Below are positions 1-57,759 of a DNA stretch of 57,759 nucleotides, piece by piece. Positions within the stretch are counted from its first letter, which is position 1. Each line of letters opens with the position of its first letter. The stretch spans positions 1-57,759 of the forward strand of contig JAKIUC010000029.1 of assembly GCA_021647785.1 (NCBI GenBank), in the 5' to 3' direction. The notes beneath the pieces are model-generated. The model searched no databases, had not been told where the DNA came from, and saw only the letters and a program-made list of their open reading frames with translations. Position numbers and translations under genes: made by a program. The stretch comes from Melioribacteraceae bacterium. GTDB taxonomy: Bacteria; Bacteroidota; Ignavibacteria; Ignavibacteriales; Melioribacteraceae.

Positions 1-3000
1 GATTGAGTCATGTTACCAGCAGTATTTGTAAATGATGTTGAAACTGCTAAAGTATTGATACCTAAAGCAAGATCACCTTTTGTTTGAGTAAATGATGTAC
101 CAACAGTAATAGTTCTTGCTGTTGCACCATCAGATTTGAATTCTACACTACCTGTACTATTAATAGTTAAAGTAGGAATAGCAACATCTTGTTCAAAAGT
201 TGCTACAACAGCTGCACCACTAAGTGTAAAAGCACCTGCAATTGTTCCAGCTGTAGATTCGTATAAATATGTGTTTCCTGAGAAAGTTAAGTTAGCATAG
301 TTAACATTACCAGTAGTATGAGTCAATGAATTTGTTACTTCCATTGCTGCACCAATTGTAGTATTGCCATCCAAAACTAAATTAGGAACTGTAAATGTAG
401 TACCAGGAGTTAAAGTGATAGTACCAACAACTAGATTACCAGTACCAGTTAAACTACCTGCACCAGTTCTAGTATAATTTGCAGTTTTTGCTGTGTAATC
501 AAAAGCTCCTAACATCAAATCACCAGCTACCTGTGTTGTAACACCAGTTACAGAAACATCAGAACCTAAAGATAAAGTACCATCTGTTAAAGTAACAGCA
601 CCACCAATAATTTGTTGAGCAGCTACACTACCTCTTGTATAAACAACGTCACCTTTAGTAACAACTAAATTACCACCGTGAGTAGATGTTGTAGAAGCCA
701 TGTTAAGATCTAAAGCTCCATCTGTTAAATTAACATTTCCAGTAATATTAGCAGTTGTAGTATTCATGTTTACATCAGCACTACCATTTGTAATTGTTAA
801 GTTACCAGTAATCAATTTAAGATTGTCTGAAGAGAAAGTTTCACCAGAAGCAGTAGAAACCAACAATGTTGGAATTTCTGCATCGGCTGTAGTTGCAGTA
901 GAGCCGTTTATAGCAACTGTTTTTCCAGTAACATCAATAGAACCTGATAATACTTTACCAACGATAGAGTGTGTTTTGTTATCTCCATCAAGTGTAATTA
1001 AAAAAGCGCCTGTTAATGTTTGTTTAGAATCAACAGTTAAAACGCCTTCAAGTGTTGAAGCAACTGCACGTGTAATAGTATTACTTGCAGGAACAGCTCC
1101 ACCAGTTGAAATACTTAAGTTGTTAATACCAACTGCAATCCATTCTGCACCAGCAACTGCATTACCAACACCAGTATATGTTAAATTGTAAAACACAGTT
1201 GCAGATTCAGTGTTAACTGTACCACCTGCAATTGTCATTGTACCAGGACCATCAGTATGAATATATACATCTGGAGTAGTTATAAGATCATCTACAAATG
1301 TAAATGTATTAGCACCAACTGCTAAAACACCATCTGTTATATGTAAAATACCAGAGAATTTAAGAATAGCAGCTGTTACAGTTGCTGTGTTAGTACCTCT
1401 AATATCTATATTTGAATATACTGCAGCACCAGCTAAGTTAGTTGCAGATTCCACTATTAAATAACCACCAGTAGAATTGTAACCACCAGAACCGTTTGTA
1501 ACTGTACCACCACCTTGCATTCTAATGTGGTAAGTACTTAGCTCTACAGTACCTTTAGTTATTGTGAAATTACTGTTAATTATTAAAGAAGCACTAAGAG
1601 AAACAGTTGTAGCTAATGCGTCTTTGTCTATAACAAGATTATTAAGTGCAAGTTGTGTACCTGCAGTAATAATTGCTACACCAGCACCATTCATTGTTAA
1701 TGTACCAGTTGCAGCAACGTTTCCTAGAGTGTTATCATTTCTAGTGAAATTTCCATATACATGGAGGTTGTTGCCTGCATCAGTTAAAGCACCTGCAACA
1801 GGAGAGGCAAGAACAAAATCACCATAAACATTAACAGCACTACCAAGAGTTACTTTACCAGCAGTTCCGCTTACCATAACTTTTGGTAATTCTGCTTGAG
1901 CAACTGTAATTGCTTTTGTAAAGTCAACAGTACCAGAACCAACTGTAGCAGCTGTAGCAGAAATAACATCTCCCGCACCAACTAAAGTTGCACCAGCACC
2001 TGTAAATGATAATGTGTTAGCATTTACTTTTATTGTACCAGAGTTAGTATGTGCAACAGCACCAGCAATTGTGAAATTAGATGCTAAATCTAAAGTACCT
2101 GCAGCACCAACATTAACAGCGTTATCTGCTGTACCACCTGTTAAAGTAACTGTACCAGCAGCAGCAGCTTGAGTAACATTATAAGCTGAAACTACACCGT
2201 TAGCAATTAATTTACCAGCTGCACCATTATTCAGGCTAATTTGAAGAAGTTCAGTAGCAGTAGGCTCAGTTTTTGTGAAGCCTTGTGCTAAAGTTACAGT
2301 ACCAGTACCTGCGTTATCAACACTTCCTGTGTATGTAGAAACTGCTACAAAACCATCATGTACAAAACTAAGTGTACCATTTATTGTTAAATTACCATTA
2401 CCAGCGTTGTTAATAGTGTTAGCAATATTACTACCAAAAGTTACAGCTACATTACCTAAAGTAACATCGCCTGTACCATTGTTTGTAATTGAAACATCAG
2501 TTAAAGTAAGTGTTCCAGTTACAGATGTATTACCAGAAGTAACAGTAACATTACCATCTGATGTTAAATTGGTAAAACTAACAGTACCAGCTGCAATACC
2601 AACTACACCAGCTGAAATAACGTCAGCAAAATCGACATCACCAGTTGTTACTGTTACAGTTGCTGCTTCTACAGCACTACCAACAGTTAATGTATTTGCT
2701 GCGCCAATATTAACAGTTAGTGTTCCAGTTCCTAAATCAGAAGGAAGCTCACCACCAGCTGTTATATCACCAGCAGTTGCAACGTATGAAACGAATACAT
2801 TAGTAACTGTAGGATTAACATTAAGTGTACCATCAGCTCTAGTAATAGTAGAACCGGATGAAATAACTACATTAGCAGTAGCAATATTCATTACACCATC
2901 AGTAAGAGTTAAGTCATCAACATTAAAAGGCATTCCAGTTGCACCAAATGATAAAACATCAGTACTAGTTGCCATGTTAAGTACTAGGTCATTCATAATA

Positions 3001-3293
3001 ACCGCAGTACCACCATTTGAACCGAAATCTTCGGCTCTAATAGTTAACGCTTTAGTAACTGTTGTTGTAGCCGCAGCGTATGTGCCAGGTTCAACAATAA
3101 GTGTACCGCCAGCTGCAGTATTAGTTATACCATTAGTGATGGTAGCATATGGTTTAAGCATGGTACCATCACCAGCAACACCATCATCACCATCAGTCGC
3201 ACTAACATAAGTTTGCGCAAAAGAAGATGCACTTACAAAAGTTAGCATTAGAAAAAGAAAACTAAGTTTCTTGATTTGTTTGAGTATTTTCAT
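1..3293 (-). CDS. Large repetitive surface protein with beta-helix character, partial (C-terminus off the left edge)
   Basis: One open frame of about 1097 codons runs from ATG at 3293 to the window edge; I found no stop in it. The start is supported by GGAG seven bases upstream. The first 26 residues form a signal peptide (basic, hydrophobic, ending SSFAQ). Next comes a segment typical of right-handed beta-helix proteins (DGDDG..., KPYATITNGI, then GGTLIVEPGTY). The rest is an irregular repetition rich in Thr, Gly, Val, Asn and Ala, with many 'GT(V/L)T(L/V)' strands, like adhesins or S-layer-like exported proteins. A T9SS tail would be expected beyond the edge but is not visible. Codon use is narrow (GGT, ACA, GCT, GTT), which creates long false frames on the plus strand. 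Substrate or ligand unknown. Confidence 0.8.
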   Translation of the reverse strand, partial: MKILKQIKKLSFLFLMLTFVSASSFAQTYVSATDGDDGVAGDGTMLKPYATITNGITNTAAGGTLIVEPGTYAAATTTVTKALTIRAEDFGSNGGTAVIMNDLVLNMATSTDVLSFGATGMPFNVDDLTLTDGVMNIATANVVISSGSTITRADGTLNVNPTVTNVFVSYVATAGDITAGGELPSDLGTGTLTVNIGAANTLTVGSAVEAATVTVTTGDVDFADVISAGVVGIAAGTVSFTNLTSDGNVTVTSGNTSVTGTLTLTDVSITNNGTGDVTLGNVAVTFGSNIANTINNAGNGNLTINGTLSFVHDGFVAVSTYTGSVDNAGTGTVTLAQGFTKTEPTATELLQISLNNGAAGKLIANGVVSAYNVTQAAAAGTVTLTGGTADNAVNVGAAGTLDLASNFTIAGAVAHTNSGTIKVNANTLSFTGAGATLVGAGDVISATAATVGSGTVDFTKAITVAQAELPKVMVSGTAGKVTLGSAVNVYGDFVLASPVAGALTDAGNNLHVYGNFTRNDNTLGNVAATGTLTMNGAGVAIITAGTQLALNNLVIDKDALATTVSLSASLIINSNFTITKGTVELSTYHIRMQGGGTVTNGSGGYNSTGGYLIVESATNLAGAAVYSNIDIRGTNTATVTAAILKFSGILHITDGVLAVGANTFTFVDDLITTPDVYIHTDGPGTMTIAGGTVNTESATVFYNLTYTGVGNAVAGAEWIAVGINNLSISTGGAVPASNTITRAVASTLEGVLTVDSKQTLTGAFLITLDGDNKTHSIVGKVLSGSIDVTGKTVAINGSTATTADAEIPTLLVSTASGETFSSDNLKLITGNLTITNGSADVNMNTTTANITGNVNLTDGALDLNMASTTSTHGGNLVVTKGDVVYTRGSVAAQQIIGGAVTLTDGTLSLGSDVSVTGVTTQVAGDLMLGAFDYTAKTANYTRTGAGSLTGTGNLVVGTITLTPGTTFTVPNLVLDGNTTIGAAMEVTNSLTHTTGNVNYANLTFSGNTYLYESTAGTIAGAFTLSGAAVVATFEQDVAIPTLTINSTGSVEFKSDGATARTITVGTSFTQTKGDLALGINTLAVSTSFTNTAGNMTQ

Positions 3294-3929
3294 TTTTCAT
3301 CTCCAAAATGATCGAAAATAAGTTAATTAAAAATTGTAAAATTAAATAAGATGAGTACCGTACTTAGGGTGGTAAACATTTTAGCATATTATATATCTCC
3401 TATTTTATTAAAAAATAATAGTGATTTCATTTACATACAAAGTTAAAGTATCATCTATTTATTTTATTCATGTTACTTATGCGGCTTTATCAATTTTAAA
3501 AAATAGGTTTTAAGCCAACTTCTCCTATCTCAAGTTTAAATATAATATATAAAGCAACAATGTCAAAAAAAAAAGCACTATTTAACAATCTATTTTTAGC
3601 ATAGAATAATTTTAATTTAATATTCTATTTAAGAAATAATGCTTCAAACAAAACTAACACACACATATATACTAATATTAATATAAAACATTTTAATTGA
3701 TTTTGATTTTTTGATGAAAATATTTAACATACAATAAGACCATAAAATATAAATAATTAAGAAAATTTTCTTAATACTTCTTTCGACAGTGTTAGAGCAA
3801 AAAGTTCCCTGCAATATTTTGCCCACACAATTAACTAAAGTTATGAATTCCTTTTTCTAATGTCAATGTTTTGTATCACAAACAAACGTGATAAATTTTT
3901 GACTACCATTCTATACCAAAACTACCTAA

Positions 3930-3985
3930 AAGTCGTAAGTCGTAAGTCGTAAGTCGTAAGTCGTAAGTCGTAAGTCGTAAGTCGT
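3930..3985. repeat. Perfect tandem heptamer, 8 copies of AAGTCGT
   Basis: Eight uninterrupted copies of AAGTCGT occupy 3930-3985, with two further A bases matching the next unit. The array lies in non-coding DNA about 640 bases upstream of the surface-protein start. Perfect identity implies recent slippage or expansion. Confidence 0.95.
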
Positions 3986-4529
3986 AAATTAAAAAAGCAA
4001 TTTTATTTTTACAACCGTTTTTAACTTATTACCTTGTATTCTCTACTTTCTATTCTAAGTAGCTAATTAGCATTCTTCAACTTCTGGAATCATTCTCAGC
4101 AAGAGTACTAATATCAAAATTTAATAAGAACAGAAGTTTATTAAATACAGAAAATAAACTGTTTTAGTATTTGCTGTTCAAATAATAATAAAAATTAAAT
4201 TAAATGTCACTTAAAATAAATAAATCTAACTTACTAAATTACATTGGGTTGCCCCCATTAGTTTAAAGTAGAAACAGTAATCTAGATTGAGCGATTCCTT
4301 TACTTTTTGCGAATATACAAGCAACAGCAAAGATGCTTTCTTTATTAACACAAACCTGACACAACATTAGCTGCAAAGCAGCAACACATTGCAATTGATG
4401 TAATTGAAAAGAACATATCACCACTACGTGGCTAAAATAAATCTCAATACTCAAACACAAAACAACAAACAATAAGTTTTAAATTTAGGTGTTGGAATTT
4501 GTTTGTTTTTTAGGAATTGTGTTTTGGAA

Positions 4530-4745
4530 TTTGCACCGTAGGAGCGATATGGTTTTAGGAAAAATAGACTTGTTATAGTTAACATAAATTGTAGTTGTCA
4601 TTAAATCTTGCAGCATCTTAGGTATCGCAAAAACAAACTGCATCTAACATATTATTAAAATTAGCTGCATCGGAGCAATATGTTGATAGATATAAAACCC
4701 AAACAATCCCGCCGTGCAGGAGAGATATTCTCTTTGATACGAGTT
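4530..4745. repeat. Degenerate dispersed repeats (CCGTAGGAGCGATATG-like)
   Basis: Three related strings are seen: 'accgtaggagcgatatgg' near 4537, 'gcatcggagcaatatgttg' near 4666, and 'gccgtgcaggagagatat' near 4712. They look like decayed copies of a short dispersed element; I recall similar strings scattered through Bacteroidota-type genomes, but this cannot be confirmed here. They lie just downstream of flhG. Confidence 0.4.
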
Positions 4746-4751
4746 ACGGCT

Positions 4752-5549
4752 CTACGGCTTAATAGAGGAAATAATCGATTTTATTTGATTTGAAACTTCA
4801 CTTTCGGAATACTCTTCTGAAAATATTCTTTGTTCTTTTATCGATTTATAAACATCGTTGTCGTAATTAATTGTTCCCAGATATTTCAATTCTGTTTTCA
4901 GAAAATGTGTTGTGGCATTATTCAAATTATCGAAAGCTGTTTTCCCTTCTGCCTCATTATCACATTTGTTAACAACAACTTTAATTTCTCGCTTACCATA
5001 TTCTTTTAAAAATAATTTTGTAAAAGCATATCCATCCATTACTGATGTTGGGTCCGGATTTATTATAAGTGCAACACTATCAGCTTTTGAAAGTAAATAT
5101 AAACCATCAGCGTGTACACCAGCACCAGTATCTATCAATATTTGGTCATATTCATTTCCCATTTTCCGAATGGAAGAAAAGAGATAATCGATAATTTCTT
5201 TTCGTTTTTCAGGGAGTTGTAATTTCCCTGAATCACCAAATATCACATCTAAGTTGGGTCTTACTTCTGTTGGCAATTCTTTTAGCAGTACTTTATTTAA
5301 AAGAAAACCTCCAATTGTGTTCTCTGAAGTTAGGTTAAGCATAACATCAATGTTTGCAAGGTTGTGGTCAAGGTCAATCAATAAAACCCTTTCCCCCATT
5401 GAAGATAATTGATACGCATAATTGAGTATAAAAAAAGACTTTCCTGTTCCACCTTTTCCGGAAGTTACAGCTACCATATTTTTGATGGCATTAGAACTTT
5501 GAGTTTCAATTTTTACCAACTCAATTAATCTTTTAGCCTGACCAATCAC
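4752..5549 (-). CDS. flhG: FlhG (FleN/MinD-like) ATPase controlling flagellar number
   Basis: 265 residues. A deviant Walker A (GKGGTGKS, residues 31-38), 'LLIDLDHNLANIDV' (about 56-69) and 'LIDTGAGV' (about 138-145) identify the SIMIBI-class MinD/FlhG family. It should bind membrane and ATP as a dimer, partner FlhF and limit flagellar number. The start is GTG at 5549, overlapping the flhF stop by four bases (GTGA), with GGAGA nine bases upstream. The N-terminal helix GQAKRLIEL resembles the FlhF-activating DQAxxLR motif of FlhG, but with Gly in place of Asp. Last gene of the export operon. Confidence 0.9.
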   Translation of the reverse strand: MIGQAKRLIELVKIETQSSNAIKNMVAVTSGKGGTGKSFFILNYAYQLSSMGERVLLIDLDHNLANIDVMLNLTSENTIGGFLLNKVLLKELPTEVRPNLDVIFGDSGKLQLPEKRKEIIDYLFSSIRKMGNEYDQILIDTGAGVHADGLYLLSKADSVALIINPDPTSVMDGYAFTKLFLKEYGKREIKVVVNKCDNEAEGKTAFDNLNNATTHFLKTELKYLGTINYDNDVYKSIKEQRIFSEEYSESEVSNQIKSIISSIKP

Positions 5550-6673
5550 GAGGACGTTTCTCCAGTAACTACCATCTTTGCAATAAAATCAGAATCTGCT
5601 GCAATAATATCATCAGGAATTACTTGTCCGTTTGTTAAATAAATTAATGGTTTCCCTGAATTAACAACAACATTTAAAATATTTCCAAAGACAACTCCTT
5701 CATCAATTTTAGTTAATATTAATGCACTGTAATCAAGAAGCTCAAACTTTTTAACAACATCTTCCAAATTTTTTGTGGAGTTGGTAGCACTAATTGCGAG
5801 ATAGGTTTTATCAGTTTGCACAACATCCAGAAACTCTTTTGTCTTTTCAAGTTCTTTTCTGTTTTTCTGGCCGCGCCCGGCAGTATCAATAAAAATTAAA
5901 TCTTTGTCGCTAAATTTCTTTATCAAACCAGGCATCTCTTTTGCCTCATAAGCCACAAGCATATCAATGTTGCTCACTTCAGAAAAAATGCGGAGTTGAT
6001 CAATTGCACCAAGTCTGTATGTATCAATAGAAATAATTCCAATTTTCAAATTATTCAATATTTTTGAAATGGCTGCAAGCTTTGCTATACAAGTTGTTTT
6101 GCCAACTCCCGTTGGTCCAACAATGGCAACAATTTTTTGCTTTCCACGTTTTTTAATTTCAAAACTTGTTGTGGGTATTAGGGATGAAAGAGATGTAATT
6201 ATATAATCCTCAATATTAGAGGGGTTTATAAACTCTTTCGATTTTTTTATTTGGTTAACAATTGTTTTTATAATTGGTTTAGATACTTCGTGATGAATAA
6301 GCCTATCAACATATTCTTTCAATTTTTCAGAGCTAATTGTTTCCCGTTTTTTGGTTTTGGGTGCAATTATAATTGATTCATTTTCATCATAATTTTTATT
6401 TACTCTCTCTTTGCCAATTACTTTTTGCTGCAACTTCATAAGTTCGTCGCTAAATGAAGAACCGATAATTGTATTGCCAGCATTGGTTTCTGCTGAAATT
6501 ATATCAATATCTTCTTCAATTCCTGAAGTGATTTCAAAATGTTTTTGAATTCCTAAATCAGTTCTTTTATTAATAACTCGCGTACTTAAAATAAAAGCTT
6601 CGCTTCCAAGTTCTTTCTTCATTAGAGTGGATGCTTCTTTTAATGTTGGTGCTACAAATTTTTTAACCTTCAC
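5546..6673 (-). CDS. flhF: FlhF, SRP-type GTPase for flagellar placement
   Basis: 375 residues. The basic N-terminal segment begins MKVKKFVAPTLKEA, as in FlhF. The NG domain carries the P-loop GPTGVGKT (186-193), DTYRLGA (217-223), DTAGRG (263-268) and TKID (321-324), the signatures of the SRP54/FtsY/FlhF GTPases. It lies one base after flhA and overlaps flhG by four bases, the conserved flhA-flhF-flhG order. It is expected at the pole or membrane, guiding the first basal-body components. Confidence 0.95.
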   Translation of the reverse strand: MKVKKFVAPTLKEASTLMKKELGSEAFILSTRVINKRTDLGIQKHFEITSGIEEDIDIISAETNAGNTIIGSSFSDELMKLQQKVIGKERVNKNYDENESIIIAPKTKKRETISSEKLKEYVDRLIHHEVSKPIIKTIVNQIKKSKEFINPSNIEDYIITSLSSLIPTTSFEIKKRGKQKIVAIVGPTGVGKTTCIAKLAAISKILNNLKIGIISIDTYRLGAIDQLRIFSEVSNIDMLVAYEAKEMPGLIKKFSDKDLIFIDTAGRGQKNRKELEKTKEFLDVVQTDKTYLAISATNSTKNLEDVVKKFELLDYSALILTKIDEGVVFGNILNVVVNSGKPLIYLTNGQVIPDDIIAADSDFIAKMVVTGETSS

Positions 6674-6674
6674 T

Positions 6675-8711
6675 TTATATCTCCAATTTGCTAATAAATT
6701 CTATTTCAACATTTGGCGGTAATTCAGAATAAGATAAAACTACAACATCAGGAAATGATGATGCAATTAATTTATAAAAATATGGACGAATAGTTGCCGA
6801 TGTTATAAGCACCGGATTGTATCCAAGGGAATAGAACTTATCAATTCCTTCTTGCAGACTCGCATTTACTTTGTTTAATGTTACTGGGTCTAACCCAAGA
6901 GTTAATGTTGCTTCTTTCTGATTCTGTAAAGTTGTTGTAAACAAAGTCTCCAAATTTTCGCCAATAACCATTGCATGTATAATTCCGTTTGCATCTTTTA
7001 CAATAGCGGCAATGGTATCTCCTATTGAATGGCGTGCATATTCTGTAAGCACATCAACATTTTTTGTTACTTTAGAATAATCAATTAATGATTCAAGAAT
7101 TTGAACTAAATCTTTAATTGGAATAAACTCACGCAATAAATTTTGTAAAACTTTTCCGATTGTGCCAAGCGGTAGAGCATCCGAATCAATATCATTAACA
7201 ACTGCCGGATAGTTTTTCTTAAGATTTTCCAATAGCTGTTTTACTGATTGACGAGAAAGAATTTTATCAAAATTGTTTTTCAAAGTTTCCTGTAAATGAG
7301 TTGATAAAACAGAGATTCCGTCAACAATTGTATAACCTAACAAATCGGCTTTATCTTTTTCATCTTTTGTAATCCAATAACTTTGCATTCCAAATGCCGG
7401 GTCTGTTGTTTCAATTCCAACTAAACTCTCCTCTACTTCGCCTGGGTTCATTGCCAAAAATCTATCGGTATGTATTTCGCCAGCAGCCACAAGGTTTCCC
7501 TTTATCTTTATTATATATCCATTAGGTTCCAACTGAAGATTATCTCTTACACGAACTGGAGGAATTAGTACACCAAATTCTAAAGCAATAAATTTTCGAG
7601 TAGCTGCAATTTTCTGAAAAAGATCTCCGCCCTGGTCTTCATCAACAAGAGAGATTAAGCCATAACCAATCTCTACTTCAATAGGATCAACCTGTAAATA
7701 TTTTTCAAAGTTCTCCTCGGTCTCCTCTTCTTTTTCAGCTTCAGCCTCTTGCTCGGTATCTTCTTCATCCGGTTTTTTATATTTCAAATATGAACTAACT
7801 CCAAGTACTACTCCAATAATTAGAAACGGAATTGTTGGCATACCCGGAATAAATGAGAAAACGAGAATAACTCCAGATACTGTTCCGAGTACTCGAGGAT
7901 TAGATAATAGTTGAGTTTTAATTTGAGTATCTAAAGCTGTACCGGCAGCACTACGAGTAACAACAAGACCAGCAGAAATAGCAATAATCAATGCAGGTAT
8001 TTGAGAGACCAACCCATCACCAATTGTTAGAACAGTATAGGTGCCAAGTGCATCAGAGAATGACATTCCAAGCTGTGCTATTCCAATTACGAAACCACCA
8101 ATAATGTTTATTCCATTAATTAGCAATCCGGCAATTGCATCTCCCTTCACAAACTTACTTGCACCATCCATTGCACCGTAAAACTCAGCTTCGCGTGATA
8201 TTTGGTCGCGTCTTTTTCTTGCTTCTGGTTCAGTAATTAATCCTGTATTTAAGTCAGCATCAATTGCCATCTGCTTTCCAGGCATTGCATCAAGAGTAAA
8301 GCGGGCAGATACTTCCGATATTCTACCAGAACCTTTAACGATAACAACAAATTGAATAATTACAAGAATTATAAAAATTATAAAACCAACAACATAATTT
8401 CCGCCTACTACAAAGGAACCAAAAGATTCTATTACTTCACCTGCATAACCATCAATTAAAATTAGACGTGTTGAGCTAATGTTTAAGCCCAAGCGGAATA
8501 AGGTTAAAACGAGCAGCAGTCCGGGAAAGACAGATATATCAAGGGGAGAATGAATATAGAGTGATACAATTAATACAAGAATTGCAAGAGTAATATTTAG
8601 TGCAAGAAAAAAGTCCAAAAACATTGCTGGTAAAGGTATAAGCATTAAGCCCAACATAAATATTAGTCCGAATGCTAAAACTATATCGCTATTTTTTTCT
8701 AAAGAAAACAT
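6675..8711 (-). CDS. flhA: FlhA, flagellar type III export gate
   Basis: 678 residues. About eight hydrophobic segments fill residues 10-310. The family signature RISEVSARFTLDAMPGKQ starts at residue 130, with conserved charges in MAIDADLNTG and the EARKRRDQ loop. A strongly acidic linker (Asp/Glu run, about 314-336) joins the membrane part to the cytoplasmic domain that docks chaperone-substrate complexes. Inner-membrane export gate with FliPQR and FlhB, coupled to the proton gradient. It abuts flhB with no gap and flhF by one base. Confidence 0.97.
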   Translation of the reverse strand: MFSLEKNSDIVLAFGLIFMLGLMLIPLPAMFLDFFLALNITLAILVLIVSLYIHSPLDISVFPGLLLVLTLFRLGLNISSTRLILIDGYAGEVIESFGSFVVGGNYVVGFIIFIILVIIQFVVIVKGSGRISEVSARFTLDAMPGKQMAIDADLNTGLITEPEARKRRDQISREAEFYGAMDGASKFVKGDAIAGLLINGINIIGGFVIGIAQLGMSFSDALGTYTVLTIGDGLVSQIPALIIAISAGLVVTRSAAGTALDTQIKTQLLSNPRVLGTVSGVILVFSFIPGMPTIPFLIIGVVLGVSSYLKYKKPDEEDTEQEAEAEKEEETEENFEKYLQVDPIEVEIGYGLISLVDEDQGGDLFQKIAATRKFIALEFGVLIPPVRVRDNLQLEPNGYIIKIKGNLVAAGEIHTDRFLAMNPGEVEESLVGIETTDPAFGMQSYWITKDEKDKADLLGYTIVDGISVLSTHLQETLKNNFDKILSRQSVKQLLENLKKNYPAVVNDIDSDALPLGTIGKVLQNLLREFIPIKDLVQILESLIDYSKVTKNVDVLTEYARHSIGDTIAAIVKDANGIIHAMVIGENLETLFTTTLQNQKEATLTLGLDPVTLNKVNASLQEGIDKFYSLGYNPVLITSATIRPYFYKLIASSFPDVVVLSYSELPPNVEIEFISKLEI

Positions 8712-9791
8712 TTATACAATACTCTTTTTTGAATTTCTAATATTAAAAATGTGTGCTAATATTTGAGCAACTGCTTTGAATAGTTCGTTCGGTATTTCGT
8801 CTCCAACATCCGCCACTTTGTATAGTGCTCTTGCTAATTCTTTATTCTCTTCTATTGGAATTCCGTTTTCTTTTGCAATTGTTTTAATTCTTTGGGCTAA
8901 ACTATCAACACCTTTAGCCACAACCTTAGGTGCAGCATTTTTTTCTGGTTCATATTTAATTGCAATTGCATAGTGAGTAGGGTTTGTAATTACTACGTCA
9001 GCATTGGGTACATCTTGCATCATCCGTTTTTTAGCAGTCTCAAACTGGATTGCTTTAATTCTTGCTTTAACTTCAGGATCTCCTTCAGCTTGTTTCCCTT
9101 CATCCTTTACTTCTTGCTTACTCATTTTTAAATCTTTTTTATGTTTATGCTTTTGGAAAATAAAATCTAATATTGCAATTGCAGCAAAGACAAGAGCAAG
9201 TTTCCAAACTAACACTATTGCCGAATCAAGCATAAATTCGACTATCTTAACTATTGAGTGGTCGGCAAGAAATACTGCTTCTTTTATCATATCGTCCAGT
9301 ACCCAATAAGTGAAGATACCAATTATAAAAAGTTTTGCGAGTGATTTTGAGACTTCAACTATTGAGCGAGAAGAGAAAAATATTCTTTTAATTCCACTAA
9401 GCGGATTAAATTTACTTGCTTTTGGTTTCATAGCTTTAGGAGTTATTTTAAATCCAATCTGACCTACATTTGCTACAAACCCTATTACCATTAACCCAAA
9501 TAGAATAGGAGCCATTGTTACAGCAAAGAAACCAAATGCTTTATAAAAATAGAGCTGAACAATACTCATACTTAAAGTTAAAACATCTAAAGAACTAAAG
9601 ATGTATTTAGTCATTCCACCAATTTGATTGGACATAAAACTTTGGAAGTTATAGAGAATAAAGAACCCTCCGGCAAATACTAGAAAGGAACTCATCTCCT
9701 GACTTTTGGCAACTTGTCCTTTATCTCTACTATCCGAGAGCTTCTTCGACGTAGCGTCTTCAGTTTTTTCTTGACCTTCGTTTTTAGCCAT
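8712..9791 (-). CDS. flhB: FlhB, flagellar export switch protein
   Basis: 359 residues: N-terminal charged segment (EKTEDATSKKLSDSRDKGQV, the family opening), four membrane spans between about 35 and 212, then a cytoplasmic domain with the autocleavage site NPTH (270-273). Cleavage between Asn and Pro switches export from rod/hook to filament substrates, in concert with FliK. It lies two bases after fliR and directly before flhA. Full usual length. Confidence 0.97.
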   Translation of the reverse strand: MAKNEGQEKTEDATSKKLSDSRDKGQVAKSQEMSSFLVFAGGFFILYNFQSFMSNQIGGMTKYIFSSLDVLTLSMSIVQLYFYKAFGFFAVTMAPILFGLMVIGFVANVGQIGFKITPKAMKPKASKFNPLSGIKRIFFSSRSIVEVSKSLAKLFIIGIFTYWVLDDMIKEAVFLADHSIVKIVEFMLDSAIVLVWKLALVFAAIAILDFIFQKHKHKKDLKMSKQEVKDEGKQAEGDPEVKARIKAIQFETAKKRMMQDVPNADVVITNPTHYAIAIKYEPEKNAAPKVVAKGVDSLAQRIKTIAKENGIPIEENKELARALYKVADVGDEIPNELFKAVAQILAHIFNIRNSKKSIV

Positions 9792-9793
9792 TT

Positions 9794-10564
9794 CTATCCC
9801 ATTGTTCTAACAAGTGTATAAAGTTTGGTTTCAAATTCACTAAGCAAGTTTTTTATTACATAAAAGTAAACTGGAAGTATTGCCATCAACAACAAAAATC
9901 CAATTCCTATTTTTAATGGTTGTGTAACAAAAAAGACCTGCATTTGTGGAATCATTCTTGCCAAAATACCTTCAGCAATATGAATTAAAAAAAAGGAGAC
10001 TAAAATTGGGGCTGCAATTTTAACTGCAATAATAAATACACTTGATGAGTATTGTATCATTAGAGTAAAGAGTGCTTCGTTCGATTGAAATTCTCCGATT
10101 GGAATTACTTGAAACGAATATGCCAAAGCTCTAATTACATATTGATGACCATCAATCATAAAAAAAATCATTAATGCTAAAAAGTAAATTACTTGTCCTA
10201 TTACATTTCCAGTAGTTTTTTCAACAGGGTTCATAACTTGTGCCATTGCTAATCCCATATCAAACCCAATAAAAGTACCGGCAAAAGTGAATCCGTAAAA
10301 AACGAGATTAAGCGTAAACCCTATTATCAATCCTACAACAACCTCTTTAATTGCCATAACAAATAGCCACCATGGGTTGAAATCAACTGCAATATTTGCA
10401 GAATCGGAAATACTGAAAACTATAAATGCAATTACAAATGAGATAAATACTTTTACTTGTGATGGAATACTTTCGTGACTATAAATTGGAGTTGCCGCAA
10501 AAGCGGATAAAATTCTGATAAATATTAGTAATATTAAAGTAAAATCTGTTACTAAAATTTCCAT
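9794..10564 (-). CDS. fliR: FliR, flagellar export gate subunit
   Basis: 256 residues with six hydrophobic segments and the FliR-type opening (DFTLILLIFIRILSAFAATP). The internal motif 'GFTFAGTFIGFDMGLAMAQ' and the order fliP-fliQ-fliR-flhB identify it. It forms the export channel with FliP and FliQ in the inner membrane. Spacing to fliQ is three bases. Confidence 0.95.
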   Translation of the reverse strand: MEILVTDFTLILLIFIRILSAFAATPIYSHESIPSQVKVFISFVIAFIVFSISDSANIAVDFNPWWLFVMAIKEVVVGLIIGFTLNLVFYGFTFAGTFIGFDMGLAMAQVMNPVEKTTGNVIGQVIYFLALMIFFMIDGHQYVIRALAYSFQVIPIGEFQSNEALFTLMIQYSSSVFIIAVKIAAPILVSFFLIHIAEGILARMIPQMQVFFVTQPLKIGIGFLLLMAILPVYFYVIKNLLSEFETKLYTLVRTMG

Positions 10565-10567
10565 GAC

Positions 10568-10834
10568 TTACACTACTGTGTTTAATATGGAAAATAATTT
10601 TAATGTTATTCCAATCATCTTCTCAATCATCCAAGGTATTAGAAAAATAATTGCTACAGCGGTGAACATAATTTTTGGAACAAAAGTAAGCGTCATTTCT
10701 TGAATTGAAGTTGCTGCTTGAAATACCGAAATGATAATTCCTATAGTGAGTGAAACCCCGAGAATTGGGGTTAAAATTGTAAAGACTGTAAAGAAAACTT
10801 CAGTCAAAACCTCTATTACTAATTCTTCAGTCAT
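10568..10834 (-). CDS. fliQ: FliQ, small export gate subunit
   Basis: 88 residues, the usual size, with two membrane hairpin segments and the family pattern 'SVFQAATSIQEMTLTFVPK'. It sits between fliP and fliR; its start directly follows the fliP stop. Confidence 0.95.
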   Translation of the reverse strand: MTEELVIEVLTEVFFTVFTILTPILGVSLTIGIIISVFQAATSIQEMTLTFVPKIMFTAVAIIFLIPWMIEKMIGITLKLFSILNTVV

Positions 10835-11596
10835 TTATCCAAAACTCCTAATAACAGAGCCTATTATTAAACTCCATCCATCAATAAGAATAAAAAGTAA
10901 AATTTTAAATGGTAATGAAATCATCATTGGAGGAATCATCATCATACCCATCGAAAGTAGAATTGATGCAATAATCATATCAACCATTATGAATGGAATA
11001 AAAATGAAAAACCCGATTATAAACCCGGCTCGCAATTCACTTATTGCAAAGGCTGGAAGTAAAATATAAGTTGGTAGTTCAACTCTTGTCTCTGGCATTT
11101 CCAATTTAGCCATGTCAATAAAAAGTGCAATATCTTCGTCGCGAACATTATTAAGCATAAATTCACGAAGCGGCTCAATCCCTTTATCCATAGCAGTTTC
11201 AACTTTAATTTCACCATTCATTAGAGGCTGTAGTGCTTCATCATTTATTCTTGAAAAAGTTGGAGACATAACAAAAAAGGTAACGAAGAGTGCAATTCCT
11301 GCAAGTAACTGACTTGGCGGCATTGATTGAGTGCCGAGTGCAGTTTTTAAAAAATGAAATACAATAATTAGTCTGAGATATGATGTTGTCATTATCAATA
11401 TTGATGGAGCAAGTGAGAGTACTGTCATCAACAAAAGTATTTGTAGTGTTGTTGAAACATCTTTTGGAGATTCAGCTGTACCTAAATCAATTCCTATTTT
11501 AGGAAATGGAATAGTGGGGCTATTCTGTGCAAATAAATTGTTTCCAATTCCGAGAAGGAGTAATATTAAAAAAAATATTTTGAAATTTTTCTTCAT
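10835..11596 (-). CDS. fliP: FliP, flagellar export gate subunit
   Basis: About 253 residues from the ATG at 11596: cleavable signal peptide (MKKNFKIFFLILLLLGIG..., ending NLFAQ), then the FliP core with 'LLLMTVLSLAPSILIMTTSY' and 'RLIIVFHFLKTALGTQ'. The frame remains open to 11656, but those extra 20 codons lie inside a palindromic repeat element, so the ATG in front of the signal peptide is the better start. FliP forms the main ring of the FliPQR channel. Confidence 0.93.
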   Translation of the reverse strand: MKKNFKIFFLILLLLGIGNNLFAQNSPTIPFPKIGIDLGTAESPKDVSTTLQILLLMTVLSLAPSILIMTTSYLRLIIVFHFLKTALGTQSMPPSQLLAGIALFVTFFVMSPTFSRINDEALQPLMNGEIKVETAMDKGIEPLREFMLNNVRDEDIALFIDMAKLEMPETRVELPTYILLPAFAISELRAGFIIGFFIFIPFIMVDMIIASILLSMGMMMIPPMMISLPFKILLFILIDGWSLIIGSVIRSFG

Positions 11597-11613
11597 TATA
11601 AATCCGTTTTCAT

Positions 11614-11716
11614 ACACACCTGATGCTTCGCACCTTCCCCTCTCAAGAGGGGACATTTTTTATTCCCCTCTTGAGACGTTGCACTGAGCTTGTCGAAGTG
11701 GGGGTTCGGGGTGTGT
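11614..11716. repeat. Palindromic element 1 in the fliO-fliP junction
   Basis: Ends are ACACACC (11614-11620) and GGTGTGT (11710-11716). Inside are CCCCTCTCAAGAGGGG-type palindromes and a 'cactgagcttgtcgaagtg' block. The element fills the fliO-fliP gap and touches the fliO stop codon. It shares its terminal and inner motifs with the element at 17931-18036. Confidence 0.8.
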
Positions 11717-12054
11717 TACTTAATTCCTAAATTTTGTTTAAATACTTCTGAAAATGTTTTCTTCTCTTTTTCATTATCTTCAGAGATATCTTCTTCAATT
11801 GAATCTAATTCTTTTAATAAACTTATTGAGTTATCCGAGATGCCGAGTACTAAAAATGAACCTTGCACTTTTACAACAGATATATACTTTTTACTCATTA
11901 TTGCCTGAGTAGAAATAACTTTAATTTGAGAAATTTTTCTTTGATCCTTATTAAATAGAAACCCACTCTTTCTAACAAAAAGTAAAGCTGCATAAAGCAG
12001 CCCTAATATTAAAATTAATGGCAATATTGTGGTTAACATTTCCCAAATTGTCAT
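11716..12054 (-). CDS. fliO: FliO-like export apparatus assembly protein
   Basis: 112 residues: one membrane span (about 7-27), then a small domain ('ISQIKVISTQAIMSKKYISV', 'FLVLGISDNSISLLKEL') matching the FliO pattern of a beta-domain after a single span. It helps FliP assemble. It overlaps the fliN stop by four bases (ATGA) and precedes fliP. FliO diverges quickly, so the call rests on topology plus order. Confidence 0.85.
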   Translation of the reverse strand: MTIWEMLTTILPLILILGLLYAALLFVRKSGFLFNKDQRKISQIKVISTQAIMSKKYISVVKVQGSFLVLGISDNSISLLKELDSIEEDISEDNEKEKKTFSEVFKQNLGIK

Positions 12055-12485
12055 GTGTACATCTCTTTAAGATTATTCAGTTTATTGAGTGTTGTAATTC
12101 TAATTCCAAAATGTTTATCAACAACCACAACTTCCCCTTCAGCAATTTTCTTGTTGTTTACAAAAATGTCAACTGGTTCACTTGCTAATTTGCTTAACTC
12201 AATTACATAACCTCTCTCAAGTTCTAATATATCTTTGATTGGCATTTTTGTTCTTCCAAGCTCGATATATACATTCATCTCAAGGTCTTGCAAAAACTCG
12301 AAAGATTCTGATACACCGGCTGCACCAAACTGTGTTTCGTCCAAATCATCAAAATCTGCTAAGTCTGTTAATACTTTGCTTTGGTCAGGTGCTTCGTCTG
12401 GGTTAGAAAAAGCTGCAGGTTCTTGCGTATTTTCATTCTCTTCCGGAATATTATTCTCTTCATTTAATTCATTGTTTTCGTCCAT
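12051..12485 (-). CDS. fliN: FliN, flagellar motor switch protein
   Basis: 144 residues. An acidic, low-complexity N-terminal half (Asn/Glu-rich, about 1-65) is followed by a SpoA domain ('MNVYIELGRTKMPIKDIL', 'GEVVVVDKHFGIRIT'). C-ring subunit that binds FliM and the export ATPase regulator FliH. It lies 22 bases after fliM. Confidence 0.95.
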   Translation of the reverse strand: MDENNELNEENNIPEENENTQEPAAFSNPDEAPDQSKVLTDLADFDDLDETQFGAAGVSESFEFLQDLEMNVYIELGRTKMPIKDILELERGYVIELSKLASEPVDIFVNNKKIAEGEVVVVDKHFGIRITTLNKLNNLKEMYT

Positions 12486-12507
12486 TACTTCCTCAAATAG
12501 GTAAACT

Positions 12508-13482
12508 TCAATTTAATTTTCGTGTAATTTTAATTGCCTTTTTATTATTACTAACTCCAGGTCTCCCAGCATAAAGTGGTTTTCCGGAGATGCTAATTAT
12601 ATTTTCATCTTCAATTCTTGTTTTTAACTTTATTATATCACCAACTTGTAAATTGTCTAATTCGTTAAAAGTAATTGTTGATATTCCAAACTCTACTTTT
12701 ACTTGAACTTCGGACAGTTTAAGGTTTTGCGAAATTATTTCTTGAGATGTAGTTCCTTTATATTTATGAGGTCTTATTGAAGAGAGAGATTGCGATGTTA
12801 ACTTTGCCATTACAGAATCGAAAGCATAGGTTGCAAAGCAGAAGTTCATCATAAATCTTTTCTCTTCAAGAACCACTTCAAAAGAGATAATTAGTACAGA
12901 TTCGTTCGGGCTAGTAATTTGTGCAAAATCAATATTTGGTTCAAATTTATCAACCTTAAAGTCATAATTTGTAAATGATGCCCAAGATTTTTTGAGGTCG
13001 AGCATAACTCTATCAACAACAACATTCATTACTTTCTCTTCAATTGCTGTTATTGTTTCATTATTCTTTTTTCCATGCCCTGCTCCACCAAGTAGGCGTT
13101 CAACAAGAGTGCTTCCAAATTCCGGACTAATCTCTAAAATTGCTTTTATATCTGTATCAACAATATCAAAAGTGTAAACAAAAGATGGATTAGAAACTGA
13201 GAGTACATACTCGGAATAATAGATTTGATCAACACTAATAATATTAATATTAACTATTGTCTGTAATTTAGAGACCAAGAATGAGCTAAAACTTTCAGCA
13301 AAATTCTCGTGAATGTTTCTCATTGTACGAAGTTGATTTTTAGATATACGATTTGGTAATCTAAAATCGAAAGGTATAATCTCTCTTGAAGCCGATTTTT
13401 GTTCTATCTGCTCTTCAGAGTCACCATCCTTTACATTACTAAGTAACGCATCTATTTCCGTTTGTGATAATAATTCTGCCAT
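12508..13482 (-). CDS. fliM: FliM, flagellar motor switch protein
   Basis: 324 residues. The N-terminus carries the CheY-P-binding peptide LSQTEIDALL (residues 4-13), followed by the CheC-like middle domain (RLPNRISKNQLRTMRNIHENF...) and a C-terminal SpoA domain. It forms the C-ring and transmits CheY-P binding to rotor direction. It starts one base after fliL. Confidence 0.97.
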   Translation of the reverse strand: MAELLSQTEIDALLSNVKDGDSEEQIEQKSASREIIPFDFRLPNRISKNQLRTMRNIHENFAESFSSFLVSKLQTIVNINIISVDQIYYSEYVLSVSNPSFVYTFDIVDTDIKAILEISPEFGSTLVERLLGGAGHGKKNNETITAIEEKVMNVVVDRVMLDLKKSWASFTNYDFKVDKFEPNIDFAQITSPNESVLIISFEVVLEEKRFMMNFCFATYAFDSVMAKLTSQSLSSIRPHKYKGTTSQEIISQNLKLSEVQVKVEFGISTITFNELDNLQVGDIIKLKTRIEDENIISISGKPLYAGRPGVSNNKKAIKITRKLN

Positions 13483-13483
13483 T

Positions 13484-14020
13484 TTATTGCAATATAAATT
13501 TGCTGAAATACACTTTGTTAATTTTTATATCAGGAAGAAATCCCTCAACTTTATGAGCAATTTCATTCCTTAAAGAATCTCTCAGAGAAATATCTCCCAA
13601 AAATCTTGTTGTTTTACCCGATAGAACCGATATAACCATATCTTTAACTAAAAAGTCTTTCCCTTCCAATTCTGTTTTGTTTGCTTCACTTGCTAAATCG
13701 AACGCTAAGGTAGTTAATAATAATTGTCTTCCATTTGTATTTGCAGGATTTACAATTACTTCATCAATTGTATAAATAAATTGACCACTGCTAGATTGTC
13801 CCCCATCTTCTTTACTATTTCCATCTTCAGATTCTTCAGTGGTAACATCTTCTCCAAGTCCATTATTTGCTGAATTACTTACTTTATTCATTAAAATATT
13901 AGCAGTAATAAAATAGACTAATATTAACTGTACTATAAATGCCGGAACACCAAATAGAATTATTTTGGTTATTGGTGAAGATTTCTTCTCAACCTTTACT
14001 TCTTCAACTTCGTCAGCCAT
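13484..14020 (-). CDS. fliL: FliL, basal-body/stator-associated membrane protein
   Basis: 178 residues: short charged cytoplasmic segment, one membrane span (about 17-43), an Asp/Glu/Ser/Gly linker, then the periplasmic FliL domain ending 'INKVYFSKFILQ'. It supports stator engagement. First gene of this operon section; a promoter-like TGGCAT-N5-TTGA lies at 14051-14066, about 45 bases upstream. The usual motA/motB partners are absent nearby. Confidence 0.9.
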   Translation of the reverse strand: MADEVEEVKVEKKSSPITKIILFGVPAFIVQLILVYFITANILMNKVSNSANNGLGEDVTTEESEDGNSKEDGGQSSSGQFIYTIDEVIVNPANTNGRQLLLTTLAFDLASEANKTELEGKDFLVKDMVISVLSGKTTRFLGDISLRDSLRNEIAHKVEGFLPDIKINKVYFSKFILQ

Positions 14021-14050
14021 GGTTCTCTCATATAATTTTTCCTTTACTTA

Positions 14051-14066
14051 TTCAATTGATATGCCA
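14051..14066 (-). promoter_or_regulatory. Sigma-54-like promoter candidate upstream of fliL
   Basis: On the minus strand: TGGCAT, five bases, TTGAA. This matches the -24 TGGCAC / -12 TTGC layout with correct spacing but A in place of the final C. It ends about 30 bases before the fliL ATG. The same pattern lies at nearly the same distance from flgB. Confidence 0.45.
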
Positions 14067-14154
14067 TAAGAATAAGTCGATTTTAATCCATTTTGAAAGG
14101 AAGTATAATTTTAAGTGGCTATTATTGTGCAGTTGGTTGAATGGGAAAAATAGA

Positions 14155-14261
14155 ACTCACCCCAACCCCTCTCTTAAAAAGAGAGGGACTTTATCCTCCC
14201 TCTCCCTTTGGGAGAGGGTTGGGGTGAGGGGTATGAATTTTGTTAGACATTGCATACTTGA
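14155..14261. repeat. Palindromic element 2 (inverted partner of 18742-18841)
   Basis: Two nested palindromes (CCCTCTCTTAAAAAGAGAGGG-like and CCCTCTCCCTTTGGGAGAGG-like) sit between CTCACCCC and GGGGTGAG arms, followed by a non-palindromic flank 'gaattttgttagacattgc' (14235 on). The element at 18742-18841 is the same sequence, including the flank, in opposite orientation. It lies between the T9SS protein gene and fliL. Confidence 0.9.
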
Positions 14262-14289
14262 TATGATACTACAGTTTTTATCTATTATA

Positions 14290-17200
14290 TTATTTAAGTA
14301 ATATCATCTTCATCGATTTATTAAAGCTATTTGTTGAGCCTGTTGAAATGTTCAATTTATAAAAATAAATTCCGCTTGTTAATCCACTTGCATCAAACTG
14401 AACTTCGTAACTTCCAGCACTTTGTTCTTTATTAACCAATACTGCCACCTCTCTACCAAGCACATCATAAACCACAAGTCTCACTTCTACCCTCTTACCT
14501 CTCACCTCTTTCGGTATTTGGTATCTTATTGTTGTACTTGGGTTAAACGGATTTGGATAATTTTGTTCAAGCACAAATTTACTTGGCAAATTATTTTCTA
14601 TATTATCCACATCTGTAATAAGGGTTGTAATTTTATAAACTGTGTTCTCACCGGGCCAATCGGTAAGCGGACTTAAATCTGTAATAACATCTCCAGCAGG
14701 TAAAGACTCGCCAGCAATTATATCGTAAAAACGATAATCACCGCCAATGTGATCTTTAAATCCTATCGATGCTCCAATATCGCTTCCGCCAAATGTTCCA
14801 GTTTCAACATTGCCATAGCAATACTCAATTGTGTTTGTACTTTCGTAAAGACGAACTTGGAAGTTAACACGTGCTGTTGTAGCATTTGGGTCCCAATAAG
14901 CTCTCATATGTTCCCACTGAGTAACAAATACTCGGTTCGGAGAAGTTCCAACTGTGCTGTATCTAACTTTACCATCTCCATCTCCGTTCAAATCTTCCCA
15001 CCAAGGACCCAGAGCCTTTGTTGGGCGTGCGGTTCCTGCCATTCTTCCATTTTCGTTTGCTCCAATTGTACCTATCTGAGATGCAGTAGAGACTCCACGT
15101 TCAGTGCCAGCAGTGCCAATTCCAAACTCGAGCCAGCCGTTAGTACTTATCTGCATTTGGTTATATTCATATTCATCATAAGTGAAATTGAAAGGGAGAT
15201 TGATAATTCTTTGTATATCATCACCATTAAATGATACCCCGCCTGTTATTGCTGAATATATTTTTGTTAATTTCTCAACCGTTGCATAAGCAATTGAAGC
15301 TGGTTCAAAAACTCTGATTACTTGGTGAACTGTATCAGCATCCGGTTGTTGTGAATTACCAAATTTTATTAATTCAAAAGTGTAATTACCTACAGCATCC
15401 AACACATAACTTCCATCAAAACTTATTGTTCTACTTTCGTTACTCTCTAAACAGCAAAGTGTTTGTGTGTTTGAATAAACCTCATCTCCATCAGGGTTTA
15501 ACAACCTTGCCTTTACTGAATAATCTTCCGATTGAGCATTGCTTCCAACATTTCTGAATAACGCTTCAAAGGTTAATTCGCTAAACTTCAATACTGACGC
15601 GGGAAGATCTACCATACTAACAGTTAAATAAAAATCCGGTGAAAATAATAGAGGTCTTCTGTAAGCTCCATTTCCGTGAGTTGCAACCCAAAGAGATCTA
15701 TTTGCATGTGAGATATTTAAATCCATTCCCATTACTGCTTCAGGCAATCCATCATTGAACTGCATCCAGTTATTACCAGCATCTGATGAAACAAATATAC
15801 CCAAGTCGCTCCCTACATAGACGTAGTCCGAATTGAATGGGTCAATAATAACAGAGAGAGTTGGAACATCTGCAAGGGTTCCAGTAATATCACTCCAGTT
15901 TTCGCCGCTATTAGTAGATTTATAAACATGCCCAGAGCCATACCCGCCAAAGACAACATATACTGTTTTAGAATCATTCGGATCTATTGCAATATCCATT
16001 GGATATCTATCTGGCAAATTCTCTGTAACATCTGCCCAGCTATCACCTCCATTTAGTGTTGCATAAATATGACTGCGAGCAGCAACCGGTGCAGTTCCAA
16101 CAAAGAGAACATCCGGGTTTTGCGGAGAAACCGACATAGATAAAATTTCATTCCCATCAATATCACTGCTAACCGAAACCCAACTATCTCCTCCATTTTC
16201 TGTTTTAAATACTTGTTTTCTTCCAGCATAAAGTATTGATGGATTCGATTCGGAAATAACATAAGGTGCTATAAATGCTGCGTCTCCGTATATGCCGCTT
16301 GTAGCATTGGAAAACGAACCACCTTGATTGGTTGAGCGAAGTATGTTCCCTCGCTGCCAAGAACCATACATGATGTTATCATTCTGCGAGTTTATTGCAG
16401 ACCATGAACCATCACCACCAATTACTCTATCCCAATCATCATCTGCTCCCCTATAAATAACTGTGTTGTTATCCTGCAAACCACCCATTGCAATATTAGA
16501 ATCGGAATAGGAGGAAGAGAAACCATTGTAAAACTGGGCAGTCTGCAAGCCATGCCCAATGTTAGCATAGCTCTGACCAAAATTTGGTGAACGATAAACA
16601 CCACCATCATTTGCAATATAGAGTATATTATCGTTATTAGGATCGCGTGCAAAATTGTGGTGGTCAACATGCGGTCCCGGAATATTTGATTGTGATACTC
16701 CCCCATTAGAAGAATAAGTAATTTGAACTCCTGCCTGCACTACTTTGTTTTCATCAGTTGGATGAACAGCAACCCAATGTGCAAAAAATCCTTGATACCT
16801 CGCAATATCATTTGAATTAATTTTTGTCCAACTACTACCAAAGTCTGTAGTCTTATAAAGTCCTTTAGCAGCAAGGCTATCAGCAACATCGGCAAAAACA
16901 ACATCCGGATTAGTTTGATAAATATCCATCAATGTTTTACCAGTATATTTTGGAATACCTGCAAGCAAACTCCAACTATCACCGCCATCAAGTGAGCGAT
17001 AAATACCAGCATCAGCACTGCCAAGGTTTCCTGTAGATACCAATATTTTATTTGTATCTGCAAGATGAATTACAATATCCTGTGCCATCTCTACTGAATA
17101 TACTTCACTCCACGTCTCGCCAAAATCATACGAACGAGATATTCCCTCTGATGTAGCTGCAAAAACTGTTTTGTTATTTTCCGGATTAATTGCTAAATCT

Positions 17201-17844
17201 TGAATTCCGCGTCTTTGGTCAAATGTCCAGTCAAGACTTTTCTTCCAAGTTACTCCGCCATCTGTAGTTTTCAAAATTCCAATTCCATAACTTCCGCGCG
17301 AGGTTCGCCAAACATACCCGCCTAACGATTGTGAGTATCCATAAGTTTCACCAGTTCCAATCAACATATTCAAAGTATCAATTGGGTCAATAGCAATTGC
17401 CATAACTCCAAGAGTGGGAAAGCCAGTATGAATTCTCTGCCAATCTGTGCCGTTAGTTGAGTTGTAAGTTCTCCAAACACCGCCAGTTGCTGAACCAGCA
17501 TAAAGAGTTTTTGAGTTCTGCGGATTAAGAGCCAAACTTATCATTCTACCAGGAACATTTAATGGTCCCATAGCCTTCCACGGTTCAACATCCATTGTGG
17601 AATTTATGTTTTTGCTCATACGGTTTTTTACAGAAATGTATTCTTCCATAAATTTATTTTTAGGAATATCCTCGTTTGGGTAGGCTCGCATTCTATTCCA
17701 AAATTGGAGAGCAAGCCTTGCTCCTGATTCTCGCTTTACTTCAACCCTACTTGTTTTTGTCTCTAACAATGATGTTATAACAAAAGATAAAATCGCAAAT
17801 GTAAAGAGGAAAATTAATGGAACTATTTTTATTCCAGTTTTCAT
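14290..17844 (-). CDS. T9SS-secreted protein with Asp-box (BNR/sortilin-type) repeats
   Basis: About 1184 residues from ATG at 17844, chosen because GGAG lies 6-7 bases upstream; the TTG at 17856 overlaps that ribosome site. The N-terminal hydrophobic segment (about 8-30) is a signal peptide or anchor. Residues about 60-720 form a beta-propeller-like region with at least eight Asp-box strings (TTDGGVTW, SYDFGETW, SLDGGDSW, TTDFGSSW, TENGGDSW, TLNGGDSW, STNSGENW, SSDAGNNW). Then come an Ig-like segment and a beta-sandwich with Trp-rich strands. The last about 95 residues are a type IX sorting domain (NYPNPFNPST, YDVLGREV, SGIYFYKL). Cell-surface or secreted; ligand unknown. It sits inside the broken flagellar cluster between repeat copies. 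Confidence 0.88.
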   Translation of the reverse strand: MKTGIKIVPLIFLFTFAILSFVITSLLETKTSRVEVKRESGARLALQFWNRMRAYPNEDIPKNKFMEEYISVKNRMSKNINSTMDVEPWKAMGPLNVPGRMISLALNPQNSKTLYAGSATGGVWRTYNSTNGTDWQRIHTGFPTLGVMAIAIDPIDTLNMLIGTGETYGYSQSLGGYVWRTSRGSYGIGILKTTDGGVTWKKSLDWTFDQRRGIQDLAINPENNKTVFAATSEGISRSYDFGETWSEVYSVEMAQDIVIHLADTNKILVSTGNLGSADAGIYRSLDGGDSWSLLAGIPKYTGKTLMDIYQTNPDVVFADVADSLAAKGLYKTTDFGSSWTKINSNDIARYQGFFAHWVAVHPTDENKVVQAGVQITYSSNGGVSQSNIPGPHVDHHNFARDPNNDNILYIANDGGVYRSPNFGQSYANIGHGLQTAQFYNGFSSSYSDSNIAMGGLQDNNTVIYRGADDDWDRVIGGDGSWSAINSQNDNIMYGSWQRGNILRSTNQGGSFSNATSGIYGDAAFIAPYVISESNPSILYAGRKQVFKTENGGDSWVSVSSDIDGNEILSMSVSPQNPDVLFVGTAPVAARSHIYATLNGGDSWADVTENLPDRYPMDIAIDPNDSKTVYVVFGGYGSGHVYKSTNSGENWSDITGTLADVPTLSVIIDPFNSDYVYVGSDLGIFVSSDAGNNWMQFNDGLPEAVMGMDLNISHANRSLWVATHGNGAYRRPLLFSPDFYLTVSMVDLPASVLKFSELTFEALFRNVGSNAQSEDYSVKARLLNPDGDEVYSNTQTLCCLESNESRTISFDGSYVLDAVGNYTFELIKFGNSQQPDADTVHQVIRVFEPASIAYATVEKLTKIYSAITGGVSFNGDDIQRIINLPFNFTYDEYEYNQMQISTNGWLEFGIGTAGTERGVSTASQIGTIGANENGRMAGTARPTKALGPWWEDLNGDGDGKVRYSTVGTSPNRVFVTQWEHMRAYWDPNATTARVNFQVRLYESTNTIEYCYGNVETGTFGGSDIGASIGFKDHIGGDYRFYDIIAGESLPAGDVITDLSPLTDWPGENTVYKITTLITDVDNIENNLPSKFVLEQNYPNPFNPSTTIRYQIPKEVRGKRVEVRLVVYDVLGREVAVLVNKEQSAGSYEVQFDASGLTSGIYFYKLNISTGSTNSFNKSMKMILLK

Positions 17845-17930
17845 AACTAACTCCAAATCTAATATTGTTTAAATTAACAATTTTTATTGGAATAAAAGAG
17901 GGGAAATTTTTTTGTGTTTTTACTAATCTA

Positions 17931-18036
17931 AAGAACACACCCCCAACCCCCTCTCAAGAGGGGACTTTTGCACTATCCCGCTTGTGCGGGATGGCTACGT
18001 TTCCCCTCTCGAGAGGGGATTAAGGGGTGTGTTCTT
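17931..18036. repeat. Palindromic element 3 with perfect 13-bp terminal inverted repeats
   Basis: AAGAACACACCCC at 17931-17943 pairs with GGGGTGTGTTCTT at 18024-18036. Inside are CTCTCAAGAGGGG, a CCCGCTTGTGCGGG hairpin and CCCCTCTCGAGAGGGG. It is the same family as the element at 11614-11716. It lies upstream of the T9SS gene and downstream of the nucleotidyltransferase gene. Confidence 0.9.
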
Positions 18037-18114
18037 CCTTTTGATTGACAGCATTGACACAGAAAAAATCTATTCTTTTTCAATACCATATTAGATAAGT
18101 CTCAATATATAAAG

Positions 18115-18146
18115 AAAGCCAATTCCTATAAATAGAAGTTGGCTTT
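18115..18146 (-). terminator. Hairpin downstream of the nucleotidyltransferase gene
   Basis: AAAGCCAA (18115-18122) pairs with TTGGCTTT (18139-18146). Read on the minus strand it follows the 18206 stop by about 60 bases and ends in a weak T-rich run. The sequence is clearly related to the flgE terminator at 18849-18881. Confidence 0.55.
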
Positions 18147-18205
18147 GAGACTCTAACAGACAATTTGTGTTGTGAATACTATGCTTTGACATAACACTAA
18201 TAAAC

Positions 18206-18547
18206 TTAAGCCTTAGATAGTTCAATTCCATATTTTAATATCTCTTGAACAACAGGATTAGAATTTTCAAAATCAGATAATCTGAATGGATGTGGTTCAA
18301 TATTTAAATCATCATCAGTTCGCATTATCATCAGCTCAATTTGCCTATCAATAATATCATCTACAGATTTAAAAACAAATGCTAAATCAATATCGCTATC
18401 TGAGTGGTTAGTACCTTTTGCGAAAGAACCAAAAAGTAGAACTTTTTCAATGTGGAACCGTTCGTTTACAATCTTCACGTATCTTTTTGCAATATTTATA
18501 GCTTCTTTTTTATCCATTTCCTTAAAGTCTTTATGTTTGAAATCCAC
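18206..18547 (-). CDS. MNT-type nucleotidyltransferase domain protein
   Basis: 113 residues from a GTG at 18547, or 102 from ATG at 18514; neither has a convincing ribosome site. The minimal nucleotidyltransferase signature is present: GSFAKGTNHSDSDIDL, with GSF near 40-42 and the DxD metal ligands at 52 and 54. Such proteins (MntA type) usually pair with a HEPN toxin, which they modify by AMPylation or similar nucleotidyl transfer. No HEPN-like gene is visible beside it, so it is an orphan here or acts elsewhere. Confidence 0.75.
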   Translation of the reverse strand: MDFKHKDFKEMDKKEAINIAKRYVKIVNERFHIEKVLLFGSFAKGTNHSDSDIDLAFVFKSVDDIIDRQIELMIMRTDDDLNIEPHPFRLSDFENSNPVVQEILKYGIELSKA

Positions 18548-18741
18548 TTACGTGAGTAATCGTAAGTACATTTTTTATAAAATTCTTGTTTGTAACTATC
18601 ATATCTTACATTGAGATTAAAAGTAGTGATAGTATCAAGCCAAATAAAGTATTCAGTATTAAAAATTGATTAAAATATAAATTTATGTGAAATTAAATGC
18701 AATTAAAATATTTTACTGTTGGTATTAATACTAGGGTCGTG
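18548..18741. other. Gene-free stretch upstream of the nucleotidyltransferase gene
   Basis: AT-rich sequence with no gene seen. Together with the palindromic element (18742-18841) and the flgE terminator (18849-18881) it makes a 370-base gap. It probably holds the promoter for the 18206-18547 gene, but no box can be named with confidence. Confidence 0.5.
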
Positions 18742-18841
18742 TCAAGTTTGTAATGTCTAACAAAATTCACCCTCACCCCAGCCCTCTCCCAAAGGGAGAG
18801 GGAGAAAAGCCCTCTCTTTTTAAGAGAGGGTTTGGGTGAGT
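18742..18841. repeat. Palindromic element 4 (inverted partner of 14155-14261)
   Basis: It begins with 'tcaagtttgtaatgtctaac' flank, then CTCACCCC, CCCTCTCCCAAAGGGAGAGG-like and AGCCCTCTCTTTTTAAGAGA-like palindromes and GGGTGAG. Reverse-complemented, it matches element 2 nearly base for base, flank included. Confidence 0.9.
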
Positions 18842-18848
18842 TAAAAAA

Positions 18849-18881
18849 AAAGCCAATCCCTATAAAATTGGGATTGGCTTT
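18849..18881 (-). terminator. Rho-independent terminator after flgE
   Basis: AAAGCCAATCCC (18849-18860) pairs with GGGATTGGCTTT (18870-18881) around a 9-base loop. On the minus strand the stem is followed by an unbroken T run (18843-18848 plus the end of the stem). It lies about 37 bases after the flgE stop and ends the flgB-flgE transcript. Confidence 0.9.
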
Positions 18882-18917
18882 GAGAAAGGAAATTAGATTA
18901 GCTTACGTGACTAAGGC

Positions 18918-20621
18918 TTATCTAACGAGATTAGTAATCTCCTGCAATAATGCATCGGCAGTTGTAACAACCCTTGCATTAGCTTGGAAACCTCTTTGTG
19001 AAATAATCATTCTTGTAAACTCTTCCGATAAATCTACATTAGATTGCTCTAATGCACCTGATTGCATAAATGTGTTTGTATCACCACCTGGTTCACCAAT
19101 ACGTGGTTCACCTGCATTTGCTGCTACCTGATACATATTATCTCCTATACTTGTTAAACCATTTAGATTTGGGAATGTAGCAACCATAATCTGTGCTAAT
19201 GTTTGAGAATTACCATTAGAAAAAATACCAACAATATTTCCGTATTGATCAATATTTAAATTTGCTAAAGTTGCTGATGCAGCTCCATCTTGTGTTAATG
19301 ACTGAATTTGTGAACTGAGAGCAGTTTGAGTAATACCATTAGTTCCGGAACCAAAATTAAAATTAATTTCAACTAAGTCAGCACCACTTTCTGGTGTAAA
19401 AGATACTGAAGGTAAATCTGGTTCAACAACAGGATTAAAATTACCTGAACCATCATCTTGTAAGATTGATTCGATAGTACCATCATTATTAAATCTTAGT
19501 GTCCCGTTTGCTCCTGCGGTTAATGTTCCTGTTGTGGGCTCATCCACCTTCCAAGACCAAGACCCACTATCAAGGTGTGTGTATGTTATACTTAACGAAT
19601 GTGCACTTCCAAGAGAATCATAAACGGTTACAGTTCCTGATACTGTTTCAGCAATTTCACCTTTATCAATTTTTGCACCTGGAGTCTGTGAAGCTGTAGT
19701 ACTGCGTAGTAAATCAAAATTTATATCAAACTTGATATTCCCACCATCTTCATCAATAGTTAATAATGAAGTTGTACTTTTGGTAGTAGCACTATCAAAA
19801 GTAAGAGCTTGTGAACCTGTTACAGGAGTTGTTCCATCTGACTCAAATACAGGAGTTGTTCCATCTGACTCAAAAATTGAGTAATTAACAGTATAACCAG
19901 CAGGGGTTACGCCATCAACATAATTACCATCATTTGCATAACTAAGTTCAAGTTGATATTCTGTGCCGTCAGCACCAAAAATTTTAAAAGTTTCAGCGGG
20001 AGCAGGAGGATTAGTTGTGCTATCTGAAGTAAAATTACCTGTCATTTCAACAATATCTGTTCTCTTTGTAGGTGAACCACTTTCAAGATTGCCACCCCAA
20101 GTTACATTTTTAGTTGCAATTGCTGGTAATCTTAAATTTTTATCAATAATTACATCCTGTGCAGAGTTACCTGCTGGTATTTCACCAAGACCATTTGCAA
20201 CTTTACCTTGTACTATTGCACCATTTTGTGGATTTACTAATTTACCCTCGGCATCAAAAACAAATGACCCAGCACGTGAATATTGCTGTGTTCCATTATT
20301 ATTTAATATAAAAAGTCCAGGTCCCTGTAAAGCTAAATCAGTAGTAATTCCAGTTCTTTCAAAAGTACCTTGGTTCCAGTTTCTATCAATAGAATTAACT
20401 TTCATACCGAGACCAACTTGCATACTGTTTGTACCACCGTTGCCATTTTCCGGGTTAGTACCCGATTTTATCATTTGATTAAAAGTATCACTAAATGTAA
20501 TTCGTGAACCCTTGTAGCCAATAGTGTTAACATTAGCTATGTTGTTTCCAATCACATCCATCATCGATTGGAAATTTCTCAATCCGGAAACACCGGAATA
20601 TAGTGAGTTAAGAAGTGCCAT
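18918..20621 (-). CDS. flgE: FlgE, flagellar hook protein
   Basis: 567 residues. The N-terminal rod/hook motif (LLNSLYSGVSGLRNFQ, then 'IGNNIANVNTIGYK') and the C-terminal helix ('RGFQANARVVTTADALLQ') are those of FlgE. The middle is a surface-exposed variable region of beta domains. It includes a perfect duplication FESDGTTPV-FESDGTTPV (27-bp direct repeat near 19828-19880). Strong ribosome site AGGAGG six bases upstream. Exported through the FlhAB gate and polymerised under FlgD to the length set by FliK. Confidence 0.96.
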   Translation of the reverse strand: MALLNSLYSGVSGLRNFQSMMDVIGNNIANVNTIGYKGSRITFSDTFNQMIKSGTNPENGNGGTNSMQVGLGMKVNSIDRNWNQGTFERTGITTDLALQGPGLFILNNNGTQQYSRAGSFVFDAEGKLVNPQNGAIVQGKVANGLGEIPAGNSAQDVIIDKNLRLPAIATKNVTWGGNLESGSPTKRTDIVEMTGNFTSDSTTNPPAPAETFKIFGADGTEYQLELSYANDGNYVDGVTPAGYTVNYSIFESDGTTPVFESDGTTPVTGSQALTFDSATTKSTTSLLTIDEDGGNIKFDINFDLLRSTTASQTPGAKIDKGEIAETVSGTVTVYDSLGSAHSLSITYTHLDSGSWSWKVDEPTTGTLTAGANGTLRFNNDGTIESILQDDGSGNFNPVVEPDLPSVSFTPESGADLVEINFNFGSGTNGITQTALSSQIQSLTQDGAASATLANLNIDQYGNIVGIFSNGNSQTLAQIMVATFPNLNGLTSIGDNMYQVAANAGEPRIGEPGGDTNTFMQSGALEQSNVDLSEEFTRMIISQRGFQANARVVTTADALLQEITNLVR

Positions 20622-20729
20622 TATAACCTCCTAAGGTTAGTTTTTAAGTTTGTTCAATTCAGCGTCTGTCGGTCAGCCAAATCTCGAGCGTCCTTAAAAG
20701 GTCCCGCTCATAACATGTTAATTAAAGTT

Positions 20730-21110
20730 TTATTGTGCGAATACTACGCTATCAATATTTGTAAATACATTTTCGTTGCTATTAGCCAAACTCATTGCTG
20801 TAATTACAGTTTTGTTCGGAATGTTAACAACAAATGCTGTGTTGTCCATCATTACTAATGAATCTTTTGCTCCTTTTGCTTCAGCTTGCTGAACTGCATT
20901 ATTAATTCTATCCATTTCATTTTCTGATAGATTTATATCGCGCGAGTCTAAACGCTGCTGAGCATGTTTTGAAAGTTTAACTTTCGAAATCTCTTTCGAG
21001 AATATTTCATCAAAATGGGATTTTAATCCATCTTGCTCTCTCCCTTGTTGAAACCCGCTCTCCTTAACTATGGGTACAAAGGGAACATTTATTCCATTTA
21101 TTGTTGCCAT
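20730..21110 (-). CDS. Flagellar operon protein of the TIGR02530 type
   Basis: 126 residues. The core 'LSKHAQQRLDSRDINLSENE' followed by 'DSLVMMDNTAFVVNIPNKTVITAM' matches, from memory, the conserved small protein between flgD and flgE in many flagellar operons. Role unproven; a cytoplasmic assembly or chaperone role is often suggested. It lies 27 bases after flgD. The 108-base gap to flgE carries only a short inverted sequence. Confidence 0.8.
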   Translation of the reverse strand: MATINGINVPFVPIVKESGFQQGREQDGLKSHFDEIFSKEISKVKLSKHAQQRLDSRDINLSENEMDRINNAVQQAEAKGAKDSLVMMDNTAFVVNIPNKTVITAMSLANSNENVFTNIDSVVFAQ

Positions 21111-21137
21111 TTTATTCGTCTCCTTCCGAATTATGAT

Positions 21138-21962
21138 TTAAAAATTCCATTTTCCGCTATTTCCATTATATCCTTTATCTCCGATGCCTCCATTACTTCC
21201 ACTGTTTCCATTGTTTCCGTCACTTCCACTATCTCCGTCATTTCCGCTACTTCCACTGTTTCCACTGCTTCCATTATTTTCATTTTCACCTGAACTCGGA
21301 TTTAATATTTCTATTATATCAGCTAAGCTATACTCAATGCCACCAACAATAAGAGTTGTTCCATTCTCGCCAAACCTAACTCCATCAATTCTTCCAATAC
21401 CGTATGTTTCAACTAACATGTTTTCACCTTTGGCATTCTTAGCTTCAATTTCGAACCTGTAACTACCTTCCGGTAATTTCTTACCATTATCATCGGAAAA
21501 ATCCCACGAAAGTTTATGGTCACCATTTGGAGTATTTTCCTGCGAAATTGTTCTTACCAGCAGACCACTTTCGTTGTAAATTTGAATAGTAACTTCTGAA
21601 GCATCAGCCGGAAGTTTATACCCAAATTTAATACTTTCTTGCCCAATGTTATTTAATATTGGTGAAGCAAGTTTAACATCATTTCCAATTAATGTTGCTG
21701 TTAATGTATTGTTTATCGATTGTGTTAAGAAGTAGTCTGCATCTATACTTCTATTCATCGATTCATTTAAATTTGAAAGTTGCTCTAACGATGAAAACTG
21801 AGCAAGTTGTGATGCATATTCAGTTCCATCCATTGGTTCAAGAGGATTTTGATTTTGCAATTGTGCAATCATCAATTCCAAAAAAGCCTCCTTATCCATT
21901 TTGTCTCCGCCTTGCGGCTGCGATACAAATGTATTTACTTGATTTTGTACTGTGTTTACCAT
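21138..21962 (-). CDS. flgD: FlgD, hook-capping protein with Gly/Ser/Asn-rich tail
   Basis: 274 residues. The family N-terminus (KEAFLELMIAQLQNQNPLEPMDG, then 'YASQLAQFSSLEQL') scaffolds hook assembly, and the middle has a FlgD Ig-like domain (VTIQIYNESGLLVRTI, 'HKLSWDFSDDNGKKLPEGSY'). Residues from about 226 on are an odd tail of Gly, Ser, Asn and Asp in six-base-period DNA, ending GKWNF. Such a tail is not normal for FlgD. The gene lies nine bases after fliK. Confidence 0.93.
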   Translation of the reverse strand: MVNTVQNQVNTFVSQPQGGDKMDKEAFLELMIAQLQNQNPLEPMDGTEYASQLAQFSSLEQLSNLNESMNRSIDADYFLTQSINNTLTATLIGNDVKLASPILNNIGQESIKFGYKLPADASEVTIQIYNESGLLVRTISQENTPNGDHKLSWDFSDDNGKKLPEGSYRFEIEAKNAKGENMLVETYGIGRIDGVRFGENGTTLIVGGIEYSLADIIEILNPSSGENENNGSSGNSGSSGNDGDSGSDGNNGNSGSNGGIGDKGYNGNSGKWNF

Positions 21963-21971
21963 TTCAGACTC

Positions 21972-24860
21972 CTATGCTATAAAATCGTATTTATTATAGC
22001 CTAAATTTTTGCGCACAAATGTTTCGTCAAATCCTTCAACATTCATTTTAGCAGCGTTATTGTTTTTTCTTTTCTGTTTGAAAAATCTCTGGTTTTTATC
22101 TTCAGAATTAGAGAGCGAAACATTTAATGAATTATACTGCACACCATTTTGATTAAGAGTTGCTTTTAAGTTTTCCAAACTGTTTTGAACAAGCTGCTGA
22201 GTCGCTTCGTTATCAACCTTTATTGATGCAGAAATAACTTTATTAATAACCTCAAGTCTAATATTCAGTTTGCCTAAATTCTCGGGCGTTAGTTGAAATT
22301 GAATAATCTTCTTTTCACCCTTTTGTATTAATTGTGTTAATTCTTGATTCAGATTTTTAATATCAATTCTTTTATAGATATTTTTTTGATTTACTCTTAA
22401 ATCACTTTTAAAAATTTGATTATGTGCAGCAGCAAATTTTGAAAAATTAGGTTCTTCAACTTTAACTTCTGAACTATCTTTTTTGTGAAGAATATTGCTC
22501 TCTATTTTATTCTCTTTTATCACAACATTTTTATTATCAGCTTCCAAATTTTTGTTAATCATTTTTTCAAATGGTTTTAGCTTTAAGCTATCAGTAGTTA
22601 ATTCAGCATCATCTGTTACTTGAGCAGCAGCACCTTGTCTATTATTAGATGACTCTCTGTTTCCCATATTAGAACTACTGTTTTTATTTTCGCTTTTAGA
22701 AATTTTTGTTTCAACAAATCCATCCTTATCATTAGATACTTTTGTTAGCTTTGTATCTTTATCCTGTGCAGCCTTACTCTCCCTTGAAGCATCTTCATTT
22801 AATGGAACAACTTTAAGTTTCGTTAAATCGACACTCTCTTTACTTGCATATACAGTTTTATTTAGTAATTCCGGTTTTGTTTTCTTAACAAAAATATCAT
22901 CTTTCAATGTTAAACTTTCCGGACTCTTTTCTGTTTTCAGAGTAATTAGATATTTCTCTTTTTCTACATTGTTACTACTATCAACTACTTCTTTATTTGT
23001 AAAAACATTTTTAATTCCACTCTTTACCTTCTCAACAAAGTTCGATTCATTATTCAATTTTCTATTACTTACAACTTCAAACTTTTCATTTAACTTAACA
23101 TTCTCTAATGATGTTGTTTTAACTTCTAATTTTTCCAATTTTGCAAAAAGAGTTTTTAGCTCGGTGTTTGTTGGGGCTTTAGATATCTTTTCTTTTACAA
23201 CCTCTTTTAATTCCGGAATATTTACCTTTTTGAAACTCTCTTTTTGAACCGCTTCTATTTCACCTGAAGTCAGTTTTAGTTTTTTTGATAAATCCAAAAG
23301 TGATAATTTTTCATCTGTTTTAGCCTCGGGCGTAACAATGTTTTTTGGAGATAATATCGTTTCTATTTTATTAAGAACAGATTTAATTTCAATATTAGAT
23401 TTGCTGAAATTCTCAAGAGCTTTAAGCTCATTATTAAACTCTGGTAAAGAGATCTTCTCTGAAACCAGACTTTTAACAACTGTAATTTCTTTTAATGTTA
23501 GGTTTAATACCTCACTAATTTTTGGTAAAGTAAATTTAGAAGAAATAGCTTCCGAAGTTTTAACTTCACTATTTGATTTTAAATAACTATCCACTTTGCT
23601 GAGTAAAGATTTTGCTTCTGAACTTTTTGACGAGTCGGAAATCAATGCTTTCAATTTATCACTTAGTTCCGGAAGTGTTAATTTTTCACTGTTAATGTTT
23701 TTAACAATTTCAGTCTCTTTGGGTGTAAGGTTTAATACCTCACTCAATTTCGGCAATGTAAATTTGGAAGTAACATTACTTGAAGTTACAACTTCACTAT
23801 TCGATTTTAAATAACTATCCACTTTGCTGAGTAAAGATTTCACTTCTGCACTTTGCGATGGATTAGATAGTAAGGTTTTTAATTTATTATTTAATTCAGG
23901 AAGTGTTAATTTTTCTATCTCAATACCTTCCAATAATTTAATTTCTTTCGGAGTTAGTTCCAGCTTATTGGAAAGCATAGGAAAACCAATTTGTTTTTCC
24001 TGAATAGCAGAACCTGGCTGGGTAGATTCTGCTTTAATTTCAGGATTAATAACCTTTACAAACTCATCAACTATTGTTTTTTTAAGTATGTCCGATTCTT
24101 TGGTTGAAAGATTAAGTTCTTTTTGAACTTCCGTAATTAACGATGAAAGAATATTTTTCTGAGGTTTAAATGTTTCATTATTTAACGAAACTAATTTGGA
24201 AAAATTTGTTTCAATTTTTGAAATTAGTTGAGATATTTTCTCATCGCTCATATTAAATTCATTTGAGCTAAACGTTTCTTTTAGCGAAGAGAGTATGTTC
24301 GAGATTATTAAATTATAATCAATCTCTGCAGAATTATTATTGCTTGATTGTGATAGCTTTACAACTTTAGTTGTATCAGCATTTTGTAACAACGCACTAA
24401 ATTTTTGAATCTCAGCAATAATCTCTTTTCCATTGTTTTTAATTGGAACAGAAAATTTTTCTCCACTACTAATACTTTCAAAAATTGCTTTTAAAGTTTC
24501 CTGATTTAATTGAGTTTTATCAGCTTTAACAATTTGCCCTGAACTATTTTTAACTGTTTCAATTTGATTTAAAACAGAAGAAAGAAACGCAGCAACTGCC
24601 GTATCATCACCAAGATAATCATTATTAGCAGATGTCTCTTTATTTTCAGTACCATAAGTTAGGTTTTCAAAATTCTTAAATAGAGCTTTGTTTTTTGATT
24701 CTAACTCGATATTAGTCGTGCTATTTAATGCTAATTTTTCTGTTGAGACATTTATAATATCTGCAAAGAGATAATTAGAATTAGTAAACTTATTCTCTCT
24801 AACACCATCAATACTATTATTAGTATTAGCGTTCGATATAAACAGCGGATTAAAAAACAT
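21972..24860 (-). CDS. fliK: FliK, hook-length control protein, with four 76-residue repeats
   Basis: 962 residues, more than twice the common length of about 400. The C-terminal domain (about 845-930) has the FliK pattern 'IIQFQLTPENLGKLNIRLEV' and 'VQNSLENLKATLNQNGV'. The centre (296-597) is four tandem repeats of 76, 76, 76 and 74 residues, each starting near LS..L.LT..E and containing (L/I)PE(L/F)...L, SLLSKVDSYLKSN-like helices. Repeats 1 and 2 are almost identical at DNA level in places, so the expansion is recent. FliK acts as an exported molecular ruler, so repeat number may set hook length. It overlaps the motE stop by one base. Confidence 0.9.
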   Translation of the reverse strand: MFFNPLFISNANTNNSIDGVRENKFTNSNYLFADIINVSTEKLALNSTTNIELESKNKALFKNFENLTYGTENKETSANNDYLGDDTAVAAFLSSVLNQIETVKNSSGQIVKADKTQLNQETLKAIFESISSGEKFSVPIKNNGKEIIAEIQKFSALLQNADTTKVVKLSQSSNNNSAEIDYNLIISNILSSLKETFSSNEFNMSDEKISQLISKIETNFSKLVSLNNETFKPQKNILSSLITEVQKELNLSTKESDILKKTIVDEFVKVINPEIKAESTQPGSAIQEKQIGFPMLSNKLELTPKEIKLLEGIEIEKLTLPELNNKLKTLLSNPSQSAEVKSLLSKVDSYLKSNSEVVTSSNVTSKFTLPKLSEVLNLTPKETEIVKNINSEKLTLPELSDKLKALISDSSKSSEAKSLLSKVDSYLKSNSEVKTSEAISSKFTLPKISEVLNLTLKEITVVKSLVSEKISLPEFNNELKALENFSKSNIEIKSVLNKIETILSPKNIVTPEAKTDEKLSLLDLSKKLKLTSGEIEAVQKESFKKVNIPELKEVVKEKISKAPTNTELKTLFAKLEKLEVKTTSLENVKLNEKFEVVSNRKLNNESNFVEKVKSGIKNVFTNKEVVDSSNNVEKEKYLITLKTEKSPESLTLKDDIFVKKTKPELLNKTVYASKESVDLTKLKVVPLNEDASRESKAAQDKDTKLTKVSNDKDGFVETKISKSENKNSSSNMGNRESSNNRQGAAAQVTDDAELTTDSLKLKPFEKMINKNLEADNKNVVIKENKIESNILHKKDSSEVKVEEPNFSKFAAAHNQIFKSDLRVNQKNIYKRIDIKNLNQELTQLIQKGEKKIIQFQLTPENLGKLNIRLEVINKVISASIKVDNEATQQLVQNSLENLKATLNQNGVQYNSLNVSLSNSEDKNQRFFKQKRKNNNAAKMNVEGFDETFVRKNLGYNKYDFIA

Positions 24861-25435
24861 TATGGTACTCGCGTTATTCGTTTAGCAATTTCAGGATTCA
24901 ATTCTGATAGTATTTCAGCAGCTTTTTTCTTTTTCATACTATACAAAATATCCTTGGCTATATTGTCGGAATATTTTAGAATTATTTTAGCCGCTTTCTG
25001 AGATTCCATTGCTTCATAAAATTTTGAAGTGGTTTTTATCCATTCTTGGTATTCAGTTTCACTATCTTTTTTCTTTTTGAACTTTGCATTTGTTACTTCC
25101 AAACTTGATGTTTCTCTTGATAATTTAGTAATTTTCTCCTGTAACACTGCAATGCTATCTTCCAATAAAACAATCATATTGTTTCTATCTACTACTGCTG
25201 CCGAATCGAAACCAATCTCTTTAAGTGAATCTAATACTGTTTTTTCAATTTCAGGTCTAAGGTTTAATTTCATATCATCTATCTGCTGAGCAGTTTGTAG
25301 TTCTGTTGCAGCTTGGGTATGTGTAAAATCGAAATCAAAAATATTGTTATACCTTAAATTTAGAAACGCAACTAATGCGGTAACCATCACAAAAGAAACT
25401 ATAAATATTATTACTGTTGCTATCTTATCAATCAT
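24860..25435 (-). CDS. motE: MotE/MgtE-N-like flagellar membrane protein
   Basis: 191 residues: one N-terminal membrane span (about 7-27), a coiled-coil stretch (about 90-125), then a C-terminal helical segment 'AAKIILKYSDNIAKDILYSM' and 'KAAEILSELNPEIAKRIT' like the MgtE N-domain. This layout is that of MotE, a chaperone for the stator protein MotC in some bacteria, encoded after fliJ as here. The symbol rests on architecture and position. Confidence 0.7.
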   Translation of the reverse strand: MIDKIATVIIFIVSFVMVTALVAFLNLRYNNIFDFDFTHTQAATELQTAQQIDDMKLNLRPEIEKTVLDSLKEIGFDSAAVVDRNNMIVLLEDSIAVLQEKITKLSRETSSLEVTNAKFKKKKDSETEYQEWIKTTSKFYEAMESQKAAKIILKYSDNIAKDILYSMKKKKAAEILSELNPEIAKRITRVP

Positions 25436-25437
25436 CT

Positions 25438-25869
25438 CTATTCCTTGTTAACTTTTTGTGTTGCTAATTCATCCAACATCTTTATCTCTAATTTGTTTTC
25501 TTCTTTCTTGAATAACATCAACTTCGATTCTTTGAGCTTCTGAAATACCTTGCTCTCTTTTGTTTTTTCAATTAACTCATTTTGCTTTAATTTAAGAAGT
25601 AGTTTTAACCTTGCTATTTCATTATCAACAAATTCTATTTTTTTCTTTATATAGAATATGTGGCTTTCAAGAAATTGAAGTTCCGATATTTTTATTGAGC
25701 TTTTATTATTATCTAACTTACATCCCTTTAACTCACTAATTAAATTCTCTTTTTTAGCTAAAAACTCTTCTATCTGCTTTCCAACAAAAGCAACCTCTTT
25801 CATTGCTTGTTTCTTAATGGTCTCCTTAAAATTAAGAACCGAATCAAATTTGTATTTAAACTTTTTCAT
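25438..25869 (-). CDS. fliJ: FliJ, export chaperone/ATPase stalk
   Basis: 143 residues, almost entirely charged coiled coil. It opens with the FliJ pattern 'FKYKFDSVLNFKETIKKQA'. It links FliI to FlhA and escorts rod/hook chaperones. It sits downstream of fliI after an unusual 189-base gap occupied by a repeat-like element, and two bases before motE. Confidence 0.85.
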   Translation of the reverse strand: MKKFKYKFDSVLNFKETIKKQAMKEVAFVGKQIEEFLAKKENLISELKGCKLDNNKSSIKISELQFLESHIFYIKKKIEFVDNEIARLKLLLKLKQNELIEKTKESKVFQKLKESKLMLFKKEENKLEIKMLDELATQKVNKE

Positions 25870-25875
25870 CTGTTT

Positions 25876-25995
25876 TCCTGTTCCGCTCTTTTGCGGAATA
25901 ATTTGTAGAGCTAATCTCCTGATTCGCTTTTGCTATTAGATAGAAACGAAAGAGGACTTTCGTTCTACAATTATTTTCTTGTGTTCCGCTAAGTG
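25876..25995. repeat. Repeat-like element with three hairpins between fliI and fliJ
   Basis: Within the gap are TTCCGC/GCGGAA (25881-25898), TTGTAGA near 25903 facing TCTACAA at 25964-25970, and ACGAAAG/CTTTCGT (25946-25963). The otherwise compact operon has gaps of 0-25 bases, so this block looks inserted. It may attenuate or stabilise the transcript. No copy elsewhere in the window was found. Confidence 0.5.
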
Positions 25996-26058
25996 GGATG
26001 AATGTTTCATCTATTTAATCTTATAATCTTTTTTCTCAAATCTCATATCTAACTTCTC

Positions 26059-27396
26059 TTACTCTAATACCAACGGTTCTTCAATCATATCATTAAGCAA
26101 ATCAACTGTTTCATTAAATAACGATTTATCATACATATCTTGCTTTAAAAAACTTCTTAAGTTTGCAATGTTCTGTAATGCATGGTCTATCTGCGGATTG
26201 CTTCCTTTTACATAAGCACCAATATTTATAAGGTCTTCCGCTTCATTGTATGTTGATAGAATTTCATTAAAAAGCATAGCTCTTTCGCGTTGGTCCTTTG
26301 TAACAATATCAGGCATTACTCTACTTACACTTTGTAGAGGGTCAATTGCAGGGTACTGTCCTTTGTTTGCAAGTTTTCTGGAAAGAACAATATGCCCATC
26401 AAGTATTGAACGAACTGCATCAGCAATTGGTTCATTCATATCATCCCCATCAACCAATACAGTATAAAACCCAGTAATAGAGCCACCTTTAGATGTACCT
26501 GCACGTTCTAATAATTTTGGAAGAATTGCAAAGACTGAGGGTGTATAACCTTTAGTTGTGGGTGGTTCCCCTACTGTTAAACCAATCTCTCTTTGTGCCA
26601 TTGCAAAACGTGTTACAGAATCCATCATTAACAATACATCTTTCCCTTTATCTCTAAAGTATTCTGCAATTGTTGTTCCTATAAATGCACCCTTCATTCT
26701 AATTAAAGCCGATTTATCACTTGTAGCAACAATAACAACAGAGCGTTTAAGACCTTCCTCCCCGAGGTCTTTTTCAATAAACTCTCTTACCTCTCTTCCG
26801 CGTTCCCCAATAAGAGTAATAACATTTATATCTGCATCTGTATTTCGTGCCATCATTCCAAGAAGTACGCTTTTACCCACGCCACTTCCTGCAAATATTC
26901 CAGCTCTCTGTCCTCTGCCAATAGTTAGTAATCCATCTATTGCCCGTACACCTGTTTGCAGCGGTGCTTTAATTCTTTCACGCTCAAGGGGGTTTGGTGG
27001 TTCACGATAAATTGATCTTCTTTCAGATAAATTGAGTGGACCTTTACCATCTATTGGGTTTCCTAATCCATCAATCACTCGTCCAAGTAGTTCTTCACCC
27101 ACCGGAATTGAGAAACTTTTTCCAGTTGCAACAATTTCGCAAGCAGGAGAAATTTCGTGAACTTCTCCGAGAGCAATTGATAAAACTTTTCCTTCTTTAA
27201 AGCCAACAACTTCGCAAGCACAAACTATTTTTCCATCTCTATCAACAACTTTACACTCCTCACCAATAGATACATTGGGACCAAAAGAGACAATTACTAA
27301 ACCAACAACATCTGTTACTTTTCCATTAACTTTAATAATTTCAGCATTTGAAATTTGTTGAGAAATTGTTGCAATATATTCTTCAGCATAATTCAT
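26059..27396 (-). CDS. fliI: FliI, flagellar export ATPase
   Basis: 445 residues. Walker A 'GIFAGSGVGKS' (about 166-176), Walker B 'DVLLMMDSVTRFAMAQRE' near 255, and the export-ATPase string PPTTKGYTPSVFAILPKL are present. Hexameric ATPase at the base of the export gate, homologous to F1-beta. Start overlaps the fliH stop by one base. Confidence 0.97.
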   Translation of the reverse strand: MNYAEEYIATISQQISNAEIIKVNGKVTDVVGLVIVSFGPNVSIGEECKVVDRDGKIVCACEVVGFKEGKVLSIALGEVHEISPACEIVATGKSFSIPVGEELLGRVIDGLGNPIDGKGPLNLSERRSIYREPPNPLERERIKAPLQTGVRAIDGLLTIGRGQRAGIFAGSGVGKSVLLGMMARNTDADINVITLIGERGREVREFIEKDLGEEGLKRSVVIVATSDKSALIRMKGAFIGTTIAEYFRDKGKDVLLMMDSVTRFAMAQREIGLTVGEPPTTKGYTPSVFAILPKLLERAGTSKGGSITGFYTVLVDGDDMNEPIADAVRSILDGHIVLSRKLANKGQYPAIDPLQSVSRVMPDIVTKDQRERAMLFNEILSTYNEAEDLINIGAYVKGSNPQIDHALQNIANLRSFLKQDMYDKSLFNETVDLLNDMIEEPLVLE

Positions 27397-28022
27397 TAAA
27401 CTACTTCTACCATTTCTTGAGAGAGTTTCCTCTTTAGTTCGTTCAGTTGCGAGGTTATTCGCGAATCAACATTTCCAATTTCAGATTCTACAATACAGCC
27501 GCCTATTTCAATTCTATCATCAATTTCAAACTTCACATTTGAGTATGATTTACTATCAAGAAAATCTTCGTCACTCTCTTCAATTAAAGTCATATCCTGA
27601 GGGTTTAATCTTAAAACAATATTATTTGCACCAATAATTTTGCTTGTAGATTCCTTTATTGTATTAATAATAATAGGAGATTCTACAACTGTTTTTTTTA
27701 TAATCTTTTCAGCAATTAAGAAAGAAACATCCAAAACTATTTTATTGAATGAAGCTTTATGTTCTACCAATCTTTCATCTATCGATTTCATAAAATTATC
27801 ATACTCATTAAATTTAGTTTGCAGCTTCTCGCTAAACTGAGATTGTAATTCCTTTATTGCTTCTTCTCTGCCGGCATTAAATATTTGCTCTTGTTTCTCT
27901 TTTTCTAATCTTTGCAAATACTCTTCTTCATTCTCTTTTTCAAAACCTGGGTGTCCAATTCCATCCACTATTTTTAGATTAAGTTTTCTCTTTATGTTTC
28001 CAATCTTTATAACATTAGACAT
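27396..28022 (-). CDS. fliH: FliH, negative regulator of FliI
   Basis: About 208 residues from ATG at 28022 (MSNVIKIG), preferred over an upstream in-frame GTG at 28040 because GAGGAA lies five bases before it. The protein is charged and helical, with a Glu/Lys-rich middle (about 30-95) and the C-terminal V-ATPase-E-like half ('FLIAEKIIKKTVVESP', 'IVLRLNPQDM'). It overlaps the fliG stop by eight bases. Confidence 0.9.
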   Translation of the reverse strand: MSNVIKIGNIKRKLNLKIVDGIGHPGFEKENEEEYLQRLEKEKQEQIFNAGREEAIKELQSQFSEKLQTKFNEYDNFMKSIDERLVEHKASFNKIVLDVSFLIAEKIIKKTVVESPIIINTIKESTSKIIGANNIVLRLNPQDMTLIEESDEDFLDSKSYSNVKFEIDDRIEIGGCIVESEIGNVDSRITSQLNELKRKLSQEMVEVV

Positions 28023-29073
28023 AAACTTCCTCACTACCACCTTGGATGTTTAGAGAAATATCTCCAACTTCCTCCAATTGTTTAACTACATCAATAATAC
28101 GAGCTTGTGCTGCTTCCACATCTTTTAATTTTACCATTCCCATATATTGAAGCTCCTCTTTCAATAATTCTGTAGCACGTTCCGACATATTTGAAAATAT
28201 CTTATTTGATAATTCTTCATCGGATGTTTTAAGGGCGAGGGTTAAATCTTTTCTATCAATTTCACGTAGTATTTTTTGAATATCTTTATCTTGCAGATTT
28301 ATTAAATCCTCGAATAAGAACATTAAGCGTTTAATTTCTGCTGCTACTTCCGGGTCTTTATCAACCAATTCGTCCATAATCTCTTTACTCAAAGAGACTT
28401 TAGTTCTATTTAGTATTGTAGCCAAGCTTTTGGTTCCACCAATTTTACCAATTGTTTGGCTCATTGTTAAACCTGCCATATCATCAACAACTTTTTCAAT
28501 TCTACGAAGTGTTTGCGGTGCAACTTTACCTAACGTAGCTATCCTTAAAGCTACATCACCTCTAAGTTCGGCTGGTAGTTCTTGTATTGCGTTTGCTGTT
28601 TGGTCTGGATGTAGATGAGTAAGTATTAAAGCAATAGTCTGCGGATGTTCCTTCCCCAAAAAATTAACAAGTTGTGTAGAATCTGCTTTCTTTAAGATAT
28701 CGAACCCTTTTAGAGTAGTAATACTTTTTACTTTTTCAATTATTTCAATTGCTTTATTCATTCCAAACGATTTTTCAAGAATCGCTTTTGCATAGTCAAT
28801 TCCACCTTCAAGCACATATTCACGTGCTTTAACCATATTATAGAACTCCTGCATAACCCCATCAAAGGTTTGGCTGGAAGTATTTTTAACTTGAGATATT
28901 TCCGCAGAGATAGCTTCTACATCTTCTGGGTCCAAGTTTTTAAATACTTCTGCGGAAGATTCTACATCAAGAGCAATCATTAAAAGTGCTGCTTTTTGTA
29001 TTCCGTTAAGTCCCTCCAGTTCTCGCGATTTTATAGGAGCAGTTGTAGTTGTATCTTCTTTAGCATTATTCAT
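28015..29073 (-). CDS. fliG: FliG, flagellar motor switch protein
   Basis: 352 residues. Armadillo-type helices are followed by the conserved EHPQTIALILTHL motif and the C-terminal torque helix region ('EELSNKIFSNMSERATELL', 'EELQYMGMVKLKDVEAAQ') with charged residues facing the stator. It overlaps the fliF 3' end by eight bases and fliH by eight. It joins the MS ring to FliM. Confidence 0.97.
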   Translation of the reverse strand: MNNAKEDTTTTAPIKSRELEGLNGIQKAALLMIALDVESSAEVFKNLDPEDVEAISAEISQVKNTSSQTFDGVMQEFYNMVKAREYVLEGGIDYAKAILEKSFGMNKAIEIIEKVKSITTLKGFDILKKADSTQLVNFLGKEHPQTIALILTHLHPDQTANAIQELPAELRGDVALRIATLGKVAPQTLRRIEKVVDDMAGLTMSQTIGKIGGTKSLATILNRTKVSLSKEIMDELVDKDPEVAAEIKRLMFLFEDLINLQDKDIQKILREIDRKDLTLALKTSDEELSNKIFSNMSERATELLKEELQYMGMVKLKDVEAAQARIIDVVKQLEEVGDISLNIQGGSEEVYV

Positions 29074-30655
29074 TTTCGTTTAACCATGAGTTTATAAGTT
29101 TTGCAGCATCAACAGGGTTTTTCTGTACATAATTTGAAATTTTATCATTCTGATTCTTTTTCATTAAAGCATCATCCGATATCTCATCTTCTAAATCACC
29201 AAGTGGAAAGAGTTTTCTTTTTTCCGCCGAGGGTAATGGGGTTGCTCCAAAATCGCTAAGCGATGGTGTAGTACTTGCCCCAGCCATAGCTAAACCACCA
29301 GTATTTACGGAACCAATCATTATCTTTTCCGATTTTAATCGCTTCATTAATTTCAACAATAAAATTAGTGATGCAATTATTGCAGTAACAATTAGAATTA
29401 AGTTTATTAGTTTATCCATATTTCCAAAAGGCATTTGCTCTGATGTATTTGTTTCTTCAACCCCCTCATCCACAATTCTTCCATTGTCAAAATAGATATT
29501 CACAATCGAGAAATTGTCACCTCTTACATCATTAATGCCAACAGCATTTCTTACAATTTGTTCAAGTTTTTGGAGTTGCTCATCACTTCTTGGTTCGTGA
29601 ACAATTTCAACCTTTTCACCATTCTTAATCTGTTTTACTTCATCATTTATTACGGTTGCAACAGTAAGCCGCTTAATGTTTCCTGTTCCTTCAACTACCC
29701 TTTGTATTGTTTTACTAATTTCATAATTAATAGTCGAGTTCTGACTAATTTGTGCAGAAGTATCAGAGTAACTTGAGCCAATGTTTTCAGTTTTAATAAT
29801 TTGTTCACTCACAGCAACCTGCTGTTCAGGGTCAAACTCCTCTATAGTTCGCTCTACCTGATCAAAATTTAGTTCTGCATTTATTTGAATAATTGCGTTT
29901 CCATATCCAAGTATGTTATCCAAAACTGCTTGGGCTTTACTCACTAAGTATTTCTCTATTGACCGCTTAATTTCGTACTGTTTACTAGTTGATATTCCAA
30001 ACTCATTATCATCGGATTGCTGCGAAAGAAGTCTCCCATTTGTATCTAACAATGTAATGTTACCTCTTTTTAAACCTTCAACACTGCTCGCAACCAGATT
30101 AACAATTGCATTTATATTACCTCTTGATAAAGAGCTAATTGATAGTTTTAAAACAACTGATGCTGTTGGATCATTTTGTTCATTCTTAAATATCGATTTT
30201 TCTGGTGTTACTATATGCACACGGGCAGCTTCAACCCCTTCTTGCTGAACAATTGTACGAGATAGTTCCCCCTCCAAAGCTCTCTTGTAATTAAGTTTCT
30301 GCATAAACTCAGACATTCCCATTGTACTTTTATCAAAAATCTCATAACCGATTATACCTGAATTTGGAATCCCTTTACTCGCTAATTCTAATCTAGTTTC
30401 ATATACAACCTCCGAAGATACTTTAATAGTACTCCCTCTATCCTCAATTTTATAAGGAATTTTTTTAGAGTTTAAGTGTTCTAAAACCTTTGCAGCATCC
30501 TTTTCTGAAAGATTAGTATAAACAGTTGAATAATTTGGCTCATTCAAAAACGAGACTAAAACGCCAAGTAAAATTACAGTTACAATTGCAATTCCACTAA
30601 TCATCATTTTTTGTTGTGGTGCAAATTTATTAAATATTCCGAAAAGTTCGTTCAT
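29066..30655 (-). CDS. fliF: FliF, MS-ring protein
   Basis: 529 residues, usual length. First membrane span about 18-38, then the ring-building motifs ('LNSKKIPYKIEDRGSTIKV', 'KRALEGELSRTIVQQEGVEAARVHI'), second span near 420-440, and a FliG-binding C-terminal peptide (AAKLINSWLNENE). Inner-membrane ring that nucleates the basal body. Confidence 0.97.
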   Translation of the reverse strand: MNELFGIFNKFAPQQKMMISGIAIVTVILLGVLVSFLNEPNYSTVYTNLSEKDAAKVLEHLNSKKIPYKIEDRGSTIKVSSEVVYETRLELASKGIPNSGIIGYEIFDKSTMGMSEFMQKLNYKRALEGELSRTIVQQEGVEAARVHIVTPEKSIFKNEQNDPTASVVLKLSISSLSRGNINAIVNLVASSVEGLKRGNITLLDTNGRLLSQQSDDNEFGISTSKQYEIKRSIEKYLVSKAQAVLDNILGYGNAIIQINAELNFDQVERTIEEFDPEQQVAVSEQIIKTENIGSSYSDTSAQISQNSTINYEISKTIQRVVEGTGNIKRLTVATVINDEVKQIKNGEKVEIVHEPRSDEQLQKLEQIVRNAVGINDVRGDNFSIVNIYFDNGRIVDEGVEETNTSEQMPFGNMDKLINLILIVTAIIASLILLLKLMKRLKSEKIMIGSVNTGGLAMAGASTTPSLSDFGATPLPSAEKRKLFPLGDLEDEISDDALMKKNQNDKISNYVQKNPVDAAKLINSWLNENE

Positions 30656-30709
30656 CAGTTAAATTCCCAATAATTTAGCGTTGTGTTAATTCCGTTAGTT
30701 CCAAATAAT

Positions 30710-31000
30710 TTATATTTGAATTCTTGTTAGTTCTTTATACATATCAAGCGATTTATTTCTAATTTCCATCAGAAGTTGAAGACTGGTTTTTGCTTTCTGT
30801 CCAGCAATCATAACTTCGTGAATTTCAACATTTCCACCTTGTACCAATTTTTTTGTTAACTCGGCAGATTCAGCCTGGGCTTTCATTGTATTTTCAATTA
30901 CACCTTTAAATACATTTTCAAACTGATTAACACTCGGTTTATCCGTAATTTTAATTTTTGGGATTAAACCACCTATCGATCCTAAATTTCCAATTTCCAT
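30710..31000 (-). CDS. fliE: FliE, MS-ring/rod junction protein
   Basis: 96 residues. The C-terminal half 'EIHEVMIAGQKAKTSLQLLM' followed by 'IRNKSLDMYKELTRIQI' is the FliE signature. It sits between the small 85-residue gene and fliF in the usual flgB-flgC-fliE-fliF order. Confidence 0.95.
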   Translation of the reverse strand: MEIGNLGSIGGLIPKIKITDKPSVNQFENVFKGVIENTMKAQAESAELTKKLVQGGNVEIHEVMIAGQKAKTSLQLLMEIRNKSLDMYKELTRIQI

Positions 31001-31003
31001 TAC

Positions 31004-31261
31004 TTAACCTCTCCTATCTAATAATGACCCAACTGTTACTCCAGACATAGCGCCATTTTTATTATAATAATGATACTCCATAATCTCCTCTCGTTTTTGA
31101 GGATACATTTTTACAAAAAGTTCTTTCTCTCTAACAGTAATTGTTTCTTCTGCCACTTTATTTTCTGCTGGTTTTTTAATATTTTCTGTACTTGTTACAT
31201 TAGAAATATTCCTAGCTGCTTGCTGAAAGTAATTTCCAATAGAATTTGTATCAACTCTCAT
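31004..31261 (-). CDS. Small protein of unknown function between flgC and fliE
   Basis: 85 residues, charged, no membrane span or signal. It ends 'NKNGAMSGVTVGSLLDRRG' after a segment rich in Lys, Glu and Tyr. Gaps are three bases on each side, so it is translated within the operon. The site between flgC and fliE is normally empty. I do not recognise the family; a rod-assembly or export-related accessory is an inference from position only. Confidence 0.7.
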   Translation of the reverse strand: MRVDTNSIGNYFQQAARNISNVTSTENIKKPAENKVAEETITVREKELFVKMYPQKREEIMEYHYYNKNGAMSGVTVGSLLDRRG

Positions 31262-31264
31262 CTT

Positions 31265-31762
31265 TTATATCTCCAACGAATCTTTTGCAATTTGTTTTGA
31301 TGTATCAAGCGCGGTTAAATTTGCTTCGTAACTTCTTGATGCCGCAATCATCTCAACCATCTCCTGAATAACATTTATGTTCGACATCTCCACATACCCT
31401 TCCTCATCAGAATCTGGATGATTCGGCATAAAAATTAGTTCACCCGAAGAAGAATCTTCATGTACTTCAAATTCTAAACCTGTTGAGTGATTTCCCGAAC
31501 CTACACTACCTGGCTGCGAAAATGTAAAATGATTACCATCAGTGGTTTGCATTCTTAAATTTCCCTGAGGTTGGTTCATTCCATTTAAACCTTTCTGGCT
31601 TTGTGAAATTGTAATAAATTTTCTTCTAAAAGGCTGCCCGTTTTCATTCCGTGTAGTTTCAGAGTTTGCAATGTTTTCAGCTATTAAGTTCATTCGCTTT
31701 CTTTGCACACTTAAACCTCTTGCACTAATTTTGAACCCTGGATTGTTTCCATTAATTTCCAT
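31265..31762 (-). CDS. flgC: FlgC, proximal rod protein
   Basis: 165 residues. N-terminal 'LSVQRKRMNLIAENIANSETT' and C-terminal 'INVIQEMVEMIAASRSYEANL' are the rod-family ends; the internal NHPDSDEEGYVEMSN is typical of FlgC. It overlaps flgB by one base. Confidence 0.96.
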   Translation of the reverse strand: MEINGNNPGFKISARGLSVQRKRMNLIAENIANSETTRNENGQPFRRKFITISQSQKGLNGMNQPQGNLRMQTTDGNHFTFSQPGSVGSGNHSTGLEFEVHEDSSSGELIFMPNHPDSDEEGYVEMSNINVIQEMVEMIAASRSYEANLTALDTSKQIAKDSLEI

Positions 31763-32151
31763 TATCTACCTCCTTTAATAACTTCTCTTAAAGACCTAAA
31801 ATGCCCCGCAATCTTTCTAGAAGTAAATTTAAAGTTAATTGCATTTTCCGCTAACTCTGCCATCTCTGTTTCAATATCAACATTATTAATACCACCGTTA
31901 GCTTCTTTGTTTTTTTCTAAGAATATTTCGTTCTGCATCCCCATATCGGTTGGCTTTGTCATTCTGATATGTCTATTATCAGAAGTTTTCATTTTCGAGT
32001 TCATTTCATTCTGAAGCATATCATCGAACTTTACATTTTGGCGTACATATCCCTCAGTTCCTATATTTGCAATATTATTTGCAATTACTTTGTTTTTTGT
32101 AGAAAGATGTCCAATGTAATTTTCAAGTAATTTTATAGTTCCTACTGCCAT
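31762..32151 (-). CDS. flgB: FlgB, proximal rod protein
   Basis: 129 residues with 'HLSTKNKVIANNIANIGTEGYV' at the N-terminus and 'NINFKFTSRK'-like helix at the C-terminus. First gene of the rod/MS-ring operon, preceded by a 119-base gap with a sigma-54-like promoter candidate at 32181-32196. Confidence 0.95.
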   Translation of the reverse strand: MAVGTIKLLENYIGHLSTKNKVIANNIANIGTEGYVRQNVKFDDMLQNEMNSKMKTSDNRHIRMTKPTDMGMQNEIFLEKNKEANGGINNVDIETEMAELAENAINFKFTSRKIAGHFRSLREVIKGGR

Positions 32152-32180
32152 TATTTTTCCATTTTGTTTGAAACAATAAT

Positions 32181-32196
32181 GTCAAAACTAATGCCA
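32181..32196 (-). promoter_or_regulatory. Sigma-54-like promoter candidate upstream of flgB
   Basis: On the minus strand: TGGCAT, five bases, TTGAC, 45 bases from the first box to the flgB ATG. Same motif, spacing and distance as upstream of fliL. The final C of the -12 GC is replaced by A in both, so a variant or another sigma factor is possible. Confidence 0.45.
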
Positions 32197-32270
32197 TTTT
32201 AAATAGTTCGTTTTATTACGTAAAATGGGGGGTAAGTGTTTAAATGTGGTTATCTTTGGATAGTTGGCTA

Positions 32271-32519
32271 TTATTCTTCACTATAATCTAGGATAAGTGA
32301 TTTTGTTTGACCGCATGAGCAGATAAATTTAATTTCTTTAATTTCATCTTTAGCATCTCGCTTTAAAATAAACTTTACACCCTCGTGGCTCTCTTCTTCA
32401 ACAGTAATTTTAGTTTTACCAGAAATTGCTACCTTATCAGATTTAATAACATTTCCCGATTTCACATTACTTGTTTTATCTACTTCCCTAAAAATAGGTT
32501 CTTCAAATTCATTTGACAT
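32271..32519 (-). CDS. Small protein with a CxC motif between cheB and flgB
   Basis: 82 residues. A polar N-terminal half is followed by a short beta-rich C-terminal part 'GVKFILKRDAKDEIKEIKFI' and CSCG. The CxCG pair could hold a metal only with ligands from a partner. It lies three bases after cheB, so it ends the chemotaxis operon. Family not recognised. Confidence 0.65.
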   Translation of the reverse strand: MSNEFEEPIFREVDKTSNVKSGNVIKSDKVAISGKTKITVEEESHEGVKFILKRDAKDEIKEIKFICSCGQTKSLILDYSEE

Positions 32520-32522
32520 AAT

Positions 32523-33587
32523 TTATAACACCGAATTAATTTTATTTGCAATTTTTTCTAACGGTTCAATTGTATCTGCACAACCTGCATCAACAATTGC
32601 TTTTGGCATACCGTAAACTACGCAAGATTCTTCATCTTGTGCAATACATTTTCCGCCAAGTTTTTTAAGTTCTTTAATGCTTTCCAATCCATCTTTCCCC
32701 ATTCCAGTCATAATTACACTAAGTATTTTTTTGCCGTAAATATTAGTGGCTGATTGAATCATGTTATCTACAGAGGGTCTATGAAGTGAATTTTCCGGAT
32801 TATCTTTTAGTAAAACTTGAACAGATCCATTAAAATTTCTGAAATGAATATGTCTTCCACCCGGAGCAATATAGGCAACATTTTTCTGCACAATTTCCTT
32901 ATCTTCCGCTTCTTTAACTGTAATTTTAGACATTGCATTTAACCTATCGGCTAATGATTTTGTAAACTTGGGCGGCATATGCTGTACAATAAACATAGGA
33001 ACATTTATCTTTTCCGAAAGATATGGAATTACTTTTTGAAGAGAAATTGGACCACCTGTTGATACTCCCAACACAATAGCTTTATATCCCAACTTAGGAA
33101 GAACACCACTCACTTTTGGAGTTGAACTCTCTCTTTTTTGTGATTTTAGTAGCGAGCTTCTATTTAAGTTCTCACTATTCCACTTGTGATAAACAATATT
33201 TTTAATTTTGCGAATTAAATCTTCTTTAATTTTTGTAATACTAACACTTACAAAACTTTGTTCTTTCGAGATAAAATCAATTGCACCATACTCCAATGCT
33301 TTAAAAGTTGCATCGGCTCCTTCAGTAGTAATAGAACTGACCATAATAACCGATGTTGGGGCATCTTTCATTATCAGCTTTAAAGCTGTTAACCCATCCA
33401 TTTTTGGCATTTCAATATCTAAGGTAATAATATCCGGCTTAAGCTCTTTGGCTAGTTTATAACCTTCCTCTCCATCTTTGCCAGTCCCAATAATTTCAAT
33501 GTTCGGGTCACTTTCAAGCATTATGGCGAGAGATTTCCGCATAAAGGCAGAATCGTCAACAATCAATACTTTAATTTTTCGTTTCAT
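32523..33587 (-). CDS. cheB: CheB, receptor methylesterase
   Basis: 354 residues. Receiver domain with phospho-acceptor Asp57 in ITLDIEMPKMDG, then a linker, then the methylesterase domain with Ser176 (GVSTGGP), His203 (VQHMPPKFTKSLA) and Asp299 (MTGMGKDG). It removes receptor methyl groups placed by CheR when phosphorylated by CheA. It follows cheA by 20 bases. Confidence 0.97.
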   Translation of the reverse strand: MKRKIKVLIVDDSAFMRKSLAIMLESDPNIEIIGTGKDGEEGYKLAKELKPDIITLDIEMPKMDGLTALKLIMKDAPTSVIMVSSITTEGADATFKALEYGAIDFISKEQSFVSVSITKIKEDLIRKIKNIVYHKWNSENLNRSSLLKSQKRESSTPKVSGVLPKLGYKAIVLGVSTGGPISLQKVIPYLSEKINVPMFIVQHMPPKFTKSLADRLNAMSKITVKEAEDKEIVQKNVAYIAPGGRHIHFRNFNGSVQVLLKDNPENSLHRPSVDNMIQSATNIYGKKILSVIMTGMGKDGLESIKELKKLGGKCIAQDEESCVVYGMPKAIVDAGCADTIEPLEKIANKINSVL

Positions 33588-33607
33588 GTGTTTGCTTTAA
33601 ATGTTTT

Positions 33608-35437
33608 TTACTTGCTCGGTTCAACTTGTTTATTAACCTTATTTATAAGTTCTGCAATATCAAGAATCATAACCACTCGCCCATCACCCATAATGGATGA
33701 ACCAGCTATTCCTTCAATATTACCAAGATAGTTACCAAGCGATTTAATTACAACTTCTTTTTGACCAATCATTTCATCAACTTTAATTCCAAACTCTTTC
33801 TCGGCAATTCCAACTATAACAACAAATTGGAAAACTTTTGTTTCGTTCAATTCTTCTTCATTATAAAGGAGCTTATCAATAGATACTAACGGAATTACTC
33901 TATCGCGTACTTTTATTACTTCATTACTATTTACAGAATAAATTTCATCCGTATGAACTCTTAGTACTTCAACCACCGAGCTTAATGGAATTACCATTAT
34001 CTCTTCGCGAGCACGTACTACCATTCCGGCAATAATTGCAAGTGTAAGAGGTAATTTAATTATCATTTTTGTACCAACATCAATTTTTGATTCGATATTG
34101 ATAATACCTCTTAACTTACTAACATTTGTACGGACAACATCCATACCAACACCGCGCCCAGAAACATTTGTAACCTTTGTAGCTGTAGAGAAACCAGGAG
34201 CAAAAATTAAATTTAAGATTTCCGTTTCTGTTAAATCATCTGCCCTATCTTTTGAGATTAACCCCTTCTCTATAGCCTTAGCTTTAATTATTTCAGTATT
34301 TATCCCTTTACCATCATCTTCAATTGTAATAATTACATGGTTGCCTTCATGAGAGGCAGAAAGGATTAATGTGCCAAGGGGATCTTTCCCTTTTGCTTTT
34401 CGTTCTTCAGGGGTTTCTATTCCATGGTCAACTGAATTACGTACTAAATGAACTAACGGGTCATTAATTTCTTCAATTAAAGTTTTATCAAGTTCTGTTT
34501 CTTCACCTTTAATTACAAGGTTTACATTTTTTTCCATCTCTTTCGATAAATCTCTAACTACACGCGGAAACCGATTAAAGACTTTACCAACTTTCACCAT
34601 TCTTGTTTTCATTACAACAAGTTGAAGCTCGTTAGTCATTAAATCAATCTGTTTTGTTGCATCTGCTAAATCACGTGCAATTTTGGAACCTTCGTGATCT
34701 AAAGCAACTTCAGAGTTTACCTGAGCCAATTGGTTTCTTCCCAATACTAATTCTGAAACAATGTTTAGCAGTTCATCCAATCTTTCAACATCCACACGAA
34801 TGTTTGTATCTTCAATTTTTCTCTTAGGTCTCTTTACTGCATTTTTCTCTTTAGCAATAATTATTTCTGGTTGGGGTTCTTCCACTTTTTCTTCTGGTTT
34901 TACTTCTTCAACAACCTCAGTTATAGTCTCTTTCTCTGCATCTTCTTCTTCAACGGCATAAACTATTTCTTCCTTTGGTCCTTCATCAACAACTGCTTCA
35001 ACAGACTTTCCTGGGTTTTCAATACTTTTTATAGCATTCTCTAAGTGTACTACTGTATCATCAATTTCAACATTTTCATTTTTGTCATTTTCAATAACAT
35101 TAATAAGTTCTTTAATTTTATCATATCCAAGAAGTATTACATCCATTAAATCGGAACTAAGTTTAGCTTCTCTTTTTCTTAATTTATTAAGTATATCTTC
35201 ACATCTGTGTGTAACTTTTGTTAAACGATCGAGACCCAAAAACCCTGATGTACCTTTAATTGTATGAAATGCTCTAAATATTTGGTTTAACAATTCATCA
35301 TCTTCAGGTTTACTTTCCAATTGAACTAAATCGTGATCAAGTTCCTCTAAAATTTCATGTGTCTCAACAATAAAACTCTCTACAATCTCCTGCATATCAG
35401 GATCAACAAGCATTGCATATTTATTTTCATCACTCAT
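33608..35437 (-). CDS. cheA: CheA, chemotaxis histidine kinase
   Basis: About 609 residues from ATG at 35437; an in-frame TTG at 35449 would lie inside the cheZ end, and GGG sits seven bases before the ATG. Hpt domain with the phospho-His in FHTIKGTSGFLG (about residue 58), acidic low-complexity linker (about 140-205) where P2 would be, dimer helices, HATPase (N box LVHLVRNSVDHGIETPEE, 'GRGVGMDVVRTNV'), C-terminal CheW-like domain. It phosphorylates CheY and CheB. No clear P2 domain. Confidence 0.96.
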   Translation of the reverse strand: MSDENKYAMLVDPDMQEIVESFIVETHEILEELDHDLVQLESKPEDDELLNQIFRAFHTIKGTSGFLGLDRLTKVTHRCEDILNKLRKREAKLSSDLMDVILLGYDKIKELINVIENDKNENVEIDDTVVHLENAIKSIENPGKSVEAVVDEGPKEEIVYAVEEEDAEKETITEVVEEVKPEEKVEEPQPEIIIAKEKNAVKRPKRKIEDTNIRVDVERLDELLNIVSELVLGRNQLAQVNSEVALDHEGSKIARDLADATKQIDLMTNELQLVVMKTRMVKVGKVFNRFPRVVRDLSKEMEKNVNLVIKGEETELDKTLIEEINDPLVHLVRNSVDHGIETPEERKAKGKDPLGTLILSASHEGNHVIITIEDDGKGINTEIIKAKAIEKGLISKDRADDLTETEILNLIFAPGFSTATKVTNVSGRGVGMDVVRTNVSKLRGIINIESKIDVGTKMIIKLPLTLAIIAGMVVRAREEIMVIPLSSVVEVLRVHTDEIYSVNSNEVIKVRDRVIPLVSIDKLLYNEEELNETKVFQFVVIVGIAEKEFGIKVDEMIGQKEVVIKSLGNYLGNIEGIAGSSIMGDGRVVMILDIAELINKVNKQVEPSK

Positions 35438-35441
35438 AAAT

Positions 35442-36200
35442 TTACCCAAATAATTTGTCTATATCATCTTGTGAAGTATTATTGTTACCATTGACTAATT
35501 TATCTATTTCATCTTGAGATGTTTGTTTCTTAATAAAGCTAGCATTCATATCAAAATTTGTGTCTGTAGGAACAATAACATCTTCAACACCTTTAACTTG
35601 TTTAATTTCATCATCATCAAGTTCATACATAAGCCCCGAAAGCCTTTTTTGCACTGATATAATTAGATGATTTACAGCAGAGAGCTGTTGAGTTGTAATA
35701 TCTTGAACTTGTAATGCAATTGCAATATTAGTAGAATCCATTTGAATTTTATCTAAGATCCCGGTAATATAATCTTTTTGTTCCCCAACGGACAATTTAG
35801 TTGCAATTGTAGTTATTAGTTCTTGTGCTTTTTCATTATCAGGAACTAATTCTGCCAACTCTTTAAGTAGCTCTTTTGCTTCATCTTCTTTTTTTATGGT
35901 TTCATTTACTATACTAACTACTTCAAAAGAGTTTGAAGAAATTGCATCTATTAAATCTAATATTTCTGTGGTGGCTAATTCTGTAGCACTAGTTACGTCT
36001 GAGATATGATCTGTAGCTTTAGGGATTTGAGAGTTGCTCTCTTCAATTGATTCATTTATATGAACTAACAAAGGAGCCATTTCTTGAATAAAATCGATTA
36101 ATTTTTGAATCCCAGGTATAATTTTTTCACCCACACTAAATAATGATTTCAATTCATCTAGTTTGGAACCTAAATGATCCATCTCTTTATTTTTACCCAT
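35442..36200 (-). CDS. cheZ: CheZ-type CheY-P phosphatase with two C-terminal CheY-binding-like motifs
   Basis: 252 residues, mostly long helices. The central helix contains LQVQDITTQQLS with Asp167 and Gln171 in the D-x-T-x-Q pattern of the CheZ active site (QDLTGQ in enteric CheZ). The C-terminus has a flexible linker then TSQDEIDKLV (227-236) and TSQDDIDKLFG (242-252), two copies of a motif very like the CheY-binding peptide of FliM in this window (LSQTEIDALL). Enteric CheZ also binds CheY by its tail. Ribosome site AAGGAGAG before ATG. It lies between cheY and cheA. Confidence 0.82.
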   Translation of the reverse strand: MGKNKEMDHLGSKLDELKSLFSVGEKIIPGIQKLIDFIQEMAPLLVHINESIEESNSQIPKATDHISDVTSATELATTEILDLIDAISSNSFEVVSIVNETIKKEDEAKELLKELAELVPDNEKAQELITTIATKLSVGEQKDYITGILDKIQMDSTNIAIALQVQDITTQQLSAVNHLIISVQKRLSGLMYELDDDEIKQVKGVEDVIVPTDTNFDMNASFIKKQTSQDEIDKLVNGNNNTSQDDIDKLFG

Positions 36201-36211
36201 GATATCTCTCC

Positions 36212-36583
36212 TTAAACGCTTGCTAAAATTTGTTCTATCTTCTCTTTTAATATAGTAGGGGTAAACGGCTTAATTACATAATTATTTACCTTTGCAGCTA
36301 ATGCTTCCATTATATCTTCTTTTACTCCACGAGTAGTTACCATAAGTATAGGTACACTACTATAATTTGAGTGAGCACGAATACTTTTAACTAATTCTAA
36401 CCCAGACATATTTGGCATATTCCAGTCAGTAACTACAAATTCAACCGAATCATCAGCATTTAATACATCCATTGCTTCTTTTCCATCACCAGCTTCAAGA
36501 AATTCTGAATAGCCCAATCCTTTTAAAGAATTAACTACTATTCGTCTCATTGTAACTGAATCGTCCACTACTAAAAACTTCAT
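36212..36583 (-). CDS. cheY: CheY response regulator, motor-binding type
   Basis: 123 residues, a lone receiver. Acidic pair VVDDS (6-8), phospho-acceptor Asp53 in VTDWNMPNMSG, Thr in MVTTRG and Lys in VIKPFTP. The DWNMPNM string is that of CheY proteins binding FliM. It lies just before cheZ. Confidence 0.93.
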   Translation of the reverse strand: MKFLVVDDSVTMRRIVVNSLKGLGYSEFLEAGDGKEAMDVLNADDSVEFVVTDWNMPNMSGLELVKSIRAHSNYSSVPILMVTTRGVKEDIMEALAAKVNNYVIKPFTPTILKEKIEQILASV

Positions 36584-36592
36584 ATTTTACTC

Positions 36593-36958
36593 CTAACTTA
36601 AATATTTTGAAACTTCATAATTTATCTTTTTCGGATCAAATGGTTTAACGAGATAAGAATTTGCCCCGATACTTAATCCTTTTTCAATATCTTTTTCACT
36701 ACCCAAAGAACTTAAAATAATAATTGGAACATCTTCGTAAGCATTGTTTTCACGAACCGCTTTAATTAACTCGAACCCATCAACATTTGGCATATTCAAG
36801 TCTGTAATTATTAAATCAACATTAATTGAAGGGAGTTTCTCCAAAGCTTCCATTCCATCGGTAGCCGAAACAATTTTAAATCCTTTTGCAGCTAACGAAA
36901 AAGTTACAAATTTTCTAATAGTTGGTGAATCATCCGCCACTAAAATTACTTTCTTCAT
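36593..36958 (-). CDS. Second CheY-like single-domain response regulator
   Basis: 121 residues. VADDS, phospho-acceptor Asp53 in ITDLNMPNVDG, ILSSLG and LVKPFDP are intact, so it should be phosphorylated. It differs from the neighbouring CheY at the 'W' after Asp53 and may be a phosphate sink or serve another output. It lies nine bases upstream of the other cheY gene. Confidence 0.88.
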   Translation of the reverse strand: MKKVILVADDSPTIRKFVTFSLAAKGFKIVSATDGMEALEKLPSINVDLIITDLNMPNVDGFELIKAVRENNAYEDVPIIILSSLGSEKDIEKGLSIGANSYLVKPFDPKKINYEVSKYLS

Positions 36959-36964
36959 TGTTTG

Positions 36965-37891
36965 TCACTCCTTCTTATAACTAATTGTTTTAGGGAAGCT
37001 TTCCAGTTTAAATGCTTTTGAAATACCATGTAAAGTCTCCGCATACCCAATAAATAAATACCCTCCTCTATTTAAGGAGTTATATAGATGCGAAACCACT
37101 TTTACTTTCGATTTTGCATCAAAATAAATTAGAACATTAGCACAAAAAATTATATCATAATTAATCATATTTCTCATACTTATATCATCAGCTAAGTTTA
37201 GGTATGAAAACTTAACCATGCTCCTTAATTTTGGATCAATTATATAATTCATTCCTTCTTTTCTAAAATACTTTTTCAGAAAAAAGGCTGGTGTATTTCT
37301 AATAGCATATTCTTTATAAACACCCGTTCTTGCTCTACTTAAAACATCTTCATTTATATCAGTACCTACAATCTCAAATTCTATATCTCTGAATTTAGGT
37401 TTTACCATATCTGTAATAACCATAGCAACAGAGTACGCCTCTTCTCCGGAGGAGCTTGCAGCACTCCAAATTCTTATTTTTCTTTTCCCTAATTTCCTTT
37501 TCTTTTCTATAGTTTCAGCAAATATTTTAGAGGTTAAAGCATCAAGCTGAGGCTGGTTTCTGAAGAAGAATGTTTCGTTTATTGTTATTGCTTCATATAA
37601 ATATTTCTTCTCTGTTCTTGCTTGAGGATTAAACCTTAAATATTTCAAATATTCTTCGAACGAAGTTAGTTTTAGATGTGAAATTCTTTTTAACAGTCTG
37701 CTTTCTAAAAGATACTTTTTATTATCTTGAAAATAGATTCCACACAGCTCATAAATGTATGATCGCCAGGCTTCAAAAGAAGTGGCATTGAGTGTAATTT
37801 TACTGTTTGCTGTATTATTTGTACTAAACGAGGGGGTATTACTCTTTAGCACAAATCCATTAGATTGTCTAGTATTTGTAAAAGATGACAT
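36965..37891 (-). CDS. cheR: CheR, receptor methyltransferase
   Basis: 308 residues. An N-terminal low-complexity stretch (about 1-35) precedes the CheR helical domain and the SAM-binding fold (IRIWSAASSSGEEAYS, then 'NYDIIFCANVLIYFD'). It uses SAM to methylate receptor glutamates. The usual GCSTGEE is SAASSSGEE here. It follows the HEAT gene by three bases. Confidence 0.93.
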   Translation of the reverse strand: MSSFTNTRQSNGFVLKSNTPSFSTNNTANSKITLNATSFEAWRSYIYELCGIYFQDNKKYLLESRLLKRISHLKLTSFEEYLKYLRFNPQARTEKKYLYEAITINETFFFRNQPQLDALTSKIFAETIEKKRKLGKRKIRIWSAASSSGEEAYSVAMVITDMVKPKFRDIEFEIVGTDINEDVLSRARTGVYKEYAIRNTPAFFLKKYFRKEGMNYIIDPKLRSMVKFSYLNLADDISMRNMINYDIIFCANVLIYFDAKSKVKVVSHLYNSLNRGGYLFIGYAETLHGISKAFKLESFPKTISYKKE

Positions 37892-37894
37892 TTG

Positions 37895-39277
37895 TTAAAT
37901 CCTTGTTTGTTTTTCGTCTAATACCGATTCGGCTCTTTCTCTAACCATTTCATCGGGGTCTTCTTTTAGTTTCTTAATTAAATCAATAACTTCTGGTTCA
38001 TCAACGTCACTTAATAATTCGAGAAGTTTCAACCTATTCCAGATGTTATCATCCTCAACCAATTTATCTGTAAAAAGGAGAGCATCTTTGGGATTAATTT
38101 TGAAAAGCAACTCGGCAGAAATCATCCTAATTTCTTCATCATAACTATCAACATATGTACTTAAAGAATTAAGAAGTTCCATATTTTTTATGTCAGATAA
38201 TGGTTCAAACCCATTTTCAATACCATATTCGTACAAGTCTTTAAACAGCATCAGTAGTTGTTTAATATTATCGGCATTATTATGAATGCCCTCTAATAAG
38301 ATAGGAAATGCAGTTTTATAACTATTAATAAATTTATCCTTAAACATGCTATCAAGTTCATCGTTTTCACCATAAATTGAGACAAATGCTGCAAGAATTT
38401 CTTTGTTATCGTATTTATAAAGTAACTTTACTGCTGCAAAAATTATCGATTCATCACTTTCATCAAGTGCTTTTAGTATTACTCCTCTTAGCTCTTCGTC
38501 AAACTCAATTTCAAAGCCCATTGTGGATAGCAGTTGCTCGGATGATTTTACAATTGAACCAACAAGTGCATCATCTGCTGTTTTAAGTTCATTTAATAAA
38601 AACCCTAAAGAATCCTCATCCCCCACTCTGCCAAGACTTTCAATTATTGTATATTTTGTTAAAATATCTTGGTCGTTGTAAACTTTCATAAAATGATCAA
38701 TTGCCTCTTTATTTCCAATTTTACCCAATGCTTCCATTACAGTAGGGGTTAAAATTTCATCTTTGTCATCAGCGAGCAATGCCACTAAGTCACTTACAGC
38801 TTCTTCAGCTTTTATATTCCCTAATGCTTCGGCACATGCTAAAGTTACATTTTCATTTTTGCTTGTTTTTAAAATTTCTAATATTTTTTTAGTTGGCTTC
38901 GGGTTGCCTATCCAACCTAAAATATCAATAATAAATTTTTCGTCATCACTATTTCCTTTGCCAAGTTCACTCATCAAAGTACTTACAGAATTTTTCCCAT
39001 TTTTAAGTAGAACTTCACCTGCCATATTTCTGATACTTATATCTTCCGAAAACACATATTTAACTATTTGGGCTGGAACTTCATCGTAGGGCTGAAAGGT
39101 AAAGAGCATTGAGGCTGCATCTCTAACCCCTTTATCGGGGTCTGAAAAAAGTTGTGCTACCATCTCAATTAATTCATTATCTAAATCGACTGTGAGCAAA
39201 GACTCTAAAGTCTCTTTTCTAACTGTAGCATCGCTTGATTTTAAACTTTGGCGAAGGATTTTTTCTTGGTCACTCAT
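37895..39277 (-). CDS. HEAT-repeat protein in the chemotaxis operon
   Basis: 460 residues, acidic, about 10-12 HEAT-like helical pairs throughout (for example 'DNELIEMVAQLFSDPDKGVR', 'ENVTLACAEALGNIKAEEAV', 'DEILTPTVMEALGKIGNKEA'). No signal peptide or span, so cytoplasmic. A protein-binding scaffold is likely; its partner may be CheA, CheR or the receptor array. It is cotranscribed with cheR (three-base gap). Confidence 0.8.
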   Translation of the reverse strand: MSDQEKILRQSLKSSDATVRKETLESLLTVDLDNELIEMVAQLFSDPDKGVRDAASMLFTFQPYDEVPAQIVKYVFSEDISIRNMAGEVLLKNGKNSVSTLMSELGKGNSDDEKFIIDILGWIGNPKPTKKILEILKTSKNENVTLACAEALGNIKAEEAVSDLVALLADDKDEILTPTVMEALGKIGNKEAIDHFMKVYNDQDILTKYTIIESLGRVGDEDSLGFLLNELKTADDALVGSIVKSSEQLLSTMGFEIEFDEELRGVILKALDESDESIIFAAVKLLYKYDNKEILAAFVSIYGENDELDSMFKDKFINSYKTAFPILLEGIHNNADNIKQLLMLFKDLYEYGIENGFEPLSDIKNMELLNSLSTYVDSYDEEIRMISAELLFKINPKDALLFTDKLVEDDNIWNRLKLLELLSDVDEPEVIDLIKKLKEDPDEMVRERAESVLDEKQTRI

Positions 39278-39321
39278 CTCTTTTTCAATTTGGTTATAAA
39301 AATTTTGTATCGTTACTATCG

Positions 39322-39357
39322 AATGCTTTTAGAAATTTTAAAGGTTCTAAAAGCATT
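39322..39357 (-). promoter_or_regulatory. Perfect 13-bp hairpin between cheW and the HEAT gene
   Basis: AATGCTTTTAGAA (39322-39334) pairs with TTCTAAAAGCATT (39345-39357) around a 10-base loop. It lies nine bases after the cheW stop on the minus strand. No T run follows, so it may protect the mcp-cheW message or set relative expression rather than terminate. Confidence 0.55.
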
Positions 39358-39366
39358 AAATAAATA

Positions 39367-39861
39367 TTATTTTTCTGCTACTGCTTTTAGCTCTTCTAAT
39401 TCATCGTTTGCTAATGTTTTATCAAGGTCTAATAGAATCAATAATCTTTCTTCTAGTTTTGCTACAGCAACAATAAAATCTGAATCAACACCAGATACCA
39501 ACTCTGGAGGTTTCTCTGTTACATCAGTAGAAATTCTCAGGACCTCTTGAACTTCGTCAACAATAAACCCTATGGTTTTTCCACTTATTTCAACAACTAT
39601 AATTCTAGTGTTTTTATCCATTTCAATTATTGGCATTCCAAGTCGTTTTCGTAAATGAACTATAGGAATTATTCTACCACGAAGATTAATAACGCCTTCA
39701 ATATACTCTGAAGCATTAGGAACTTTAGTAATATCAATTATTTTAATAATTTCCTGAACGGCAAGAATATTGATTCCAAATTCTTCTTGTCCAATTTTGA
39801 ATCCTACTAATTGTAGAATCTCCGATGTATCTTTTTTCTCTTCTTGTGCTACTTCTGTCAT
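39367..39861 (-). CDS. cheW: CheW, coupling protein
   Basis: 164 residues. CheW fold strings 'LQLVGFKIGQEEFGINI', 'EIIKIIDITKVPNASEYIEG' and 'VINLRGRIIPIVHLRKRLG' are present. It links CheA to the receptor encoded five bases upstream. A short acidic extension lies at each end. Confidence 0.96.
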   Translation of the reverse strand: MTEVAQEEKKDTSEILQLVGFKIGQEEFGINILAVQEIIKIIDITKVPNASEYIEGVINLRGRIIPIVHLRKRLGMPIIEMDKNTRIIVVEISGKTIGFIVDEVQEVLRISTDVTEKPPELVSGVDSDFIVAVAKLEERLLILLDLDKTLANDELEELKAVAEK

Positions 39862-39866
39862 TATTG

Positions 39867-41960
39867 TTACCTCTTACTCATTTTCATAGAAATAATTTCA
39901 CCATTCTTTCTAACACCAAAACTATTATTTGCATCTGCTTCTGCAAATTTGAATGAACTAATTAAGTGTTCTAAATTTTCAGTTAACCTTTGCAGTTCTT
40001 CGGAAGATCTTGCAATTTGCTCTATACCTTGTGCACTCTCTTGGGTTACACTTGCAATAGCTTCAATATTTGTACTAATTTGCTCTGCCGAATTTGATTG
40101 ATCTTCACTTGCTTTTGCTACTTCAATAGAAATATTTGTTACACTATCAGCACCATCAATTATAGTTTCAATCATTTTACCTGCACGGGTTACCAAATCT
40201 TTTCCGAGTTCTACTTCTTTCGCACCCTCTTCAATAGATACTACTGCTTCGGTTGTTTCTTGCTGAATTTTATTAATCATTTCAGTAATTTCTTTTGTTG
40301 CCTTCGTAGTTCTTTCTGCCAATCTACTTACTTCATCAGCAACAACAGCAAAACCACGCCCATGCTCTCCTGCTCTGGCAGCCTCAATTGCTGCATTAAG
40401 AGCTAACAGATTTGTTTGGTCGGCAATATCATCAATAACTTGAGTTATTTCTCCAATTTTTTTACTGCTTTCACCGAGTCCGTTAATTGTTACGGCAGAT
40501 TTATCAACAACCTCTGCAATCTTCATCATTCCTTCAATTGTTTTAGATACAACCTTGCCACCCTCAATTGCTTTAACACCTTGTTCTTTTGCATTTTCTG
40601 CCATGTTTGAAGCATTTTCAGTATTACTAATAATGTTTCTTGTCATTTCTTCAACAAAGGAAGATACTTCTGTAGCTTGCTGTGCTTGCTCGGCACTACC
40701 TGCTGCCATTTGTTCAGAACTGGATGAAATTTCATTAATTGCATACGCTACTGCACTTGCACTTTCAGAAACACCACCCATTGCAGAACGTAGTGACTTA
40801 GTTAAAAGATTAAAATCATTCTGCATTTTTTGATAGTAGCCTTTATATTCTCCAACAAATTGGTTTGTAAAATCGCCCGAAGCCATTGCCGTTAGTACTT
40901 TTGCCGATTCATCTAATGGACGTACAACAGAATCGACTATCGAATTGATACCATTTATTAAATCTTGCCAAGCACCTTCATATTTTGAAGTATCGCAACG
41001 GTATTCCAGATTTCCTTCTTCATTTGCTTTTATTAATGCATCCGCATCTTCTAATAATCCCTCTAGTGCTTCAACTTCCTTATTTATTGCATGTGCAAGT
41101 GCATCTTCATCAGATGCAGGGGTAACTTTTATCAGATTACCAGCAGCAATTTGTTCAGCGGCAATAATTTTTTCTTTTTGAGCGTCTTGTAAAACTTTCA
41201 AGGATTCTGTTAACTGACCAATCTCATCTTTCGAATCAATTTTTAGTTCCCTGCTATAATTACCTGTTGCAAATTCTTTAACAATATCTCTTAATTCATT
41301 CAAAGGTTTAGAAATTGTGGGTGCCAACTTAAAGGCTGAAATTAGATATGCAATTGTTCCAAGTAATGCTGCAATTAGAATCCACAAAATTGCTTTATCT
41401 ACTGTACCTGAGATAACTGCATTTAGTTCTACAGATTTTGCAACCAATTTAGAATAAATATCAGAAAATTTATTCTGCAATTCTTCGCCAACCTCTTCGC
41501 CAGAAGTTGTAGCTATAATAGCTGCCATCTCAAAGTCTTGCATAACTGCCGAACCAATAATAGCATCAGCAACTACTTCTTTATAATTATTCCAAATATT
41601 TGCTGCTACTTTTATGTCTGTAGTAATTTCCTCAGAATAGTTGTGCTTTATAAATTTAACAATTGATGAATCAATACTTTCGGTTCTTTCTGAGTAGCTT
41701 GCCATGTTCTGATTAAACTTATCGGCAAATTCAGACATTGATAGTTGAAGCATAATAAATTGTACTGATTGGAATTGCGAATATATATCGTTTAATTCCT
41801 TTTGCGGCTCCACATATTCCGAAAATATTGCATCCTTTACGGTTGAAACTCTAAGTACTCCAAGTATCCCCACTATCACAACAATAGCAGAAAAAAAACC
41901 AATAATTGTTAAACTGCCCTGTATTTTACGAACAAATTTTAGATCTTTAAAGTTCATCAT
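39867..41960 (-). CDS. Methyl-accepting chemotaxis protein
   Basis: About 697 residues from ATG at 41960, chosen because AGGA is eight bases upstream; an ATG nine bases earlier touches the ribosome site. Membrane spans near residues 19-40 and 193-214 bracket a four-helix periplasmic sensor; HAMP follows (215-267), a second HAMP-like segment lies near 350-400, then the signalling helices. The hairpin tip '[20 protein letters not shown]' begins near 515. No CheR-docking pentapeptide at the C-terminus (MKMSKR). Ligand unknown. Confidence 0.94.
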
Positions 41961-41996
41961 AGTAAACATCCTATTTTTTTTGAATTTTAATAAAAA

Positions 41997-42395
41997 TCAA
42001 TTAAGCCTAAATGTAATAGCCATTGTTAATTTAACTTTTACATTTTTACCTTTATTTTTACCTGGAGTATATTTTGCATTTTTTACCGCTTCCATAGCAA
42101 CCTCATCGCAACCAGAACCAATACCTCTAACAAGTTTTACCTCTTCGGCATCACCATTTTCATTTACATGTGCAAGAACATAAACTTTCCCTTCAATATT
42201 AAATCTTTTTGCCATATCAGGATATCTAATGTTTTTAATAATGGCACCAATGCCGCCAACTGGTTCTGGCATCACCTCTGCAAATGCTAAGTATTTGCCA
42301 TCTTGCTCAATTCCGTTTGAGTTACTCATTAAACTAATAGTTGAAATTAATACAACCATTAAAGTTAAAACGAGTAAAGTTTTGTAAGTTTTCAT
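41997..42395 (-). CDS. Small TonB C-terminal-domain protein
   Basis: 132 residues: N-terminal hydrophobic segment (about 8-24), short linker, then the TonB C-terminal fold (IRYPDMAKRFNIEGKVYVLA, 'GIGSGCDEVAMEAVKNAKY', 'KVKLTMAITFRL'). The proline-rich spacer of true TonB is missing, so it may not span the periplasm; it could be a periplasmic or accessory TonB-like protein. It lies just upstream of the mcp gene in the same direction. Confidence 0.8.
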   Translation of the reverse strand: MKTYKTLLVLTLMVVLISTISLMSNSNGIEQDGKYLAFAEVMPEPVGGIGAIIKNIRYPDMAKRFNIEGKVYVLAHVNENGDAEEVKLVRGIGSGCDEVAMEAVKNAKYTPGKNKGKNVKVKLTMAITFRLN

Positions 42396-42570
42396 ATCAC
42401 TTCCTTGTAATAAATTAAATAATTAGTCCCGTGTTATATTATCGGTTATTAATGGAATTACTTTAGTTGTTTCTTAAATATTTTTGGAGAGATTATACCC
42501 TTGTATTTAATATGATATTTACAGAGTTTTAAAACATTATGATTGTTTCAATTAAAAACTTGAGGGGAAT

Positions 42571-43278
42571 ATGATAAACCCAGAAAAAACCTACCAACAA
42601 TATTTATTTTTAAAATTATCTTCATTTAAAAAACTATTAGTTTTGTTATTATTTCTTTCAACAAACATTTTTTTTGCACAAGCTGAAAATAAATCCACCC
42701 TATTTTCTACTTTCAACTTTGGTGTTTACGGAGGTATCAACTTTGCAGATGTTTCAGAGATTGGGGGTGTATTTTCAATTGAAGGTAAAACTAATTTAAC
42801 TACAAATCTTAATTTGAAGTTTTCCTTAGGATACTATAAATCTATTGAGCTGGTAAACTATACTTTACGAAGCAGCGGTATGAACAGAATTGACACTTTA
42901 ACATATTATAGTGCAAGCGAAGAGTATATAACCGAAAGAGTATATGATGTTCTTCCAATATCAATTGGTTTACAATACGTATTCAGAAATAAAACAATTT
43001 CCCCCTATATTTTATTGGATGGAAGCTATAACTATATTGATACTAAAAGAACAAGAAATGGTGGAAAAAGTTGGTCATACAATACTTATGAAGAAGTGCC
43101 TGATAAGTTTAAGAATAATCCAAACCAAAGATTTTATAACGAATCATTCGGAATAGCTTTTGGTTTAGGAGTACTCTACAATATCAAAAAAAGTTTAAAT
43201 ATAGATTTTAGATATTTATTTATTTATGATAATGAGATTATCAATTCACATCAGTTTTTAGTTGGTTTTAATTTTTAA
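42571..43278 (+). CDS. Outer-membrane beta-barrel protein (PorT/OmpA-barrel type)
   Basis: 235 residues. A signal peptide (hydrophobic about 20-35, ending IFFAQA) is followed by alternating beta strands ('FNFGVYGGINFADV', 'LNLKFSLGYYKSIELV', 'GIAFGLGVLYNIKKSLNIDF') and a terminal strand ending in Phe (FLVGFNF), as expected for barrel insertion. Ribosome site GAGGGG five bases before ATG. It diverges from the TonB-like gene; its end overlaps the convergent HAD gene by 11 bases. Confidence 0.8.
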   Translation: MINPEKTYQQYLFLKLSSFKKLLVLLLFLSTNIFFAQAENKSTLFSTFNFGVYGGINFADVSEIGGVFSIEGKTNLTTNLNLKFSLGYYKSIELVNYTLRSSGMNRIDTLTYYSASEEYITERVYDVLPISIGLQYVFRNKTISPYILLDGSYNYIDTKRTRNGGKSWSYNTYEEVPDKFKNNPNQRFYNESFGIAFGLGVLYNIKKSLNIDFRYLFIYDNEIINSHQFLVGFNF

Positions 43279-43912
43279 TCAACTCACTCAAGCTATCTAT
43301 CATTGGAATTTTACACAACCTCAATCTATCTTTCGATTGATGCCCAAGCGAGAGTAGTACAGAATCAGCACCAATTGCTTCTGCAACTTCGCAATCGTGG
43401 AGTGTATCACCAACTAACAGTACCTCACCTTTTTTGAACCCAAGCTCTTTTATCCATTTTAAACCATTATCCAGTTTACCCGCTGCGTAGATATTATCTA
43501 ACCCAACAAGCCGTATAAAATATTTGTTTAAATTGAAGTGTGCAACCAGCTCATCCAACATCTCTTGCTTATAAGCAGAAAGTACAGATTGTGTAATGCC
43601 AAAACTATCAATCTCTTTTAAAACATCTTCAGCATCAGAATAAATGGTAAACTCATATTTATTAGCTTCATATTCACTTATAAATTGATGACTGATTTTT
43701 TCCCAGTTCTCTTTACCCACATCATGCCCAAGTGCTTTGTAGTAGTCTATTACTGGAAATGTGAAGATGTCTCGGTATTCATCTACTGAAATTTTGGGAA
43801 GGTTGGCTTCTTCCAAAAGTTTATTCATTATATTTGCACAAAGCTCTACATCATCGAATAGTGTACCATTCCAATCCCAAATAATATGTTTGTAGTTTCT
43901 GATGTTTTTCAT
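43268..43912 (-). CDS. HAD-family phosphatase (phosphoglycolate phosphatase-like)
   Basis: 214 residues. Motif I WDWNGTLFDD (nucleophile Asp and acid Asp), motif II 'VLSAYKQ', a lysine region, and motif III 'VLLVGDTLHDCEVAEAIGAD' define a subfamily I HAD hydrolase with an alpha-helical cap. Substrate cannot be named from sequence; Gph-like sugar phosphatase activity is the usual assignment. Convergent with the barrel gene. Confidence 0.85.
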   Translation of the reverse strand: MKNIRNYKHIIWDWNGTLFDDVELCANIMNKLLEEANLPKISVDEYRDIFTFPVIDYYKALGHDVGKENWEKISHQFISEYEANKYEFTIYSDAEDVLKEIDSFGITQSVLSAYKQEMLDELVAHFNLNKYFIRLVGLDNIYAAGKLDNGLKWIKELGFKKGEVLLVGDTLHDCEVAEAIGADSVLLSLGHQSKDRLRLCKIPMIDSLSELIKN

Positions 43913-43939
43913 CTTTTATAATTTTCCTTAAAAGCTTAA

Positions 43940-44039
43940 TAGAACCTACCTACGGGACAGGTAGGAACTGATGACACGGATTATTTTTTAACATTCTTTA
44001 TCTGTGTCCATCTGTGTAATCCGTGTAATCCGTGTTCTA
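43940..44039. repeat. Dispersed repeat covering the clpB stop codon
   Basis: Ends TAGAAC (43940-43945) and GTTCTA (44034-44039) are inverted. Inside are CCTACC...GGTAGG and direct 'ccgtgtaatccgtgt' units. The clpB stop codon (44037-44039) is the last three bases of the element. Repeats of this ACACGGATTACACGG type are, from memory, common in this group of bacteria. Confidence 0.65.
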
Positions 44040-46655
44040 TATTTTTCTAAACTCCAATTTGTCACCGCCAGCAAAATCCACAAGTACAGTATCGCCATTT
44101 TCTAATTTATTTAATAATAGTTCTGTGGAGAGTGGATTTAAAACATACTTCTGAATTGTCCGTTTCAATGGTCTTGCACCATAAGTAACGTCGTAACCTC
44201 TATCAAGCAAAAACTCTTTTGTTTTCTCAGTAAATTCAATTTTTATATTTTTATTTTGCAGTAATTTCTCTACACCTTGCAATTGGATTTCAATAATTCC
44301 AGTAAGCTCTTTTTTCAACAATGGTTTGAAAAGAACAACTTCATCAATTCTGTTTAAAAATTCCGGACGAATAGTATTCTGCAATAGAACAGTTAAACTC
44401 AACTTCAAATCCTCCATTATAGGTTCCACATTATCTTCATTTAATCCACTCATTTTTTCTTGAATTAAATGAGAGCCAATATTGGAGGTCATAATAATAA
44501 TGGTATTTTTAAAACTAACCGTTCTACCTTGGTTGTCGGTTAAACGTCCATCATCCAAAACTTGGAGAAGAATATTAAAAACATCAGGATGAGCTTTTTC
44601 AATTTCATCTAATAATAGCACAGCGTAAGGTCTTCTGCGAACGGCTTCCGTTAACTGACCACCCTCCTCATAACCCACATATCCCGGAGGTGCACCAATT
44701 AAGCGCGAAACCGAGTGCTTCTCCATATACTCACTCATATCAATACGAATCATTGCATGGTCGTCACTAAAAAGTAAATCGGCAAGTGAGCGTGCTAATT
44801 CTGTTTTGCCTACACCGGTTGTACCAATAAAAATAAACGAACCAATTGGACGGTTAGCATCCTGCAAGCCAGCACGCGAACGGCGTATTGCATTTGCCAC
44901 CGCCGTTACTGCATCATCTTGCCCAATAACACGCTTGTGAAGTTCATCTTCCATTCTCACAAGTTTGCTTCGTTCACTCTCTAACATTTTGTTTACAGGA
45001 ATTCCAGTCCACTTAGCCACAACCTCTGCAACATCTTCGGCATCAACTTCTTCTTTTAATAATTTTTTATCTTTTTGAATCTCAACTAAACTTGCACTCT
45101 CTTTTCTGAGAGCACCTTCTAACTCAACAATTTTACCGTATCGGATTTCCGCTACTTTGCCAAGGTCCCCTTCGCGTTCAAATTTATCTGCAAGAATTTT
45201 TGTCTCTTCAATTTCACTTTTAAGTTTTCTTATTTTCTGAATCTTTCCACGCTCAAGCAGCCAGTGGCTTTTCAGCACATTTCGCTTTTCATCTAACTCA
45301 GCATACTCAATGCCAATCTCACTAATTCTATTTTTTGATGCTTCATCTTTTTCTCGTTTAAGTGCTTCGCGTTCAATTTCTAATTGTTGAATTTTTCTCT
45401 CCAACTGGTCAAGTTCTTCTGGCATCGAGTTAATTTCAATTCGTAATTTGGATGCAGATTCATCAATCAAATCAATTGCTTTATCTGGTAAAAATCTATC
45501 GCTTATATATCTGTTGGAGAGCTGCACCGCTGCAACGAGGGCTGCATCTGTAATTCGTACACCATGATGAACTTCGTACCTATCACTTAATCCGCGAAGA
45601 ATTGAAATTGCATCTTCCTCATTTGGCTCTGAAATTATAATTGGCTGGAAACGTCTTTCGAGTGCTGCATCTTTTTCAATATATTTTTTATATTCTTTTA
45701 ATGTTGTTGCACCAACTGCATGAAGCTCGCCACGTGCCAATGCTGGCTTAAGAATATTTGCAGCATCCATTGCCCCATCGGTTTTACCTGCGCCAACTAA
45801 CTGATGAATTTCATCAATAAATAAAATTATCTCTCCATCGGAGTTTTGCACTTCTTTTATTACTGCTTTTAGTCGTTCCTCAAATTGTCCGCGGAATTGT
45901 GCCCCTGCAACTAACGCCCCCAAATCAAGCGAAATTATTTTTTTATCTTTCAAGTTATCAGGAATATCTCCCGAAACAATTCTATGTGCTAACCCCTCTG
46001 CAATTGCAGTTTTTCCAACACCAGGTTCGCCAATTAAAATAGGGTTGTTTTTTGTACGTCGTGAAAGGACTTGAAGCACTCGCCGTATCTCATCATCACG
46101 TCCAATAACAGGATCAAGCTTCCCCGATTTTACAAGTTCGTTTAAGTTTCGTCCATATTTTTTTAACGATTGATATGTCTCTTCCGGATTTTGAGATGTT
46201 ACCCGCTGGTTTCCACGAATATCTTTTAATGCAGAGAGAATTACTTTTTTCGAAATTCCATTTTTGTTTAACAAACTTCCAACTTCATTGTTAGCTTCAG
46301 CAAGTGCTATTAATATATGCTCTGTTGAAATGTATTCATCTTTTAGTGTCTCTGCTTCTTTAACTGAATCATCCAAAAGCTGTGCAGTTGCTTGCGACAT
46401 TTGCTGGTTGCCAATTCCTGCACCAGATACTTTCGGTTTCTTCTCAAGTATAGCTCCAATTTTTATTCGCAGTGAGTCAACATTTGAAGCCACCTTTTGG
46501 ATTATTGAAACCGCAACGCTGTCATTGTCTTGTAACAACGCAGCGAGAATATGCTCCGGCTCAACAATTTGATTATTATAATTTTGTGCAATTTCAATTG
46601 AGCTTTGAATTGCCTCTTGCCCCTTTACGGTAAACTTATTTAAATCTATTGCCAT
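44037..46655 (-). CDS. clpB: ClpB disaggregase (AAA+ chaperone)
   Basis: 872 residues. N-terminal Clp repeats (1-145), first AAA with Walker A GEPGVGKT (209-216), a coiled-coil middle domain (about 410-530) with '[19 protein letters not shown]', second AAA with GTTGVGKT near 605 and sensor strings '[20 protein letters not shown]'. It rescues aggregated proteins with DnaK. The stop codon lies in a dispersed repeat. No CIRCE-type operator was seen upstream. Confidence 0.98.
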
Positions 46656-46837
46656 TTTATTTTCCTCATAAATCTATTCTACAAATATAAACTTTATAAT
46701 TTGTTTTTGTCTGTTAGATGAAAAAAAGGGAAGAATGATTCATAAGTATATGGTTATTAGAATTAAAACAATAACTTTATTCAATATAAATTCTTATTTT
46801 AAATCTATTAATTAACAATTATTCTGGTATGGAATTT

Positions 46838-48322
46838 ATGAAATATTTTTTCTTAGTTTTATTCTTTTTCCTTTGCAGCATTACATTTTCACAAAACCAA
46901 AATCCTAAAAGAGAATTTAGAGCCGCTTGGATTGCAACGGTTGTAAATATTGATTGGCCCCTTAGCAAAAACAATTCGGTTGAACTTCAAAAAGAAAATT
47001 TGGTTAACCAGCTTGATTCACTTGCAGATGCTGGAATGAATGCCGTTCTCTTTCAAGTACGGACTGAGTGCGATGCACTTTACAAATCTAACTTTGAGCC
47101 TTGGTCGCACTGGTTAACAGGCGAGCAGGGTAAAGTGCCAGAACCGTTTTATGACCCGCTTCAATTTGCAATAGAAGAATCGCATAAGCGAGGAATGGAA
47201 CTACACGCATGGTTTAATCCTTACCGTGCGGTACGTGATACAGCCCTTTATCCATTGGATGAAAGCCACGTATCTGTAAAACATCCCGAGTGGATTATTA
47301 AAGCAAAAAAACTTAAAATACTTAACCCTGGCTTACCAGAAGTTAGAACACACATTTTAAATGTTGTGAACGATGTAATAATAAATTACAACATTGATGG
47401 AATTCACTTTGATGATTATTTCTATCCGTACGAACCAAAAATATCAAATGAAGATTCTCTCACATTCCTTAACCATAGCAGAGGTATTACAAACATTGAC
47501 GATTGGCGAAGGGATAATATAAATCAACTAATGAAAGATATTTATGAAATTATAAAAGCAGAAAAACCATATGTAAAATTTGGAATTTCACCATTCGGAA
47601 TTGTCCGGAACGAATTTGCCGGTACAAATGGATTTAATTCGTTTGATGTAATCTACTGCGATCCATTAAATTGGCTCGACAACAAAATTGTAGATTACAT
47701 AACCCCGCAAGTCTATTGGGAAATTGGACACAAGTTGGCAGATTACTCTAAACTTGTTCCATGGTGGGCAACAGTTGCAACAGAAAGGCATTTGTATATT
47801 GGACAATACTCGAGCAAAATGTCTGCACCAAATTATGATGGCAACAAAGCCGAAATTGGAAATCAAATACGTTTGAACAGAAGTACTCCAAATGTTCTTG
47901 GCTCTGTTTACTTCTCCGCAAAATCGATTACACGCAATTGGAGCAGGCTTGCAGACTCGATGAAAAACAATTGGTACAGCAATATTGCACTTCCCCCAGT
48001 AATGGCGTGGTTAGATTCAGTTCCTCCATTGAAACCAGAGAATGTTCATTTGGTTAAAACAAAATCCGGATTATTAATTTATTGGAATATGCCTGATGCT
48101 GCTGCAGATAATGAATTTCCGAATTACTACTTAGTTTATAAATTTAACTCTAAAGATGAAATAGATTTAAGCAAATCGCAAAATATTGTTACTAAAGTAT
48201 TAAATAAAAAAACGAGCTATTTTAATCTGAATGAAAAGAAGGGAAAGTCGATTTATGTAATTACATCTGTTGATAGGCTTCATAATGAGAGTGAGGGTGT
48301 TGTTTTGGAAATTGATAAATAA
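46838..48322 (+). CDS. GHL10 (DUF187, YngK-like) glycoside hydrolase-like protein
   Basis: About 494 residues from ATG at 46838, preferred for GGAA four bases upstream; ATG at 46829 is also in frame. Signal peptide ending ITFSQ, then a TIM-barrel-like GHL10 domain: 'REFRAAWIATVVNIDWP', 'NAVLFQVRTECDALYKS', 'GMELHAWFNPYRAVRD', 'IDGIHFDDYFYPY'. A fibronectin III-like domain follows (about 395-494). Periplasmic or secreted; family members act on peptidoglycan or polysaccharide, substrate unknown. It diverges from clpB. Confidence 0.88.
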   Translation: MKYFFLVLFFFLCSITFSQNQNPKREFRAAWIATVVNIDWPLSKNNSVELQKENLVNQLDSLADAGMNAVLFQVRTECDALYKSNFEPWSHWLTGEQGKVPEPFYDPLQFAIEESHKRGMELHAWFNPYRAVRDTALYPLDESHVSVKHPEWIIKAKKLKILNPGLPEVRTHILNVVNDVIINYNIDGIHFDDYFYPYEPKISNEDSLTFLNHSRGITNIDDWRRDNINQLMKDIYEIIKAEKPYVKFGISPFGIVRNEFAGTNGFNSFDVIYCDPLNWLDNKIVDYITPQVYWEIGHKLADYSKLVPWWATVATERHLYIGQYSSKMSAPNYDGNKAEIGNQIRLNRSTPNVLGSVYFSAKSITRNWSRLADSMKNNWYSNIALPPVMAWLDSVPPLKPENVHLVKTKSGLLIYWNMPDAAADNEFPNYYLVYKFNSKDEIDLSKSQNIVTKVLNKKTSYFNLNEKKGKSIYVITSVDRLHNESEGVVLEIDK

Positions 48323-48441
48323 TTAGAGAAGCACTTTTGCCAAATGATGACCCTCTTTGGGGAGATGTTCAAAATAATATTGGTGTTCTTTATAACATCA
48401 GAGGTGAAATAGATATTGCTCCACAGTTAGGTAACAAGTAG
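48319..48441 (+). pseudogene. Scar of a third TPR-CHAT paralogue
   Basis: From the GHL10 stop onward, about 100 bases match the TPR region of the downstream gene near 51626-51721 at roughly 90 percent, joined to about 20 bases matching that gene's last codons and stop ('ccacagttaggtaacaagt' against 'ccacagttaaataacaagt' near 53726). The junction is at TTGC, present at both edges in the intact gene. So a third copy has been deleted, leaving a TPR stub and the stop. Confidence 0.85.
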
Positions 48442-48523
48442 CAATACTAAAACTACTTACAATTATTAAATTTCTTCAAAAAAAACTGTATATTGAAACA
48501 TAAAACAGAGTTTATAACAAACG

Positions 48524-51112
48524 ATTAAAAATATACGTACACTCCTAAAAATATCGCTAAAGATTATTCTATTTTCGTTATTCTTTTCCTGCCAAAACGA
48601 AATTGAACCTAAAAAAACTCAAATTATAAATCAAGAGTCAGAGATAATATTGTCTTCCAATAACCTAATGGCAATTGCAGATTCATTAGCAAAACAAGTA
48701 AAATATGATAGCTCCAATTCGATCCTAAAAAAATTATATCAAAATTATAAGTTAAATAAGAAATATGATCTAACCGTAAAAACTCTAAATAAAATTGCAT
48801 CAAATTTTGATGAATTAGGAAGATGGGATTCTCTTCAAATTTATCTTAAAAAAGCCCGGGTTATTGTGGAAACTCATTTAGAATTAGATAATCTCTTAAC
48901 AGCAGAAACCTATTACTTATTCGGATCGCTTTTTGTGGAAATATCAGAACTTGATTCAGCCGAGATTTATTTGGACAAGTCTTTTCTTATTCGCGAGAGA
49001 AAATTAGGAAAGGAACATCAGCTTATAGCCGATATATTAATGCTTAAGGGGCGGATTGAATTTTTGAGGGGCAATTTTGAAAAAGTACTCGATTTTGTAT
49101 TAACAAGTCATAAAATTTACAAACAAATTGGTGAAAACAACGAAACTGTTTCCGGAGGCTATAATAATGTAGCCATCGCATATACATACTTAAATGATTA
49201 TTCAACCGCCATGACTTACTTCGATTCGGCGATTTACATGAATATTAGTCGCTATGGGTTTGCCCACCCAGAGGTTGCGCAAGGTATTTCTAACAAAGCT
49301 GTGATCTTTTCGATAATGAACAAAGTTGATTCCGCTATCTACTATGACGAAAAAGCATTAAGTATTTATGAAAAAGTTTACGGTAAAGGACATCCTGAAA
49401 TTGCCAAAGTTCTAAATAATCTTGGAGCAGAATACCAGAGACTAACCGATTACCAAAAAGCTGCAGAATATTTTAACAAAGCTTTGGATGTTAGCCAATC
49501 AATAAATGATACGCTCAGCTTAGGTATTTCATTTGCGTATCTCAATTTGGGCGATATATATTCTGTTCTCGGTAACTTTGAATTGTCGATAAAATCCTAT
49601 TTGAAATCTGCGGATCATTTTAAAAGAATTAATGGCGAAGAGGATTTATTAACAACAGATGTTTATTTGTTTTTGGCAAATACATACCTATTTCAAAACC
49701 AAAGATCGAAAGCAAAAAGATATGCTGAAAAATCGCTAAAAATAAGAAGGAAATTATTTGATGAAAAATCTGTTAATTTAGGTCAGCCTTACTATCAGGT
49801 GGCAAGAGTAAAAAACGCATATGAACAATTTGATGAAGCTATCTATTTTGCAAAAAAATCTGTAGAGATATATGAAATTGCAGGGAGTAACGAGTATTAT
49901 TATTTGTCCAATTCTTATTTTCTTCTTTCCAAGATATATTTTTCAACAAATGATTTAGAGAATGCACTTAAATATTGTAACAAATCCCTCGCATCTTTCA
50001 AAACCGGGATAGATTTGGCTTTCAATAAATTTGAATCGCTGAGCAATTTTAGTTCAAATTCCGAAATGCTAAACGTGCTGGCTTTTAGAGGAAAAATATA
50101 TAAGAAATTATTTAAGGAAACAAAAGATACAGATTACTTAAGATCTGCGAAAATTGACATTTCTAATGCAATAAAACTTATTGAAGAAGTGAGGCGTTAC
50201 CTTTCTGCCGAAACATCAAAAGTAATTGCCGGTAGTAAAAATAGAGAGATTTATTCTGATGGAATTGAAATAGCATATTTATCTTATCTTACATCTAAAA
50301 ATGAAGAGGATTTTATTTTTGGATTAAATTTGTCCGAACAGGCAAAAGCTCTTGTTCTTTTTGAAAATTTAGAGTACAAGAAAGCAGCTGAATATTCAGG
50401 TGTTTCCGAGTCTCAGTTGGAGCTTGAAGAGTCATTGAAACAGTCAATACGATTTTATTCAAGGCTAATTGAAGATGGAAAAAATTCAGCAGAACCTGAT
50501 TCAGTAGAGGAAATAAATTATCAAAAGGAATTGTTTAACTACAGACGAAAGTTGGACAATTTGCACGACAAATTTGAAACCGAATACCAGGAGTTCAACA
50601 GAACAACTAATATACCTGATGAGTTGACACTTGATGAAATTCGGAAAGGTATTCTTGATAGTAACCAATCTGTAGTTGAATATTATTTAGCAGATAATGA
50701 GATTTTTATTTTCTTTATTTCAAATAATAGGTACGAATTTATTAAGGTAGCCAAGCCTATAAACCTAAACAATTCTGTCCAAACTTTACTTGATGGGATT
50801 ACTAAACAAGACCAAGCGGTATTTTCTAAACATTCGTTTTCGATTTATAATGCGATCTTTGAGCCAGTAGAAAAATTCATTTCAGGCACACGGTGTTTAA
50901 TTATTACGGATGGTATTCTTGGCTATATTCCGTTTGATGCGTTGTTATACGCAGAGGCTGATGAAACAAAAAACTATAAAAAACTTCCATATTTGATAAA
51001 CAAATATTCATTTGGTTATGCCTTCTCTCTAAATGTTATGCAGAACTCCAAAGACGAAAACAATAAAGTAAATAATTTTTTAGGAATTGCACCACAATTA
51101 AGCAACAAATAA
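48524..51112 (+). CDS. TPR lipoprotein ending in the N-terminal part of a CHAT domain (copy 1)
   Basis: About 862 residues if started at 48524; TTG at 48650 is the first usual start codon. The frame upstream of the TTG encodes a lipoprotein signal (KNIRTLLKISLKIILF, then SLFFSC), so translation probably begins at ATT 48524, or the start has been lost. TPR pairs fill the middle ('YNNVAIAYTYLNDYSTAMTY', 'KVLNNLGAEYQRLTDYQKAA'), then a coiled coil, then the first CHAT strands (TDGILGYIPFDALLYA, 'YLINKYSFGYAFSLNVM', 'NNFLGIAPQL'). It stops there: the catalytic His and Cys segments are absent. Periplasmic sensor or scaffold by inference. Confidence 0.75.
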   Translation: MKNIRTLLKISLKIILFSLFFSCQNEIEPKKTQIINQESEIILSSNNLMAIADSLAKQVKYDSSNSILKKLYQNYKLNKKYDLTVKTLNKIASNFDELGRWDSLQIYLKKARVIVETHLELDNLLTAETYYLFGSLFVEISELDSAEIYLDKSFLIRERKLGKEHQLIADILMLKGRIEFLRGNFEKVLDFVLTSHKIYKQIGENNETVSGGYNNVAIAYTYLNDYSTAMTYFDSAIYMNISRYGFAHPEVAQGISNKAVIFSIMNKVDSAIYYDEKALSIYEKVYGKGHPEIAKVLNNLGAEYQRLTDYQKAAEYFNKALDVSQSINDTLSLGISFAYLNLGDIYSVLGNFELSIKSYLKSADHFKRINGEEDLLTTDVYLFLANTYLFQNQRSKAKRYAEKSLKIRRKLFDEKSVNLGQPYYQVARVKNAYEQFDEAIYFAKKSVEIYEIAGSNEYYYLSNSYFLLSKIYFSTNDLENALKYCNKSLASFKTGIDLAFNKFESLSNFSSNSEMLNVLAFRGKIYKKLFKETKDTDYLRSAKIDISNAIKLIEEVRRYLSAETSKVIAGSKNREIYSDGIEIAYLSYLTSKNEEDFIFGLNLSEQAKALVLFENLEYKKAAEYSGVSESQLELEESLKQSIRFYSRLIEDGKNSAEPDSVEEINYQKELFNYRRKLDNLHDKFETEYQEFNRTTNIPDELTLDEIRKGILDSNQSVVEYYLADNEIFIFFISNNRYEFIKVAKPINLNNSVQTLLDGITKQDQAVFSKHSFSIYNAIFEPVEKFISGTRCLIITDGILGYIPFDALLYAEADETKNYKKLPYLINKYSFGYAFSLNVMQNSKDENNKVNNFLGIAPQLSNK

Positions 51113-51176
51113 TTGTTATTTTTAAGTGTGGGTAAAATCCCATCTTAAGATTTCGCTATACTTTAAGAAGGAACTT

Positions 51177-53744
51177 ATGTGTATAAATCATAAACTGTTA
51201 TTTTTGGTTTTTCTTATTACTCTTGTTTCCTGCAGCGAAGAACGCCACAAAGAAAATAAAGAACAAAAAGTTAAAGAAATAATTCTGCTAAATAATAACC
51301 CATTTGCTCTTGCAGATTCCCTTGCAAACAAAGCCAAGTTCGATAGTTCTAATATAATTTTGGAAACTATATTAAAGCACCATTCCGAAAAGAAAGAATA
51401 TGAGTTTGCAGTTGATGCACTAAATAAATTGGCTTACAATTATCGAAAACTTGGTAACTATAACACTGCTTTTATTTTATGCGGAAAAGCAGATTCAATT
51501 TCTGCTGCTTTTCTCGATTCAACTAATTTGCATATTGCACAGACATACTATTTGCTTGGTTTGATGAATAGGGACTACGGACGAATTGATGAGGCTTTCT
51601 CTTTTTTTGATAAATCATTAAAAATTAGAGAAGCACTTTTACCAAATGATGATCCACTTTTGGGAGATATTCAAAATAATATTGGTGTACTTTATAACAT
51701 CAGAGGTGAAATAGAACTTGCTCTTGGGCATTATCTTAAAGCTCTAAAATTAAGAAAAAAACGTGGGGAGTTCGATAAATCTGTAAGTTCAACTTATATG
51801 AATATTGCCTTAACCTATCAAGATATAAGGAAGTACAAACAAGCAGTTGCTTACCTTGATACTGCATTAACAATTAGTAAAAATATTTATGGTGAAAACA
51901 ATCCTCTTTCAGCAGATATATTAGTTAACTTGGCATCGAATCAACAAGACCTTGGGCAAATTGATTCTGCAATTATCACTAACAAAAAGGCGGTTTCTAT
52001 ACTTGAAAATATCTACGGAAAAAACCATCCTACAATTGCTGCAGCTTACAATAATTTAAGTGTTATATATCTATTTGTTACAGATTATTTAAATGCTATT
52101 GAATATGCTCAAAAATCGATAGATATCAAGCTGGCTTTGAATGCAGAAATGAGCTATGAAATTTCGGATAACTACCTTAATCTTGGAGAAGCATATTTAA
52201 ATCTTAATAAATATGATTTAGCAATTAAAAATTTTCTAGAAGCAGAAAAAATTCTTAAAACATTTCTGGATGAAGATAGCTATGAGGCTACAAAAACATA
52301 CTTATATATAGCAAAAACTTATTCTGCAAAAGGAAAGAATAAAAAAGCACTTAAGTTTGCAAAAAAAGCTCTTAAACTACGTATTAAAAAACATGGTTAT
52401 AAATCTTTTGAAGTTGCTGATGTAAATTGGGCTATTGCAGAAATTTACCTTGCAACGAAAATGTATGATGAGGCTATTCAATTTGCAGAAAAAGCAATTG
52501 CTGTCTATAAAATTGAAACGGAAGAAGTACATTATAAATTAGCAACATGCTATTTAATAATAGCAATATCAAAATTTGAAAAAAATAAATTTGAAGAAAC
52601 AATTGAATATTGTAACAAAGCTATTTCAGGTTTAATTGATACTAAAAATGTAGATGCCGATAACCCCCAATTATTTGAAAAAGGGATAAGCAGTTATGTT
52701 GTGCAGATTACAGAACTCCGTGGTAGAGCAAGTTATGAATTATTTAACCGAACCCGAGAAACTCTTTTACTTGAAAATGCTAAGAAGGACTTTCTTGTCT
52801 CCATCGAATTATTAGAAAAAGCTAGGGAATCCTTTGTAATTGAAACTTCAAAATTCCGATTTGGCGCTTTAAATAAGGATGTTTTTGTTAGTGGAATTAA
52901 AATTGCATCTGAACTTTTTTCATTAAATAGTAATAAAGAAAATTTTCTGCTGGCATTAAATATATCAGAAAAAAGCAGGGCATTTACATTGCTCGAAAAA
53001 TTAAATGAAACAGAAGCTGAAATAAATTCGAGAATTCCAGATTTGTTGTTGCAAAAAGAGAAATCATTAAAAACCAATATTCGGTACTTTTCTCGTTTAA
53101 TAAAAGACGCAGAAAATTCAAAAGAATACGATTCAACTCAGGTAAACAATTATCGCTCAAATCTCTTTACTTCGCGGAGAGAGTTAGAGCTACTGACTAA
53201 TGAATTCAAACAAAATTATCCTGCATATAACAATTTGGTCTATCAAAAAAAATCAATTACATTGGATGATATCAGAACAGAAATATTGGATGAGGAGCAA
53301 ACCATTGTTGAGTATTTTATTGCTGAAAAAGTGATTTACACATTTATAATTTCGCACAATAGTTTTAGTTTAATAGAAATACCTTACTCTGAAGCGTTTG
53401 ATAAAACAATCCAAAATTTATTAGATGGAATAAAAGAGAATAATTTTGAGAAATATCAGAAATCTGCACACGCAACTTACCAAGTACTTTTTGAACCATT
53501 AACAGATTTTATTTTCGATGAAAGGATACTAATAATTAATGATGGTATTCTTGGCTACATTCCGTTTGATGCGTTGCTATACGCAGAGGCTGGTGAAATA
53601 AAAAACTATAAAAAACTTCCATATTTGATAAACAAATATTCGTTTGGGTATGCCTTCTCTCTAAATGTTATGCGGAGTTCAAAAGATGAAATTAATAAGA
53701 TAAATAATTTTCTTGGAATTGCCCCACAGTTAAATAACAAGTAG
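51177..53744 (+). CDS. TPR lipoprotein ending in the N-terminal part of a CHAT domain (copy 2)
   Basis: 855 residues from ATG at 51177 (AAGGA five bases upstream). Lipoprotein signal MCINHKLLFLVFLITLVSC, Cys19 the lipid site. TPR-like pairs run over about 40-560 ('QNNIGVLYNIRGEIELALGH', 'AAYNNLSVIYLFVTDYLNAI'), a helical coiled-coil about 600-700, then CHAT-N (about 783-855) ending FLGIAPQLNNK. Catalytic residues are absent, as in copy 1. The last 65 residues are far more alike between the copies than the TPR parts. It is 64 bases after copy 1, same direction, and converges on the CHAT catalytic gene with a 3-base gap. Confidence 0.85.
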   Translation: MCINHKLLFLVFLITLVSCSEERHKENKEQKVKEIILLNNNPFALADSLANKAKFDSSNIILETILKHHSEKKEYEFAVDALNKLAYNYRKLGNYNTAFILCGKADSISAAFLDSTNLHIAQTYYLLGLMNRDYGRIDEAFSFFDKSLKIREALLPNDDPLLGDIQNNIGVLYNIRGEIELALGHYLKALKLRKKRGEFDKSVSSTYMNIALTYQDIRKYKQAVAYLDTALTISKNIYGENNPLSADILVNLASNQQDLGQIDSAIITNKKAVSILENIYGKNHPTIAAAYNNLSVIYLFVTDYLNAIEYAQKSIDIKLALNAEMSYEISDNYLNLGEAYLNLNKYDLAIKNFLEAEKILKTFLDEDSYEATKTYLYIAKTYSAKGKNKKALKFAKKALKLRIKKHGYKSFEVADVNWAIAEIYLATKMYDEAIQFAEKAIAVYKIETEEVHYKLATCYLIIAISKFEKNKFEETIEYCNKAISGLIDTKNVDADNPQLFEKGISSYVVQITELRGRASYELFNRTRETLLLENAKKDFLVSIELLEKARESFVIETSKFRFGALNKDVFVSGIKIASELFSLNSNKENFLLALNISEKSRAFTLLEKLNETEAEINSRIPDLLLQKEKSLKTNIRYFSRLIKDAENSKEYDSTQVNNYRSNLFTSRRELELLTNEFKQNYPAYNNLVYQKKSITLDDIRTEILDEEQTIVEYFIAEKVIYTFIISHNSFSLIEIPYSEAFDKTIQNLLDGIKENNFEKYQKSAHATYQVLFEPLTDFIFDERILIINDGILGYIPFDALLYAEAGEIKNYKKLPYLINKYSFGYAFSLNVMRSSKDEINKINNFLGIAPQLNNK

Positions 53745-53747
53745 AGG

Positions 53748-54518
53748 TTAAATTATCTTCTTTTTTCTTTTGATAAAATAGAACATCATAGATGTTAAGA
53801 GTAAAAGAAAAATAAATGAGTAAACTAGTTTCAATACGCCATTTAATGGCGAACCAAATTCTAATTTATCCAGATTTCCTATTGGTACAGTACCTGCCCA
53901 AAAAACAGGAGCGGCTGTTTTGCTGTTGCTCTTTTTCAAGTATGCCAATTTTGCTTCACGCAATGCTACATCTTTTGGTTTATTCTCTTTTAGTTCAGAA
54001 TAAAAATCTTTCATAATAGTTGCTGTTGAAATATCATCAATTGCCCAGAGACTCATTATTACCGAGGGGCAGCCGGCAAACTTAAAAGCTCGTGCAAAAC
54101 TAATTATTCCTTCACCTTTTTGAAGTTTTCCGGTCCCCGTATTACAAGAACTAAGGACTGCCATTTTTGCATTTAATTGCAAAGAGTATATTCTGGATAG
54201 AAATAGTGATTCATCTTCTTCATCCAAATTAGGATTGTTGTATAAGTGAAATTTTGAAGAGAGCGGATTTAACTCATTAATTTCGGTATGAGCTGCAATG
54301 TGAATTATGTCATATTTTTCAATAGAGTTTAAGATGTTTTTTTTAGTAGCTTCTTTACCTAAAAGAAGTTCACCACTAAGAAGGTCTGAAATATATTGTA
54401 CCTCTATTCTAGCAAAAGGGAGCGGTGCTAATGAGGCACGTGTTTTTAATGTATCTTGTGCAGCAATACTGGCACACACAAATAATAAAAAACCAAAAGG
54501 TAAAATTTGCTTATTCAT
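53748..54518 (-). CDS. Membrane-anchored catalytic part of a CHAT (caspase-like) protease, without the N-terminal part
   Basis: 256 residues. A signal peptide (about 1-20, ending SIAAQ) is followed almost at once by the CHAT C-terminal part: 'RASLAPLPFARIEVQYI', 'GKEATKKNIL', IIHIAAH with catalytic His77, 'AVLSSCNTGTGKLQKGEG' with Cys125, 'AGCPSVIMSLWAIDD'. A C-terminal membrane span (about 229-248) ends in KRKKK. A normal CHAT protein would have TPRs and the strands now found in the two plus-strand lipoproteins before 'RASLAPLPF'. Start overlaps the anti-sigma-like gene by eight bases. Cysteine peptidase activity is expected from the intact dyad but unproven. Confidence 0.85.
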   Translation of the reverse strand: MNKQILPFGFLLFVCASIAAQDTLKTRASLAPLPFARIEVQYISDLLSGELLLGKEATKKNILNSIEKYDIIHIAAHTEINELNPLSSKFHLYNNPNLDEEDESLFLSRIYSLQLNAKMAVLSSCNTGTGKLQKGEGIISFARAFKFAGCPSVIMSLWAIDDISTATIMKDFYSELKENKPKDVALREAKLAYLKKSNSKTAAPVFWAGTVPIGNLDKLEFGSPLNGVLKLVYSFIFLLLLTSMMFYFIKRKKKII

Positions 54519-55251
54519 TTACATTTATCTCCGTAATTATTTCATTAACTCTATCGGAATAATCGTAGCTTTCTTTAATATTATTGAGATGAGAAATAGC
54601 TTCTTTATTTTTTTCTAATTTCAAATAAGCTAATGCTATGTACCAATTTGCTTCATTATAAAAATTACTTTCCTTGTTTTTTGTTAGCGGAAGTAGAGCC
54701 TCACTTGCTTCTGTTGGTTTATCCAACACCAATAATGAAACTCCTTTGTAGAAATCAACTTGTTCATTGCTCACCTCTTTAATTTCATCCAATTTTTCAA
54801 CGGCAGAATCAAAATTCCCCGAGTTATAAAACAGCATTGCTTCTGCAAGAATACTATCACTACCGCTGCTTCTGGTATGAACTGTAACATCAGGATAAAC
54901 CTCGAAGTACCTATTAAACAATTTTTGTGAGTAGGGCTGATTAAAAATATTAAGCAGCGCCGTTACTGCAATTATTGTTATAACTGCAACTGCCGAATAA
55001 ATAAAAGAATATTTTCGGAAGTGGGAGATATTATTTATTTCAATTTCACGGATGTAAGAAAGGTCATCCTTTAATGAATTGGCATCTAACATCTCAGCAC
55101 CCTCAACTGCATCAGAACAAAGTGGGCAATCAATTAAATGTGATTCAATTTTATGCAATTCATCATCCGATGTTTTTCCTAATCGGTAATTAATTATTTC
55201 ATTATCCGATAAACATGCAGAATTTTCAAATATTTTTGATTCTATATTCAT
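54511..55251 (-). CDS. Zinc-finger (zf-HC2) anti-sigma-like membrane protein with TPR-like C-terminus
   Basis: 246 residues. HLIDCPLC (His38, Cys42, Cys45) is the H-x3-C-x2-C zinc site of ZAS anti-sigma factors. One membrane span (about 83-103) is followed by a periplasmic helical region with TPR-like repeats ('LAEAMLFYNSGNFDSAVEKL', 'YNEANWYIALAYLKLEKNKE'). It should hold the neighbouring sigma factor at the membrane. 64 bases after the sigma gene and eight-base overlap with the CHAT gene. Confidence 0.85.
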   Translation of the reverse strand: MNIESKIFENSACLSDNEIINYRLGKTSDDELHKIESHLIDCPLCSDAVEGAEMLDANSLKDDLSYIREIEINNISHFRKYSFIYSAVAVITIIAVTALLNIFNQPYSQKLFNRYFEVYPDVTVHTRSSGSDSILAEAMLFYNSGNFDSAVEKLDEIKEVSNEQVDFYKGVSLLVLDKPTEASEALLPLTKNKESNFYNEANWYIALAYLKLEKNKEAISHLNNIKESYDYSDRVNEIITEINVNE

Positions 55252-55315
55252 TGTTCTATCTGTTCTTTATATTTTAATTTTTTTCATAATCTTAATTCTT
55301 GCTCTATTTCCACAA

Positions 55316-55912
55316 TCATAAATGTTCTATCTCTTTTTCAAGAATTAATTTTAAATTGCGTTTTCCATTTTGAATATTACTTTTAACTTTGTTTTCAGAT
55401 ATCTCTACAAGCAGAGAAATCTCTTTATAGGATTTTTTTTCCAAATAAAAAATTTTCAAACATTCTTTTTGATCATCCTTTAATAATTCTAATTTTTTAA
55501 GAATATCCTTACTTCTAAATTTCTCCTTTTCTATAAGATGCAAAAAGCCATCATTTTCCATAAAATTTAGTGAATTTTTTTCTTGAACATCTTCAAGTCT
55601 TTCAAAAACATTTGTTTTTCTTAATTGCATTAAGCAATGGTTTCTCGTTACTGCGTAAATCCAACCTTTAAAATAACCTATTGTTCGATTTGGTAATGTT
55701 TTTATCAATTCTTCGAAAATATCCATTACTCCATCTTTTGCTGCTTCCCTATCTTTTAGATATTTAACACAAACTAAAAAAATTAAATGGGAGTATCGTT
55801 TATAAAGTTCACCAATATAAACCTCTTTTCGGCTACTTTTATATTTACCCACTAATTCTTCATCGGAGAGTGTTGTTAAATCATATTTTTGCTTAAATAA
55901 GTGCATATACAT
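55316..55912 (-). CDS. ECF-type RNA polymerase sigma factor
   Basis: 198 residues. Region 2 'IGELYKRYSHLIFLVCVKYL', 'GYFKGWIYAVTRNHCLMQLR' and region 4 helix-turn-helix 'YLEKKSYKEISLLVEISENK' define a sigma-70 family ECF member. ATG at 55912 or 55906; no clear ribosome site. With the zf-HC2 protein and the CHAT gene it forms a three-gene unit, so CHAT expression or function is probably tied to this signal path. Confidence 0.88.
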   Translation of the reverse strand: MYMHLFKQKYDLTTLSDEELVGKYKSSRKEVYIGELYKRYSHLIFLVCVKYLKDREAAKDGVMDIFEELIKTLPNRTIGYFKGWIYAVTRNHCLMQLRKTNVFERLEDVQEKNSLNFMENDGFLHLIEKEKFRSKDILKKLELLKDDQKECLKIFYLEKKSYKEISLLVEISENKVKSNIQNGKRNLKLILEKEIEHL

Positions 55913-56052
55913 TTAAGAATAAATTAGGATTAAAAAAGATAAAATGAAAATAATGAAATAAGGAATTAAAAGTGAATATTAATTGTACCTATAAATTGAA
56001 AATAAATAAATATGTATAAGATGGCTCAATTTTTATTGTAAAAGTGTAGTAT

Positions 56053-57131
56053 TCCAAAGTAGTAAAAAGCGAAGGTCAAAAGCTTAGAGAGAGTTACAGT
56101 TCTGCAAAAATTGAAGAAATTAAAAAGTTAAAGGAAGAACAGTATCAAGATGGATTTTTGAGGGATATTTTTGTTGATGTTTTTGGTTATATTTTAGCTC
56201 CAGACGAAAATCATAATCTTGCAAGAGAATTTAAGAACATTGCCGATAGCAAAAAAGCAGATGGTGCAATTTTAAAAAATGGAATTAAAGTAAGAAAAGA
56301 CCTACTATATAGTTATAAAGTTGATGGGAATTATAAACCATTTTTGTTAGGTAAAAACATCAATATATTTTCACTCAATTATGATGGTAATTACATCCAT
56401 TATTTGCCAAAAAATGAAAAACTATATACAAATCAAGCATTTCGAACGAAAGACATATTTGAACAAGAAAAACTAATTGTTCGCCAAATTTTGGGAAAAA
56501 GAATTATCACAACATTTGTAATGACAACTATTATACTGACCAGACCACTTATGTAATAAACAAAAAATCAGATAAAGCTGATTTACATTATTTATTAGCA
56601 ATACTAAATTCTAAAATAATCTATTATTATTTCAATAACATATTTTCTGATAACAAAACAACCTTTCCCAAAGTTAAAAGGTCTCAGCTATTGGAACTTC
56701 CAATAATTGAATTAAACAAAGAAAAACAAAACCACTTTATTCAAAAATCGGAACAAATGTTGGAGCTAAACAAACAGTTCCAACAAAAGAAAACCACTTT
56801 TTTAAGAAGATTAAAAGATAATTTTGCAGCAACAACCACTACAAGGGGACATGTCCTCTTGGCAAAACATGATCCCTTGGCAATTACCAAGAAATTAGAT
56901 GCCTTTTATAATTTCGATTTCAAAACATTTGTTACAGAACTAAAAAAACAAAAAGTTGTAATCTCACTTAAAGACCAAGTTGAGTGGGAAGAGTTTTTTA
57001 ATAATTACAAAACAGAGATAAATAATTTGCAATCTGAAATAAACAAAACCGACAAAGAAATAGACCAAATGGTTTATGAGTTATATGGATTGACTGAGGA
57101 AGAGATTGAGATTGTTGAGGGTGCTGTTTGA
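56053..57131 (+). pseudogene. Decayed type IIG restriction-modification enzyme
   Basis: An N-terminal part ('EEQYQDGFLRDIFVDVFGYI', 'AREFKNIADSKKADGAILK') like the start of Eco57I/TaqI-C-type R-M proteins passes directly into a target-recognition-like segment ('KPFLLGKNINIFSLNYDGN', 'EKLIVRQILGKRI'), so the methyltransferase core of several hundred residues is missing. A frameshift near 56515 moves the reading into another frame that continues 'DNYYTDQTTYVINKKSDKAD' and 'SQLLELPIIELNKEKQNHF'. It ends with the conserved-looking 'MVYELYGLTEEEIEIVEGAV'. A small 'TTTRGHVLLAKHDPL' insertion coincides with a palindrome at 56844-56861. Not functional. Confidence 0.8.
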
Positions 57132-57546
57132 TGAACAACTCAGTGATTTTAGTCTGGTATTGTGAAGTATATTCAATAATGGCTTGAATCATTGTCGGTA
57201 TATGTAAAGGCTTTTTTACCATAACTAACGTGTTTGCAACAACTTATCTTAACATGAGGAGACCCTATTTAATCTATTAACTACGTTTTATAATGAACGC
57301 TAATCATCCCAATAACCGCATTGCTCTTAGCATGACTACAAGTTAAAATTTTGTTTGTTTATCATGTTAACCATTACTTGGCAATGCATCAAATTCTTTA
57401 TCACATGCACCGCCGAGTTGTTTACAAGTCATTGTTTTCATACTCTATCCTTATTATGGTTAATACGAATATACTGTTTTATTTTTTTAATATTATTCAA
57501 AATGGGGTATGTAATCATCACCCGTAAATATTATTACTTTAAAAAT
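57132..57546. other. Gene-free stretch after the R-M pseudogene
   Basis: No credible gene. Short frames on both strands lack ribosome sites and recognisable motifs. The sequence may be decayed mobile DNA, but nothing in it can be named. Confidence 0.45.
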
Positions 57547-57652
57547 TGTCGTTGCGAATCCTCCCAATTCATCGGGATTAAGTGAAGCAATCTGTCGGTT
57601 TTTAAGACAAATTATAGATTGCTTCGGGATGGAGCTCCTCGCAGATTGTATG
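57547..57652. repeat. Palindromic dispersed repeat (GAAGCAATCT/AGATTGCTTC)
   Basis: GAAGCAATCT (57584-57593) pairs with AGATTGCTTC (57616-57625); outer arms 'gttgcgaatcctcc' and 'ggagctcctcgcag' are also roughly inverted. From memory it belongs to the GTCATTGCGAGGA...GAAGCAATC class scattered in many genomes. Confidence 0.65.
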
Positions 57653-57668
57653 TTTAAAAAGTAAAAAA

Positions 57669-57745
57669 GATATCCTTGCTGCAAAATTGAAATTAGTCAA
57701 TTTATGATTATTTTTAAGAAAACATCATTAACAGTCAAGGATATC
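57669..57745. repeat. Perfect 10-bp inverted repeat near the right edge
   Basis: GATATCCTTG (57669-57678) and CAAGGATATC (57736-57745), with a 57-base AT-rich spacer. The second arm provides the AAGGA in front of an ATG at 57749. It could be a mobile-element end or an operator pair. Confidence 0.55.
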
Positions 57746-57748
57746 AGA

Positions 57749-57759
57749 ATGAAAAATAA
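57749..57759 (+). CDS. Possible start of a gene running off the right edge
   Basis: ATG AAA AAT follows AAGGA by eight bases at the very end of the window. Only three codons are visible, so product and reality are unknown. Confidence 0.3.

What the first reader, a model, noticed from the sequence alone, without database searches (positions are those of the whole stretch)
48524..54518. Candidate split CHAT system: TPR sensor halves and a separate membrane-anchored catalytic half
Two TPR lipoproteins on the plus strand end after the first CHAT strands (GYIPFDALLY, YLINKYSFGYAFSLNV, FLGIAPQL) and lack the His/Cys segments. The convergent minus-strand gene begins with a signal peptide and goes straight to the rest of CHAT, keeping His77 and Cys125, then a membrane anchor. 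Together the parts make one CHAT domain. Because both paralogues, and the scar of a third, end at the same codons, truncation preceded duplication, which argues for a retained two-piece design instead of random decay. All pieces carry export signals, so the complex would act in the periplasm.
Basis: partly seen in the sequence, partly recalled or inferred. Interest (0 to 1): 0.85.

Follow-up and report, generated by a model that had tools for sequence, protein, structure and literature searches.

The report
Caspase-like protease split between two genes
In a few uncultured bacteria a caspase-like enzyme of the cell envelope appears to be encoded as two separate genes, one catalytic half and one or more different sensor halves, beside a gene switch that it may control; if so, it is a natural mix-and-match protease.

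Summary
Plus-strand TPR genes A (to 51112) and B (51177-53744) end just after core strand FLGIAP (PF12770 positions 7-85 and 1-74). The convergent minus-strand gene 53748-54518 has a signal peptide, the rest of CHAT (87-289, with His77 and Cys125) and a membrane anchor.

It is not local decay. I found 8 catalytic and 13 sensor halves in 6 genomes: four genera of the window's family, one genome of another family in the class, and one unplaced MAG. Seven of 8 catalytic halves lie tail-to-tail with 1-3 sensor halves; all 8 follow a sigma factor gene. All 13 sensor halves keep G[IF][AS]P and stop 2-8 residues later, inside the linker that joins the parts in full-length relatives.

Best reading: an exported split CHAT protease with exchangeable sensor halves, perhaps cutting the adjacent anti-sigma factor. 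Assembly, catalysis and substrate are inferred; the halves could not be co-folded. Gene A lacks a usual start codon. Conserved CHAT-N beside divergent TPR within a locus is not special to split genes (control).

The parts
48300..48441 (+). Scar of a third TPR/CHAT-N copy: a B-like TPR stretch joined in frame to the common 3' end IAPQLGNK*
   Evidence: 88% identity of 48300-48421 to 51602-51723; 27-nt 3' end family D3; sequence
48524..51112 (+). Sensor half A: signal-like N-terminus with lipobox, TPR array, CHAT-N to FLGIAPQLSNK; no ATG/GTG/TTG before the lipobox (start unresolved: ATT 48524 or ATA 48533)
51177..53744 (+). Sensor half B: lipoprotein (MCINHK...LVSC), TPR array, CHAT-N to FLGIAPQLNNK
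   Evidence: AF2 model of its last 337 residues, final 19 residues under pLDDT 50
50898..51118 (+). CHAT-N end of A, 87% identical in DNA to that of B
   Evidence: family D1; last 76 codons dS 0.60, dN 0.10 against dS 1.05 or more in the five upstream blocks
53530..53750 (+). CHAT-N end of B, the copy matching 50898-51118
53748..54518 (-). Catalytic half: signal peptide, CHAT from LAPLPFARIEV onward with His77 and Cys125, C-terminal membrane helix with basic tail
   Evidence: PF12770 90-289, E 1.2e-49; model pLDDT 79.6; DdvA CHAT Z 17.2
54511..55251 (-). Putative anti-sigma factor: HxxxCxxC motif, one membrane helix, C-terminal TPR region; overlaps the catalytic half by 8 nt
   Evidence: zf-HC2 in 3 of 5 members scanned, the window's copy not among them
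55316..55912 (-). ECF sigma factor
   Evidence: Sigma70_r2 and r4_2; TIGR02937 68.4 bits over cut-off 42.9

Best explanation
This is a two-piece TPR-CHAT (caspase-like) protease of the cell envelope. The catalytic half (membrane anchored, both catalytic residues) lacks the first core strand of the CHAT fold; each sensor half carries TPR repeats plus the N-terminal CHAT subdomain and ends with exactly that strand as a free tail. Docking of the tail completes the fold, so catalysis depends on a sensor half being present and suitably placed. One catalytic half can serve several sensor halves that differ in their TPR region. The likely output is cleavage of the membrane anti-sigma-like protein encoded just upstream, releasing the ECF sigma factor. 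Shown: the split, its position, its conservation, gene order, predicted folds of the separate halves. Inferred: assembly, catalysis, substrate, topology.
For: Complementary Pfam coverage in the window and in G728 (C halves 96-289 and 83-289; N halves 3-77, 3-81, 2-65). Same cassette in four genera of the family, in G728 and in L085. In the family search, separate N and C halves occur in the same 4 of 79 genomes; the other 7 genomes with an N match carry both parts in line on one strand. 13 of 13 N halves keep G[IF][AS]P and stop 2-8 residues later. The junction lies in the variable linker between FLGIAP and LPFARIEV of longer relatives. Catalytic halves: dN 0.36-0.49 with dS saturated in 3 comparisons. 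The tail holding the conserved strand is under pLDDT 50 when modelled alone. A sigma factor gene lies upstream of 8 of 8 catalytic halves. Csx29, a TPR-CHAT protease, cleaves an inhibitor of an ECF sigma factor (passages of PMC10028731).
Against: No co-fold of the halves and no biochemistry. The low confidence of the tail may also come from the thin alignment (10 rows). Gene A lacks a usual start codon. L132 has a catalytic half without a sensor in the 18 kb fetched, and L177/L178 are sensors without a neighbouring catalytic half. High CHAT-N and low TPR identity among sensors of one locus is no sign of a shared partner: 6 of 6 tandem full-length pairs, which carry their own catalytic part, show it too (CHAT-N 0.65-0.94, TPR 0.30-0.63). 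Whether the halves come from one gene or two, and whether all split loci share one origin, is unresolved; the N half of L085 groups with unanchored full-length proteins (93/83). The substrate is proposed from gene order and analogy only.
Confidence: 0.7

Rival explanations
1. The halves assemble as proposed, but the target is not the anti-sigma protein: for example envelope proteins, or a protease cascade, with the sigma factor only controlling expression of the catalytic half.
For: Gene order alone cannot tell substrate from regulator; no cleavage site was tested. Of 10 full-length relatives' loci checked, the neighbour that I took for a sigma factor matches a sigma model in 8 (L086 and L090 only under the cut-offs) and not in L065 or L066, so the link is common but not universal.
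Against: A sigma factor gene precedes 8 of 8 catalytic halves; Csx29 cuts an ECF sigma inhibitor.
Confidence: 0.25
2. The catalytic half works (or signals) alone and the sensor halves are regulators or decoys that do not complete its fold.
For: AF2 gives the catalytic half a caspase-like model on its own (pLDDT 79.6) that matches CHAT structures with Z up to 17.2; L132 has no neighbouring sensor.
Against: The strand FLGIAP is missing from it and kept at the end of 13 of 13 sensor halves; the loop after Cys125, residues 128-134, is under pLDDT 50.
Confidence: 0.14
3. Decay: remains of full-length TPR-CHAT genes broken by chance.
For: A scar of a third copy and a missing usual start codon in gene A; broken full-length CHAT genes do occur in the class (L192, L195, L200).
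Against: Same break and same convergent layout in 6 genomes, long open frames, purifying selection; the broken genes keep their parts on one strand.
Confidence: 0.03
4. Programmed DNA inversion that joins a sensor half to the catalytic half in some cells.
For: Convergent layout with alternative N parts.
Against: Among the 25 longest of 153 weak inverted repeats in the window region none pairs the N-half 3' end with the start of the CHAT part of the C half; in 4 related loci one 16-nt pair was found, in L063 near the 5' end of the catalytic gene. Each half has its own stop codon, and the C half its own signal peptide.
Confidence: 0.02

Closest known systems
Full-length TPR-CHAT proteins near sigma factor genes in Bacteroidota and relatives (e.g. 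L086, L087, L089, L068)
   Same: Same domains in the same order; C-terminal membrane helix; in tandem arrays also divergent TPR parts with alike CHAT
   Different: One polypeptide, each with its own catalytic part; a variable linker joins what are separate genes here
Csx29 and Craspase TPR-CHAT (type III-E CRISPR), PDB 8eex, 8eey, 8d9g
   Same: TPR + CHAT; cuts an inhibitor of an ECF sigma factor (PMC10028731, passages read); fold match of the C half to 8eex (Z 13.6, rmsd 3.0, 161 residues) and of the N half to 8d9g (Z 15.5, rmsd 4.9, 269 residues) and 8eey (Z 14.5)
   Different: Single chain activated by RNA through Cas7-11; the window's C half scores 18.5 bits against a Csx29 cut-off of 300
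DdvA, 'transmembrane anti-sigma factor', PDB 8rot/8rw5
   Same: Best structural match of the catalytic half (Z 17.2, rmsd 2.6, 164 residues); the entry names join a CHAT domain and an anti-sigma role in one chain
   Different: One chain; its paper was not available to me, and whether its CHAT is catalytic is not known to me
Caspases (cleaved into large and small chains; recalled)
   Same: Active enzyme built of two chains of one fold
   Different: Caspases are one gene cut after translation, after the catalytic Cys; here two genes are split before the catalytic His

Membership tests
CHAT protease domain (PF12770) | Match to the family profile over its cut-off | tested here: met
   C half 169.7 bits against 24; N halves 26.8 and 26.3 bits, but 23.2 and 23.3 (just under)
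CHAT protease domain (PF12770) | Catalytic His and Cys | tested here: met
   H77 and C125 invariant in 8 of 8 catalytic halves
CHAT protease domain (PF12770) | Whole domain in one polypeptide | tested here: not met
   Positions up to 85 and from 87 lie on different genes on opposite strands
CHAT protease domain (PF12770) | Proteolytic activity | not testable with these tools
   No biochemistry possible
Type III-E Craspase (Csx29) | Csx29 model over its curated cut-off | tested here: not met
   18.5 bits against 300
Type III-E Craspase (Csx29) | Cas7-11 (gRAMP) in the same locus | not tested
   Of the window outside the locus only four neighbouring ORFs were scanned, none a cas gene; the genome was not searched for Cas7-11
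ECF sigma / membrane anti-sigma pair | ECF sigma factor | tested here: met
   TIGR02937 68.4 bits over 42.9
ECF sigma / membrane anti-sigma pair | Zinc-finger anti-sigma domain and membrane helix in the neighbour | tested here: inconclusive
   zf-HC2 in 3 of 5 members but not the window's; H38, C42, C45 invariant in 5 of 5; helix by eye; the L133 neighbour matches no Pfam family

The most novel reading that the evidence does not exclude
A combinatorial split caspase: one membrane-bound catalytic half is completed in the periplasm by any of several sensor halves (two in the window, three in L134, and unlinked sensors in the same genome G728), each donating the missing core strand, so that different envelope signals converge on one protease that cuts one anti-sigma protein. 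It would be a tandem TPR-CHAT array whose catalytic part has been factored out into one shared gene. If the lipoprotein sensors sit in the outer membrane, activation would need parts from both membranes to meet.
Probability: 0.33. Interest if true: 0.9.

Novelty: new variant of a known kind. Interest (0 to 1): 0.77.

Why it matters
It would be a natural split protease whose fold is completed in trans by a donated core strand, with exchangeable sensors on one catalytic subunit. It would give a testable role (release of a sigma factor) to TPR-CHAT genes that lie beside sigma factor genes, and a natural design for split-protease sensors.

Tried and rejected
Chance or pseudogene: rejected by the conserved relatives. 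DNA inversion: no fitting junction repeats. Known defence system: PADLOC gave only a weak BovA match (E 5e-5, 20.5 bits) to the catalytic half and a weak restriction-enzyme match (E 0.004) to the anti-sigma-like protein. PDB by sequence: only DdvA for the catalytic half (E 0.0028); the 60 listed matches of the sensor alignment are TPR proteins. The catalytic half also matches gingipains, separases and MALT1 by fold, as expected for the caspase-like class.

An argument withdrawn: sensors of one locus share 0.66-0.77 of CHAT-N but 0.35-0.48 of TPR, against 0.38-0.54 and 0.27-0.49 in full-length pairs of different genomes, and I first took this as a sign of a shared partner. The better control, 6 tandem full-length pairs in 4 genomes, shows the same or more (CHAT-N 0.65-0.94, TPR 0.30-0.63), so it is a habit of tandem CHAT genes. 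Another claim withdrawn on checking: that all 10 full-length loci inspected lie beside a sigma factor; it is 8 of 10, two of them weak.

Origin of the halves: that the C half comes from membrane-anchored and the N half from unanchored full-length proteins is only half supported. Grouping the C halves with the unanchored type is rejected (p 0.0004; 0.01 with L076 added); for the N halves neither grouping tested to the end is rejected (unanchored p 0.42 and 0.38, three anchored Bacteroidales rows p 0.23). Of the ten clades asked there, two needed no test and one did not finish. One origin of all split loci is not rejected (C p 0.18, later 0.28; N p 0.41, later 0.25) but not shown. In one search I dropped 25 rows (distant or redundant) before building, and one wanted row (G761 full-length) was not added because my motif search missed it.

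Other short CHAT frames: I looked at 25: G086, G041, G120, six and 16. 21 run into a contig end; L192 is a frameshifted full-length gene, L195 and L200 follow a long same-strand ORF that looks like their broken first part, and L203 is a 63-residue remnant. None is a convergent split. Other short frames may stand in the parts that were cut from the listings.

Promoters: I printed upstream regions and saw no shared motif by eye; not pursued.

Literature: no paper on a split CHAT protease stood in the listings (open-access library only; listings capped at the rows shown; DdvA) gave one paper that I did not open. I read passages of PMC10028731 only; the rest are search listings.
Full report
OBSERVATION. 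The window is contig C67 of genome G000. Its 3' part holds, on the plus strand, a scar of a TPR gene (48300-48441), sensor half A (to 51112) and sensor half B (51177-53744); three bases further, on the minus strand, the catalytic half (54518-53748), an anti-sigma-like gene (55251-54511, overlapping it by 8 nt) and an ECF sigma factor (55912-55316). Against PF12770 the plus genes match only positions 7-85 and 1-74 and the minus gene only 87-289.

WHERE THE SPLIT LIES. In an alignment of 6 sensor halves, 5 catalytic halves and 55 longer relatives, the sensor halves stop just after the strand FLGIAP and the catalytic halves begin, after a signal peptide, at LAPLPFARIEV. In longer relatives these two are joined by a linker of variable length. 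Nothing conserved appears lost, and both catalytic residues are on the minus-strand half.

CONSERVATION. Searching the 79 held genomes of the family found the same convergent pair in three other genera, G034, G046 and G074. Whole C halves are 50-54% identical to the window's and N halves 33-37% to B (the N half of G034 is cut by the contig end). The order search (164 genomes) added none that I could recognise (short frames inspected). A scan of genome contigs gave 9 loci, of which 4 are split: these three and L085 of an unplaced MAG. A sample of 391 genomes of the class added G728, of another family, with three catalytic halves. Its loci are L133 (two sensors >< catalytic half, anti-sigma-like gene, sigma: the window's layout), L134 (three tandem sensors >< catalytic half) and L132 (catalytic half with no sensor in the 18 kb fetched). 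Two further sensors, L177 and L178, lie away from any catalytic half in the stretches fetched. In total there are 8 catalytic and 13 sensor halves in 6 genomes. The order of G728 (123 genomes) gave no other split in what was listed and inspected. Spacing between convergent stops is -11 to 74 nt in six loci (negative = overlap) and 322 in L085. A sigma factor gene stands upstream of 8 of 8 catalytic halves by Pfam.

SELECTION. Catalytic halves of the family differ from the window's by dN 0.36-0.49 with dS saturated. Sensors of one locus share 0.66-0.77 of the last 110 CHAT-N residues but 0.35-0.48 of the TPR part; sensors of different genomes share 0.42-0.46 and 0.32-0.37, full-length pairs of different genomes 0.38-0.54 and 0.27-0.49. 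But 6 of 6 tandem full-length pairs show the same (CHAT-N 0.65-0.94, TPR 0.30-0.63, and CHAT-C 0.75-0.95). So divergent TPR with alike CHAT is general in tandem CHAT genes and does not show a shared partner. It does suggest that in split loci the catalytic part of such an array exists once, for all sensors. Gene conversion contributes: dS is lower at the CHAT-N end than in the rest in the window pair (0.85 v 1.77), L133 (0.96 v 1.88) and L134a-b (1.28 v saturated), about equal in L134b-c (1.56 v 1.63), and saturated against 1.85 in L134a-c, where dN is still lower (0.18 v 0.45).

STRUCTURE. The catalytic half models with pLDDT 79.6. It matches the CHAT part of DdvA (Z 17.2, rmsd 2.6, 164 residues), SAVED-CHAT (15.8), Csx29 and gingipain RgpB (13.6 each) and separases (about 13). 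The C-terminal part of B models with pLDDT 83.6 and matches Craspase TPR-CHAT (Z 15.5, rmsd 4.9, 269 residues; much of this is helical). Its last 19 residues, which hold the conserved strand, are under pLDDT 50. A strongly conserved strand with no partner in its own chain is what a donated strand would look like, though the alignment had only 10 rows. In the catalytic half alone, residues 48-53 (GELLLG) form no strand; in a caspase-like sheet they would be expected to pair with the missing one (recalled, inference).

TREES. The C halves of the four family members form one clade (100/100) inside a set with L085 and six membrane-anchored full-length proteins (95/88); grouping with unanchored ones is rejected. 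The five N halves of the same four genomes form one clade (100/100), while the N half of L085 groups with unanchored full-length proteins (93/83). With G728 added, one origin of all split loci is not rejected for either half, nor shown. The full-length CHAT gene in the window's own genome (C20) lies on another branch.

MECHANISM. B and the sensors of L063 and L064 look like lipoproteins; those of G728 have an N-terminal hydrophobic segment (by eye). The catalytic half has a signal peptide and a C-terminal helix followed by basic residues, so its CHAT part should be periplasmic (inference). The anti-sigma-like protein has a HxxxCxxC motif, one helix and a TPR part beyond it. A periplasmic protease next to a membrane-spanning sigma inhibitor suggests cleavage and sigma release. 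Csx29 cleaving Csx30, an inhibitor of an ECF sigma factor, is a precedent for a TPR-CHAT protease (passages of PMC10028731). Among 10 full-length loci checked, 8 have a neighbour matching a sigma model, two of them under the cut-offs; L065 and L066 have none. What the TPR parts sense is unknown.

JUDGEMENT. Conserved two-piece design: about 0.95. Halves assemble into one CHAT fold: about 0.78. Active protease as a pair: about 0.70. Anti-sigma protein as substrate: about 0.4. Each figure is my estimate.

Noticed in passing
window 48518-48650: Gene A is open for over 860 codons but has no ATG, GTG or TTG before its lipobox: a rare start codon, an assembly error or early decay.
   Followed up: partly
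L177:5072-7489 and L178:6503-9013 (G728): Two TPR-CHAT-N genes that end at the same strand but have no catalytic half in the stretches fetched; L132 has the reverse.
   Followed up: partly
L185, L186, L187, L188: Tandem full-length TPR-CHAT genes with divergent TPR (0.30-0.63) and alike CHAT (CHAT-N 0.65-0.94): diversifying sensors on a homogenised protease.
   Followed up: partly
L085:4340-4495: A small ORF, lipoprotein-like by eye, on the minus strand lies between the two halves.
   Followed up: no
L065, L066, L067: Full-length TPR-CHAT genes without membrane helix lie tail-to-tail with anti-sigma-like genes, the layout the sensor halves have; a possible forerunner. A sigma model matches only in L067.
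   Followed up: partly
window 56158-56556: A short ORF matches the TaqI-like specificity domain (PF12950, E 2e-7), perhaps part of a restriction-modification gene.
   Followed up: no
window 46829-48322: Glycosyl hydrolase-like 10 gene that ends at the scar of the third sensor copy.
   Followed up: no
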